Virus record (IMG/VR): IMGVR_UViG_3300025131_000106
Location: 1 to 41,008 of that record
DNA length: 41,008 nucleotides
From: a virus
Strand: one strand, 5' to 3'
The notes under the pieces were generated by a model. That model was not told the DNA's origin and made no database searches. It was given only the letters and a program-made list of their open reading frames with translations. How positions within the stretch are numbered: position 1 is the stretch's first letter; each line of letters opens with the position of its first letter. This document shows positions 1 to 41,008 of the stretch, piece after piece. Both the position numbers and the translations under genes were made by a program.

Positions 1-440
1 GCATACACAATGGTGTTTGGTTGGAAGGTAATCATCCTCTCACCACCAATTGTTGCCCTCTTTTTATCATCAGTAAACAGGAGGTCACCCTGAACCACAC
101 CAGTAATACCAAGTTTGGGGAAGTATTTTAGTGCTGCCTTGAGTTTTGCTGCCAACTGACCAGAGTAGTTCTCATCAATCTGCTCAGAAGTATACATCTT
201 TTTAGGATTAGTCTTTGCAAATACAGACTTTGTTCCTACAAAAAAAGCATCCCACCTAGGATCAATTCCACAAACAATAGCAGGAGCACCATCCCACTTA
301 GTAGTCACACGTATTGGTGACGTTGGTTCCGTAAGCATACTACCAAGTTCTCTAAGGAAGTTGATTGCGTTGAATCCTCCCTGAGTCCCATTGTTGAGGA
401 TGTCATCTTCAAGGTGTTCTAGGTGTGTGTTTTTTGCCAT
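1..440 (-). CDS. Partial conserved phage protein with ligase/nucleotidyltransferase-like motifs (DUF6267-like), runs off left edge
   Basis: About 146 N-terminal residues are visible; the 3' end lies outside the window. The ATG at 438-440 is followed by an uninterrupted frame starting MAKNTHLEHLEDD. Residues about 48-56 read TKWDGAPAI, which resembles motif I (KxDG, the nucleotidylated lysine) of ATP-dependent DNA/RNA ligases. Further on, GVVQGDLLF resembles ligase motif III, followed by FQPNTIVYA. I recall a similar family in other phages under the label DUF6267; the ligase-like reading is my inference, and the C-terminal motifs needed to support it are missing here. A TATAAT at 447-452 sits just before the start without a good -35 box. 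It follows the 467-residue unknown gene by about 40 bases. Confidence 0.8.
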   Translation of the reverse strand, partial: MAKNTHLEHLEDDILNNGTQGGFNAINFLRELGSMLTEPTSPIRVTTKWDGAPAIVCGIDPRWDAFFVGTKSVFAKTNPKKMYTSEQIDENYSGQLAAKLKAALKYFPKLGITGVVQGDLLFTDDKKRATIGGERMITFQPNTIVY

Positions 441-482
441 GATCTTATTATAGGGCAGAGAGGGGTGGAGTGGACAGTTTAG

Positions 483-1886
483 TTATTGTAACTTGTAGTA
501 TACGGAAGATTTATCTGACTGAGATGACGCATAAAGATAAAGTTCCTTCATTGCCATATCTTTATCTTTACAGGACGTGTTCAACCAATCTAAAAATCTT
601 AACCCAGCAAGTTTACTATATCTCCAAGACTTATCCTGAGTATCAATTTCTACCTTCATATTTATTTCTTGTTTCTTCGTTTGGTCAAGTCCTTTTGCAT
701 TATATTCTTTCAACAAATCATAGATCTCAATTGTGATATCTTTTGATTTACTTGCATTTGGATCAGACTCTGCCCAGGTAGGAATATTAAATTGATTTAT
801 GTTTGTAAATCCTGCATTTTTTAAAAGTTCAACAACAACTGCACCTTGAACTTTTCCTTGAGCAGCAGATTTTCCTTTCAGTTCTAACTTCCAATCTCCT
901 TTAGAAGACCCACCAAAATTTCTTGCTTGAAATTTATCAAACTGTCCAGGTCCATAATAGAGATAAACATCCATAGAGGAAGTAAAGGTGAGATCATACT
1001 TTTCATACTTTGCCTTTTCGTTTGCCTTTCTAACTGCAACGGATTGATTATTTTTAGGATCCATCTTTGGCGTACCCTCAATCTTTTTGAGAGAAATACC
1101 AATCAATTTTTCCTCATTAAACAATTGAAGGAGTGCATTGTTTAAACAATCAATAGTATTCTCTCCATCCAAATGCTTCTTAATCTCTGCAATCTCAGAT
1201 TCCTTCACCATCCATATATCGGCAGGATTCCACTTATCCTCTGAAGAGAGATTAGTTTGTCCCTTTACTCTACCAAATGCTTTTTTAATTGCTCCATCAT
1301 CAAGATCCCTATCTCCTCTCAAAAATTTATATCCAGATCCACCAACCTTTTCAAATATTTCATTTGCCCCTTTCACAGATCCTTCTTTCCATTCTTTTGG
1401 AATACCCATAATTTCTTCTAGTTTTGTACCACCCACATCAGCATATTTCATTCCACACTGAAGATCTTCTATGGTATAGATTTCCTTCTCACCACAATAA
1501 TATCTCATAGCAGCGTATACACACTGCGCCGATTCTTGTATTGCTGTTGCTGCAGACCCACCACCAGATCCTTTTGATCCGTTTGGTTTTACAAGAATTC
1601 TAATGTATTTTTTTACATCGCCTATTAAGTATACATCTAACTCAGTTTCTTTTTCTAATATTTTAACTTTAACTCCATCTCCATCAAGAGATGTTTGAAT
1701 ATTAGCAGCTGCCGTTACTCTCTTTGCTTGTGGCACATAGACCACCATCTCAAGAACTTTTTTTGCTCTGGGATTTTCATTGGGGTTCTTAACATCGAAA
1801 AGATAGTAAGAATAATCTTCTCCACCTAATGCACCCATGACTTTCTCAAAAGTCTTTACTGCAGATGGGGGAATAGTAATTGCCAT
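483..1886 (-). CDS. Conserved hypothetical protein, 467 residues, possibly a virion protein
   Basis: Function not recognised. The frame could begin at a GTG at 1901, but the ATG at 1886 has GGAG nine bases upstream and gives the product MAITIPPSAVKTFEKV; I chose that. The protein is soluble-looking and lysine-rich, without signal peptide or membrane segment. It has a Gly/Ser-rich stretch near residues 105-112 (SKGSGGGSA) that looks like a linker between an N-terminal domain of about 100 residues and the rest. A late-type promoter (CATAAATA, 1915-1922) lies about 30 bases upstream, suggesting late expression and hence a possible structural or assembly role; this is inference. A 32-bp segment of its coding sequence (1266-1297) recurs inverted at 3331-3362. 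Confidence 0.85.
   Translation of the reverse strand: MAITIPPSAVKTFEKVMGALGGEDYSYYLFDVKNPNENPRAKKVLEMVVYVPQAKRVTAAANIQTSLDGDGVKVKILEKETELDVYLIGDVKKYIRILVKPNGSKGSGGGSAATAIQESAQCVYAAMRYYCGEKEIYTIEDLQCGMKYADVGGTKLEEIMGIPKEWKEGSVKGANEIFEKVGGSGYKFLRGDRDLDDGAIKKAFGRVKGQTNLSSEDKWNPADIWMVKESEIAEIKKHLDGENTIDCLNNALLQLFNEEKLIGISLKKIEGTPKMDPKNNQSVAVRKANEKAKYEKYDLTFTSSMDVYLYYGPGQFDKFQARNFGGSSKGDWKLELKGKSAAQGKVQGAVVVELLKNAGFTNINQFNIPTWAESDPNASKSKDITIEIYDLLKEYNAKGLDQTKKQEINMKVEIDTQDKSWRYSKLAGLRFLDWLNTSCKDKDMAMKELYLYASSQSDKSSVYYKLQ
1266..1297. repeat. 32-bp inverted repeat, copy 1 (inside coding sequence)
   Basis: On the minus strand this stretch encodes GAIKKAFGRV in the 467-residue protein. The same 32 bases occur on the plus strand at 3331-3362 with no mismatch, and similarity stops abruptly on both sides. 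Confidence 0.9.
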
Positions 1887-1914
1887 AGGAATACGCTCCA
1901 CCGACGTTTACCTT

Positions 1915-1922
1915 TATTTATG
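1915..1922 (-). promoter_or_regulatory. Late promoter, CATAAATA
   Basis: The minus strand reads CATAAATA, close to the T4 late consensus TATAAATA used by gp55-containing RNA polymerase. It is 29 bases upstream of the ATG at 1886 and overlaps the last two bases of the tRNA gene. Confidence 0.55.
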
Positions 1923-1993
1923 GAGTTAAGGAGACTCGAACTCCTGACATCCTGCTTGCAAAGCAGGCGATCTACCAACTGAGCTATAACCCC
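1921..1993 (-). tRNA. tRNA-Ala (anticodon UGC)
   Basis: The minus strand folds as a 73-nt cloverleaf. The acceptor stem is GGGGTTA/TAACTCC (one G-U pair), the anticodon stem CCTGC/GCAGG with loop TTTGCAA gives anticodon TGC, and the T arm is AGGAG-TTCGAGT-CTCCT. The D stem GCTC/GATC has one mismatch (C11:U24), where bacterial tRNA-Ala normally has a G-C pair. No CCA tail is encoded after the discriminator A. Its 5' end overlaps the last ten bases of the 63-residue ORF upstream. Phage tRNAs of this kind are thought to adjust codon supply, here for GCA/GCN alanine codons; whether the mismatched D stem is tolerated is unknown. Confidence 0.9.
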
Positions 1994-2175
1994 TCAAGAA
2001 AGTCCCTTTCCTTTTGATAAGGGACTGTTTCTCCAGTATACAGTTTCCATCCCTCATGAAGTTCTGGAACTAACCACTGATCAACCCTGTAACAGTATTG
2101 CCAATTGACTGGTTGAACGCAGTTCATTACAACAACAGTCCAAAATGCTGCTACATGATTGATTACAGTAGTCAT
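1984..2175 (-). CDS. Small hypothetical protein, 63 residues
   Basis: Not recognised. The frame extends upstream to 2223, but the ATG at 2175 (MTTVINHVAAFWTVVVMN) follows the upstream gene's stop almost directly (TGAGATG), so coupled translation from that ATG is likely. The first half is hydrophobic and could be a short membrane segment (residues about 4-18), but it contains His and Asn, so this is weak. The C-terminal half is Trp/Tyr-rich and charged. The final codons overlap the 5' end of the tRNA-Ala gene by ten bases, so reading through the tRNA and translating this gene share sequence. It is the last in a string of three small overlapping genes after mazG. Confidence 0.6.
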   Translation of the reverse strand: MTTVINHVAAFWTVVVMNCVQPVNWQYCYRVDQWLVPELHEGWKLYTGETVPYQKERDFLEGL

Positions 2176-2176
2176 C

Positions 2177-2392
2177 TCACTTTTTGTCAACTGGTTTTTT
2201 ATTAAAACCAAATGGTGCGACACCCTCTTCCAATCTCATCTTGTGAGCAAGAGAGCAGACGGATTCCATAACTTTAAGACAATCCTCTGTCTTAGATCCC
2301 TCGGGCATATTGCGAAAGATGATATCAAACAGAGGAAAGAATCTATCCGACGCTGCTTGTACCTCTTCGGGTGACAGTGGATCTTTATTCAT
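2177..2392 (-). CDS. Small hypothetical protein, 71 residues
   Basis: Not recognised. The start chosen is the ATG at 2392 (MNKDPLSPEEVQAASDRFF), because it overlaps the stop of the upstream gene by eight bases, the usual pattern here; a longer frame from 2434 would overlap that gene far more. The protein looks helical, with an acidic N-terminus and a basic C-terminus ending KKPVDKK, and has no membrane segment. The visible residue pattern (EEVQAASDRFFPLFDIIF) suggests an amphipathic helix. It sits between two other tiny genes downstream of mazG and is probably made from the same message. Confidence 0.65.
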   Translation of the reverse strand: MNKDPLSPEEVQAASDRFFPLFDIIFRNMPEGSKTEDCLKVMESVCSLAHKMRLEEGVAPFGFNKKPVDKK

Positions 2393-2579
2393 GGGTGTGA
2401 TCCTCCGGTAAATTAGATTCAATCTGTTCGTCAAGTTGTTGGATCACACTGCGGATAGCAACGGTCCTCTCACCTGGGAACTCATAACTGTCTTGCTTTG
2501 TATACAGAAACAGTGCCTGTCTCACAATAGCAGCAGTATGAATATTTACTTTCAAATCAATGTCAACATTACAACTCAT
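2385..2579 (-). CDS. Small hypothetical protein, 64 residues
   Basis: Not recognised. The ATG at 2579 is preceded by AGAGGAATCCTA, giving a clear Shine-Dalgarno sequence. The product begins MSCNVDIDLKVNIHTAAIV and is predicted to start with a beta strand followed by helices; the C-terminus is acidic and ends PEDHTHE. There is no cysteine pair or membrane segment that would suggest a role. A CTAAATAG element at about 2614-2621 could be a weak late promoter. It is followed by two further overlapping small genes and the tRNA. Confidence 0.65.
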   Translation of the reverse strand: MSCNVDIDLKVNIHTAAIVRQALFLYTKQDSYEFPGERTVAIRSVIQQLDEQIESNLPEDHTHE

Positions 2580-2625
2580 TAGGATTCCTCTTATTCTTTA
2601 ACTGGATCTGGTTTTACTATTTAGA

Positions 2626-3255
2626 TCACACGTCACCGTCTTTACGGTTTTCTGAGTAGTGAACATCAAACTCACCACCAGGATAACGGGACTTGAGTTT
2701 ATCTACATTCATCTCAATGATTTCATCAAGTGAGATGTTGAGACCCATACAGGCTTGAGCAACATACCACATAATGTCACCGAGTTCACGCTTGAGGTGG
2801 AACAGGTTTTCTTCATTGGCAGGTTTGCCTTGGAAGATAATCTTTTTAACAACCTCAGTAAACTCACCTGCCTCTGCGGACATACCTACAGCAGCAGTCA
2901 AGAGTCTCCAAGTTTCAAATCCTTCTCCCCTCAGTTCTTGGATACGATACTCAAAGGCATCAGCATCTTTACTAGGTGCAGATGTAACTGCATTTACAAA
3001 CTCAAGATATGCGTCAGTGTTTACTTTTTTGGTCATTTTAAATCCGGGATAAGATGGATTGTTAGTTTCATTTGATTGGCAGGGCGTATTTGTTGTTTTT
3101 TGGTAAGATATTTTCTTTAAGTATTTTTCTATTCCTTGACCTACGTAATCTCTGCAAAAACTGGAGATGTTGATTTGGTGTTCTTTTTTGAGGAGATGTA
3201 GTTTTGATGTGATTTGATCTTGTGGATCTGTAATGGTCAGTTGTGCCTTTCTCAT
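2626..3255 (-). CDS. mazG: MazG-type nucleotide pyrophosphohydrolase with ribbon-helix-helix-like N-terminal extension
   Basis: Residues 74-209 are a MazG domain: AEAGEFTEVVKK followed by ELGDIMWYVAQ gives the EExxE...ExxD metal-binding pattern of all-alpha NTP pyrophosphatases, and the tail YPGGEFDVHYSENR is like other cyanophage MazG proteins. These enzymes hydrolyse (d)NTPs and are proposed to affect host nucleotide or ppGpp pools. The cyanophage proteins I know of begin near Met74 (ATG at 3036). Here the frame stays open to an ATG at 3255, adding 73 residues. The first 48 show a beta strand (KAQLTIT), a helix, and then INISSFCRDYVGQGIEKYL, which fits helix B of ribbon-helix-helix DNA-binding proteins; about 25 polar linker residues follow. 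Neither start has a strong ribosome site, so a separate shorter MazG is possible. Confidence 0.85.
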   Translation of the reverse strand: MRKAQLTITDPQDQITSKLHLLKKEHQINISSFCRDYVGQGIEKYLKKISYQKTTNTPCQSNETNNPSYPGFKMTKKVNTDAYLEFVNAVTSAPSKDADAFEYRIQELRGEGFETWRLLTAAVGMSAEAGEFTEVVKKIIFQGKPANEENLFHLKRELGDIMWYVAQACMGLNISLDEIIEMNVDKLKSRYPGGEFDVHYSENRKDGDV

Positions 3256-3330
3256 AATTGGTAATCGGTAAGTTGGTGGATGATGGTGGAGTTTCTAAAA
3301 TTGCTTTCTTTGCAGCAGTAAGAGTTGAGA

Positions 3331-3362
3331 ATGGAGCAATTAAAAAAGCATTTGGTAGAGTA
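3331..3362. repeat. 32-bp inverted repeat, copy 2 (in intergenic gap)
   Basis: This is identical, in inverse orientation, to 1266-1297. It lies in the gap between mazG and the 37-residue ORF. The surrounding 113 bases hold no gene I can support. On the plus strand the copy is in frame with an open stretch, so it looks like a displaced gene fragment. Confidence 0.9.
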
Positions 3363-3368
3363 TTTGAA

Positions 3369-3482
3369 TTAATAATAATGTCCCTCCCATCTACAGTTTC
3401 TCATATTAACAAGATTTACAGCATCTCGATGAGCACCGCAATCAGCAATTTTTTGACCACGGGGATTAAATACAAAATACAT
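3369..3482 (-). CDS. Very small protein, 37 residues, coupled to gp41
   Basis: The gp41 stop and this start share bases (TAATG at 3480-3484), the coupling typical of this genome. The product begins MYFVFNPRGQKIADCGAHRDA and ends in an aromatic, basic tail (CRWEGHYY). There is no known domain. The composition is protein-like (mixed Asn, Gly, Arg, aromatic residues), not an obvious shadow. It is probably translated with the helicase message; two cysteines and two histidines could bind metal, but the spacing fits no finger I know. Confidence 0.55.
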   Translation of the reverse strand: MYFVFNPRGQKIADCGAHRDAVNLVNMRNCRWEGHYY

Positions 3483-4864
3483 TAGAAATTAATGGCAGCA
3501 AACTTGTTCTTCAAGTTGGATTGTTCCTCGTCATTATTATACGAAGGAGTGCCCATATTGTCAATCATATCATCCTGTGCGGTCTGCTCACAATCATATA
3601 ATCTCATCTTGGCACGATCAATGCCGACAATAAATCTCTTATTGATAGTGGGATCGTTATATCTATTCTTCAACTGTTTAACCATCAACTGTCCAAGTTG
3701 TTCCAACTCCTCGGTAGAGATAAGGGCAAACATAAGATCAGCAGTAGCAGGGAGACCAAAGGACTCACTAGTGTCAGTAATGTCAACGTCAGAGCTACCA
3801 TAACCAGAACGAGTGGTCTGGGTGGCAGATACGATAGGGACCTCGGCTTCGACAGCCAACCCTCTAAGCTCCTCTGCAATAGCCTTAATATACGAATATG
3901 AATTGACAGAACCGGATGCGCGATAGCGGGAGGAAGCGCATATATTAAGGTAATCAATGAAAACAATATCAGGTCGAAATGATTTCTTAATAACAAGTTC
4001 ATTAAGTAAAGCACGGAAGTGCCCAACGTGTGCGGATGCTGTTGGATACTCTTTAATGATCAAAGATCCTTGAGTCTTCTTAGCAATACTATTTACCTTT
4101 GATTCAAACATCGACTTAGGTAAATCAGTGATATACTGAATATTAACATTCAAAAGGTTAGCATCAATACGCTCAGCAATCTTTTCCTCTGCCATCTCAC
4201 AAGTGATGTAGAGAACATTCTTACCCTGCGTCAGAGATGCTGCTGCCATATGACACATAAACAGAGACTTACCGACACCAGTGCCAGCAAGTGCAATATT
4301 CAGAGTCTTATTTGGTAGACCACCTTTAGTAATCTTATTGAAGTATTCCAAGTCGAATGGAATCTTAGATTCTTTCCTATGATAATACTCATATCGGTCA
4401 TCATAATCCTCCAGGTAGTCGTGACCCACACGACTGCTAAAACTCACTGAGAGAGCATCTGAGAGGATTGATGGGATAGCATCCCTACCACGATCCTTGT
4501 CCTTACCATCAGCAATCTGAATGGCATCCATAAGAGCAAGGTAGATAGCACTATCACGACACCACTTCTCAGTAGTATCGATCAACCAATCTGGATTAGT
4601 ATCAGTCTCCTCGAAAGAGTTGACGCACTGGAGGATATCTGTGTAAACATCTTGAGTGATGTCATCACGATTCTCCACCTCAATAATTAATGCCTCAGGA
4701 GTAATTGGTTTAGAGTATTTTTCCATAAAGGAAAAAATCTCCTGAAAGATAATCTTTTCCCGTTGTTCTTTAAAGTATTCTTCTTTAATGAAAGGAATTG
4801 TCTTTCTAATATAAGTTTCGTTGTTGAGTAGATTGTTGAGTATTAATAATTCAACTCTCTCCAT
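3482..4864 (-). CDS. gp41: Replicative DNA helicase (T4 gp41 / DnaB family)
   Basis: 460 residues, similar to T4 gp41 (475). It unwinds DNA ahead of the fork as a hexamer and works with the primase. An N-terminal helical domain (about 1-110) precedes a RecA-like core with the P-loop AGTGVGKSLFM near residues 193-203, a Walker B strand DIVFIDYLNI, the segment PIVSATQTTRSG, and the C-terminal SLPATADLMFAL-like region typical of DnaB helicases. The start at 4864 lies within the end of uvsX (14-base overlap), so the two are translationally linked. No primase gene (gp61) is in the window. The tail ends in a short polar stretch (YNNDEEQSNLKNKF). Confidence 0.95.
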   Translation of the reverse strand: MERVELLILNNLLNNETYIRKTIPFIKEEYFKEQREKIIFQEIFSFMEKYSKPITPEALIIEVENRDDITQDVYTDILQCVNSFEETDTNPDWLIDTTEKWCRDSAIYLALMDAIQIADGKDKDRGRDAIPSILSDALSVSFSSRVGHDYLEDYDDRYEYYHRKESKIPFDLEYFNKITKGGLPNKTLNIALAGTGVGKSLFMCHMAAASLTQGKNVLYITCEMAEEKIAERIDANLLNVNIQYITDLPKSMFESKVNSIAKKTQGSLIIKEYPTASAHVGHFRALLNELVIKKSFRPDIVFIDYLNICASSRYRASGSVNSYSYIKAIAEELRGLAVEAEVPIVSATQTTRSGYGSSDVDITDTSESFGLPATADLMFALISTEELEQLGQLMVKQLKNRYNDPTINKRFIVGIDRAKMRLYDCEQTAQDDMIDNMGTPSYNNDEEQSNLKNKFAAINF

Positions 4865-5867
4865 ATGAAAACTCCTTCATAGCAATTTGGTCAAGTTTCT
4901 CCATTACATCTTGAGTAAAATAAGATTCTGGATCTTTGTAGATCGCTTTAGCATATACCTTCTTGCCGTCTATTTCATAACGTCCGGCAACGTTCTTCCA
5001 AAGTCCGCCAATCTCACCGAGTTCAAGAAGACCATAATACCTATCAAGACCACGACTATCGTAAAATAAACGAATAGTGACATCCTTATTCTCCTTACTT
5101 AAACGCGACTTTGCTGTCTTAGCTTTAATAAGATTGCCAATGACTTCTGTTCCATCCTTTTCTTTCTTTTTGCTGAGATAAATGATCGTAGACGCTGCAT
5201 ATTTGAGGCCGCTGCCTCCGCCCATTTCTTTGGTGGGAACGTATGATCCGATGACATCATATGTATGGTTTGTGACGATGAGCGGGACATTTGCTTGACC
5301 TAATTTGAGTGTTAACATTCTGAACGCACCCTTAACCAATTGAGATTTGGTCATATCACGAACTTGCTTATCATCCAATGCATCTCTAATCTCTTTCTCA
5401 GTAGAGAGCATTCCTAGAGAGTCTAGCACAAACATACAAGGTTTGCGATCCTCTATAGGCATTTTCATATATTTATCGACTGCCTTAAGAGCCTTCTGTC
5501 TAAACTCTTCAATAGTTACTACATTAATTACAACAAATCTAGTAGTATCAATCTTGCGACTATCTAAAAGTGTCCTAGTAATGCTATTCTCAGTGTCAAA
5601 ATAGAGAACATAAGCATCGGGGTTAGTATCAAGAAAGTTCTTAACCACGGCGAGAGAGAAGAAAGTTTTTCCAGTGCTGCTTTCTCCAGCAATGGCAGTG
5701 ATCTTATTAGAAGACACACCCCCAAATATACTGCCTGAACACAACCCATTAAAGATATAACTTCCTGTATCAACGAATTGTTCGACTTCAACAATTTCTG
5801 ACGCCAGTTTCGTATACTCATCTCCGATCTCTTTTACAATGTCCTTTAGAAAATCCATGTCAATCAT
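4851..5867 (-). CDS. uvsX: RecA-like recombinase UvsX
   Basis: 338 residues, against about 390 in T4. UvsX forms filaments on single-stranded DNA and catalyses strand exchange for recombination-dependent replication and repair, loaded by UvsY (encoded at 26392-26826). The P-loop is AGESSTGKTFFSL near residues 61-73; a Walker B strand reads PCMFVLDSLGML; VPLIVTNHTYDVIG and MGGGSGLKYAAS match RecA-core DNA-contact regions. The ATG at 5867 overlaps the stop of a 46-residue ORF; a second ATG three codons in (5858) is an alternative. It is followed by gp41 with overlap, as part of the polymerase operon. Confidence 0.95.
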   Translation of the reverse strand: MIDMDFLKDIVKEIGDEYTKLASEIVEVEQFVDTGSYIFNGLCSGSIFGGVSSNKITAIAGESSTGKTFFSLAVVKNFLDTNPDAYVLYFDTENSITRTLLDSRKIDTTRFVVINVVTIEEFRQKALKAVDKYMKMPIEDRKPCMFVLDSLGMLSTEKEIRDALDDKQVRDMTKSQLVKGAFRMLTLKLGQANVPLIVTNHTYDVIGSYVPTKEMGGGSGLKYAASTIIYLSKKKEKDGTEVIGNLIKAKTAKSRLSKENKDVTIRLFYDSRGLDRYYGLLELGEIGGLWKNVAGRYEIDGKKVYAKAIYKDPESYFTQDVMEKLDQIAMKEFSYGES

Positions 5868-6000
5868 TTTTGTTTACAATTTTTTCCCAGTAGGGAGTTT
5901 GACCACTCACAATGAGGATCATTCGCAATAAAGTTTGTACCTCCACATAAGTTTCAAGGATTATGGGAGGTTTAAGTGTACAATACCATACCTTGTACAT
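5860..6000 (-). CDS. Very small protein upstream of uvsX, 46 residues
   Basis: It fills what would otherwise be a 145-base gap. The ATG at 6000 opens MYKVWYCTLKPPIILETYVE and the TGA at 5860-5862 lies inside the uvsX start region, so the ORF overlaps uvsX by eight bases. The composition (aromatic residues plus aliphatic helix, polar end EKIVNKND) looks like real protein, possibly a small beta-alpha fold. There is no recognised family. The start lacks a clear Shine-Dalgarno sequence. Its placement between two replication genes suggests co-expression with uvsX. Confidence 0.55.
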   Translation of the reverse strand: MYKVWYCTLKPPIILETYVEVQTLLRMILIVSGQTPYWEKIVNKND

Positions 6001-6012
6001 GGTGTCTATTCA

Positions 6013-6210
6013 TTAACTCCAACGTAAAGTTTGAAGATACTCTAACACGTTTTTACGAACATCCATAAGTTCGTGATAACACTTTTGATTATGAGCACAT
6101 AACCTTAGCGAGGCATCAGGTTTATAAACGGACTCGATAAAAATATCTAGACCACGATTCCACTTGTCTTTTTTAGACTCTCTGTCTTCGATGACGTATT
6201 GGTCTTTCAT
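6013..6210 (-). CDS. Small hypothetical protein, 65 residues, coupled to DNA polymerase
   Basis: The frame extends to 6252 inside gp43, but the ATG at 6210 overlaps the polymerase stop as ATGA, so MKDQYVIEDRESKKDKW is the likely start. The protein is charged and helical with one CAHNQKC segment (two cysteines separated by five residues, plus His), which alone is too little for a zinc site. No membrane segment is present. Translation is probably coupled to gp43, so the two would be made together; the role is unknown. Confidence 0.75.
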   Translation of the reverse strand: MKDQYVIEDRESKKDKWNRGLDIFIESVYKPDASLRLCAHNQKCYHELMDVRKNVLEYLQTLRWS

Positions 6211-8705
6211 GAGAAAAAATCCTCCAAAGATACTTGATGTTCTGCTTTCCACCCAATAGCGTCCAAGATAACTTTCAATGGATCAAAGAATCCTTTGTCA
6301 AATTGTAAGTCATAGTCAACGTATTGCTTCAAACCCATCTCTCTAGGAAACTCTTGGATAAAAGAGATAACGTTTTCCCTGATTGGGTTTGGTGTCTTAA
6401 GGTAGCAAAACTTGATCTTCTCACCGTTTTGAATCGATGAGTATTTGTTATCAAGTTTCATCTCCTTAATATAATGATTATACAACAATGCGCCTCTGGC
6501 GTGAATAGGCGTTCCCTTAGTGTATATCATATTATACGAATGATACTTATCTACGTTACTGACAGTACGGGGGAATGATATATCCTCCGGTTCCAACTTC
6601 TTAAAGTCAGAGCGGCACTTCTCAATAAATTCAATCACATCTTTCTCAGTTGCATTCATCATCAACTTCAGACCATCCTTGATCATTTGACGACAAGGTG
6701 CTGGTGTTGAGGATTTGACTGCCTCAATACCCATAATCTTGAGTTTAGATTCCTCATATCGAACGCCTTCACTATCCCACACGTTGAGAATGTAACGCTT
6801 CTTCGCAGTCCAGATACCACGATCAGCGATATTCTCACGCTTCATTTGCATCTTTTGGTCATATGCATTTACATAGATCGCCAGTTCTTGGTAACAACCT
6901 TCAATATACTTCTCAAGTTCCATCTCACAGATCTTATTAAGGAACGACACAACGCCTTCAGTAGTTTTCTCTCTTCCCGCGTATATAACGTCAACAAGAG
7001 GACCCATATTAAGATAAATGGAATCGGTATCAGAAGCAACGACATAATCAATCTCCTCAGTTTTGAGTACCTTATTCAGGTACTGGTTCATTTTATTCTC
7101 AATCCATCTGATAGATACTTGCCCTGATAGAGTAATTGCCTCTGCGTTGGCGAGTTTATAATACCGGAAATATTGGTTGCCAATAGCGCCATAAGCAGAA
7201 TTAAGAGAAATCTTCTTTGCCATCTGGATATTGTTACATCGGGCAATTTCTTTCTCCAGTGATTTAGTAGGAGTTTTTTCATACTCTTGCTTTGCCTTAA
7301 GCATCCGTTTTTTGAATACCACTCTATCAGTATACATCTTCTCCATCAGTTCAGGCAAAAATCCACGAACATCCTTACGGTACATAGCACCGTTGGGACA
7401 GATTGTGTAGTCATTATACATCTCAAAGGTTACCTCTTGATTAAGGATCTTCTCCACAGATGCCTGAGGATTACGATCCTCTATTAGAGTCTCTGGTGAG
7501 ATGTTATATTGCATCATCAGGTGTGGATATAGAGAGTTGAGGTCAAATGAAACCACCCAGTCATAGACTCCAGGTTTTGGTTCTTTAACGTATGCCCCCG
7601 CATACTTCTCACTCTTCTCTGATCTATCCTTGGGAGGGATGACGATGTTTCTCTTCTTCAAGTAGTTATATATGATGCAATCCCACATTCTTACCTGATA
7701 GAACACATCGATAAAGTTTACCTTGGCATCAAATGCCATAGTAAAAGCAAGTTCAATAAGTTTCATCTTGTCTTCCATACGGTCAACAAGTTCTACGTCA
7801 ACGATGTTGTAGTCTACAAACTTCTCCCACCCGTGAGTATAAAAGTCCTTGAAGGTATCAAACTCTGAGTGGTCAAGTTTTTTCTGACCAAGTTCTACAC
7901 TGGCAATGTAATCCAGTCGATAGGATTCCTGTGCCTTATAGGTAAACTTTTTATAGAGATCAAGATAGTCAAGTTGAGTCAATCCACCAACATCAAATGA
8001 TGTTTGCTTACGACCCTGAACATAAATTTCTCTCTCAGTCACAAGACCCCAAGGAGATAGTTTCTTCATCCACTTCTCACCTAGGATGCGATTAACGCGC
8101 CCTGCGATGTATGGGATGTCATACAGTTGAATGTTCCACCCTGTGATGACCTCAGGGGTGTTTTGAGACCACCAACTAAGGAATGTAGTGAGCAGAGTGT
8201 GCTCGTCCTTACAGAGGATATATGTGGCGTTAGGTTTCTTAGAAGTATATGGTTTGCGTCCCCAGGTAATAATCTCCTTGGTAGCATAGTCCTGAATAGT
8301 AATCAGGAGCATCTCTTCGGCACAAGACTGGGGATCAGGGAATCCCATCTCGGACTGCACCTCAATATCAATAGTAACTAATTTGATCTTCTTAGTATCA
8401 AACTTGATCTCATCCTCAGGATACTTATCAGAGATATATTGACAGACATATCGGTCATTGCCGTAGATCTCAAATTCTTCTACATCCTCATACTTTTTAT
8501 AAAAGTCACGACAGTCACGCACATATCCAGGTTTGACTGTATCGACAGGTTCTCCTGACAGAGTTTTATACTTTGTTGGTTTGTGAGACTTTACAAATAG
8601 AGTCGGTTGGAAGTTTTCATCTTCCGACATAAAACTCTGACCATTCTCATAACCACGGACCAGGAATCGATTGCCGACCATCTGGACATTAGTATAAAAT
8701 CTCAC
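6207..8705 (-). CDS. gp43: Family B DNA polymerase (T4 gp43)
   Basis: 832 residues, slightly shorter than T4 gp43 (898). It replicates phage DNA and proofreads with an N-terminal 3'-5' exonuclease. The exonuclease acidic pair is seen in TIDIEVQ (D113, E115). Polymerase motif A is FDLNSLYP near residue 387, motif C is SDTDSIYLN near 558 (two catalytic aspartates), and WTAKKRYILNV near 634 is the KKRY primer-grip region. The C-terminus ends with a probable clamp-binding tail (LEDFFS). The start is a GTG at 8705 that overlaps the stop of the Sm-like gene (GTGA), giving MRFYTNVQMVG. It follows two Sm-like genes and belongs to the operon starting near 9265. Confidence 0.97.
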   Translation of the reverse strand: MRFYTNVQMVGNRFLVRGYENGQSFMSEDENFQPTLFVKSHKPTKYKTLSGEPVDTVKPGYVRDCRDFYKKYEDVEEFEIYGNDRYVCQYISDKYPEDEIKFDTKKIKLVTIDIEVQSEMGFPDPQSCAEEMLLITIQDYATKEIITWGRKPYTSKKPNATYILCKDEHTLLTTFLSWWSQNTPEVITGWNIQLYDIPYIAGRVNRILGEKWMKKLSPWGLVTEREIYVQGRKQTSFDVGGLTQLDYLDLYKKFTYKAQESYRLDYIASVELGQKKLDHSEFDTFKDFYTHGWEKFVDYNIVDVELVDRMEDKMKLIELAFTMAFDAKVNFIDVFYQVRMWDCIIYNYLKKRNIVIPPKDRSEKSEKYAGAYVKEPKPGVYDWVVSFDLNSLYPHLMMQYNISPETLIEDRNPQASVEKILNQEVTFEMYNDYTICPNGAMYRKDVRGFLPELMEKMYTDRVVFKKRMLKAKQEYEKTPTKSLEKEIARCNNIQMAKKISLNSAYGAIGNQYFRYYKLANAEAITLSGQVSIRWIENKMNQYLNKVLKTEEIDYVVASDTDSIYLNMGPLVDVIYAGREKTTEGVVSFLNKICEMELEKYIEGCYQELAIYVNAYDQKMQMKRENIADRGIWTAKKRYILNVWDSEGVRYEESKLKIMGIEAVKSSTPAPCRQMIKDGLKLMMNATEKDVIEFIEKCRSDFKKLEPEDISFPRTVSNVDKYHSYNMIYTKGTPIHARGALLYNHYIKEMKLDNKYSSIQNGEKIKFCYLKTPNPIRENVISFIQEFPREMGLKQYVDYDLQFDKGFFDPLKVILDAIGWKAEHQVSLEDFFS

Positions 8706-8950
8706 TCGTCTGTCACCTTTTGATATCGGTCAAGTAGTTTAGTATTGGGATCAGTAATTGTCAAAATTTTGTCGGAGTGGATCATAAACTCCTTCTGATT
8801 TGTGAGGTCATTTAACCAAGGAATCAGAGTACCATCCTTTGTGACAGTAAAAGGATTTTTCATTCTGCAATCTGGTTCTCCCAGTTCAGATGAGACTTCC
8901 TCAATCTCCGTCACCAGAATCTGGTCCATCAACACTATCAACTTGATCAT
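8702..8950 (-). CDS. Sm-like small protein (paralogue 1), leader gene of DNA polymerase
   Basis: 82 residues, starting MIKLIVLMDQILVTEIEEV. It aligns with three other proteins in this window (8901-9245, 11979-12263, 24425-24853): an opening strand (KL.V), a turn followed by V..IEE, a middle element (...NPF.V), a Pro-Trp pair (IPWL), a strand with I.L..I..I, and a polar end. This strand order and length are like an Sm/LSm beta barrel; that fold is my inference. It is the most divergent of the four: the usual SGEE turn is shortened. The start lies inside the upstream paralogue (50-base overlap), and its stop overlaps the gp43 start codon, so it could affect polymerase translation. Confidence 0.8.
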   Translation of the reverse strand: MIKLIVLMDQILVTEIEEVSSELGEPDCRMKNPFTVTKDGTLIPWLNDLTNQKEFMIHSDKILTITDPNTKLLDRYQKVTDE

Positions 8951-9245
8951 TTTTCAATACCTCTTTTTTAAACATTGTTTGAAGTTCATCAACTGGATTT
9001 GTAATACTAACAACCCAATCAAGAGCAACCGGGATACGCTCATCTTTAGATAGAGGCATCCAAGGATACATCTTAATTTTAAATCCTACAGATGATTTAT
9101 CTCGCGTAGTTCCCTCAGGATTTTGCAGACGAACAATACAGGGTTTTGTAAGGAAATACCCAACAACTTGCTCCCCAATTATCATCTCTTCGATATCGGT
9201 GATAACGTTATCCCCCGATCTCATCATCAAAAGTTTTACACTCAT
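8901..9245 (-). CDS. Sm-like small protein (paralogue 2), first gene of polymerase operon
   Basis: 114 residues starting MSVKLLMMRSGDNVITDIEEM. It shares the pattern K-L...SG(D/E).V...I, ...KP.IV.L, ...Y.W(M/L)PLS, ...I.L.WVVSI and a terminal helix with the other family members; PWMPLSKDERI aligns with PWSTLAKEDST of paralogue 3. The C-terminal 20 residues are acidic (VDSVDGPDSGDGD) and overlap the next gene. It is the first gene after a host-type promoter (9268-9296) and terminator (9278-9322), directly preceding a second copy and gp43. In T4 this site lies between RegA and gp43, both translational repressors, so an RNA-binding role is attractive but unproven. Confidence 0.85.
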   Translation of the reverse strand: MSVKLLMMRSGDNVITDIEEMIIGEQVVGYFLTKPCIVRLQNPEGTTRDKSSVGFKIKMYPWMPLSKDERIPVALDWVVSITNPVDELQTMFKKEVLKNDQVDSVDGPDSGDGD

Positions 9246-9267
9246 ATGCTATAGTTTCATCAAAAGT

Positions 9268-9296
9268 ATCATAGCATAAAAACGGAGGGGTGTCTA
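9268..9296 (-). promoter_or_regulatory. Host-type promoter TAGACA-N17-TATGAT for the gp43 operon
   Basis: The minus strand has TAGACA (9291-9296), a 17-base spacer and TATGAT (9268-9273), each differing from the sigma-70 consensus by one base. Transcription would start near 9261, about 16 bases before the Sm-like ATG at 9245. The -35 box overlaps the terminator hairpin of the preceding hsp20 unit. Confidence 0.65.
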
Positions 9297-9322
9297 CTGG
9301 ATTGTGCCAGTAACCCCTCCGT
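9278..9322 (-). terminator. Rho-independent terminator after hsp20
   Basis: A 10-bp stem (9282-9291 with 9313-9322), an inner ACTGG/CCAGT pairing, and five T on the minus strand after it. It closes the hsp20 transcript. Confidence 0.85.
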
Positions 9323-9362
9323 CTAACGCCATAGCGGCGGCAACGATATTCAATTATATTTA

Positions 9363-9794
9363 TTAAAACCACACCTTCCGCTTGTGTGCTTCAGGAACTA
9401 CTTTACCAAGTATGATAGTTAGTAACCCATCATTAAAATCAACTGATCGAATCTCTGTATCGTCACTGAGCGTCCACGCTCTAGTAAATGACCGTTGAGC
9501 CAGACCCTTGTGGGTATAACTCGTCTCGGTTTCCGTATCTTCTTTTTGCCCTTCGACAAATAGTTTTCCGTCTTGTGTGTAGACATTGACCTCTGCGTTT
9601 CTAAAACCAGCAAGTGCTATCTCAAGTTTTGATTCTACAGCACTTACCTCTACTAGGTTATACGGAGGATACTTGGAGGTTGTTTCGTGTAAACTAAAAA
9701 TACGATCAAAATATTCATCCATTCCAATCGTGTTGCGACTAATCCTGTCAAAAAGTTGATCAAGATTGGCAGCATTATACCTTGCTAGTGCCAT
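9363..9794 (-). CDS. hsp20: Small heat-shock protein Hsp20 (alpha-crystallin family)
   Basis: 143 residues. The ATG at 9794 (MALARYNAANLDQLFDRI) has AAGGAG seven bases upstream, so I prefer it over a GTG at 9848. The alpha-crystallin domain begins near YPPYNLVEVSAVESKLEIALAG-like sequence and continues through the strand GKLFVEGQK, the segment KGLAQRSFTRAWTLSDDTEI, and NDGLLTIILGKVVPE, typical of class A IbpA-like proteins; the usual IxI/V tail is not evident. Hsp20 proteins bind unfolding proteins; in cyanophages they are common and have been proposed to help with assembly or photosynthetic-protein stability. It forms its own unit between two terminators. Confidence 0.92.
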   Translation of the reverse strand: MALARYNAANLDQLFDRISRNTIGMDEYFDRIFSLHETTSKYPPYNLVEVSAVESKLEIALAGFRNAEVNVYTQDGKLFVEGQKEDTETETSYTHKGLAQRSFTRAWTLSDDTEIRSVDFNDGLLTIILGKVVPEAHKRKVWF

Positions 9795-9849
9795 TAGACT
9801 TCTCCTTAAAAAGCGAGAGTGTGTTGTGTAGACCCTTTCGGCGTCCACT

Positions 9850-9878
9850 ATTATATAGTAGCATAGAAAGCAAAAAAG
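9850..9878 (-). promoter_or_regulatory. Probable host-type promoter for hsp20 (TATAAT with weak -35)
   Basis: A perfect TATAAT on the minus strand (9850-9855), 17 bases from CTTTTT (9873-9878), a poor -35. Start of transcription would be near 9843, leaving a leader of about 50 bases to the hsp20 ATG. It abuts the regA terminator. Confidence 0.45.
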
Positions 9879-9900
9879 GATGGCGCGAGAACCACCCTTT
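9872..9900 (-). terminator. Rho-independent terminator after regA
   Basis: On the minus strand a 7-bp stem AGGGTGG/CCATCCT (one G-U) with an eight-base loop is followed by six T. It ends the long clamp-loader/regA transcript. The 60 bases between it and regA contain only a late promoter. Confidence 0.75.
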
Positions 9901-9963
9901 CTTTGTAGAGATAACCCTAATTATATTCCTTCGTATAAAGTGCGACGGTGGAGACGCACAGTT

Positions 9964-9971
9964 TATTTATA
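9964..9971 (-). promoter_or_regulatory. Late promoter, TATAAATA
   Basis: A perfect T4 late consensus on the minus strand overlapping the regA stop codon. The next gene is hsp20, but a transcript from here would have to pass the terminator at 9872-9900. Confidence 0.6.
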
Positions 9972-10398
9972 CATCTTCAGGGTTTTTAACTCTTTTTCCG
10001 ATATTATATTTTTGTTCCAACACCCATTCACTCTTTTCCTTATATGCAAGGACTTTAATTTGATTAAGAGGAGCAATATCTTGAATAGAATCCTCACTAA
10101 CTACAGTGATAAGACCCCAATCCATTAAAAGTCTTGTAATACGATTCCTACGTTGAACATCATTAACAGTAAGATTTGCGTACTTACCATCAAGAGCAAA
10201 CAACTCCTTAAAATGCACGATATAATACTTACCTTGCTTATGCAAAATGTGGCAGGATTGATAGAGTTTCTTTTCTTTCCTGGATGCTACACCAATACGT
10301 GTAAGAGTTTCTCTTACTTTTAAAAAGTCATCAGGCTCATGAAGGTTTACTTCAACCATCTTTTCCTGAACCCATTTTACTTCAGGTTCCGAATTCAT
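9967..10398 (-). CDS. regA: Translational repressor RegA
   Basis: 143 residues. RegA binds early mRNAs near their start codons and blocks translation of clamp, clamp-loader and other early genes. The match to T4 RegA is strong: DDFLKVRETLTRIGVA, LYQSCHILHKQGKYYIVHFKE and LMDWGLITVV follow the T4 order. T4 RegA corresponds to Met14 onward (ATG at 10359, with AGGA upstream). The ATG at 10398 has GGAGG six bases upstream and overlaps the gp62 stop as ATGA, so I report the longer form with 13 extra N-terminal residues, noting the alternative. The order gp62-regA matches T4; here two Sm-like genes and hsp20 separate it from gp43. Confidence 0.93.
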   Translation of the reverse strand: MNSEPEVKWVQEKMVEVNLHEPDDFLKVRETLTRIGVASRKEKKLYQSCHILHKQGKYYIVHFKELFALDGKYANLTVNDVQRRNRITRLLMDWGLITVVSEDSIQDIAPLNQIKVLAYKEKSEWVLEQKYNIGKRVKNPEDV

Positions 10399-10775
10399 CT
10401 CTTACCTCCAACGTCAAGTTTAGATTTAATAAATTCAATCTGTTCATTATTTAGGATCTTGAGCGCCTGAGATGCTTTTTCATTACTATAACCATAATAA
10501 CGCTTGACACATTCCAAGTCATCAATTTTATCCTTACGGATCCAGGGAGAGAATCTCTTCTGTTTCCTTACGGTATTTAGTAAGAATAAATACTGCATAT
10601 CTTTCTGAAGATGGTGTTGGAGATTCATCTCATTAGCATACATTACAGTATCAATTGATCCCGACAAGCACTTATTAATAATGAATGCAGGATACTTTTT
10701 AATACATTCAGGATCATCTAGAGTGAGATCCTTCTTGTTAAAGTTAATTGAGTTCAACCAATCTTTTAATTCCAT
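10395..10775 (-). CDS. gp62: Clamp loader small subunit gp62
   Basis: 126 residues, shorter than T4 gp62 (187). Together with the gp44 ATPase it opens and loads the sliding clamp gp45. The recognisable region is near the N-terminus: KKYPAFIINKCLS, followed by TVMYANEMNLQHHL, similar to T4-type gp62 (pattern of YP.FI.N..LS...D...ANEMN). The C-terminal half is basic and helical. The ATG at 10775 shares bases with the stop of the 47-residue upstream ORF (TAATG), and its own stop overlaps the regA start (ATGA). In T4 gp62 directly follows gp44; here Dam, Sm-like and other small genes are inserted between them. Confidence 0.88.
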   Translation of the reverse strand: MELKDWLNSINFNKKDLTLDDPECIKKYPAFIINKCLSGSIDTVMYANEMNLQHHLQKDMQYLFLLNTVRKQKRFSPWIRKDKIDDLECVKRYYGYSNEKASQALKILNNEQIEFIKSKLDVGGKR

Positions 10776-10918
10776 TATTTAAATACTGCTGTAACGCTCA
10801 CAATTTTAGCACCAGGATTGCGATGGAGAGCAACCTTACGTGCATCTTGATAATCAATAGCAACTACCTCTTCGACAAAAGTAGTTCCTGCTTTATACAA
10901 TTTGACTTGGCATTTCAT
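10775..10918 (-). CDS. Small protein between dam and gp62, 47 residues
   Basis: This ORF explains the 117-base gap between dam and gp62. The ATG at 10918 lies inside the dam 3' end, and the stop TAA shares bases with the gp62 ATG (TAATG). The product starts MKCQVKLYKAGTTFVEEV and contains ARKVALHRNPGAKIVS, reading as a strand-strand-helix-strand mini-domain. Similar short proteins with an A-R...A..RNPGA pattern are, as far as I recall, frequent in cyanophages without known function. The double overlap makes real translation likely. Confidence 0.7.
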   Translation of the reverse strand: MKCQVKLYKAGTTFVEEVVAIDYQDARKVALHRNPGAKIVSVTAVFK

Positions 10919-11750
10919 AATTAAAAAGTAATAGTTCCTTTCTTGCTTTTTGTTCTCTCATATAATCACCAACTGATCTCATAGTATAAGTCAGATCAAA
11001 CTCCCCAGTGATCCACTTCTTGAATCTATCTTTTACCAGTTGATCAGAGTTGTAACTAATCAATTGAGGTAGAGAACAATCGTCACAGTCCTTGGCAAAC
11101 TTGTCGTGGTCAAATCCTTTATGCATTGATCCCTTCTTACCATACAGATTGTCCTTGATATCATATGGAGGATCAAGATATACAAAAGCATTTTGCTCAG
11201 AACCCTCATCCAAAAGTTCCTCGTATGAGAGATTAGTAATCTCCCAATTTGCAATTAATTTGGAGAAACCTTGGAGTTTTTCAATTCCTCGCAATGAGAA
11301 ATTGGAGTCACTTGCTTGTTTGCTGAAGGAGGATGCTTCGGTGAGACCACTAAAAGAGCACTTATTGACAATATAAAAACTGATAGCACGCCATAGAACG
11401 TCATTATTAGATTCATCATTTAGGTACTCCTTTGATTTTAAGAATAAAACTTTTGCAGATACTGGTTCACAGTGACGTGACTTTAACTCAAGGAGTTTCT
11501 CTCCCATAGTAGGAGCAGACCCTTGTAGTTGCTGCCAAAAGTTTACCAGAGGTTCGTACAAGTCATTGACCCATACCTTTAGATGTGGATACTTTTTAGT
11601 GACGTGGATAGCAACACTACCTCCACCAATAAATGGTTCACGAAACTCTGTGTAGTCCCGCAAGTCAGGGAAATAGGGGTCCATTTTATTGACCGCTCTA
11701 CTTTTACCTCCAGGATATCTGAGGCAAGTTTTATACGACTTTAATGACAC
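10893..11750 (-). CDS. dam: DNA adenine methyltransferase (Dam / D12 class)
   Basis: 285 residues, the usual size for Dam. It transfers a methyl group from AdoMet to N6 of adenine; sequence specificity cannot be read off. Motif I is LRYPGGKSRAVNKM near residues 11-24 with FREPFIGGGSVAI at 36-48; the catalytic DPPY is in YLDPPYDIKDN near residues 192-202. The start is a GTG at 11750 (MSLKSYKTCLRYPGG) overlapping the upstream small gene by 20 bases; the 3' end overlaps the 47-residue ORF. Phage Dam may protect DNA from host restriction or mark it for packaging or timing. There is no partner restriction enzyme nearby. Confidence 0.93.
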   Translation of the reverse strand: MSLKSYKTCLRYPGGKSRAVNKMDPYFPDLRDYTEFREPFIGGGSVAIHVTKKYPHLKVWVNDLYEPLVNFWQQLQGSAPTMGEKLLELKSRHCEPVSAKVLFLKSKEYLNDESNNDVLWRAISFYIVNKCSFSGLTEASSFSKQASDSNFSLRGIEKLQGFSKLIANWEITNLSYEELLDEGSEQNAFVYLDPPYDIKDNLYGKKGSMHKGFDHDKFAKDCDDCSLPQLISYNSDQLVKDRFKKWITGEFDLTYTMRSVGDYMREQKARKELLLFNYEMPSQIV

Positions 11751-11982
11751 CGTTTACTTTCTCCATAATATTAGTCAAGTCCTCAGGGACTTCATAATCA
11801 GGTTTGTTATACTTCAAATACTCCCAAAAGGTCAACTTCATTTCCTTTTGAGTCATACCGCAAGACTTTGCTGCAGTAGGCAGGTTCATTGTAGCACGGA
11901 AGAGTGCTTTGTTTGCCTCTGCAACATTCTGTGGAGTTGTCTTCACTCTATTCTCAATCAGATATTTATATTTTTTTGTCAC
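11731..11982 (-). CDS. Small hypothetical protein, 83 residues
   Basis: Not recognised. The start is a GTG at 11982 overlapping the stop of Sm-like paralogue 3 (GTGA), giving MTKKYKYLIENRVKTTPQN. The sequence is helical; residues about 36-56 (PTAAKSCGMTQKEMKLTFWEYL) resemble a small helix-turn-helix, with a first helix, the turn CGMT, and a second helix. It is therefore a candidate DNA-binding protein, though the match is by pattern only. It lies just upstream of dam and overlaps it. TATAAATA at 11963-11970 lies within its first codons and is probably coincidental. Confidence 0.7.
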   Translation of the reverse strand: MTKKYKYLIENRVKTTPQNVAEANKALFRATMNLPTAAKSCGMTQKEMKLTFWEYLKYNKPDYEVPEDLTNIMEKVNGVIKVV

Positions 11983-12263
11983 AGAATCAACTTCTTACTA
12001 GGTTTTGCAATTGGTGAGAAGATCTTCTCGTAATTCTCTACGATCTCTTCTCTTGCATCAATCGAATACACAATATACTGCTTATCTACTTTGATAGTAG
12101 AATCTTCTTTAGCAAGAGTGGACCAGGGGGCAAATCCTACCTGACCCTGTGCATTAGGGAGAGCAACCAGAGGATGCTCAACCTCAATGTAATCTTCAGT
12201 TTCATTAATCAAGGTGTAGATAACTTCTTCACCTGTGTTCATTCGCAATACTTTAACGTTCAT
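11979..12263 (-). CDS. Sm-like small protein (paralogue 3)
   Basis: 94 residues, starting MNVKVLRMNTGEEVIYTLI. It has the clearest version of the family pattern: K-V/L...(S/T)GEEV..., an acidic turn, V.HPLV.L, G.V.FAPWS, L.KED..I.V....I.YS, and a terminal helix EIVENYEKIF. PWSTLAKEDST corresponds to PWMPLSKDERI in paralogue 2 and PWLKTTSEETF in paralogue 4. Its stop overlaps the start of the 83-residue gene. It sits between clamp loader genes gp44 and gp62, so all four copies are near replication, recombination or transcription genes. An Sm-like barrel is inferred from strand pattern and length; RNA binding is not shown. Confidence 0.85.
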   Translation of the reverse strand: MNVKVLRMNTGEEVIYTLINETEDYIEVEHPLVALPNAQGQVGFAPWSTLAKEDSTIKVDKQYIVYSIDAREEIVENYEKIFSPIAKPSKKLIL

Positions 12264-12265
12264 AA

Positions 12266-12451
12266 TTAATCCTCTACTTTGTCAAATCCTTCAATTTGTG
12301 ATGCACCTACTTCATGCTCTCCAGCAATCAGGTACATATATTCGTCTTTGTCTTGGTTATAACCAAGATACTGTACTTCATCACCAAAATCATTCTCTCG
12401 CATTAATGCTTGGATTCTGAGATGCATTAACTCCGACTTACTAATCCTCAT
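12266..12451 (-). CDS. Small hypothetical protein, 61 residues
   Basis: The ATG at 12451 overlaps the DUF218 stop codon as TAATG, giving MRISKSELMHLRIQALM; a frame extension to 12463 is less likely. The protein is acidic, with an N-terminal helix and then the segment DEVQYLGYNQDKDEYMYLIAG, which reads like two beta strands separated by a polar turn. It stops two bases before the next Sm-like gene. No family recognised; co-expression with the clamp-loader operon is expected from spacing. Confidence 0.75.
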   Translation of the reverse strand: MRISKSELMHLRIQALMRENDFGDEVQYLGYNQDKDEYMYLIAGEHEVGASQIEGFDKVED

Positions 12452-12975
12452 TAGAAAGGCCAATATGTAATAGGGATTTCATTCCATCTCTTTGGATAAC
12501 CAATATTATACTTAGTTCTATTCTCTCTTACCTGCTTCCAGTAAAAAAGAATACCAGTCAATTTCCAAATCCAAGCACGAGCAGTATCTCCTGTCACATA
12601 TTCCACTTTCTCAGCACGATCAACAGGACTTGATATTTCTGCAACAACTTTAACACCAGAGAGGAAGTAAACTGCCTCAGCAATTCTCATAGATCTCTTC
12701 ATATGAAAACCATCTGTAACCACATACAACACATCAGGTTTAAAAGTCTTTCTAATCCTCCTGTAAGTTGCAGTAAAGTTTGTTAACGTATCCCAAGCAG
12801 TCATATCAGTAAAGACTCTCTTAGAACTGATGCCCATATCAGTATAATATTGAACTGCATTTCCACCCTCACTTGAAATGAGGACTAATGAATCTGGATA
12901 TTTGTTTGCCAGTTCAATTGCCTTGTTTGCTCTTTGAGAATTACCCCCAAGATGTAAGATTAGTCTCTTTGTCAT
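12451..12975 (-). CDS. DUF218 (YdcF/SanA-like) protein
   Basis: 174 residues. DUF218 proteins have a Rossmann-like fold; members include E. coli YdcF (binds AdoMet in vitro) and SanA/ElyC, linked to envelope functions. Here LILHLGGNSQRANKAIELA at the N-terminus gives the G-G-N nucleotide-loop-like motif, LVLISSEGG follows at about 30-38, DTLTNFTATYRRI near 61-73 matches the conserved (D)T..N motif, and VLYVVTDGFHMKRSM near 82-96 is the conserved .VT..FH..RS signature. There is no N-terminal membrane anchor, so a cytosolic role is likely. It overlaps the gp44 start region by four bases. The substrate is unknown. Confidence 0.82.
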   Translation of the reverse strand: MTKRLILHLGGNSQRANKAIELANKYPDSLVLISSEGGNAVQYYTDMGISSKRVFTDMTAWDTLTNFTATYRRIRKTFKPDVLYVVTDGFHMKRSMRIAEAVYFLSGVKVVAEISSPVDRAEKVEYVTGDTARAWIWKLTGILFYWKQVRENRTKYNIGYPKRWNEIPITYWPF

Positions 12976-13916
12976 TTAAAATTACACTCCACCATAATTT
13001 CAGTCATTGCTGCAAGGATATTTATCTCTTGGTCCGCGACAAATGCGATCTGATATTGATACTTAGCAATAATGAGCACGGCAGCAGCAAGAGAAGGACC
13101 GTCAACGGATGGTGGTAGAGCATCGTAAACACGACGCAATAGTACACCAGGATCATTGTCCAGATTATTAACGACCCACTTTCGGACTTCAGGATAGTTT
13201 TTATCCTTGAGATTCTTGATAAGATCACTTACCGAAATGTCCGAGAATGACGCAAGAATCGCTGAATCAATTTCACCACCCACGGAGTATCTTTGGCATT
13301 CGTTGAGAACACGTCTCCAGTCCGGGAAGTGCTTGTTGATAAGTTCGATAAGGACTTTTTGATCATACTTAACGCCCTCTTTCTCAAGAATAGTCCTGAG
13401 ACGCTTGAAGAACTGTCCTGCAATTGTTGGTTTGTCTTTGGATTTAACTCCGAATTCGACCACCGCACATCTGGAGTGGAGAGGTTCGATGATTTTGTTT
13501 TTGTAGTTGCAGGTAAAGATGAAGCGGCAGTTGTTATAAAATGCCTCAATATTCGCCCGTAAGAGGAGTTGTACATCGTGGGTTGTGTTGTCAGCTTCGT
13601 CAATAATGATGACTTTGTGTTTCGCATCAGCAGAAAGAGAGACGGTCGAAGCAAAGTTCTTTGCTTGATTCCGTACCGTGTCCAAAAATCGTCCTTCATC
13701 AGATCCATTAATAATAATATAATCACACCCAAGTTCTTCACAAAGTGCTCGGGCAATCGTTGTTTTACCAACGCCAGAGGTTCCACAAAGCAAGAGGTTA
13801 GGGATCTCTCCTTTACCTAACATAGCAGTGAATGTCTCTTTAATGCTGTCAGGAAGAATACATTCTTCAACAGTCTTTGGGCGATACTTCTCAACCCACA
13901 AAAATTCTTCGCGCAT
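12972..13916 (-). CDS. gp44: Clamp loader large subunit gp44 (AAA+ ATPase)
   Basis: 314 residues, near T4 gp44 (319). With gp62 it loads the gp45 clamp at primer ends using ATP. The N-terminus FLWVEKYRPKTVEECILP is the classic clamp-loader opening, the P-loop is CGTSGVGKTTIA near residues 44-55, Walker B is VIIIDEADN near 104-112, and the SRC motif (arginine finger) is LHSRCAVVEF. The frame extends to a TTG at 13922, but the ATG at 13916 (MREEFLWVE) is the natural start. It begins just after the speD stop and ends overlapping DUF218. Confidence 0.96.
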   Translation of the reverse strand: MREEFLWVEKYRPKTVEECILPDSIKETFTAMLGKGEIPNLLLCGTSGVGKTTIARALCEELGCDYIIINGSDEGRFLDTVRNQAKNFASTVSLSADAKHKVIIIDEADNTTHDVQLLLRANIEAFYNNCRFIFTCNYKNKIIEPLHSRCAVVEFGVKSKDKPTIAGQFFKRLRTILEKEGVKYDQKVLIELINKHFPDWRRVLNECQRYSVGGEIDSAILASFSDISVSDLIKNLKDKNYPEVRKWVVNNLDNDPGVLLRRVYDALPPSVDGPSLAAAVLIIAKYQYQIAFVADQEINILAAMTEIMVECNFK

Positions 13917-13918
13917 AA

Positions 13919-14254
13919 TCAATTTAAATGTCTTTCAAATTCTTGAGATACAATATCTCTGGCACCCAGTCTCTCAAACATATATTGTACACTATTTTTT
14001 GGTGTAGCGTTATCACCACAGGTAAATACGTCACACACTGCCATACCCCTCTCTGGCCAAGTATGAATACTAATGCGACTCTCCGCAAGCATAGCAACAG
14101 CAGTCACACCCTGAGGATCAAACTTGTGAGATGAGAGACTCAACAATGTACTCCCAGACGGATCTGCTGCCATAATGAGTACATTTCTAATATGTGACTC
14201 ATCATCTAGCAGTCCAGGTGAGCACTCTTTCAAAGTAAAGAGAATGTGTTTCAT
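13919..14254 (-). CDS. speD: S-adenosylmethionine decarboxylase proenzyme (SpeD)
   Basis: 111 residues, the size of the class 1B bacterial/archaeal enzyme. It decarboxylates AdoMet to supply aminopropyl groups for spermidine. The self-cleavage site is visible as LAES-RISIHTWPE: Glu58/Ser59, where the serine becomes the pyruvoyl cofactor. His63 and Cys79 (VFTCGDN) sit at +4 and +20, exactly as His68 and Cys83 relative to Ser63 in the Thermotoga enzyme. The common ESH is ESR here. The start is the ATG at 14254, which shares bases with the upstream stop (TGATG). speD is a known auxiliary gene of marine cyanomyoviruses; here it lies between clamp and clamp-loader genes. Confidence 0.95.
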   Translation of the reverse strand: MKHILFTLKECSPGLLDDESHIRNVLIMAADPSGSTLLSLSSHKFDPQGVTAVAMLAESRISIHTWPERGMAVCDVFTCGDNATPKNSVQYMFERLGARDIVSQEFERHLN

Positions 14255-14781
14255 CAGATCCAATCAGGTTTACGGTTTGGTAGTCTCAGATAATTATCGC
14301 ATACCCAAGGTTTAGATGCAATATAACGCTTGTATCGCGTGTAGATATCAATGCTCGTATCGTACTTGAACTCATCAGGTCCAGCAAACACAAATGGTTT
14401 GGGGCCCTTTCCACTGCGACCTTGAGGGTCTGCTGTAGGAAGTATCTCTTTTGCTGCTAGAAGGGTCTTCTGGCAGGTGTGAACCTTACCATAGCGAGCA
14501 GTGTACTCTTCACACATAGCAAGTCCATGAGCAAGCAACCACTGCCAATTGGTCACAAACTCATTCGCCCACTTGGTGCAGGGATGATTACGAAAAGCAC
14601 CCTTCTCAGTAGCATAGGGAGTGCCATCTGCTCTGGGAAGATTACCAAAGTTATGTCCCCATTTGTCAGAGCATACAATAGCAAGCATCTGACAGGTCTC
14701 TAGGGGCATCTTGACAATGTGCTTGTCAGGGAGAACCATAGCAGACTTGTATGGACTAGGGTCAGTCACAAAGATGTTCAT
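14254..14781 (-). CDS. Conserved phage protein of unknown function, 175 residues
   Basis: Function not recognised, though the opening (FVTDPSPYKSAMVLPDKH, then KMPLETCQML) looks to me like a family found across T4-like marine phages. The sequence has conserved-looking residues: LPDKHIVKMPLETCQML near 18-34, NHPCTKWA near 65-72, W-Q-WLLAHG near 78-86, and a C-terminal domain with FAGPDEFKYD and YKRYIASKPW. It is rich in Cys (six), His, Trp and Lys, which suggests an enzyme or nucleic-acid binding protein rather than a structural one. It could be a DNA-glycosylase-like or nuclease-like protein, but I cannot see diagnostic catalytic residues. It overlaps the upstream membrane protein and speD at both ends. 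Confidence 0.85.
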   Translation of the reverse strand: MNIFVTDPSPYKSAMVLPDKHIVKMPLETCQMLAIVCSDKWGHNFGNLPRADGTPYATEKGAFRNHPCTKWANEFVTNWQWLLAHGLAMCEEYTARYGKVHTCQKTLLAAKEILPTADPQGRSGKGPKPFVFAGPDEFKYDTSIDIYTRYKRYIASKPWVCDNYLRLPNRKPDWI

Positions 14782-14969
14782 AATAAATGTGATAGAGAGA
14801 TTACTAGTAGAAATGTTATCATAGTAACAACATCCCAGGATTTTGTCCTTATAAAGTAAGGAATCGATATACTGTCTCCAATCATTTGGACAGTAACACC
14901 GATAGTTATATTTACGTGGAGGATAATAAAATAAGCAATGATTACAAGACCACTACCTATTACTCTCAT
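14778..14969 (-). CDS. Small membrane protein, 63 residues
   Basis: The ATG at 14969, eight bases after the gp45 stop, opens MRVIGSGLVIIAYFIILHV; residues about 5-30 form one hydrophobic span and residues about 45-62 (WDVVTMITFLLVISLSHLL) a second, with a polar loop (DSISIPYFIRTKS) between. It is therefore a probable two-span inner-membrane protein. A longer frame to 15143 would lie within gp45 and is rejected. Its stop overlaps the next start by four bases (ATGA). No family recognised; holin activity is conceivable for any such protein but nothing specific supports it. Confidence 0.7.
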   Translation of the reverse strand: MRVIGSGLVIIAYFIILHVNITIGVTVQMIGDSISIPYFIRTKSWDVVTMITFLLVISLSHLL

Positions 14970-14976
14970 AGAAACA

Positions 14977-15642
14977 TCAATCCAGTTTGGAGTCCGGTTC
15001 CAAGGCAATGTAATACTTGAGAGTGCGATCCTTGCTATTGAACTCTGATAACAGTTTCTTAGAGATAGTAACATCATAAGCACCGGGGAGGATCTTAATG
15101 TTCTCAACCTTAAAGTTGAATATGAACTCGGAGTCGGTTTCACCTACAACAACAGCAAAGGTGTTGGAGGTGTCGTTCTTCTTGTCCCATACAATCAATT
15201 TTACCACACCTGCTTCACCAATGACAGACATATCAGGCAGTTGATAAACTGCTGCTGCCTTGAGCAAACGGTCCAGTTGTTGGGTATTGAGTTCAAAACT
15301 CACCTCTGTGCTAGGCAGAGCAATTTGCTTATCAGGAGGTGTGACAATCACAGCAGGGTCAGCAAAGAAGTATTTGGATCGCATCTTGCCTTCACTGATG
15401 TGAACAAAACTCTCATTGTCAAAGTTAAGTTCAGGACTCTGGTGGAGAGACAGTCCATTAAGGAACTGTGTCAGATCATAGATACCAAAGTCTTTTGGAA
15501 ACTCCTCATCAATCTCTGCCTCTGCAAGAATATTCTTCATCACACTGATAGTGCGGAGTTTGTTACCCTCCTTAAAGAGTATAGATTGATTGATGGAGGA
15601 AAAGTTTTTAAGCAGGGACAGGGTTTTATCAGAAAGTCTCAT
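14977..15642 (-). CDS. gp45: DNA sliding clamp gp45
   Basis: 221 residues, near T4 gp45 (228). The trimeric ring tethers polymerase gp43 and, in T4, also activates late transcription through gp33/gp55. The recognised start is the ATG at 15642, MRLSDKTLSLLKNFSSINQS; the open frame extends to 15813 but this overlaps the preceding gene. Typical elements are ILFKEGNKLRTISVMKN, FGIYDLTQFL, and the strand-rich C-terminus ending in YYIALEPDSKLD. It overlaps DUF3310 by 14 bases. A host-type promoter at 16136-16164 starts this unit. Confidence 0.95.
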   Translation of the reverse strand: MRLSDKTLSLLKNFSSINQSILFKEGNKLRTISVMKNILAEAEIDEEFPKDFGIYDLTQFLNGLSLHQSPELNFDNESFVHISEGKMRSKYFFADPAVIVTPPDKQIALPSTEVSFELNTQQLDRLLKAAAVYQLPDMSVIGEAGVVKLIVWDKKNDTSNTFAVVVGETDSEFIFNFKVENIKILPGAYDVTISKKLLSEFNSKDRTLKYYIALEPDSKLD

Positions 15643-16120
15643 ATCGATTGCCTTTGGGGTCATTGTGTAGTCCAGAGAAGTGGTAGAGTAGGATACAATA
15701 ATGTATTGCTTTGATGATGTCAAGTTTGGACTTGCCATTTTTTTTACCAAACCGTGACAGGTATTTGATTGCATTTGAGCGACAGAATGCTTCTGCGTCA
15801 CCAATACTATCAATTAAGTCGAGAGTCTGGGTCTTGGATTCCTTGGAGGTATAGTAAGAACTATACGTTGATGATAGGTATTCTCTAACCTCCTTCATAG
15901 TAAGGTCTTCTTCATACCTCCAAAATCCATTTGCAGATAATTGATTTAAATTTAGATCAATATCAATAGAGGGGTCAATTTTATCTTTAGTTTTTTTATT
16001 CAAAGGTGTATACTCATATCCATATTCAGGTCCATCATTAAATGGATTTGGTCTGTCAATGTCATTACGATCATACTCGTAGTAATGTTTAGAATGTTCA
16101 ATCATAACCAAGGAAGGCAA
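15629..16120 (-). CDS. DUF3310-like protein, probable TTG start
   Basis: 163 residues. The C-terminal 70 residues carry the DUF3310 pattern: TLDLIDSIGDAEAFCRSNAI, then KYLSRFGKKNGKSKLDIIKA with a following tyrosine helix; DUF3310 is common in phages and sometimes labelled nucleotide kinase, without firm evidence. The N-terminal 80 residues are acidic and Tyr/Asn-rich with no domain. The longest frame starts at a TTG at 16120, which has GGAGG six bases upstream and lies about 10 bases after the predicted transcription start; an ATG at 16105 has no such site. I therefore prefer TTG. It overlaps gp45 by 14 bases and is the first gene after a strong host-type promoter. Confidence 0.82.
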   Translation of the reverse strand: MPSLVMIEHSKHYYEYDRNDIDRPNPFNDGPEYGYEYTPLNKKTKDKIDPSIDIDLNLNQLSANGFWRYEEDLTMKEVREYLSSTYSSYYTSKESKTQTLDLIDSIGDAEAFCRSNAIKYLSRFGKKNGKSKLDIIKAIHYCILLYHFSGLHNDPKGNRYETF

Positions 16121-16135
16121 TGTTTACCTCCCAGT

Positions 16136-16164
16136 ATTATATCACTGTTCAGTGATGTTGTCCA
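16136..16164 (-). promoter_or_regulatory. Host-type promoter TGGACA-N17-TATAAT for DUF3310/gp45 unit
   Basis: The minus strand carries TGGACA (16159-16164, one mismatch to TTGACA), a 17-base spacer and a perfect TATAAT (16136-16141). It overlaps the 3' end of the cobS-like gene. Predicted start near 16129, giving a leader of about 10 bases that includes GGAGG-like sequence. Confidence 0.75.
16141..16156. repeat. 16-bp palindrome in promoter spacer
   Basis: ATCACTGTTCAGTGAT: two perfect 7-bp arms around TT. It fills the spacer and touches the -10 box of the promoter at 16136-16164. No T-run follows, so it is not a terminator; it looks like an operator. Confidence 0.85.
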
Positions 16165-17263
16165 CTAATTCCTCAGATGGCATTACAAAATCAACATCAA
16201 CTTTGTCATACAGTTCTAGGAATGCTGACTTAGTTTCTTCATCAAATCGGTTGATGCAGACTTGAATTGCCTTTGCCTTGTCGCCAAAGATGACATAAGC
16301 ATTGACGATGTGCAATAGACGACGGGTAGAGATGACCTCCTCAATACCACCATCATAGAATGTCTTACGGATGATATCTGCCCAATCAACCAGACGGGAG
16401 ATAAAGTTATCATCATTGACACCAATGCTAGCAGCAACCTTAGCAAGGATCTTTGCCTCAGATGAAGGGGTTGGATATGCTTGCTCAAAGGTTACACAGA
16501 ATCGCTCCAGGAATGCCTCATTCAGCACGTTAGTGCCGATAAAGCGACCATCATCAGATCCCTTACCTTTTGTATTGGCAGTTGCAAACACGTTGAATCC
16601 CTTGACAGGTTGTACAAACTTGCCAATCTTCTTCAAGAAGACTCCCTTACCCTCAAGAATAGACTGCAGACACAGGATTTTGTTGGATGCTAGGTCAACT
16701 TCGTCTAGAAGAAGTACAGCTCCACGTTCCAGAGCTTCGATGACAGGACCATTATGCCAAACAGTTTCGCCATTAACAAGACGGAAACCACCAATAAGAT
16801 CATCCTCGTCGGTTTCAATGGTGATATTGACGCGAATCAACTCCTTATTTGAAGCAGCACACGCTTGTTCAACAGTGTGAGTCTTACCATTTCCTGACAA
16901 ACCAGTGATAAAGGTAGGATAAAACAGACCAGACTTGATGATACGCTTGATATCATTGTAGTTACCAAAGGCAACGAAGTTAGGATCTTTGGTAGGGATG
17001 AGATTTTGCTCAACAGCAGGCAGTGCTGCTGGTGCTTGATAGTCTTGCTCCAATTTTTCTTGTACGGACAGGTTCCACTTACCACGACCAACTTTGTATT
17101 CTTCCAGTTTCTTGGTCACAGTGGGATAGGATGTTCCGTTGGCGGCGCACCATCCACGAATGTCGGCGGCAGTCACCTCCGTACCATACAGGGATTGCAG
17201 GGAGGTCAGGATGTACTCAGGGGTCACAATGTTGCGGGGCATATGCTTTGTTTCAACAGTCAT
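16142..17263 (-). CDS. cobS: AAA+ ATPase, CobS-like (MoxR/cobaltochelatase family)
   Basis: 373 residues. The N-terminal 75 residues form a helical module (VTPEYILTSLQSLYG, then AADIRGWCAANG) as in other cyanophage CobS proteins. The AAA+ core has P-loop TGLSGNGKTHTV near residues 118-129, Walker B VLLLDEVDLA near 187-196, sensor-1 NVFATANT and the sensor/arginine segment LNEAFLERF. Cellular CobS works with CobT and CobN to insert cobalt in B12 synthesis; phage copies are assigned by similarity, and lack CobN here. Neighbour 17487-19646 has the matching VWA partner. A promoter with TATAAT at 17264-17269 would start RNA inside the first codons, so Met8 (ATG at 17242) may be the start on that transcript. 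Confidence 0.92.
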   Translation of the reverse strand: MTVETKHMPRNIVTPEYILTSLQSLYGTEVTAADIRGWCAANGTSYPTVTKKLEEYKVGRGKWNLSVQEKLEQDYQAPAALPAVEQNLIPTKDPNFVAFGNYNDIKRIIKSGLFYPTFITGLSGNGKTHTVEQACAASNKELIRVNITIETDEDDLIGGFRLVNGETVWHNGPVIEALERGAVLLLDEVDLASNKILCLQSILEGKGVFLKKIGKFVQPVKGFNVFATANTKGKGSDDGRFIGTNVLNEAFLERFCVTFEQAYPTPSSEAKILAKVAASIGVNDDNFISRLVDWADIIRKTFYDGGIEEVISTRRLLHIVNAYVIFGDKAKAIQVCINRFDEETKSAFLELYDKVDVDFVMPSEELVDNITEQ

Positions 17264-17292
17264 ATTATAGCAGCGACAGGGGGGTCTCTCAA
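17264..17292 (-). promoter_or_regulatory. Host-type promoter TTGAGA-N17-TATAAT for cobS-like gene
   Basis: TTGAGA (17287-17292) and TATAAT (17264-17269) with a 17-base spacer on the minus strand. The -10 box directly precedes the first ATG, so transcripts would begin about 7 bases downstream, inside the longest reading frame. The -35 box lies in the loop of the hairpin at 17279-17300. Confidence 0.65.
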
Positions 17293-17300
17293 GACCCCTT
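17279..17300. repeat. Hairpin containing the -35 box of the cobS promoter
   Basis: A 7-bp perfect stem GGGGTCT/AGACCCC (17281-17287 and 17292-17298), extendable by wobble pairs. No T-run follows on the minus strand, so it is at best a weak terminator for the small gene upstream. Confidence 0.8.
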
Positions 17301-17307
17301 GTGCCAG

Positions 17308-17484
17308 TTAGTCAGGTGTCTCGGTCTCTTGTTCCGCGACAACCAGTTCCAGTGCCTCAACGGCACCAATCAGCTTTAAATGTTTCTCTCTTGCTAGTCG
17401 AAGTTGTTCTTCACCTTCAGCAATTGCTGTCTTCATAGCATCTCTCTGCTCTCTGAAGTTGTCCAGCATTTCTTTAGTATCCAC
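17308..17484 (-). CDS. Small coiled-coil-like protein between cobT and cobS, 58 residues
   Basis: Fills a 223-base gap. The frame begins at a GTG (17484) two bases after the cobT stop and also has an ATG at 17469 five codons in; neither has a strong ribosome site. The product is almost entirely helical and charged: MLDNFREQRDAMKTAIA, then EEQLRLAREKHLKLIGAVEAL, with Leu/Ile/Met at heptad-like spacing, ending in the acidic tail EQETETPD. It looks like a short coiled coil that could bridge or regulate the AAA+ and VWA partners encoded on either side; that is speculation from position. Similar small helical ORFs are common in these phages. Confidence 0.65.
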   Translation of the reverse strand: MDTKEMLDNFREQRDAMKTAIAEGEEQLRLAREKHLKLIGAVEALELVVAEQETETPD

Positions 17485-17486
17485 AA

Positions 17487-19646
17487 TTAAGCAATCAATT
17501 GAACAAACTCGGACAGAACCTTCTTATTTAGTTTCTTAGTGGCAAGAGACTTGGCAAATGCCCTCTTGATCTGTGCTTTTGAGGCATCCTCATTTACATC
17601 AAAGGAGTTTTCTGCAGCAAGAGATTGTGCTGAGAGACCAAAGTAAACGTCATAAGATGAGCATTTGATAGAGACACTTCGATCTTTCTTCCAGGACATT
17701 CTCAACTGAGATGATGTTGTAAAGTCATCAGTATATCGGTTGATAAAGTTGTTGATATCACGCGATCCAAGGAGACGGATACCAACAAAGTTCATCTCAG
17801 GGAATCGGTCAGTCAAGTTGCGTAGCAGCACCTCTGTAAGGTCTCCCCACCCTCTTGATTCCATATGATAGGTGGTTCCAAGTTTACGGTCACGCAGATA
17901 AGCATAGTCAAATCGGATTGATCCAGTAGAGAATCTTTCAATACCCTTATGATTGACAATCTTCTTACTGTACTTCAACCAACCAGACTCACCATCAGTA
18001 AGGATAACACATTGTACTTTCTGTACTTTGTTTTGTGCTTTAAACTGAGGCAGGATCTTGTGTAGGCAGATGACAGTCTCATTCAAAGGTGTCCCAGAGA
18101 GACTCATTTGATGAGGAATATCATACGTAACACCATAACGATTTTGGACGGCATAAGCAATACGCCAGATAGTGTGTAGTTGATGCTCAAGATCCTTTGC
18201 CTTTGCCTTACTGGTAAAGAGATTCATCAAACGGAACTGATTGTCAATATACAACGCATTCTCTTTCTGATTAACAACTTGTGGAACATCCTCACCATAA
18301 TCTGAGTAACGGAACCACTCATTAGTAAATGCATAAACGTCAAATGGTACGTTTACTTTCTTACAGAACCAGATCAGATTATAGAGTTGCTTGATTGTAT
18401 CTACAAGCGTATCTGCCATTGATCCAGACCAGTCAAGAATAAAGACCAGACCGTGATTCTTACCATCAGGAATGATGCCGACCTTCTTAAAGAGATCCTC
18501 ATTGTACTTGTAGGTATGGAGTTTAGTACAATCAAGAACACCAGTCCTTGCTGTTGTAGCACGGGCATAAGAGTCTGCTGACTTCTTACACTCAAACTCT
18601 TTTACAAGGTAACTGACTTCTTTCTGAGCGTTCTTCTTAAATTTTACATACTCATTGTCAGCACGTTCAAATGGATCAAAACTCAGTCCCTCACCCTTAA
18701 GTCTCTCGGCAAACTGTGCATAAAAATCATCAGCATACTCATAGATCTCAGAGTTTTTTGCAATGACAGTATCTAGATTTACATCAGGAATCTCAAGATA
18801 CTTTGGATCTTCTCCATATGATGTTTTAGGATGACTCAGATCTTCTGTTGCGTCATCAAAGTTTTGTGCTGTCTTAACATCAAGGGGGGCACTTTGCTCA
18901 GCAGGTGATGATTGCTCACCCGGTTCCTCCATCTCAGACTCTGTATTTTGCTCACCACTAGTGTCATCAGACTCAGATTGTTCGCCCTCGTCAGTTTGTT
19001 CTTGCTGAGGAAACTCTGATTGAATATCACTTTGTGTATCTCCATCACCACTGGTGTTACCCTTAAGAATATCAACCTGTTGTGTCTCTTGCTCATCATC
19101 CTGTTGAGACTTGGCATACTGATACATACGCTCAGCAGCAAGGATTACATCAGCAAAAGTCTCAGCATTAGTCAACATCTCAAGAATGATTCCTTCCTCA
19201 GCACCACTGAAGGGGATATCAACAAAGTTGCCAACCTTGAAGTATAGATTAACTCGGTCTGCGATATTCAGTTTGCTCAGATCTTCCTCACCAATACCAA
19301 AGAAGTCATCCTCATTGAGTTGACGATATCCTTCAAAAAATGTTTTAGCAAGACCAGGATACTTACGCTTCATCAGTTTCTCAATACGAGCATCTTCAGC
19401 AACGTTGAGGAACTGGTGAGGGATATCTTCAGGGGGATCTACATTTGGAGTAAAGAGAGCGTGTCCGACCTCGTGACCAACCAGCAGGTCATAGACGACG
19501 TTGCTTGCCCTCTCCCACATAGGCAGGGTCAGGACGCGAGTGTCAACATTGAACTGTGCCGTCTGGACCCTACGGTTCTCTACAATCAGGTCTTCGGTGG
19601 CGAGCAGTTTGGCAAGTTGTCCTTTGATCTCAGCGTTGATTGGCAT
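17487..19646 (-). CDS. cobT: VWA-domain protein with N-terminal HExxH, CobT-like
   Basis: 719 residues. The N-terminal domain has GHEVGHALFTP near residues 58-68, an HExxH zinc-metalloprotease-type motif, and a downstream AEDARIEKLM segment that could supply the third ligand (NVAEDARIE, residues about 79-87). Residues about 195-265 are a low-complexity Gln/Ser/Glu-rich acidic linker. The C-terminal third is a von Willebrand A domain with MIDAS motif DWSGSM near residues 401-406 and a later VILTDGESG strand. CobT-like and other VWA proteins partner with MoxR/CobS-type AAA+ ATPases, and such a gene follows. The usual name CobT rests on the VWA half; the protease-like half suggests substrate remodelling or cleavage rather than only metal insertion. 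Confidence 0.9.
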   Translation of the reverse strand: MPINAEIKGQLAKLLATEDLIVENRRVQTAQFNVDTRVLTLPMWERASNVVYDLLVGHEVGHALFTPNVDPPEDIPHQFLNVAEDARIEKLMKRKYPGLAKTFFEGYRQLNEDDFFGIGEEDLSKLNIADRVNLYFKVGNFVDIPFSGAEEGIILEMLTNAETFADVILAAERMYQYAKSQQDDEQETQQVDILKGNTSGDGDTQSDIQSEFPQQEQTDEGEQSESDDTSGEQNTESEMEEPGEQSSPAEQSAPLDVKTAQNFDDATEDLSHPKTSYGEDPKYLEIPDVNLDTVIAKNSEIYEYADDFYAQFAERLKGEGLSFDPFERADNEYVKFKKNAQKEVSYLVKEFECKKSADSYARATTARTGVLDCTKLHTYKYNEDLFKKVGIIPDGKNHGLVFILDWSGSMADTLVDTIKQLYNLIWFCKKVNVPFDVYAFTNEWFRYSDYGEDVPQVVNQKENALYIDNQFRLMNLFTSKAKAKDLEHQLHTIWRIAYAVQNRYGVTYDIPHQMSLSGTPLNETVICLHKILPQFKAQNKVQKVQCVILTDGESGWLKYSKKIVNHKGIERFSTGSIRFDYAYLRDRKLGTTYHMESRGWGDLTEVLLRNLTDRFPEMNFVGIRLLGSRDINNFINRYTDDFTTSSQLRMSWKKDRSVSIKCSSYDVYFGLSAQSLAAENSFDVNEDASKAQIKRAFAKSLATKKLNKKVLSEFVQLIA

Positions 19647-19679
19647 TGGTGTCTTGTCTTGATGTGTATATCATACAGC

Positions 19680-19705
19680 AAAACCCCTGCCGGAGTAGAG
19701 GGCAG
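19680..19705 (-). terminator. Possible terminator after the gp55-gp46 unit
   Basis: On the minus strand CTGCC/GGCAG pair around a nine-base loop, followed by GGG and four T. Weak but well placed between the 102-residue gene and the cobT-like gene. A TATGAT at 19670-19675 follows with no clear -35 box. Confidence 0.45.
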
Positions 19706-19725
19706 TGGACAGTTATTCAACTGGT

Positions 19726-20034
19726 TCAAGCAACCAGATCATTATCATAGAAGTATTTAACGCGCAGTTGGCGGAGCAGTTGGAGGAATCGATAATGCTC
19801 TAGACGTTCTACGTCCATTGGTTCGGTGACTGCATTCTTCTTCATTTCAATCATACGAACCAGTGCTTGGTGACCAGTAATGGTGCTCTGAGAGAGGAGT
19901 TCTAACTCTTTCATATAGAGTTGTTGTTGCTTCTCTTTCAGGTGATCACAATCAGTAAATGCAAGATCGCGCAGCACCAGATAGTTTAAGCGGATTTCTT
20001 CACGGTTTGCAAGTGCTTCTTTTACGAGATTCAT
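19726..20034 (-). CDS. Hypothetical helical protein, 102 residues
   Basis: Not recognised. The ATG at 20034 has AAGGAAG upstream. The protein is predicted all-helical with several charged helices: NREEIRLNYLVLRDLAF, then LKEKQQQLYMKELELLSQS, then HQALVRMIEMKKNAV, and a basic segment LEHYRFLQLLRQLRVKYFYDN that could bind nucleic acid. It has no membrane segment and one Cys. It is the last gene before a putative terminator, following the epimerase by 12 bases. The helical hairpin pattern could form a coiled-coil dimer. Confidence 0.75.
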   Translation of the reverse strand: MNLVKEALANREEIRLNYLVLRDLAFTDCDHLKEKQQQLYMKELELLSQSTITGHQALVRMIEMKKNAVTEPMDVERLEHYRFLQLLRQLRVKYFYDNDLVA

Positions 20035-20046
20035 AGTCTTCCTTGG

Positions 20047-20793
20047 TTACTCATTAATCATAGCAAATCTACGGGCACTGTCAAACACATCGTGCTTAGG
20101 GGTCCATCCAAGGGACTGGAGGACCGATATGTCTGCCCTAGTCACATCCGCCTCTCCTGGCGTGTTCTCCTTGACTGGGAGGTCTCCTTGACCCATCACC
20201 CGTGCCAGTTCTTTTACTGGATAGGGGATGCCAGTGCCAACATCCACTACACCACAATACTCAGATTCCATCAAAGTTTTAATTGCATTGCAAACATCAT
20301 TGACGTGAATCCAATCTCTAAAGTGGTTTGTCACATAGGTTGCTCTACCCTCTTGGAGCATTCTATACATCATATCTGAACGACTATCCTGATCGGCATA
20401 GACCGTATAGAATCTCATTCCAACACTATTTGGTGGTGCTTGGACTTCATTTACATATTTAGTGATTGCATATGGATTTTCCCACCACTTCTTTACCGCA
20501 CTTGAACTTGCATATAAACATCTGACATCAAAATCCCTACAGTAATCAAAGATTGGTTTAGATTTTACTACGTTGTTCTCCCAAAATTTATCTGGGTTTT
20601 CAATACTATCTCTAATAGCAGCATAAGCAGCAAGGTGAATTATACAATCATAGTATCCATAGATTTTATATGGAGTAAAATCTCCAATATCATCTGGTCT
20701 ATCAAGTCCATCAACATCGTGACCAATGCGTTTGAGTTCATTGTAAACACACTTACCAATAAACCCACGGTGCCCAGTAACTAATACTCTCAT
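20047..20793 (-). CDS. NAD-dependent nucleotide-sugar epimerase/dehydratase (SDR family)
   Basis: 248 residues, somewhat short for the family (about 300). The Rossmann dinucleotide motif is VTGHRGFIG (GxxGxxG near residues 7-13). The catalytic triad of extended SDR enzymes is present: SSS at 96-98 and YAITK with Tyr108 and Lys112. IIHLAAYAAI near 51-60 is the usual HLAA strand. The C-terminal substrate-binding domain is reduced. Enzymes of this kind rearrange UDP- or GDP-sugars; in cyanophages they may alter host surface or phage glycans, which is inference. It overlaps the gp46 stop by four bases, so it is co-expressed with recombination genes. Confidence 0.9.
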   Translation of the reverse strand: MRVLVTGHRGFIGKCVYNELKRIGHDVDGLDRPDDIGDFTPYKIYGYYDCIIHLAAYAAIRDSIENPDKFWENNVVKSKPIFDYCRDFDVRCLYASSSAVKKWWENPYAITKYVNEVQAPPNSVGMRFYTVYADQDSRSDMMYRMLQEGRATYVTNHFRDWIHVNDVCNAIKTLMESEYCGVVDVGTGIPYPVKELARVMGQGDLPVKENTPGEADVTRADISVLQSLGWTPKHDVFDSARRFAMINE

Positions 20794-22499
20794 GATATGC
20801 TACTAAATCCTTTTAACTTTTCAAATTTAATTACACTCTCAAACCTCTCACCAATCTCACTCTTGTGGGAGATGACAAAGATATTTGCATCTTGAATAAC
20901 GTATCGGATAATCTTTAGAAACTCCTCCGTTCCAACACCATCCAGCGATGAGTCAAATACCTCATCAAAGATCATGATGTTTGTGTTTACAGAATTCTTT
21001 ACCTTAGCAATCTCTCTCCAAGTAAACAAGAGTGCTAGGTCAATACGTTGCTTCTCACCTTCAGAGAATGATGAGTAAGAAAAGTCTTCGTGAATCGGTG
21101 ATTGGACACACTCATTAAACTCCTCATCGAGTTGGAGGTTAATATAGAAATCCATCATTTGTAGATACTTATTAACCGACTGATTAATAAGAGGTAGATA
21201 CTTCTTAATGATTTGTGCTTTTACTCCACCGTCTTTTAGTAGACCGTAAGTGAAGTCGTAATATGAAATACTTTCATTCTTATCAGCAAGTAGATCGTAA
21301 GTGCTTTGAAGACTCTTCTTGAACTGTTCTAACTTCTCATGCTCAGAATTTCGGTTTTCAAGTCTATCGGCAATTGTTTTAATTTCAGATTCAAGAGACT
21401 TGATTTGTCTACGAAACCCAGATACCTGAGTATTATTCGAGTTAATGTCATTAAGTAACTTACTGATTACCTCTGAAGTACGTTTGAATGAGGACTCCCT
21501 CATCTCTTCCTCTTTAATTGCCTGCTGGAGTTGTTTAAACCCCTGCTGGAGCTCTTCTGCTTTATTTTGGGAGTCGCCAATTCTATTTAACCTAAACTCA
21601 TCTTTGATATCCTGACTACAGGTAGGGCAAACCATATTCTCTGAGAAAAACTTATGCTCCTTTACAAGAGTTGTAATTTTTTGAGAAAGTTTTCCCTTAA
21701 TACCACTGAGGTCTTTAAGTTTTTTTGATGCACCTTTGTGCTTATCCAACTCAATCTCTTGAGTATTAAACTCCTCCTGTAGAGTTTCATTAGATGCAAA
21801 AATCTTTTCAATGTCAATCTCAAGTGTAACAATATTACGATTCTTATTCTTAATAGACTTTGCTGCTTCATTCTCAATCTCATCGATAAAGTTGGTTTGC
21901 ATATCAACTTTATCCTTAACAGATTCTTTCTTCAACTCAAGAGTTTTTACCTCATCCTTTACCATCTTAAGTTTGTCTTTGATAAGACTATTCATCGATG
22001 AGAAGATTTTGATGTCCAACAAATCCTCTACAACCTCTCTACGACTTGCGCTTGTAAGTTGCATAAAAGGAATAAACGATGCACTACCCAGGATGACAAT
22101 TTGAGTAAATGATTTAAAGTTCATCTTGAGAACAGTTTGCTCAAACCATTTCTGCTGGTCAACAGCAGATGCGTGTTGGTCAAGCACCCTCCCGTTTTTA
22201 TGAATCTCAAATATATTTGGTTTGATGCCACGTACAATCTTGTATTGAACTTTACCAATAGTAAAGTTTACTTCAACCAAACAGTCCTTCTCATTTGTAC
22301 TGTTAACAAGTTGTGGTTTATTAACCTTTCGATATGGTTTACTAAACAAAGAAAAAGTAAGGGCATCCAATAAGGTACTCTTACCTGCTCCGTTGGAACC
22401 TACGATTAGAGTTGTGGAAGAATCCGTAAAGTCAATTTGCGTAAACTGATTGCCAGTTGATAAAAAGTTACGCCATTTTATGTTCTCAAAGTTGATCAT
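20790..22499 (-). CDS. gp46: Recombination endonuclease subunit gp46 (SbcC/Rad50 family)
   Basis: 569 residues, near T4 gp46 (560). With gp47 it resects DNA ends for recombination and degrades host DNA. The N-terminus starts MINFENIKWRNFLSTG with P-loop GSNGAGKSTLLDAL near residues 34-47; a long coiled coil spans about 170-420 and is interrupted by the zinc hook CPTCSQDI near residue 292. The C-terminal lobe has the ABC-type signature YSSFSEGEKQRIDLALLF and Walker B NIMIFDEVFDSS. The start overlaps the stop of the DUF3110 gene. The order gp47, small gene, gp46 is common to cyanomyoviruses. Confidence 0.96.
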   Translation of the reverse strand: MINFENIKWRNFLSTGNQFTQIDFTDSSTTLIVGSNGAGKSTLLDALTFSLFSKPYRKVNKPQLVNSTNEKDCLVEVNFTIGKVQYKIVRGIKPNIFEIHKNGRVLDQHASAVDQQKWFEQTVLKMNFKSFTQIVILGSASFIPFMQLTSASRREVVEDLLDIKIFSSMNSLIKDKLKMVKDEVKTLELKKESVKDKVDMQTNFIDEIENEAAKSIKNKNRNIVTLEIDIEKIFASNETLQEEFNTQEIELDKHKGASKKLKDLSGIKGKLSQKITTLVKEHKFFSENMVCPTCSQDIKDEFRLNRIGDSQNKAEELQQGFKQLQQAIKEEEMRESSFKRTSEVISKLLNDINSNNTQVSGFRRQIKSLESEIKTIADRLENRNSEHEKLEQFKKSLQSTYDLLADKNESISYYDFTYGLLKDGGVKAQIIKKYLPLINQSVNKYLQMMDFYINLQLDEEFNECVQSPIHEDFSYSSFSEGEKQRIDLALLFTWREIAKVKNSVNTNIMIFDEVFDSSLDGVGTEEFLKIIRYVIQDANIFVISHKSEIGERFESVIKFEKLKGFSSIS

Positions 22500-22761
22500 A
22501 CAATTCTAATTTTGGTGGAACCACAATATCATCGGGAGTAATAATGGTATACTCGTGCTCATTTAATTCACATACGTGAATTATAACTTCAGCATCTACA
22601 TCCATCACACACATCTCGGGATATCCTTCAGCAGTGAGTTGCATAGCATATCTTTCAGCGTCATCTTCCTCTTCAAAGATATAAAGAACTTTATCTCCAA
22701 TATCATTTGCCACGGAGAACGCGCCAGACTCTTCTTCTCCTTCGTGTGTAAGTATATACAT
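22486..22761 (-). CDS. DUF3110-like protein
   Basis: 91 residues. The central part, KVLYIFEEEDDAERYAMQL followed by EGYPEMCVMDVD, has the pattern of DUF3110, a family of small proteins I know mainly from cyanobacteria: a hydrophobic strand, then E.EDDA.R.A..L, then .(D/Y).P....(I/V)...E(I). Function of the family is unknown. Here it lies between gp47 and gp46 with a gap of two bases to gp47 and an overlap with gp46, so its expression is linked to the end-resection nuclease. The tail IITPDDIVVPPKLE is specific to the phage version. Likely acquired from a cyanobacterial host. Confidence 0.78.
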   Translation of the reverse strand: MYILTHEGEEESGAFSVANDIGDKVLYIFEEEDDAERYAMQLTAEGYPEMCVMDVDAEVIIHVCELNEHEYTIITPDDIVVPPKLELYDQL

Positions 22762-22762
22762 A

Positions 22763-23806
22763 CTAGATCATTTCACAAGCTTCTTGATATATATCTGTTA
22801 TTATACTCTGAATTCTAGATTTGTCTAGGTCTCCTTCAGACTCTTGCACATATCGATTTAGGATTGACAGAGTGTCCTCTGACTCCATCGCATTAAACTC
22901 TTCCTTATCGTACCACCCGTTGAAGAGTTGATTCTCTACAATCTTGAGGTCTGCAATACCAGAGGCATAAAGTTTATCAATAAATCTCTCATACTTCTTG
23001 TTGTCACTACGTTTGCGTACAATAACTTTAACAATTTTGTTATTGTATGGAGTCGCATCAAACATCTGATAGTCATCATCCTCATAGTAAATGTTGTAAA
23101 ACATTCTATATGGATTGTCTACAGGTTCGTGCTCCATCGTATCAGTATCAAAGATGATGAACCCTCTTGGATCATTGATATCATTCCAATACAACTCGTA
23201 GGTATTGCCAAGATAAAAGACCTTACCATCGTTAGACCGGTGATGATAGTGACCAGAGAATACCTTATCAAACTTGTTAAAGATTTTACGGTCTAACCCG
23301 TGCTCCATAACAACCTGACGATTGACTGCGAATCCTTGGAGTTCCAAGTGACCCATAGCAATCTGAGCATTAGTTTTTTTAATTTGCTTAGTAGTATAAT
23401 CAAAGTTCTCTTGATTGATCCAGGGAACTAGGAAGATATCTCTACCAGCAATGTTGATCTCAATTGCTTTTGTATAGGTTTTGATGTTTGGATATCCAGT
23501 AAGCAACAAGTCTGGAGAGTTTACATCATTAGTATTTTTATAGTAAACGTCGTGATTACCAGTCACCAAGTGAACTTCGTACTTAGACATAGGATCCAGT
23601 ACAACTCTCTTAGTCCACTCAAGACTCTGGTAGTCAATAGACTTTCGACTATCAAAAGCATCACCCATATGAATGATAGTAGTAATGCCATTCTCTTCCA
23701 GATAAGGGAAGAATATATTAGTATAAAATTGTTCAAAATACTCCTGGAAGAGTTTAGACCCACGTCTTGCCCCCCAGTGAGTATCAGTCAAAATTGCTAT
23801 CCGCAT
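22763..23806 (-). CDS. gp47: Recombination endonuclease subunit gp47 (SbcD/Mre11 family)
   Basis: 347 residues, matching T4 gp47 (339). It is the metal-dependent nuclease partner of gp46. All phosphoesterase motifs are seen: DTHWGAR (residues 8-14), HMGDAFDSR near 46-54, VTGNHDVYY near 80-88, MGHLELQG near 149-156 and SGHYHHRS near 185-192. The C-terminal 100 residues are basic and likely bind gp46. The ATG at 23806 overlaps the last bases of the gp55 gene. It ends two bases before the DUF3110 gene start. Confidence 0.96.
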   Translation of the reverse strand: MRIAILTDTHWGARRGSKLFQEYFEQFYTNIFFPYLEENGITTIIHMGDAFDSRKSIDYQSLEWTKRVVLDPMSKYEVHLVTGNHDVYYKNTNDVNSPDLLLTGYPNIKTYTKAIEINIAGRDIFLVPWINQENFDYTTKQIKKTNAQIAMGHLELQGFAVNRQVVMEHGLDRKIFNKFDKVFSGHYHHRSNDGKVFYLGNTYELYWNDINDPRGFIIFDTDTMEHEPVDNPYRMFYNIYYEDDDYQMFDATPYNNKIVKVIVRKRSDNKKYERFIDKLYASGIADLKIVENQLFNGWYDKEEFNAMESEDTLSILNRYVQESEGDLDKSRIQSIITDIYQEACEMI

Positions 23807-24285
23807 TAGTTCCGCAGTTTAGAGGAGATACTATCTTTGATAGAATTATACTCGGAAGAGGTGTATCCATCAACGTTCCCGTCTTCAGAGAACACAACCT
23901 CATATCCACTCTTCTCAATAATTTTTGCTTTGATCTCCATCTGCTTCTTTTCCTTTTGGATGCGTCTCAGGAAAGCATAGTTAATGATCTGAGTAAAATA
24001 AGCAAATGGATTTCTAGATTTTTCTGGATCAAAATTATAGATGTATTGTACACAGTTTTCAATACCATCACTAATCATATCCTCTTTGAACATGTAGTTC
24101 ACGAAGTTTGGTTTGTATGAGAGATGAGTAGCAATCTTAAGGAAGCACTCTCCAATGTATCTGGGGATACGTGGTTTTTGTAAATCTTTTAATCTAGCAA
24201 TCTCAATCTCTTGTCTATAATCAATCAGAGCAGCAAGGAACTCTTTATTATTTACATAATGTTCCGATCTTTTTCTTTTCGCCAT
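23806..24285 (-). CDS. gp55: Late sigma factor gp55
   Basis: 159 residues from the ATG at 24285 (MAKRKRSEHYVNNKEFL); an ATG at 24300 would add five residues (MLGRP). gp55 directs host RNA polymerase to late promoters TATAAATA. The match is to region 2 of sigma factors: IPRYIGECFLKIATHLSYKPNFVNYM, DMISDGIENCVQYIYNFDPEKSRNPFAYFTQIINYAFLRRI-like order (shown here in parts), the FDP...PFAYF element being the sigma-2 core contact and -10 recognition area. Region 4 is absent, as in T4 gp55. A host-type promoter lies just upstream at 24329-24357, consistent with early or middle expression before late genes. Confidence 0.93.
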   Translation of the reverse strand: MAKRKRSEHYVNNKEFLAALIDYRQEIEIARLKDLQKPRIPRYIGECFLKIATHLSYKPNFVNYMFKEDMISDGIENCVQYIYNFDPEKSRNPFAYFTQIINYAFLRRIQKEKKQMEIKAKIIEKSGYEVVFSEDGNVDGYTSSEYNSIKDSISSKLRN

Positions 24286-24328
24286 TGGTCTACCCAACAT
24301 AAGTTTTTCTTTAATAATATATGTTTAT

Positions 24329-24357
24329 ATTATAGCATTTAATGTTAAAATCAACAA
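24329..24357 (-). promoter_or_regulatory. Host-type promoter TTGTTG-N17-TATAAT for gp55 unit
   Basis: A perfect TATAAT (24329-24334), 17-base spacer and TTGTTG (24352-24357) on the minus strand. Predicted start near 24322, about 20-40 bases upstream of gp55. It is arranged back to back with the plus-strand promoter at 24360-24388; a palindrome CAAGCTTG (24355-24362) bridges the two -35 boxes. Confidence 0.65.
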
Positions 24358-24359
24358 GC

Positions 24360-24388
24360 TTGACATATTAAACAATTACAAGTAAAAT
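24360..24388 (+). promoter_or_regulatory. Host-type promoter on plus strand, TTGACA-N17-TAAAAT (antisense)
   Basis: A perfect TTGACA (24360-24365), 17-base spacer and TAAAAT (24383-24388). It is the best -35 match seen in the window, yet no plus-strand gene follows; transcription would run antisense into the Sm-like paralogue 4 and uvsW. Confidence 0.5.
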
Positions 24389-24424
24389 ACCTTTGTTAGG
24401 GTTGATAGATCAGGTATAGATTAA

Positions 24425-24853
24425 CTAGGAGTCTTTACTAAGATTTTTATCTGCAGAATTTTGTTTAAAAATCTTTTCAAGTAATTGTTTTGCGTCTTTA
24501 ACGGTTGAGAGATAACCCATTCTCCTATCTATACTAGGATGTTCTCCAGGATTTTTTGCTCTGTTAAAGGATCGTACAAAATTTTGATATATTTCAATGA
24601 TGGCAATATCACTTGACTCAGATATCAGCATCACATTATCTAAGTTAAGTATAAAAGTTTCCTCAGATGTAGTCTTCAACCATGGTTCCAGTTTATATCC
24701 TATCAGATTTCCATTCCTCTCTACGCTTTCGATGGTGACTGGATGATCCAGTATCAACATAGTTCGGTCTTCCTCCTCAGAGGCAGCAACTTTCGTAAAG
24801 ATTTCTTCTCCTGATTTTAATTTAATCGTGCTGTAGAAATCGTTTTCTATCAT
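24425..24853 (-). CDS. Sm-like small protein (paralogue 4), coupled to uvsW
   Basis: 142 residues, the longest of four related proteins. The family part is residues about 8-95: STIKLKSGEEIFTKVAA (opening strand and SGEE turn), LDHPVTIESV, GYKLEPWLKTTSEETFIL, and LDNVMLISE then IIEIYQNFVRSF. About 40 extra residues at the C-terminus are basic and Lys/Asn-rich (KDAKQLLEKIFKQNSADK), predicted helical. The start overlaps the uvsW stop as ATGA, so translation is coupled. Downstream lies a 124-base gap with the divergent promoters. Sm-like fold inferred from pattern only. Confidence 0.85.
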   Translation of the reverse strand: MIENDFYSTIKLKSGEEIFTKVAASEEEDRTMLILDHPVTIESVERNGNLIGYKLEPWLKTTSEETFILNLDNVMLISESSDIAIIEIYQNFVRSFNRAKNPGEHPSIDRRMGYLSTVKDAKQLLEKIFKQNSADKNLSKDS

Positions 24854-26325
24854 TTTTTTAAGTCGATGGACAATATGTCATAATTAAATTTCTCTTCATT
24901 GTAAATTTTGATACGTTCAATGAGATGATTTAAAGTATAGTTTTTTCTTTCGTTTTTTGTGCAATCGTCACCAATATCGTAAAGCATCGCTTTAGTTTTG
25001 TTTTTACCCTTTCTAAGTACTCGACCAATGCTTTGGAGATTTCTCACTCTCGATTTAGAGGGTGAAGCAAAAATTACGTTGTGTAGATTACGGATGTTGA
25101 TGCCTGTAGAGAAAGTGCCGTATGATGCAACGATAATAGCGTTCTCCTCCCTTTCGGTAATGTCCCTGATTCTCTCCCTTTCCTCTGCATCCACTCCGCC
25201 ATGGACAAAGAATACCTTTCTATTCTCGTCTACAACATTATTTAGAAGATTAAAAATTACCTCACCATGTGTGGCAACCCGACTATACAGGATAAGAGTA
25301 TTACCCTTTAAGTCTTTGGCAAGATTACAAATAAATTTATTTCTTCTATCGTGTTGGATAAGATATTGTATCTCATCTTCATAGGTGTCAAACTTTTGAG
25401 GAGCATGTTTTAACACCAAACACATAATATCAAGTTTTGATACATGACCCTTCTCCATCAACTCTGCGGTGCGAGTGATTTTGTATGCAGGACCAAAGAG
25501 TCCCTCTAAGACCCATTTATGCGTCTGTGTGCCATCTAAAGTACCCGTAAAACCAAATCTATACTTAGCGTGATGTAGGTGGGTCATAATGGACACCAGA
25601 GACTTGCTCTTAAATAGGTGTGCTTCATCCCCTATAATTACATTATAGTCTTCAAAGAATGTCTTTGGCAATTTATAAATTGATTGCCAAGTTGTAATCG
25701 TTACTGACATCTCTGTGTCCTTTTCCCTTCCAGCATAAATTTTGTGACAATATGCTCGAGCATCCCAACCATAATCTTCAAAGTCTTTATACATCTGTTC
25801 TACAAGACTTGTCGTCGGAACAACTATCAGGATACTTTGTTTCTTGGCAGTATAAAACCTTACGAGAGCGTAAATCATCAGAGATTTACCACTTGCAGTG
25901 GGAGATATTAATAACCTTCTGTTATGTCTTAACGCATCGTACACCCCATCAATCTGATATTCTCTGGGAGTGTGACTACAAATAGATTTCATGTAGTCTT
26001 TAACACCACCACGAGAGATTATCTCATTACACTCAAATGGGAGTCCGTAATACTTATTTTCTTGAAACTCATAAGAGTAACCTGCAGTCTCACAAAAACT
26101 TACAAGTTTATCTAAGAGTCCAACGTATAGTTGTTTTGTGTTGAGATTGTATAGATAAATCTCTCCGTTCCAATGCCTCTTACGGTACTGAGGCATGAAT
26201 TTTGCTGACTCAACTTCAAATTTAAAATAATCTCGGAGTTCATAATCAACGTGAGGTTCTGCTTTGATTTTTAAGAAAACCTCATTTGATTTAGATATAA
26301 TCAAATCCGCCATCAAAATACTCAT
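24850..26325 (-). CDS. uvsW: Recombination DNA/RNA helicase UvsW
   Basis: 491 residues, close to T4 UvsW (502). UvsW is an SF2 helicase that unwinds R-loops, branches DNA and shifts replication from origin- to recombination-dependent mode. The N-terminal domain (about 1-110) includes FKFEVESAKFMPQYRKRHW typical of UvsW. Motif I is SPTASGKSLMI near residues 141-151, motif II GDEAHLFKS near 232-240, motif III FGFTGTL, and motif VI LQSIGRVLRKG near 429-439. The ATG at 26325 or Met5 (26313, MADLIISKSNEV) could be the start; family members usually begin near the latter. A CTAAATA at 26337-26343 is a possible weak late promoter. Confidence 0.95.
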   Translation of the reverse strand: MSILMADLIISKSNEVFLKIKAEPHVDYELRDYFKFEVESAKFMPQYRKRHWNGEIYLYNLNTKQLYVGLLDKLVSFCETAGYSYEFQENKYYGLPFECNEIISRGGVKDYMKSICSHTPREYQIDGVYDALRHNRRLLISPTASGKSLMIYALVRFYTAKKQSILIVVPTTSLVEQMYKDFEDYGWDARAYCHKIYAGREKDTEMSVTITTWQSIYKLPKTFFEDYNVIIGDEAHLFKSKSLVSIMTHLHHAKYRFGFTGTLDGTQTHKWVLEGLFGPAYKITRTAELMEKGHVSKLDIMCLVLKHAPQKFDTYEDEIQYLIQHDRRNKFICNLAKDLKGNTLILYSRVATHGEVIFNLLNNVVDENRKVFFVHGGVDAEERERIRDITEREENAIIVASYGTFSTGINIRNLHNVIFASPSKSRVRNLQSIGRVLRKGKNKTKAMLYDIGDDCTKNERKNYTLNHLIERIKIYNEEKFNYDILSIDLKK

Positions 26326-26391
26326 TGCTATATGAGTATTTAGTCCTTTCTGTAATCAATATTATGAAAAGAGTATTGGTTCCTCATGCAT

Positions 26392-26826
26392 CTATAATCC
26401 TGCGATGAACTTGTTAAACTCAATTGCATTCTTTATTTGATAATTACGTTGGTGGATTTGTTTAAGTATGTCCTCCAGATACGCAAGCATCACATCATAG
26501 TAATCAAGTTTTAACGAAACTCCTGAGAGTTTCTCATCTGCATCAAGATACTTCTGCATAGTTTCTTTATCCCTAATCTTTTTTGGAAAAGGGTTTTCAA
26601 CATAGACATCAGGGTCTGCTTTTCCACTGAAGTATTCATAACGCTCGTGACGAATATTTTTTCGTTGTTGATCACCCTTCTTTTTTAAAAGTAGGATATT
26701 ATTGTAAATGTCAAAATATTTTGCATGTAAAGATGGGATCTTCAGAGATTCATTATGCAAGTTGTCGGGATCTATAATAGCATCCCTTGTCCACATTTCT
26801 TGAATCTTCACTAGGTCAAACGTCAT
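26392..26826 (-). CDS. uvsY: Recombination mediator UvsY
   Basis: 144 residues, like T4 UvsY (137). UvsY loads UvsX on single-stranded DNA coated with gp32. The N-terminus LVKIQEMWTRDAIIDPDNLHNESLKI-type arrangement (here LVKIQEMWTRDAIID and then SLKIPSLHAKYFDIYN) is highly characteristic of UvsY. The middle is lysine-rich (LLLKKKGDQQRKNIRHERYEYFSG) and the C-terminus forms the oligomerising coiled coil (DYYDVMLAYLEDILKQIHQR, then YQIKNAIEFNKF). The ATG overlaps the gp3 stop by four bases. uvsW follows after 66 bases with no gene. Confidence 0.95.
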   Translation of the reverse strand: MTFDLVKIQEMWTRDAIIDPDNLHNESLKIPSLHAKYFDIYNNILLLKKKGDQQRKNIRHERYEYFSGKADPDVYVENPFPKKIRDKETMQKYLDADEKLSGVSLKLDYYDVMLAYLEDILKQIHQRNYQIKNAIEFNKFIAGL

Positions 26827-27392
26827 AAGCGTTTTCCGTTCATATCGAATATATTGTAAATAGTATACTTGAAAGATACCTCTGCTGTAAAGTATTGGTA
26901 ATCTTCAACCGTTGCATCTAACCGCATAGGTCCAAGCGAATATGGAAATATATTATCAAACTTAACTTGGAATTGTGCGCGTTGTTTACTATTTAATACA
27001 ATCAATGTAGCATCTGAATACAGATTCTTTTGATCAGTAAATCCAGCAAACCTTTCCCCATCTTTCTGAAACTGTTTAATCTCTGAAAGTTTCTCAGGGT
27101 AGTTAATTCCTCTCAACCAATTTTGTATCTCCATATAGTTGAGGAGTTCCTCATCAACCAGGAAATTAACTGTCAAATCCTCAAACACTGGTTTGTCGCC
27201 AGGGATGGGTATATTCTTCAAGTAAGTTGGTTGCTCTGCAAATCCACAGGATATACCAGGGATGTTTACCTGATTGCCCGTAAAGGAAACTAATGGTGCT
27301 CTATTTATAGTAAACTTAAAACCAACACCAGACAAATAGTTTCTATTCTCTAGTTGCTGTGCTGATATACTTCTTGCTGGTGTTACGTTCAT
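26823..27392 (-). CDS. gp3: Tail completion / tail-tube terminator protein gp3
   Basis: 189 residues, near T4 gp3 (176), which forms a ring at the head-proximal end of the tail tube. I identify it by size, by position upstream of uvsY as in other cyanomyoviruses, and by resemblance to tail-tube-like proteins: VGFKFTINRAPLVSF, then NIPGISCGFAEQPTYLKNIP, and VNFLVDEELLNYMEIQNWL, a pattern that also occurs in gp19-fold proteins, followed by FKYTIYNIFDMNGKRL. A late promoter at 27407-27414 lies 15 bases upstream. The gene overlaps uvsY, so a structural gene and a recombination gene share a message. Confidence 0.85.
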   Translation of the reverse strand: MNVTPARSISAQQLENRNYLSGVGFKFTINRAPLVSFTGNQVNIPGISCGFAEQPTYLKNIPIPGDKPVFEDLTVNFLVDEELLNYMEIQNWLRGINYPEKLSEIKQFQKDGERFAGFTDQKNLYSDATLIVLNSKQRAQFQVKFDNIFPYSLGPMRLDATVEDYQYFTAEVSFKYTIYNIFDMNGKRL

Positions 27393-27406
27393 AACGCTTT
27401 TAAAAC

Positions 27407-27414
27407 TATTTATG
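27407..27414 (-). promoter_or_regulatory. Late promoter for gp3, CATAAATA
   Basis: CATAAATA on the minus strand, 15 bases upstream of the gp3 ATG and overlapping nothing but the end of the small membrane gene. A second, perfect TATAAATA lies inside gp3 at 27302-27309. Confidence 0.6.
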
Positions 27415-27415
27415 A

Positions 27416-27613
27416 TTAAATATCTAATTCATAGCAAGCAGACCTTGCTAGTTCTGGATTCTTTTTTAGTGCGTTGTGGACATGTGAATGGACATCAACC
27501 TCTAGAGTATGATGTGCTCTAGTGTGAAAGATCTCAATCAATCCCAAGAACCCAACTAAAATCAGATTTAAGATTGTGAATGGGTGAAATATAGCAGAAG
27601 TAATCTTTTTCAT
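27416..27613 (-). CDS. Small membrane protein, 65 residues
   Basis: The start chosen is the ATG at 27613 (MKKITSAIFHPFTILNLIL); an ATG at 27619 adds two residues, and the longer frame to 27649 would run through the terminator stem. It has a short basic N-terminus, one hydrophobic span at about residues 10-28 (FTILNLILVGFLGLIEIF), then a His-rich segment (HTRAHHTLEVDVHSHVHN) that could bind metal, and a polar end. Topology would be N-in with the His-rich part outside or periplasmic, if inserted like a signal anchor. It begins 7-13 bases after the T-run of the porin-gene terminator, without ribosome site, so how it is expressed is unclear. Confidence 0.6.
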   Translation of the reverse strand: MKKITSAIFHPFTILNLILVGFLGLIEIFHTRAHHTLEVDVHSHVHNALKKNPELARSACYELDI

Positions 27614-27619
27614 AAGCAT

Positions 27620-27644
27620 AAAAAAAGGGGGACCATGGTCCCCC
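27620..27644 (-). terminator. Strong Rho-independent terminator after porin-like gene
   Basis: An 18-base perfect palindrome (27627-27644; arms GGGGGACC/GGTCCCCC) followed by seven T on the minus strand. A TATAAT at 27648-27653, with poor -35, lies directly before it. Confidence 0.92.
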
Positions 27645-27669
27645 TGCATTATAACAAGTTATTCGTGAA

Positions 27670-28041
27670 TCAGAAGGAGTACTTGACACCCAACTTAGCA
27701 CCATAACCACGGTCGATATCGTCGTCGCCAGATCCGATGAAGGAAACTTCACCATAAGCACCGAGAGAATCGGTAACAGCGAGTCCAAGACCTGCCTTAC
27801 CAGAAGGAACAGTGTCACTTTCGGCACCGTCAGGGGAAACTACACTAGCGCCACCTTGAACGTAGTATGATGCAGACTCACCAAGAGCACCTTCATAGCC
27901 AACGTGAAGATCAGTAGTGGTGCTGGTGTAATTGGAACCAGACCAACCAGAATTAGCCTCAACGTTAACGTAGGGACCTGCAAGGGCAGCGCCTGCGAAA
28001 AGTGGAGCAGCAGCAACAGCTGCGAATACAGATTTGAACAT
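27670..28041 (-). CDS. Small outer-membrane beta-barrel-like (porin-like) protein
   Basis: 123 residues. The N-terminus MFKSVFAAVAAAPLFAG with ALAG next is a clear Sec signal peptide, cleaved after about residue 21. The mature part alternates polar and hydrophobic residues in strands (PYVNVEANSGW, TTTDLHVGYEG, ASYYVQGGAS, GLGLAVTDSLGAYGEVSF) and ends GAKLGVKYSF: the terminal Phe with alternating hydrophobics is the beta-barrel assembly signal. About eight strands fit, as in small barrels such as OmpX/OmpA domains. The gene is richer in GC than its neighbours, which suggests transfer from a host. It has its own sigma-70-type promoter, late promoter and terminator. Lying between gp23 and gp3 it may be a virion or host-envelope protein; undecided. 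Confidence 0.85.
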   Translation of the reverse strand: MFKSVFAAVAAAPLFAGAALAGPYVNVEANSGWSGSNYTSTTTDLHVGYEGALGESASYYVQGGASVVSPDGAESDTVPSGKAGLGLAVTDSLGAYGEVSFIGSGDDDIDRGYGAKLGVKYSF

Positions 28042-28064
28042 TAGTTTTTTTACCTTTAGTTACT

Positions 28065-28108
28065 TGCGGAGTGGTTACCCGCAGATGTAGGATTGAGTTG
28101 TCTCAATC
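28065..28108 (-). promoter_or_regulatory. 5' leader with two hairpins upstream of porin-like gene
   Basis: Between the predicted start of transcription (near 28113) and the ATG at 28041 lie two stems: GATTGAG/CTCAATC (28091-28108) and TGCGG/CCGCA (28065-28083). The second ends about 20 bases before the ATG; AAAGG is a weak ribosome site. They may stabilise the RNA or control translation. Confidence 0.55.
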
Positions 28109-28119
28109 GCAATATGTTT

Positions 28120-28148
28120 AATATACCACCGTTTGGTGGAGTCGTCAA
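28120..28148 (-). promoter_or_regulatory. Host-type promoter TTGACG-N17-TATATT for porin-like gene
   Basis: TTGACG (28143-28148), exactly 17 bases, then TATATT (28120-28125) on the minus strand, each one base from consensus. Predicted start near 28113, leaving a 72-base leader. Confidence 0.75.
28126..28139. repeat. 14-bp palindrome in promoter spacer
   Basis: CCACCGTTTGGTGG: 5-bp arms around GTTT, lying entirely in the spacer and abutting the -10 box of the porin-gene promoter. Operator-like. Confidence 0.8.
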
Positions 28149-28194
28149 GTCCCCTAGGAGGACTGTTGTAAAACGTTACGGAGTAACGCTTGAG

Positions 28195-28202
28195 TATTTA
28201 TA
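28195..28202 (-). promoter_or_regulatory. Late promoter, TATAAATA
   Basis: A perfect late consensus on the minus strand between the gp23 terminator and the porin-like gene, 150 bases upstream of its ATG. A CGTTAC/GTAACG stem followed by TTTT (about 28164-28180) lies between it and the host-type promoter. Confidence 0.65.
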
Positions 28203-28222
28203 TGCATTTATTTCTTGTTATT

Positions 28223-28251
28223 AAAAAGGGGTCGGATGACCGACCCCCCTT
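28223..28251 (-). terminator. Rho-independent terminator after gp23
   Basis: On the minus strand AAGGGGGGTCGG pairs with CCGACCCCTT around a TCAT loop and is followed by five T. It ends the major capsid transcript. Confidence 0.9.
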
Positions 28252-28283
28252 GTGTTGTAATGAAAACTCTTAAGAGTTTTGGA

Positions 28284-29699
28284 TCACATAAGGTTCTTAA
28301 CGAGAACGCGTCTGTAGTAGCGGTTAGCGTTAAGTTGCAGGCGTCCGAGACCTTGTGCCTTACCTTCCGCGAATGGGTTTGCGACCATGCCGTAGCGGGT
28401 CTTAAATCCGATTTTTGGTTGGAAGGTGTTCTCGCCAACTGCGCGTACCATCTGCAGGGGTACATATGGGCAGTAGAAGATACCTGCGTCATAAGGTGAA
28501 GCACCCTTATAACCAACAACGTAATACTGATTAGCAGCAACGTTTGCAGAATATGGGTCAATGTAGACTCTGTACTTACCGTTCAGAGTACCAGCAAAGG
28601 TGTTGCCAGTGTCATCAACATTGAGGTTAGCATTAAGTGCTGGGGTGTAGTCCAGTACGCCTGCCATTGTGAGTGCGGAAGCAACGTCTGCGGAACACAG
28701 AATAACGTTGCCCTTCCCTCTACGAGTTCTTTGTGCGATTGCGTTAGCATCACGCTCGATTTGGAAGATAAGTCCTTTGAACTTCTCAACTGACCAGCGA
28801 CCGTTGGAGTCAACGTCAAGGTCAAACTGACCAGCAGTTGCAGTGTTAGCAACAGCACCCTGTTCAGCAACCTTGTAGATGGTTCTGATAACTTCGCGGT
28901 TGATTTCAGCAAGGATCTCTGTGGAGAGAATGTTTGCCAGTTCCGCTTCAGCGTTCAGACCGTGGATTGCCTTAAGGTCTTGTGCCAGTTCCAAGGAATA
29001 CTCTGCTTTCAGAGCTCTGGACTTAGCGGTTACGGTGACTTTCTCGATCGAGAATGCCATCTCGTTGAAGGCGTCATTGCCAGTACCGTTAAGGTTCTCG
29101 GCATCGCCTGTTGCCATACCCTGACCAGTGTTATATGGTGAAGGGTTGGTTGTTGCTGTACCAACTGGGTTCAGTGCGGATGGGTTGCTGCCAACCTGAC
29201 CTGTAGTACCGAAACCAACTGCGATATCGCTATAACCACCGGTAAGATCAAGACCTGCGTCCTGACCAGAGAATGCGGAATTTGCTTCGTCGTAGAATGC
29301 CTCTGTACCACTCTGGTTGGTGTAGCGTGATCTCATTGCGAAGATCAGGCCAGTAGGACCACTCATTGGTTGTACGCCAGCCAGATCATAAGCGATCAGG
29401 TTGGGCATAGAGCGTCTGATCAATGAGATCAGTACGGGGTCGAAACCTGCGGTTGGACCAGCTGCTGCTGAGTCTGCGCCAAATCCACCGGATGCACCAG
29501 CTGCGTTAGATGCGTTGGTTGGGGTTTCTGCCAGGTATGAAGAACCTGAATCGAATGCTGATTGCTCCCTGAGGAACTGCTCTTGGTTTTCTAGCAGGAC
29601 TGCGGTTACCGCTCTACGATGTGAATCCTTGATTTTATCAAGTCCATCATAATCGAGAAGTGGTGCCCACTTTTCCTGCAACTGTTCGGAATGGAACAT
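28284..29699 (-). CDS. gp23: Major capsid protein gp23
   Basis: 471 residues (T4: 521). It forms the hexamers of the head with the HK97 fold and is cleaved by gp21 during maturation. Recognisable segments are LLDYDGLDKIKDSHRRAVTA near the N-terminus, LAGVQPMSGPTGLIFAMRSRY near residues 110-130, VTAKSRALKAEYSLELAQDL near 222-241, and the C-terminal PKIGFKTRYGMVANPF. The gp21 cleavage site in T4 lies about 65 residues in; a suitable region precedes the Gly/Ala-rich stretch at residues 60-85. AGGAG lies ten bases before the ATG at 29699. No gp24 vertex homologue follows; a terminator does. Confidence 0.97.
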   Translation of the reverse strand: MFHSEQLQEKWAPLLDYDGLDKIKDSHRRAVTAVLLENQEQFLREQSAFDSGSSYLAETPTNASNAAGASGGFGADSAAAGPTAGFDPVLISLIRRSMPNLIAYDLAGVQPMSGPTGLIFAMRSRYTNQSGTEAFYDEANSAFSGQDAGLDLTGGYSDIAVGFGTTGQVGSNPSALNPVGTATTNPSPYNTGQGMATGDAENLNGTGNDAFNEMAFSIEKVTVTAKSRALKAEYSLELAQDLKAIHGLNAEAELANILSTEILAEINREVIRTIYKVAEQGAVANTATAGQFDLDVDSNGRWSVEKFKGLIFQIERDANAIAQRTRRGKGNVILCSADVASALTMAGVLDYTPALNANLNVDDTGNTFAGTLNGKYRVYIDPYSANVAANQYYVVGYKGASPYDAGIFYCPYVPLQMVRAVGENTFQPKIGFKTRYGMVANPFAEGKAQGLGRLQLNANRYYRRVLVKNLM

Positions 29700-29740
29700 T
29701 TGCTTTTTCTCCTAAAAGTTAGTTTGTTTTAATGTTAAAT

Positions 29741-30874
29741 TCAGTTTGATTTTGCAACTGTGGACAGTGCTCTCAGATAAGAACTCATGTCTCTTGTATA
29801 GTTGGGCGATTCTTGAACCGACTCAACTCCCTCTGAAAGGGTTTCTGTCTTTGCCGCTTCTGGAGTTGCGACCTTAGAAGGGAAATACGATTCCTTCAGC
29901 GTCTCCAGTTTTTCACGATATGCGGTTTCACTTTCAAACCCAACACTTTCGGCAAGTGAGGCGAGCTTCTCTTTCTGAGTGACTGCAAGTCCCTCGGAAA
30001 CTGTTTCAAGGATTCCATCAGCAACCGACTCTGCGAGACGCTTGTTAAGGGAAATATTTCTTTGAATCTGCTCGTTGAGTTTTATCTCCATTTCATCAAG
30101 TTTATCTACCATGTTGTGGAGTACATCATATTTTTCTTCAGGGATAGTTACATAATGTTCTTCAAAAAGACCCTTCATTCCTGCAAGGAATGATTCGGTC
30201 ATCTCAGTTTTAATGCCGTTCTCAACGGCAAGTTCGTTCTCTGACAACCATTCGCCAGAGACGTACTCCAGATAAGAATCAACTCTTTCAGTGAGTTCAC
30301 TCTTGGATGCCTCAATGGCCTCCTGTAGTTTTGCATCATACTGTGCTTCAAGTGCTTCTCTAATTTCAATAACTTTTGATTTTAGAGCAGCCTCAAAGAT
30401 AGTCTTTGCTTTTTCTTTAAATTCCTCGGAGAGTTCTTCACCACCGAGGAGTGCGTTGACATCTTCTTCAACATCAACATTGTCGCTAATTTCTGGGATT
30501 TCATTAACGACATCCTCTTCGACTACTTCATCAACAATCTCTGGGGATTCTTCGATGACTTCATCTTCAGATTCTACTTCTTCAGTCTTGACTGGAGTTG
30601 CAGATGTACTTGCTGACATTGCTGCAGCTGCACCCTTATTTACAACATCCTTGACTGTTTTGATCTTTGGTTCTTTCAATTTAGCAGAATTGTCATCTGC
30701 TTTATAATTCTCGGGGGTTGGACCACCAAGATCTTCATATGAACCTGCTTGACCAGGAGTAGAAACTGGGGTTGCAGAATTTCCTGCAGACTCAGCTGGT
30801 TTTGCACCAGCATTCACTGCAGTTTTTGATGCTGCTACACCCGCCTCCATCTCCTGTAAGTTACCACCAGACAT
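29741..30874 (-). CDS. gp22: Prohead scaffold protein gp22
   Basis: 377 residues, longer than T4 gp22 (269). The scaffold fills the prohead core and is digested by gp21. The sequence fits: a Ser/Ala/Gly/Pro-rich low-complexity N-terminus (residues 1-110), a very acidic block with repeated EVVEEDV-like and EEVESEDEVIEESPE-like segments (about 97-150), then a long highly charged coiled coil (about 150-330) and the end MSSYLRALSTVAKSN, which resembles the conserved T4-like gp22 C-terminus (YL..L...). A late promoter is at 30907-30914. Low-complexity parts make homology weaker than position and composition. Confidence 0.9.
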   Translation of the reverse strand: MSGGNLQEMEAGVAASKTAVNAGAKPAESAGNSATPVSTPGQAGSYEDLGGPTPENYKADDNSAKLKEPKIKTVKDVVNKGAAAAMSASTSATPVKTEEVESEDEVIEESPEIVDEVVEEDVVNEIPEISDNVDVEEDVNALLGGEELSEEFKEKAKTIFEAALKSKVIEIREALEAQYDAKLQEAIEASKSELTERVDSYLEYVSGEWLSENELAVENGIKTEMTESFLAGMKGLFEEHYVTIPEEKYDVLHNMVDKLDEMEIKLNEQIQRNISLNKRLAESVADGILETVSEGLAVTQKEKLASLAESVGFESETAYREKLETLKESYFPSKVATPEAAKTETLSEGVESVQESPNYTRDMSSYLRALSTVAKSN

Positions 30875-30906
30875 TTGTTACTCTCCGATTGACCTGTTTA
30901 TAACTA

Positions 30907-30914
30907 TATTTATT
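30907..30914 (-). promoter_or_regulatory. Late promoter for gp22, AATAAATA
   Basis: AATAAATA on the minus strand in the 47-base gap between gp21 and gp22, 33 bases upstream of the gp22 start. Confidence 0.6.
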
Positions 30915-30921
30915 TAGTAAT

Positions 30922-31575
30922 TTATAGATTTACCAAGAAGTCATTGAAGAGTTCGATTTTCTTCTCATCAAGTTCTCTTGAGATTGTGAGTTGTTCAACT
31001 CTATTTTTGAGATTAGATACACTCTTCTCACGAAGAATGCTACCTTCCCAAACCCACTCTTTGCCTTCCATAATGCCTTCGACAAAAGCATCTGGTGCAG
31101 AGGGATCTGCAACAATATCAGCAGCAGTAGCGAGCATAAAATCGTCCGCTACAATGTTGACGCCTTCATTGTTTTGCTTAAGTGAACCAATACCTCTTGA
31201 GGAAACTCCAAGTTTCACTCCCTCAGAGAGTAGTGATTCAGCGATCTTACCCATTGGGGTAGATAAAATCTTTGCTTTACCAATAAAATTGCTTCCATTC
31301 TCTTTGAGAGAAACAATCTTATGGGATACGCGATCCAAGTTTACGGTTGGACCGTCAGGGTGACCAAGTTCTCCAAGGGCACGACCTGAGTTAACATAAC
31401 TCTCGTTATATCTACCAACTTCCCGGCGAAGAGTTTCCATAGGATACATTCTGCCATTGCGGTTTTTAATATTCCCCTGCAGGAATACTCCCTCAATGTA
31501 GAGTGATTTCTTGCCGTTCTTTCCTTCGGCAATGAAAACTTTTACTTCTTCGATTTCTTCTCTGATGAGTTTCAT
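30922..31575 (-). CDS. gp21: Prohead core protease gp21
   Basis: 217 residues (T4: 212). This serine protease, related in fold to herpesvirus assemblin, matures the prohead by cutting gp22, gp23 and others. The conserved GRMYPMETLRREVGRY segment is near residues 40-55; the catalytic histidine is in LGELGHPDGP near 70 and the serine in GVKLGVSSRGIGSL near 125-130. LATAADIVADPSAPDAFV near 146-163 is also typical. The C-terminus is basic and helical. It directly follows the unknown 183-residue protein with an eight-base gap. Confidence 0.95.
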   Translation of the reverse strand: MKLIREEIEEVKVFIAEGKNGKKSLYIEGVFLQGNIKNRNGRMYPMETLRREVGRYNESYVNSGRALGELGHPDGPTVNLDRVSHKIVSLKENGSNFIGKAKILSTPMGKIAESLLSEGVKLGVSSRGIGSLKQNNEGVNIVADDFMLATAADIVADPSAPDAFVEGIMEGKEWVWEGSILREKSVSNLKNRVEQLTISRELDEKKIELFNDFLVNL

Positions 31576-31583
31576 TGCTTTAA

Positions 31584-32135
31584 TTAGGATGCTTGTACTT
31601 GTTGAATGTGAACTGTACCTGTGTTTGCTGCAGTTAAAACTGCAACTTTTATTGACTTTCTTAGAGTTCCAGTATTGGTTGACGCTAAGGTATCAGTCAC
31701 AGATGCAGAGTCGTGATCAACTGTAATTCTAGTGCTGTAGTAACCACCGGTTGCTGCAGTATTATTGATATTAGTTACAATTTTATGAGTAAAATCAAAG
31801 TTTGATTGTCCAGCAACTGTAAGTGATACAGCATCTCCAACATTAAATGGAGATCCAGTGCCTTCGTGGAAATCAATAATTGTACTTGCGCCGGTTGTAA
31901 TGCCAGCAACACCGTTAGATCTAACTGCACCCAAAGAGATAACCTCTGGATCAGTTGATGACACAAAGTAACTTTGACTCGTCGCTACAGGATTGGTCCC
32001 GATAGCAACGTGAACTCCCTCAGTCACCGCAACAACTCTAATCGAATCAGATTGCATAGCAATGGCGTCCGATTGAACTGAAGTTGTGCCAGAAGCAAAA
32101 GTTGTATTTACTCCTACTGGATTTAATGCTGACAT
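31584..32135 (-). CDS. Putative virion structural protein, 183 residues
   Basis: Not recognised by name. Composition is Thr/Ser/Val/Ala-rich with few charged residues and predicted almost wholly beta-stranded, e.g. SIRVVAVTEGVHVAIGTNPV, then STDPEVISLGAVRSNG, and the end KVAVLTAANTGTVHIQQVQ. This is typical of phage decoration or fibre-like proteins. It lies between the gp67-like core gene and gp21, in the slot where T4 has gp68, but shows no similarity in composition to the charged helical gp68. A late promoter (32161-32168) is 26 bases upstream. A capsid-associated role is inferred from location and composition. Confidence 0.82.
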   Translation of the reverse strand: MSALNPVGVNTTFASGTTSVQSDAIAMQSDSIRVVAVTEGVHVAIGTNPVATSQSYFVSSTDPEVISLGAVRSNGVAGITTGASTIIDFHEGTGSPFNVGDAVSLTVAGQSNFDFTHKIVTNINNTAATGGYYSTRITVDHDSASVTDTLASTNTGTLRKSIKVAVLTAANTGTVHIQQVQAS

Positions 32136-32160
32136 TATTTTACTCAGGAACTAGTATTTC

Positions 32161-32168
32161 TATTTATT
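32161..32168 (-). promoter_or_regulatory. Late promoter, AATAAATA
   Basis: AATAAATA on the minus strand overlapping the stop codon of the gp67-like gene, 26 bases before the ATG of the 183-residue virion-type protein. Confidence 0.6.
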
Positions 32169-32349
32169 GTTCTTGTGAATACTCATCTTCAACCGCTGCC
32201 TCTTGGGAAGGGTCAAACATCTGAGATGCAACTTGTGGTCTTAGAGTACCAATTTTATCTGCAGATTTTGCATATAGAACGTCTTTAATCGCGTCACTAA
32301 TTTGCGACGGACTCTCATCCGTGGCAATTAAGTTCATTAATTCTTCCAT
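32164..32349 (-). CDS. gp67: gp67-like prohead core protein
   Basis: 61 residues (T4 gp67: 80). T4 gp67 is a small abundant core protein cleaved by gp21. The product here starts MEELMNLIATDESPSQISD and continues IKDVLYAKSADKIGTLRP, then an acidic tail (EAAVEDEYSQEQ), which matches the organisation of the core protein: helical N-terminus, acidic C-terminus. Assigned mainly on position directly after gp20 and on size, so the name is tentative. A perfect late promoter lies 24 bases upstream. Confidence 0.7.
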   Translation of the reverse strand: MEELMNLIATDESPSQISDAIKDVLYAKSADKIGTLRPQVASQMFDPSQEAAVEDEYSQEQ

Positions 32350-32372
32350 TTTAATTTCTAAAGAATCAGTTT

Positions 32373-32380
32373 TATTTATA
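32373..32380 (-). promoter_or_regulatory. Late promoter, TATAAATA
   Basis: A perfect late consensus in the gap between gp20 and the gp67-like gene, 24 bases upstream of the latter. Confidence 0.7.
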
Positions 32381-32383
32381 TAT

Positions 32384-34099
32384 TTAGATCTCCATCGACT
32401 TTGGGATCTTTACTTCAGGTGCCTCAGTTGAGGAACCATCAGACTCTGGTTCCATAACTGGAGCACCTAAATCTCCACCAGAATCACTAGGTAAAGGTTC
32501 ACCAGACACTGGATCAATAGGCATATTTGGATCAGGGATAATACCATCTTTGATTTCTTTTTCAATCTTTTTATTCTCTTCAATAATCTCACTATCAGTC
32601 TGGCGTAAGATATGGCGTCTAACGTAATCCTGAGAGTAATACTTACCAATATAAGGTTCAGCAGTAGCAAGGAGATTGAGCCTTTCGGTCATCAATTCTG
32701 CTTCTTTAAGTTCAGTGAAGTGATTGTCATACAAGAAGTCATATTGAATATGCTCCTCCATTACATCCCAATCTTCAAGAGTAATGATGTTCTTGAGAAG
32801 CAACTGAGTCTTCAGCATATCTTGGAACATGAATGAGAATCTCTTTCTCAAACGTCCAACAAACTTACTGAACTTAACCTCGTCTCTCAGAATCTCTGAT
32901 GAACGACCAAGATTAAATCCACCATCTCCACCGATTCTACTCTCGGGGATGTTGAGTGACTTATAAAGTTTCTTCAGGAAGTACTGGATATCAGAAATTT
33001 CTCCAAGGTTTTGTCCACCTGGCAGAGTAGTAATCTCTGTACCACGACCACCTTCACGGCGAGGGAGCCAGAAATCTTCCATCATACTCATCATTTTATT
33101 GTCATCACGGAGTTCACCGGTCTGAGCATTATAGACAAGTTTATTACGATAACGATTCATAACGTCACGCAGATATTGTTCTGACTTAACCTTGGGTAGA
33201 TTACCAACATCAATATAGAAAATTCTACGTTCTGGTGCTCTGGATAATCTATAGATGACCAGAGAATCCTCAATCATTCTAAGTTGATTGAGTGATTTGA
33301 TTGCCTTATGTAAATAAGACAATACAAGTCCTTTGTTTCTATCAACCAAACCAGAGGTGCAATATGTAATTGCATCTTTGGTAAATTTTACACTCTCATG
33401 CTTACTATTTGTAACATAAGAGAAATCACCTTGACCCGTGGTGCTGGTTGGTGTATATAAGAAGTACTCCTCAATCTCTGGATAATCATATCTCATAGGA
33501 GTATTAGGATTAGTATAACCCCTCAAAGAAGGACCTTTTGCTGGATTGACAGCACTTTGAATTGAAGTTTTATCCCCTTGGTCTTTGAGTTTACGAATAT
33601 AACGCATCTTCAATGCGTCAATGTAACGCAACTCTTGAATACCCTCATTGGGTCTCTTTAAGTCGATTACTTTATGATAGTAGAGTCTACCATCAACGTA
33701 CCAGTTGCGATATATCTCGTGTGCCTTTCTATCAAAATCTAAAAGTTCAAGGATTAACTTGAATTCTTTTCGGATAATCTTTTTTATACCTTCGCTTGCA
33801 TTAAGGTTTGACAGTTCAATCTGTACAGGACTGTCATATGTATCAGAAACAATTGCTTCATTTACAACATCTTCGATAGCACTATCCACTTCTGGGTGTA
33901 GTGACATCTCTCGATATCTACGAATGAGTTCTGACTCATTCTTGTAGACTCCTTCCAAGTCTAAATATGAACCATAAAATCCAGCGCCTGAAGAGGCATA
34001 ATAATCAACCCCGTCCGCTTCATTGGGCGGTACGGGGGACTGATTATTAGTGGGGTCATTATCCCCCTCAATTGAAAAACCAAATAATCTAGATGCCAT
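32384..34099 (-). CDS. gp20: Portal protein gp20
   Basis: 571 residues (T4: 524). Twelve copies form the channel through which gp17 pumps DNA, and the site that starts head assembly. Typical stretches include LIRRYREMSLHPEVDSAIED near residues 58-77, RRIFYIDVGNLPKVKSEQYL near 292-311, LPRREGGRGTEITTLPGG near 347-364, LNIPESRIGGDGG near 385-397, and GRSSEILRDEVKFSKFV. The C-terminal 60 residues are acidic, Pro/Ser-rich and probably disordered (PVSGEPLPSDSGG). g20 is a common marker gene for cyanomyovirus diversity. A late promoter and hairpin lie in the 49-base gap upstream. Confidence 0.97.
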   Translation of the reverse strand: MASRLFGFSIEGDNDPTNNQSPVPPNEADGVDYYASSGAGFYGSYLDLEGVYKNESELIRRYREMSLHPEVDSAIEDVVNEAIVSDTYDSPVQIELSNLNASEGIKKIIRKEFKLILELLDFDRKAHEIYRNWYVDGRLYYHKVIDLKRPNEGIQELRYIDALKMRYIRKLKDQGDKTSIQSAVNPAKGPSLRGYTNPNTPMRYDYPEIEEYFLYTPTSTTGQGDFSYVTNSKHESVKFTKDAITYCTSGLVDRNKGLVLSYLHKAIKSLNQLRMIEDSLVIYRLSRAPERRIFYIDVGNLPKVKSEQYLRDVMNRYRNKLVYNAQTGELRDDNKMMSMMEDFWLPRREGGRGTEITTLPGGQNLGEISDIQYFLKKLYKSLNIPESRIGGDGGFNLGRSSEILRDEVKFSKFVGRLRKRFSFMFQDMLKTQLLLKNIITLEDWDVMEEHIQYDFLYDNHFTELKEAELMTERLNLLATAEPYIGKYYSQDYVRRHILRQTDSEIIEENKKIEKEIKDGIIPDPNMPIDPVSGEPLPSDSGGDLGAPVMEPESDGSSTEAPEVKIPKSMEI

Positions 34100-34108
34100 T
34101 ATTCCAGT

Positions 34109-34133
34109 AGAGCAGTAGTCTTCTTACTGCTCT
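34109..34133. repeat. 9-bp-stem hairpin in the gp19-gp20 gap
   Basis: AGAGCAGTA (34109-34117) and TACTGCTCT (34125-34133) form a perfect stem with a seven-base loop. It has no T-run. The right arm touches the late promoter at 34133-34140. Confidence 0.85.
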
Positions 34134-34140
34134 ATTTATA
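34133..34140 (-). promoter_or_regulatory. Late promoter for gp20, TATAAATA
   Basis: A perfect late consensus on the minus strand, 34 bases upstream of the gp20 ATG. Confidence 0.75.
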
Positions 34141-34148
34141 GAATCAAA

Positions 34149-34799
34149 TTAAGCGATGATTTGACCAGTCTCGTCACCTTCTCCAGCGGACCAATACTGG
34201 ACCTGGAATTCAACGGTGAATTCTTCAATGGTGTCGCCAGTGTCGTATGACAGGTCTACCTGTGATACGTTTGTTGGGAACACATCGAAGAAGCGATATG
34301 ATCTCAGATATGGTGCAGGAATGTTTCCACCTGCATTTGCAGGGTCAGTTGAGTCATTGGTTACTGAGAATCTACCAGCGTTATAACCACGACCTAATTG
34401 ACGAACATATGCGTCTGCCATATATGATGATGGATTAGTCGCACCAGAAGCGTTGTCGAGCTTACTGATTGCGTTCGTCCAACCTTCAAACTGAGATCTC
34501 AGTAGGAAGTCTTCATCATTGATGATGGTTACGGTCCAGGTATCAAAGGTACGGTCTCCCGCAACTTTGAGGGTTCTTCCTCTAAAAGGTACATCGATAG
34601 GAGCGATGTTTGATGCAGGCAGTGCTGCAGACTTACACATGAAACGGAATGTTTCTTGTTCAGTTGCTCCCCATTGTGCACCGTTCTCAGAGTTAAGAGC
34701 AGCAACAGGGAATGCTGGGAAGTCTACTTCAAACAGGTTAGGGCGAGCGCCGCCTCCCTGAAGTCTAGACTTAAAGTTTGAGATAGTTCTTAATGCCAT
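34149..34799 (-). CDS. gp19: Tail tube protein gp19
   Basis: 216 residues (T4: 163). It stacks as hexamers inside the sheath. The opening RTISNFKSRLQGGGARPNLF, then FRFMCKSAALPASNIAPIDVPFRGR-like order (seen as CKSAALPASNIAPIDVPF), is the T4-type tube signature, and DRTFDTWTVTIINDEDFLLR near residues 78-97 is the next conserved block. YLRSYRFFDVFPTNVSQVDL and EFTVEFQVQYWSAG complete the beta-sandwich. It is about 50 residues longer than T4 gp19, mainly around 110-150 (GATNPSSYMAD, then DSTDPANAGGN). The gap to gp18 (39 bases) has no hairpin; TATAAT at 34823-34828 may be a variant late promoter. Confidence 0.95.
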   Translation of the reverse strand: MALRTISNFKSRLQGGGARPNLFEVDFPAFPVAALNSENGAQWGATEQETFRFMCKSAALPASNIAPIDVPFRGRTLKVAGDRTFDTWTVTIINDEDFLLRSQFEGWTNAISKLDNASGATNPSSYMADAYVRQLGRGYNAGRFSVTNDSTDPANAGGNIPAPYLRSYRFFDVFPTNVSQVDLSYDTGDTIEEFTVEFQVQYWSAGEGDETGQIIA

Positions 34800-34838
34800 T
34801 GTGGGTTCCTCTTGGTGATTTTATTATATGTATTAAGA

Positions 34839-37058
34839 TCAGACGCGACCTGCGACTTCTTGGAAACTAATTCCAGTTCTAGTAGCAACAAATGTCAATT
34901 CGACATAGTTGATGGACTTGGATGGTTTCAGGAAGATGTCAGCTCTAAACTCATTGTTGTCAATGATGTCAGGAGTGTTGTTTGATTCGTCACAAATTAC
35001 CCGGAAGTCAATAAGTCCTCTCTTAGATTGGATATCACGAAGGAATGGTTCAGTGATGTTCACAAAGTTTGCTCTCGTGATCTCATCATTGAATTCAAAA
35101 AGTTGAGCATCTGCTGCTCTCTTCAGTGATTGTTCGATAAAGAGGAAGAGGCGACGGACGTTGATTCTATCAAACGCGGATGCATATGCTAGACCAGTCT
35201 TATCACCAAAGAGTACAACACCTGTTCCAGGTTGGTTGATGACAGGGTTGATTCTGTTTTGATACAAGAGATCACGCTCTGCCTTGGTTGGGTTGTATGC
35301 CAACTTAACAGAGTTCAGCAGTATACCACGCTGGAGACCAGCAGGTGAGAACCAAGGGAATGAATCTCTGGTTGTTCTTGCCATCAGACCTGCGATATCA
35401 GCGTTACCTGGGATGTAACGGAAGACATCGTTAAAGCGGTCATAGACATACTTGTATGCTGAGTCAAATACAACATAAGATGAGGAGGAGATTGGCGAGA
35501 AGAAGTCAATGACATTCGCTGTCTGAGTTGTCGAGTTGCTGATGTTAACAACGTCAGTTCTTTCAGGTGAGACAACACCAACACAATCTTGTCTGGTTTC
35601 GCAGATAGTGATGATCTTGTTTGCTTTTGCCTGTGATGCTTCCTTAGATCCGAGTCCAGGACCCATGATCAAGAAGTCAATGGCAGTCTCAGAGTCATCA
35701 AGGAACTTGTCGTATGCTGCAGTTGTATCTCCGAGGTCAACTGTATATGAACCAGATGCCTCAGGATCTTCATTACCATCGTAGTTCTTACCACCAAGCA
35801 GGGAATAAGTTACGTTGCCAAGTGAGGAGTATGTAACGCCTTGTGCGTTCTGTCCCCACAGACCTTGACCGGTTGTAAGAGCAGTAAATCCACTGCTGTA
35901 TCCCGTTGCGGTTGGAGTGGTGCCATGGAAAGAATCATCTGCCTGAGACGCATTGTATCCAGCAAAGAGAATCTCAGAGCGATTAGCAAGGAAGGTCTTG
36001 TAGTAGATTCTAGTTGGAGAGTTGACGCTTGATACTGCGTCCTTCGCCTTAGACAGGAAGAGGTGCTTCTCAAGAATAGTTGCCTGGTTACCTGTGACTG
36101 TTCCGTCATCATCAACAACAACGACATGCATAGCATCACCTTTACCACTTCTGTTAAGTGAGAATGCGTTAGTTACAGGTCTTGGTGCGATAGTCTTCCA
36201 GAAGATCGTAGCGTTATCAAGTCCAAGAGTTTGTTGCTCATACCAGTCAAGTGAGGTTACAACAGATGATGCGGGAACGTCGGTGCCAGCACCTTCAGTT
36301 TTTGCAATACCAGCAGCAGTGATGAACTTAACAGTCTGTCCAGCAAGGACGGAAGTTGTTGAGTTACCCTTAGCATAGACAATTGCAGTCTCCGTACCTG
36401 CGGTAGAGACTCTTGACGTTACCTTAACGTCAACGGTTGATTCGCCACTTGAGTCTGTAGTAAAACCAACAACGATACCCTTCAGGTAACCATCGAAGGT
36501 TGATACCGTACCAGATCCAGGCAGGCTGCTAGTGATTCCTACAGAGAATCCAAGACCAACTTGTACACCTAGTCTTCCAAGATCGGATGTAGTAATGCCG
36601 ACTGTTTGGTCTGCAAGATCATCAATCTGACAAACTTTAGCGTTATTCAACCAAGAACCTGGGTTCTTACCAGCATATACAAAATTATTTGCTGAAGAAT
36701 ATGACTCATTATAGTCATCAAAGTTTTTGATTAACAGCGTGGTTGTTGATGCAATACCAACACCAGCGTTTGCGTTCTTCAGTGAGGAGCCGCTCATGCG
36801 GACAATCCTCATTGAACCACCGTATGCGAGGTATGATGATGCACTCATCCAATACTCAAAGTGATTATCTGCACTCGAGGGTTCGCCAAAAACTTGTAGC
36901 AGTCCCGCTTCATCTTCAATAAAGACTGGTTCCTCTACAGGTCCCTGTGCAAATGGAGCAGCGAAACCACCAGTCGATGGGTTCACATTATCAGCTCTTC
37001 CTACTGTTAAATCAACTTCTCTGATCCTTACACCAGGAGATAATTGTGGAGTCGCCAT
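34839..37058 (-). CDS. gp18: Contractile tail sheath protein gp18
   Basis: 739 residues (T4: 659). It forms the sheath that contracts to drive the tube through the host envelope. The N-terminus MATPQLSPGVRIREVDLTV and GFAAPFAQGPVEEPVFIE, then YWMSASSYLAYGGSMRIVR near residues 70-88, match the T4-like sheath. The C-terminal polymerising domain is clear: DSFPWFSPAGLQRGILLN, QNRINPVINQPGTGVVLFGDKT, FDRINVRRLFLFIEQSL, and FRVICDESNNTPD. The middle (about 130-480) is a variable, Thr/Ser/Gly-rich surface region, the probable source of the extra length. A late promoter is 36 bases upstream. Confidence 0.97.
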   Translation of the reverse strand: MATPQLSPGVRIREVDLTVGRADNVNPSTGGFAAPFAQGPVEEPVFIEDEAGLLQVFGEPSSADNHFEYWMSASSYLAYGGSMRIVRMSGSSLKNANAGVGIASTTTLLIKNFDDYNESYSSANNFVYAGKNPGSWLNNAKVCQIDDLADQTVGITTSDLGRLGVQVGLGFSVGITSSLPGSGTVSTFDGYLKGIVVGFTTDSSGESTVDVKVTSRVSTAGTETAIVYAKGNSTTSVLAGQTVKFITAAGIAKTEGAGTDVPASSVVTSLDWYEQQTLGLDNATIFWKTIAPRPVTNAFSLNRSGKGDAMHVVVVDDDGTVTGNQATILEKHLFLSKAKDAVSSVNSPTRIYYKTFLANRSEILFAGYNASQADDSFHGTTPTATGYSSGFTALTTGQGLWGQNAQGVTYSSLGNVTYSLLGGKNYDGNEDPEASGSYTVDLGDTTAAYDKFLDDSETAIDFLIMGPGLGSKEASQAKANKIITICETRQDCVGVVSPERTDVVNISNSTTQTANVIDFFSPISSSSYVVFDSAYKYVYDRFNDVFRYIPGNADIAGLMARTTRDSFPWFSPAGLQRGILLNSVKLAYNPTKAERDLLYQNRINPVINQPGTGVVLFGDKTGLAYASAFDRINVRRLFLFIEQSLKRAADAQLFEFNDEITRANFVNITEPFLRDIQSKRGLIDFRVICDESNNTPDIIDNNEFRADIFLKPSKSINYVELTFVATRTGISFQEVAGRV

Positions 37059-37094
37059 GTTGTGTTTCTCCGTGTCCTAAAAATTAACTAAAAC

Positions 37095-37102
37095 TATTTA
37101 TT
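37095..37102 (-). promoter_or_regulatory. Late promoter for gp18, AATAAATA
   Basis: AATAAATA on the minus strand, 36 bases before the gp18 ATG. Two further AATAAATA copies lie upstream inside the zinc-ribbon gene at 37205-37212 and 37255-37262. Confidence 0.65.
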
Positions 37103-37142
37103 GTTTAGGATCTTTAGAACGGGGAAACAATGCATGAACAAC

Positions 37143-37373
37143 CTACCAGTCAGGATACTCCCACTCCGGTATCTTTTTTTTCTTCTTCTTAGTCTTCTTG
37201 ACTCTATTTATTGTACACTCTTTACACTCATACGAATAAGAGGATGCTAACTCATATTTATTTTTACGTGTCTTATAAAAACCATCAATCAGGTCTTTAG
37301 TAACACCACAAGTTCTACACGTCCTCTCAGTAAGAAATAAATGATTTACCCCATACTGTTCGTCAAGTTCCAT
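37143..37373 (-). CDS. Small zinc-ribbon protein, 76 residues
   Basis: The start is the ATG at 37373, which overlaps the gp17 stop (TGATGG), giving MELDEQYGVNHLFLTERTC; the longer frame begins with a TTG. Two CxxC knuckles (CRTCG near residues 19-23 and CKECT near 50-54), separated by about 30 residues with FYKTRKNKYELASSYSYE, match the zinc ribbon that often precedes HNH nuclease domains in phages, but no HNH motif follows. The tail is strongly basic (VKKTKKKKKKIPEWEYPDW), suggesting nucleic-acid binding. Position between terminase and sheath genes; it could be a remnant of an HNH homing endonuclease or a packaging accessory. Confidence 0.8.
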   Translation of the reverse strand: MELDEQYGVNHLFLTERTCRTCGVTKDLIDGFYKTRKNKYELASSYSYECKECTINRVKKTKKKKKKIPEWEYPDW

Positions 37374-39025
37374 CAATTATACTCCCACATATGTGTTAGG
37401 TCCCCATACTCACCAACTGATGCTTTAGACCAACGGTCACCATCAGCATCAACAAAACTATTATCTTCTAAACCATCAGATATAAAACCAAACGGTGCCA
37501 TATCCTGTTCTATTTGATTCTTTTGCTCATCATAGATTCTCTTACGAACATCTTGGTCAGTCAGTTCTTTAAAATAGTCTTGTGCTACCAACCAAGAATA
37601 GATAACCAGACACATTGCCAAGTCATCATTACATCCTTCCTCTGCTTGAAATGAGTTATTCTTTTGAATGAATGTTGTCAACTCAGCAATGATATCATAA
37701 TCATGCAGGATTAATTTATCCTCCTCAAGTATTGCCTTGAGGTTAAGTGCTCCAACCTTCTTAACTGTTTTGGACATTTTGACACCAAGTTGTGTCTTTT
37801 TACCAGAGAATCCCTGACCTACAACTTGTCCAGCACGTCCTCTCATTGAGCACATCAAAATGTTTTGATACTCCAAATCATACTGCATAATAGCAGCAAC
37901 TTGGTCGCCAACATCATTTACTTCACATAAAACAAACGCATTATTATAACCTTTGGCAACATCATAGATGATGTTAGGGAACATCATTGGTTTGATTTCA
38001 TTATTACGATACTTGGCAACAACCTTATGTGGGAATGTTGTGATATCAAACACAACAAATGCAGAGTAGTCATTGCCTACTCCACGCGCAACGTCAACAG
38101 TACAGATATAATCATGATCAGGTTCTGGTTCTTCGTAGACATCCAGACCTCCACCTTGCGTTAATGGATTATCATATACTAATGATCTTAATTTACTTGG
38201 GTTGATAAGTGTATTAACAGAACCAAGGAACTCACACTCAAACTCAACATTAAACTGTTGATCTGAGGTATTAGCAATGGTCTGTCTCTTCCACTCTGCA
38301 TCTCTACCAGGAACCTCAGACCAATGAACCTCAGTTGGAATATATTCATTATCATTCTTCTCAGCATCGTGCCACATTCGGTAGAAATGATTCATACCGT
38401 GAGGCGTTGAAACAATGATTACCTTTGTGCTTTTACCAGAAGTAATAGTAGGATAAACAGAGGCAAAGAACAAATCAGCAATGTGATTTGGGACGAACGC
38501 AAACTCGTCGAGAAAGAGGATGTTGAACGACATACCTCGGACAGCAGATGCAGATGTAGATGCTGCCAAAATTTTACTGCCATTTTCTAACTCGATGTTA
38601 CCTTTGTTCCATACCAGAATACCCTGTTGCATCCACTTTGGCAAGTTCTCGTATGCTATGGCTAACCTTGCTAATAATTCTCTAGCAGTGGATGCTTTGT
38701 TTGCTAGGATACCAATATTTACACTATCATTAAAAATAGCATAATGCAATAGATAAGATATCACAGTTGTAGACTTACCAGTCTGCCGTGGCATCTTACA
38801 GATATTAAATCTATTATTATGAAAGTTAGTAATTAACTTCTCTTGAAAATGATATGGATGAAACTGGGTAAGACCCTCATCCAAAGAAACAATTTTAATA
38901 TAATTGTTTGCAAAGTAAACTGGGTCATCTTTACATTTAATAAACTCCTCAATTTGCTCATAATTGAACTCAATTGGAGTATTCGCTTTTTTTAGATTGG
39001 GATTACCCAGATACTGTTCAGTCAT
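37373..39025 (-). CDS. gp17: Terminase large subunit gp17
   Basis: 550 residues (T4: 610). It is the packaging motor and headful nuclease. The ATPase P-loop is MPRQTGKSTTV near residues 78-88 (Walker A with the T4-type RQxGKS form), Walker B NILFLDEFAFVP near 169-180 with the catalytic Glu, and the coupling motif IVSTPHGMNHFYRMW. The RNase-H-like nuclease domain has VDVARGVGNDYSAFVVFD near 308-325 and a later aspartate in CNDDLAMCLVIYSW near 465-480. The ATG at 39025 overlaps the tiny 26-residue ORF. No recognisable gp16 small subunit lies upstream in this window. Confidence 0.97.
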   Translation of the reverse strand: MTEQYLGNPNLKKANTPIEFNYEQIEEFIKCKDDPVYFANNYIKIVSLDEGLTQFHPYHFQEKLITNFHNNRFNICKMPRQTGKSTTVISYLLHYAIFNDSVNIGILANKASTARELLARLAIAYENLPKWMQQGILVWNKGNIELENGSKILAASTSASAVRGMSFNILFLDEFAFVPNHIADLFFASVYPTITSGKSTKVIIVSTPHGMNHFYRMWHDAEKNDNEYIPTEVHWSEVPGRDAEWKRQTIANTSDQQFNVEFECEFLGSVNTLINPSKLRSLVYDNPLTQGGGLDVYEEPEPDHDYICTVDVARGVGNDYSAFVVFDITTFPHKVVAKYRNNEIKPMMFPNIIYDVAKGYNNAFVLCEVNDVGDQVAAIMQYDLEYQNILMCSMRGRAGQVVGQGFSGKKTQLGVKMSKTVKKVGALNLKAILEEDKLILHDYDIIAELTTFIQKNNSFQAEEGCNDDLAMCLVIYSWLVAQDYFKELTDQDVRKRIYDEQKNQIEQDMAPFGFISDGLEDNSFVDADGDRWSKASVGEYGDLTHMWEYN

Positions 39026-39098
39026 GAATCAAAGTATCCTGAATCTTCTTTGCCATTACTTTATCCCAATCTTTAATTTTAGTCAACAAGCGTACCAT
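39018..39098 (-). CDS. Very small ORF upstream of gp17, 26 residues
   Basis: A 26-codon frame starting ATG (39098) with GGAGG four bases upstream, one of the better ribosome sites in the region. It overlaps the end of the nuclease gene and ends with a TGA inside the gp17 start region. The product is basic and helical (MVRLLTKIKDWDKVMAKKIQ). It could act as a translational coupler into gp17 or be a real micro-protein. It is too short to classify. Confidence 0.35.
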   Translation of the reverse strand: MVRLLTKIKDWDKVMAKKIQDTLIHD

Positions 39099-39540
39099 GT
39101 TCCCTCCTAATTTCTCTTAGTTTTTCTAAGTTCATATCCTTAGTGCCTCCATCATAGGCATGAGCATAACCTTCTTCAATCATTTGTTCGTTGAGCGACA
39201 CTGACTCGTCCCCAATGTATAACCACCCCAGAAGACGACCATATTTACCGACGCCGCCAACAAGTTCAGTCCTAACAGACAACTCATCATCACCAGCGAT
39301 AGTCGATTCCAGTTTCTCTTTGAGCCAGTTGGTTGCGTCTTTTCCAAGTGCTTTCTCCTCTAGATTTCTTGTTCTTTTTTCTGGCGTATCAACTCCTGCA
39401 ACTCTAACTCTTTCTTTCTTGTATAAGTCAAACCCAAGATCAATGGTGACATCAATAGTATCGCCGTCAAGAACACGATTAATCTCTGTTACTCGGAAGT
39501 TGTAGCAGGATTTCCTGCTTGGTGGTGTCATTGCGCCCAT
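39079..39540 (-). CDS. Staphylococcal-nuclease-like (thermonuclease) protein
   Basis: 153 residues. The SNase fold is clear: VLDGDTIDVTIDLGF (strand and calcium-binding aspartate near residue 25), RVRVAGVDTPEKRT near 44-57 (equivalents of Arg35, Asp40 and Glu43), and KYGRLLGWLYIG near 103-114 (Arg87 equivalent). SLNEQMIEEGYAHAYDGG is the conserved final helix. All three catalytic residues are kept, so activity is likely. There is no signal peptide. Such genes are frequent in cyanomyoviruses and may help degrade host DNA. The ATG at 39540 has GGAG seven bases upstream, though it overlaps the upstream gene by 62 bases. Confidence 0.92.
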   Translation of the reverse strand: MGAMTPPSRKSCYNFRVTEINRVLDGDTIDVTIDLGFDLYKKERVRVAGVDTPEKRTRNLEEKALGKDATNWLKEKLESTIAGDDELSVRTELVGGVGKYGRLLGWLYIGDESVSLNEQMIEEGYAHAYDGGTKDMNLEKLREIRREHGTLVD

Positions 39541-39790
39541 GATCGATCTCCTTTGATTCTGTTGATACTGCTATGCCTATGATAAATGTTGCTGCTGCAA
39601 TTACTGCACCAGCGCCAGCGACCCACTTCTCTAACGTGCGAATACGACCACGAAGTTTTTCTAGTTCTTCGTTCGTATCGTCAACACGCTTATGAACCAT
39701 TTCAATGCGGCGAATAGAATTCTCTATAGTGCTGTCCATCACAGCAATCTTTGTATCCTGCTCCGCATCTTTATTTGTAAGGTCACTCAT
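39479..39790 (-). CDS. Coiled-coil plus membrane-anchor protein, 103 residues (XhlA-like)
   Basis: The start is taken as the ATG at 39790 (MSDLTNKDAEQDTKIAV), which overlaps the stop of the upstream small gene (ATGAGTGA); an ATG at 39802 is possible. Residues about 10-50 form a coiled coil (MDSTIENSIRRIEMVHKRVDD, broken here, then NEELEKLRGRIRTLEKW), followed by one membrane span near 56-74 (VAGAGAVIAAATFIIGIAV) and a polar tail. This layout resembles XhlA-type proteins linked to phage lysis cassettes, and this version seems common in cyanophages. Its 3' end overlaps the nuclease gene by 62 bases. A lysis role is only a suggestion. Confidence 0.82.
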   Translation of the reverse strand: MSDLTNKDAEQDTKIAVMDSTIENSIRRIEMVHKRVDDTNEELEKLRGRIRTLEKWVAGAGAVIAAATFIIGIAVSTESKEIDHGRNDTTKQEILLQLPSNRD

Positions 39791-39926
39791 CTTCCAACTC
39801 ATCGAAAGCCATACGCATTATATAGACGATATACCACATAACTCCAGCAAGAAGTATGACTAATGAGATAATTACACTCCAAACAGGATCATTTACGTTA
39901 TCAAGTGGACGCAATAATAAATTCAT
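39783..39926 (-). CDS. Small membrane protein, 47 residues
   Basis: Fills the gap between two genes, with its stop in the start region of the next gene. It reads MNLLLRPLDNVNDPVWSVI, a hydrophobic span of about 20 residues (SVIISLVILLAGVMWYIVYI) and the acidic end AFDELEDE. A single-span membrane protein, N-terminus probably cytoplasmic or periplasmic depending on the lone Arg. No clear ribosome site. Short single-span proteins of this type recur upstream of the packaging genes in these phages, as far as I recall. Confidence 0.7.
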   Translation of the reverse strand: MNLLLRPLDNVNDPVWSVIISLVILLAGVMWYIVYIMRMAFDELEDE

Positions 39927-39927
39927 T

Positions 39928-40116
39928 TTACATATTTTCAAATTTGTATTCTAATATCATGCGATACATTGAATCTCTCAAGTACCATAGGTGTTCTTGC
40001 TCTGCCACTTCCCGAGCAGGTGATCCTTCCCAAGTCTCCAAACGTTTTATGACACAATGATGCAGTAAATGTATGTCTTCTATACGTAGACTTATTTGAT
40101 AGTCGTATTCGTTCAT
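39928..40116 (-). CDS. Small hypothetical protein, 62 residues
   Basis: The ATG at 40116 overlaps the upstream stop (ATGA). The product MNEYDYQISLRIEDIHLLH continues with HHCVIKRLETWEGSPAREVAEQ; it is helical and acidic with several histidines and ends YKFENM. No membrane segment or known domain. A short stretch (HLWYLRDSMYRMILEYKF) is amphipathic. It lies in a cluster of tiny overlapping genes before the packaging module and probably shares their message. Confidence 0.75.
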   Translation of the reverse strand: MNEYDYQISLRIEDIHLLHHCVIKRLETWEGSPAREVAEQEHLWYLRDSMYRMILEYKFENM

Positions 40117-40262
40117 GGATTCTTAGGGTCTATTCCTAGGTCTTTGAGGTATTCTATCCACCAGTCGGAGTCCTTTATATATCTCCAATTAGGGACTTCT
40201 TTGCCTTGCTTCACAACATAGTATTGATATAGTGCATCATCTATAATCTGTGCGATCTCCAT
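40113..40262 (-). CDS. Small hypothetical protein, 49 residues
   Basis: Found in the gap between two genes. The ATG at 40262 lies inside the end of the upstream gene (26-base overlap) and the TGA overlaps the next ATG. The product is MEIAQIIDDALYQYYVVKQ, then KEVPNWRYIKDSDWWIEYL and the end KDLGIDPKNP: aromatic-rich, helical, well-mixed composition typical of genuine protein. No known family. The double overlap supports translation. Confidence 0.72.
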   Translation of the reverse strand: MEIAQIIDDALYQYYVVKQGKEVPNWRYIKDSDWWIEYLKDLGIDPKNP

Positions 40263-40446
40263 ATTCTTCTTCCGCTTCATCAACGTCTACATATGGATTT
40301 TCCACATAGGGTCCTCGTTTTCGTAGAGGTTCTTTCCTGACATAATCGGTTTCAGAATTTACAGCAGATACCCAAACAGCAAGTTTCATTACGATAAAAA
40401 TTAAAACCAGTGGTGTAAAACAACCGATTAAAGTTACTGGTTTCAT
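40237..40446 (-). CDS. Small membrane-anchored protein, 69 residues
   Basis: Starts MKPVTLIGCFTPLVLIFIV; residues about 5-28 form one hydrophobic span that could be a signal anchor or an uncleaved signal peptide, and the cysteine at position 9 (LIGCF) lies too early and in the wrong context for a convincing lipobox. The rest is charged: RKEPLRKRGPYVENPYVDV followed by an acidic tail (DEAEEEYGDRTDYR). Probably a membrane-tethered small protein. A late promoter (40486-40493) is 40 bases upstream and GAGG lies close before the ATG, so late expression is likely. Confidence 0.75.
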   Translation of the reverse strand: MKPVTLIGCFTPLVLIFIVMKLAVWVSAVNSETDYVRKEPLRKRGPYVENPYVDVDEAEEEYGDRTDYR

Positions 40447-40485
40447 TTATGTTTCCTCGTAAAAGATTCCCAGTGTTCCCATCTA

Positions 40486-40493
40486 TATTTATG
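40486..40493 (-). promoter_or_regulatory. Late promoter, CATAAATA
   Basis: CATAAATA on the minus strand between two small genes, 40 bases upstream of the 69-residue membrane protein; the first late promoter in the window in the direction of transcription. Confidence 0.6.
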
Positions 40494-40501
40494 TATTGTA
40501 G

Positions 40502-40588
40502 TCAATGATAGTATGCATTTTCTAATCCCCATCTAACAGAATACCCCACCACTCCAAAAAGTGTAATTGCTTGGACCGCTAATCCCAT
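40502..40588 (-). CDS. Very small membrane peptide, 28 residues
   Basis: Occupies most of a 132-base gap. The ATG at 40588 overlaps the stop of the upstream gene. The product MGLAVQAITLFGVVGYSVR then WGLENAYYH has one hydrophobic stretch of about 16 residues, suiting a minimal membrane peptide. Too short for confidence, but overlap, frame and composition agree with other micro-genes here. Confidence 0.45.
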   Translation of the reverse strand: MGLAVQAITLFGVVGYSVRWGLENAYYH

Positions 40589-40797
40589 TTTTCCCATGGA
40601 TCCTCTTTGTGCAGGCAAGAATTAGGATGTGCCCACCCCTTATTTAATTCTTTTAACCTCTGCTTGAGGATGTTATTTTCGAGTTTCAACATATAATTTC
40701 GATGTTGCAACCACTTTATATATTTCATCCCTATCCATCCGATAGATTCACATCTCATCATATAAATTAGATGTTTCAACTTTTCAATAGGGATCAT
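40579..40797 (-). CDS. Small helical protein, 72 residues
   Basis: The start is the ATG at 40797 (MIPIEKLKHLIYMMRCES), which overlaps the end of the preceding gene by 14 bases; a GTG at 40800 is one codon earlier. Residues about 30-55 (HRNYMLKLENNILKQRLKEL) have Leu/Ile at heptad spacing and probably form a short coiled coil. The C-terminus has two cysteine/histidine residues (NSCLHKEDPWEKWD). Basic overall, no membrane span. Unknown function; part of the micro-gene cluster. Confidence 0.7.
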   Translation of the reverse strand: MIPIEKLKHLIYMMRCESIGWIGMKYIKWLQHRNYMLKLENNILKQRLKELNKGWAHPNSCLHKEDPWEKWD

Positions 40798-40990
40798 CAC
40801 ACCTTTTTTTCCATAACTCTAAGAAGTATCTATCAACTTGATACAAATCCTTACCAGGAGGAATTTTATCAATGTCTACAGACCACTCTCTACACAGATC
40901 TCTCATTTCTAGTGTTATGCCACGAGGTAAAAACATTCTGCCAAAGGAGGACATGGCAAATGCAAACCTCATTCTAATGCGCTGTTCCAT
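40784..40990 (-). CDS. Hypothetical protein at right edge, 68 residues, possibly a C-terminal fragment
   Basis: The first ATG in the window is at 40990, but the frame stays open to the edge (upstream codons read PTPTQE), and AGGA lies too close to that ATG to serve as its ribosome site. The protein may thus be longer and start outside. Visible part: MEQRIRMRFAFAMSSFGRM, FLPRGITLEMRDLCREWSV, then PPGKDLYQVDRYFLELWKK. Basic, helical, no known motif. Its 3' end overlaps the next gene by 14 bases. Confidence 0.65.
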   Translation of the reverse strand: MEQRIRMRFAFAMSSFGRMFLPRGITLEMRDLCREWSVDIDKIPPGKDLYQVDRYFLELWKKRCDDPY

Positions 40991-41008
40991 TTCCTGAGTA
41001 GGCGTCGG

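Follow-up and report, generated by a model that had tools for sequence, protein, structure and literature searches.

The window, the whole 41,008-nucleotide stretch of viral DNA analysed here (IMG/VR record IMGVR_UViG_3300025131_000106), carries mazG after gp41, the same position as in cyanophages, within a 209-codon open reading frame that extends 73 codons upstream of Met74; the frame spans 222 codons from stop to stop. The first-pass annotation had described this ORF and its open upstream codons, had placed the start of cyanophage MazG proteins near Met74, and had proposed a polar linker joining a ribbon-helix-helix (RHH) extension to MazG. The ORF and frame check confirms the first, the conserved match begins at about residues 74–78 in the compared loci in agreement with the second, and the linker is likewise borne out. 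A separate RHH gene ending before mazG is ruled out, as the frame contains no stop. The features of the locus are as follows.

2626–3255, minus strand: ORF for the RHH-like domain, linker and MazG (209 aa, ATG start); frame also open in contigs L004/L006 and L005
2629–3024, minus strand: MazG domain, residues 78–209 (Pfam match; E128xxE131 ... E157xxD160 motif intact and invariant)
3025–3114, minus strand: linker, residues 48–77 (no homologue in the linker frame)
3034–3036, minus strand: Met74, where MazG usually begins in relatives (preceded by a weak GGA Shine-Dalgarno)
3115–3255, minus strand: RHH-like domain, residues 1–47 (host-family homology; profile matches to ORF56 and CopG; AF2 helices at low confidence)
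3256–3324, minus strand: 69 bp of inserted DNA separating the RHH start from the gp32 piece (no convincing match)
3325–3362, minus strand: 38-bp inverted gp32 copy (36/38) at the upstream breakpoint, from alignment to gp32 DNA
3369–3482, minus strand: truncated FNPRG remnant (37 codons and TAA); the gene lies between gp41 and mazG in relatives
1266–1303, plus strand: source of the 38-bp copy (36/38 identical), inside gp32 (483–1901, minus strand)

The Pfam MazG model matches residues 125–192 (1.3e-8; 35.4 bits, cut-off 22), and PHROG 229 matches from residue 74 on (7.9e-59). Residues 74–209 are 76–95% identical to the MazG proteins of cyanophages S-PM2, S-SKS1 (91%), and ACG-2014b (84%), and identity to IMG/VR contigs reaches 95%. 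The metal-site residues E128/E131 and E157/D160 (ExxE ... ExxD) are identical across the 35 sequences aligned, and the catalytic motif is likewise intact in the cyanophage proteins, which differ in starting at about the equivalent of Met74 without an RHH domain. The structure model is poor, and for that reason its fold matches dCTPase/MazG structures only weakly. S-PM2 MazG, used here as a comparison for enzyme activity only, prefers dGTP and dCTP as hydrolysis substrates and shows no binding or hydrolysis of (p)ppGpp (PMC6850273); by analogy the MazG half described here should have the same activity.

The 73-residue extension alone has no significant match in Pfam, PHROGs, NCBIfam, or the PDB. 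No curated Pfam or NCBIfam RHH model scores above cut-off for the phage sequence, and a host homologue reaches CcdA alone (0.066, under cut-off), although these cut-offs gauge family-model coverage and are not a defining structural criterion of an RHH domain. Among 400 host genomes (the family of Synechococcus WH7803), ORFs without internal stops match the extension from Met1 to about residue 47 at 40–47% identity, aligned Met1 to Met1; a further set of weak host matches (L181–L188) was dropped on account of internal stops. An HMM built from host sequences only finds the window ORF with E = 1.2e-8 in a set of 9,036 six-frame ORFs drawn from the window and its relatives (next best 2.1). It scores the ORF at 37.1 bits, and the top score among 5,000 shuffles is 9.4. 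The family pattern is MRRNQLTITYP...L..LL.LK....LNISAFCREAIAEKLE, and the phage extension retains its signature residues Q5, T7, T9, P11, L19, L22, S31, F33, C34, and R35.

Two family profiles, both containing the phage row, were compared with all PDB chains. The broadened profile (A4) matches ORF56 of pRN1 first (9.5e-5) and CopG second (0.032), and the narrower one (A2) matches ORF56 at 0.0075; both proteins are RHH repressors. ORF56 (2k9i/3ft7) and CopG of pMV158 (1b01/1ea4/2cpg) have the same RHH length and register as the phage domain, but they are free-standing repressors without an enzyme and the similarity is remote. Their genes adjoin plasmid replication genes. The layout of the phage domain is a strand (K3–T9) and helices at about 11–26 and about 30–47, with strand residues Q5, T7, and T9 aligning with R4, T6, and T8 of CopG, which are DNA-contacting residues.

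Structure prediction of residues 1–73, which the first-pass annotation had proposed, recovers part of this layout. The AF2 model of the extension alone has helices at 11–26 and 30–55, and that of the full chain has helices at 11–26 and 30–46 followed by coil at 47–79, both at low confidence (pLDDT 60 and 49, respectively). The strand is not formed, as could be anticipated when an obligate dimer is modelled as a monomer, and a Foldseek search with the low-confidence 1–73 model returned nothing and is uninformative. The fold assignment is thus drawn from the sequence profiles and not from the structure models. That the RHH appearance is a chance resemblance would suit the missing strand, the low-confidence single-sequence model, and the lack of Pfam, NCBIfam, or significant PDB matches for the 73 residues alone, but it is contradicted by the host HMM, the shuffle control, and the PDB profile matches, and we regard it as extremely improbable. 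What began as a visual guess is now supported by homology as an RHH-like domain. If folded, the RHH half should, by analogy, dimerise and bind DNA.

The host relatives are stand-alone proteins of ~52 aa (52–58 aa) in Synechococcus/Cyanobium-type (Cyanobiaceae) genomes; a profile search gives matches in 19 genomes, about a dozen of them full-length, and members are uncommon in the rest of the phylum sample. They share with the phage domain the Met start, the QLTIT..P...L..L......NIS.FCR pattern, and an ATGA overlap with the upstream stop, but are unfused, and the upstream gene is Rep-like rather than FNPRG or gp41. This upstream gene, whose 3′ end the RHH gene often overlaps (ATGA), encodes a protein of ~180 aa with a GQFHTHL (HxH) motif and weak but concordant replication matches (Pfam REP_ORF2-G2P, 0.015; PHROG 3584 replication initiation, 0.013). 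Upstream in the host cassettes is a tyrosine integrase (PF00589, 2.3e-17); the downstream side often has either a Y1 transposase or another small protein. The cassettes at L217–L228 sometimes contain a second small protein of 51 aa (VKTITIRLPDVEAAM...) together with a Y1 transposase, and possibly represent a small integrative element of picocyanobacteria.

From its gene content we infer that the host cassette is a mobile element, and its arrangement resembles a chromosomally integrated form of the copy-control/rep pair known from small replicons. An exact-peptide scan of IMG/VR gave no match to the host Rep-like protein, and PADLOC gave none for the RHH or Rep-like proteins. The neighbours of the host RHH genes, Pfam-scanned in part, are Rep-like, integrase, and Y1 transposase genes, with no toxin recognised among them. 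In view of the Rep-like and integrase genes nearby in hosts, plasmid or element copy-control repressors are a more apt comparison than the antitoxins invoked initially, though the RHH-like character itself stands.

The distribution of the fusion was determined among the best 80 IMG/VR loci together with isolate phages (up to 85 loci). Upstream of Met74 the frame in relatives is closed or unrelated, and the 73-codon extension occurs beside the window in two IMG/VR contigs only (L005 and the single contig L004/L006). Both are of the window's own lineage, with DNA more than 99% identical. The search for the same fusion in related phages was thus positive in two same-lineage contigs and negative in all other compared loci, in keeping with the view that other cyanophage MazG proteins lack the extension. 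With residues 1–73, tblastn against phages and plasmids found no relative, an exact-peptide scan of genome contigs found no match, and two profile scans of IMG/VR returned only the two contigs already noted, or none. In the literature searched we found no description of an RHH-MazG protein, and co-mentions apparently concern, from titles and abstracts, toxin-antitoxin systems or defence. Each of the two domain types is already known; their combination as RHH-MazG is new and occurs in one phage lineage.

The window, L005, and L004/L006 have the same junction in separate assemblies, and an assembly error is therefore unlikely. Across the three the ORF has no indel and no stop, the sole change being S68F in the linker of L006; the contigs diverge too little for selection on the ORF to be measurable. 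Six other contigs (L012, L057, L058, L065, L066, L073) have a different in-frame N-terminal stretch (MNKTELQIQANSPYNDGWTREMYQQEL...) just before MazG, and as it is common to several contigs the MazG N-terminus appears to have varied repeatedly.

The organization of relatives illustrates the pre-insertion state. In S-SCSM1 the order is gp41, TAATG, FNPRG (82 aa), ATGA, mazG, and an FNPRG match precedes mazG in about thirty compared loci, the rest being without it. Six contigs have a near-identical FNPRG N-terminus with the gene intact (87–105 aa) and no RHH before mazG. The window's match to its relatives ends at 3363 and the gp32 piece begins at 3362; at the 3′ junction the sequence returns to the stretch nearest mazG (..GATTTAAAATGACC, as in L064). 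The 3′ end of the linker coincides with the surviving end of the old upstream gene, which reads ..DLK* in a different frame. The insert DNA gave short AT-rich chance matches only against the 400 host genomes. The possibility that a plus-strand reading frame across the insert ('VIGKLVDDGG..GAIKKAFGRV') encodes a gp32 paralogue was rejected, since the similarity is limited to the 38-bp copy and tblastn gave no match.

Judging from the junction sequences, we take the event to be a replacement by illegitimate recombination, with the gp32 piece suggesting template switching. The C-terminal half of the FNPRG gene would have been replaced recently in the phage lineage by the 38-bp inverted gp32 piece, followed by 69 bp without a convincing match and then by a small RHH gene related to those beside rep-like genes in picocyanobacterial integrase cassettes. 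Lacking a stop of its own, the RHH frame reads on across what is left of the old gene and into mazG, and the ORF accordingly encodes an RHH domain (1–47), a flexible linker (48–77), and MazG (78–209). The linker looks unstructured in the low-confidence models. ORF L075 1977–2624, lying between gp41 and FNPRG, encodes 215 aa and is 2OG-Fe(II) oxygenase-like by eye; similarly large gp41-mazG gaps are also present in L041, L043, L070, and L072, and this interval seems to have received insertions repeatedly.

The homology, the anatomy, the insertion, and the open frame are direct observations; the signals for translation of the fusion point both ways. In L004/L006 the codon at 3371–3369 is CAA rather than TAA, so that a chimeric FNPRG ORF of 76 aa remains open and ends at TGA 3254–3252, overlapping ATG 3255 (ATGA) in the same type of junction that precedes mazG in relatives such as S-SCSM1. 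In the window and L005, TAA at 3371–3369 stops the truncated FNPRG after 37 codons, which counts against the fusion, as does the lack of a Shine-Dalgarno at Met1 (dG 0.1), Met74 having GGA (dG −3.3). Several other genes of the phage also lack a Shine-Dalgarno, and both situations, none and a weak one, occur among genes of the window. The codon score of the RHH frame (+0.107 per codon) is the best of the six frames, which favours the fusion, but is below that of MazG (0.331), which does not. Also counting against the fusion are the lack of an ATAAATA late-promoter-like motif nearby, and the linker, which is novel and the site of the only change among the contigs.

It is conceivable, and with a substantial if minority share of the probability, that the extension is an untranslated, decaying insertion, that MazG synthesis begins at Met74 alone, as it does in all relatives, and that the open frame is accidental. 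The Shine-Dalgarno difference between Met1 and Met74, the break in the upstream ORF in two of the three contigs, and the novel linker all accord with this, and the chance of an in-frame open junction (1/3 × P(25 open codons)) is about 0.06–0.14, such that an open junction is by itself unsurprising. It is at odds with the ATGA coupling kept in L004/L006, and with the retention of the RHH signature and the failure of any stop to arise in three contigs. Those points, together with the RHH homology, the pre-insertion relatives, the gp32-copy breakpoint, the shared junction, the RHH-frame codon score, and the invariant MazG catalytic residues, lead us to favour, with a little more than middling confidence, a recent RHH-linker-MazG fusion in the phage lineage, probably made alongside unfused MazG. 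From the translation signals, the odds that the fused product is made seem somewhat better than even, and unfused MazG is likely made as well. Ribosomes would initiate at ATG 3255, by coupling to the upstream ORF in contigs that keep it unbroken, and also at Met74 to yield some unfused MazG. In the fused protein the RHH portion would form dimers that bind DNA like CopG and ORF56, and the MazG portion would retain its pyrophosphohydrolase activity.

Three roles for such a fused protein can be envisaged. The first-pass annotation's proposal, a nucleotide-sensing transcription regulator in which RHH binding to a promoter, of the phage or of the host, changes with the substrate state of MazG, draws on the architecture alone and on fusions such as PutA. 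In PutA an N-terminal RHH domain is fused to a metabolic enzyme in one chain, a precedent for such a fusion's working, but the enzyme is unrelated to MazG and the fusion is old, conserved, and functionally proven. We consider this role very unlikely here: the fusion is confined to one phage lineage, the linker is apparently unstructured, the MazG of relatives works without an RHH domain, and cyanophage MazG is a dGTP/dCTP pyrophosphohydrolase that does not bind (p)ppGpp (PMC6850273).

A host-element role is attractive by analogy with the related host family. The fusion might target a competing satellite or an integrative element of the host, its captured, copy-control-like RHH domain binding the element's operator and repressing rep or integrase during infection, with MazG as a passenger or dimerisation partner. 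The position of the host family within integrase and Rep-like cassettes, overlapping rep, fits such a role, as does the finding that the best structural relatives are copy-control repressors. The operator may differ at only 40–47% identity, however, and no convincing palindrome or shared operator-like repeat was recognised upstream of the host rep genes, and we consider the proposal unlikely. Similarly speculative is that a captured host-element repressor domain and a dNTP pyrophosphohydrolase together form a DNA-tethered MazG, silencing an element or depleting dGTP/dCTP at the bound DNA during infection.

The locus appears to present a domain fusion soon after its formation, with the pre-insertion state (six relatives), a donor-related family, and the junction with its gp32 copy visible together. 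If made, the product would be the first RHH-MazG protein, as far as found here, and would link picocyanobacterial mobile-element regulators to cyanophage nucleotide metabolism.

Elsewhere in the window, a tRNA-Ala (TGC) gene lies at 1921–1993 (minus strand), immediately upstream of gp32 and in the same orientation; S-SCSM1 likewise has a tRNA-Ala, downstream of mazG. At position 2223, the 5′ end of a small ORF (1984–2223, minus strand), L005 and L006 have six extra bases relative to the window.
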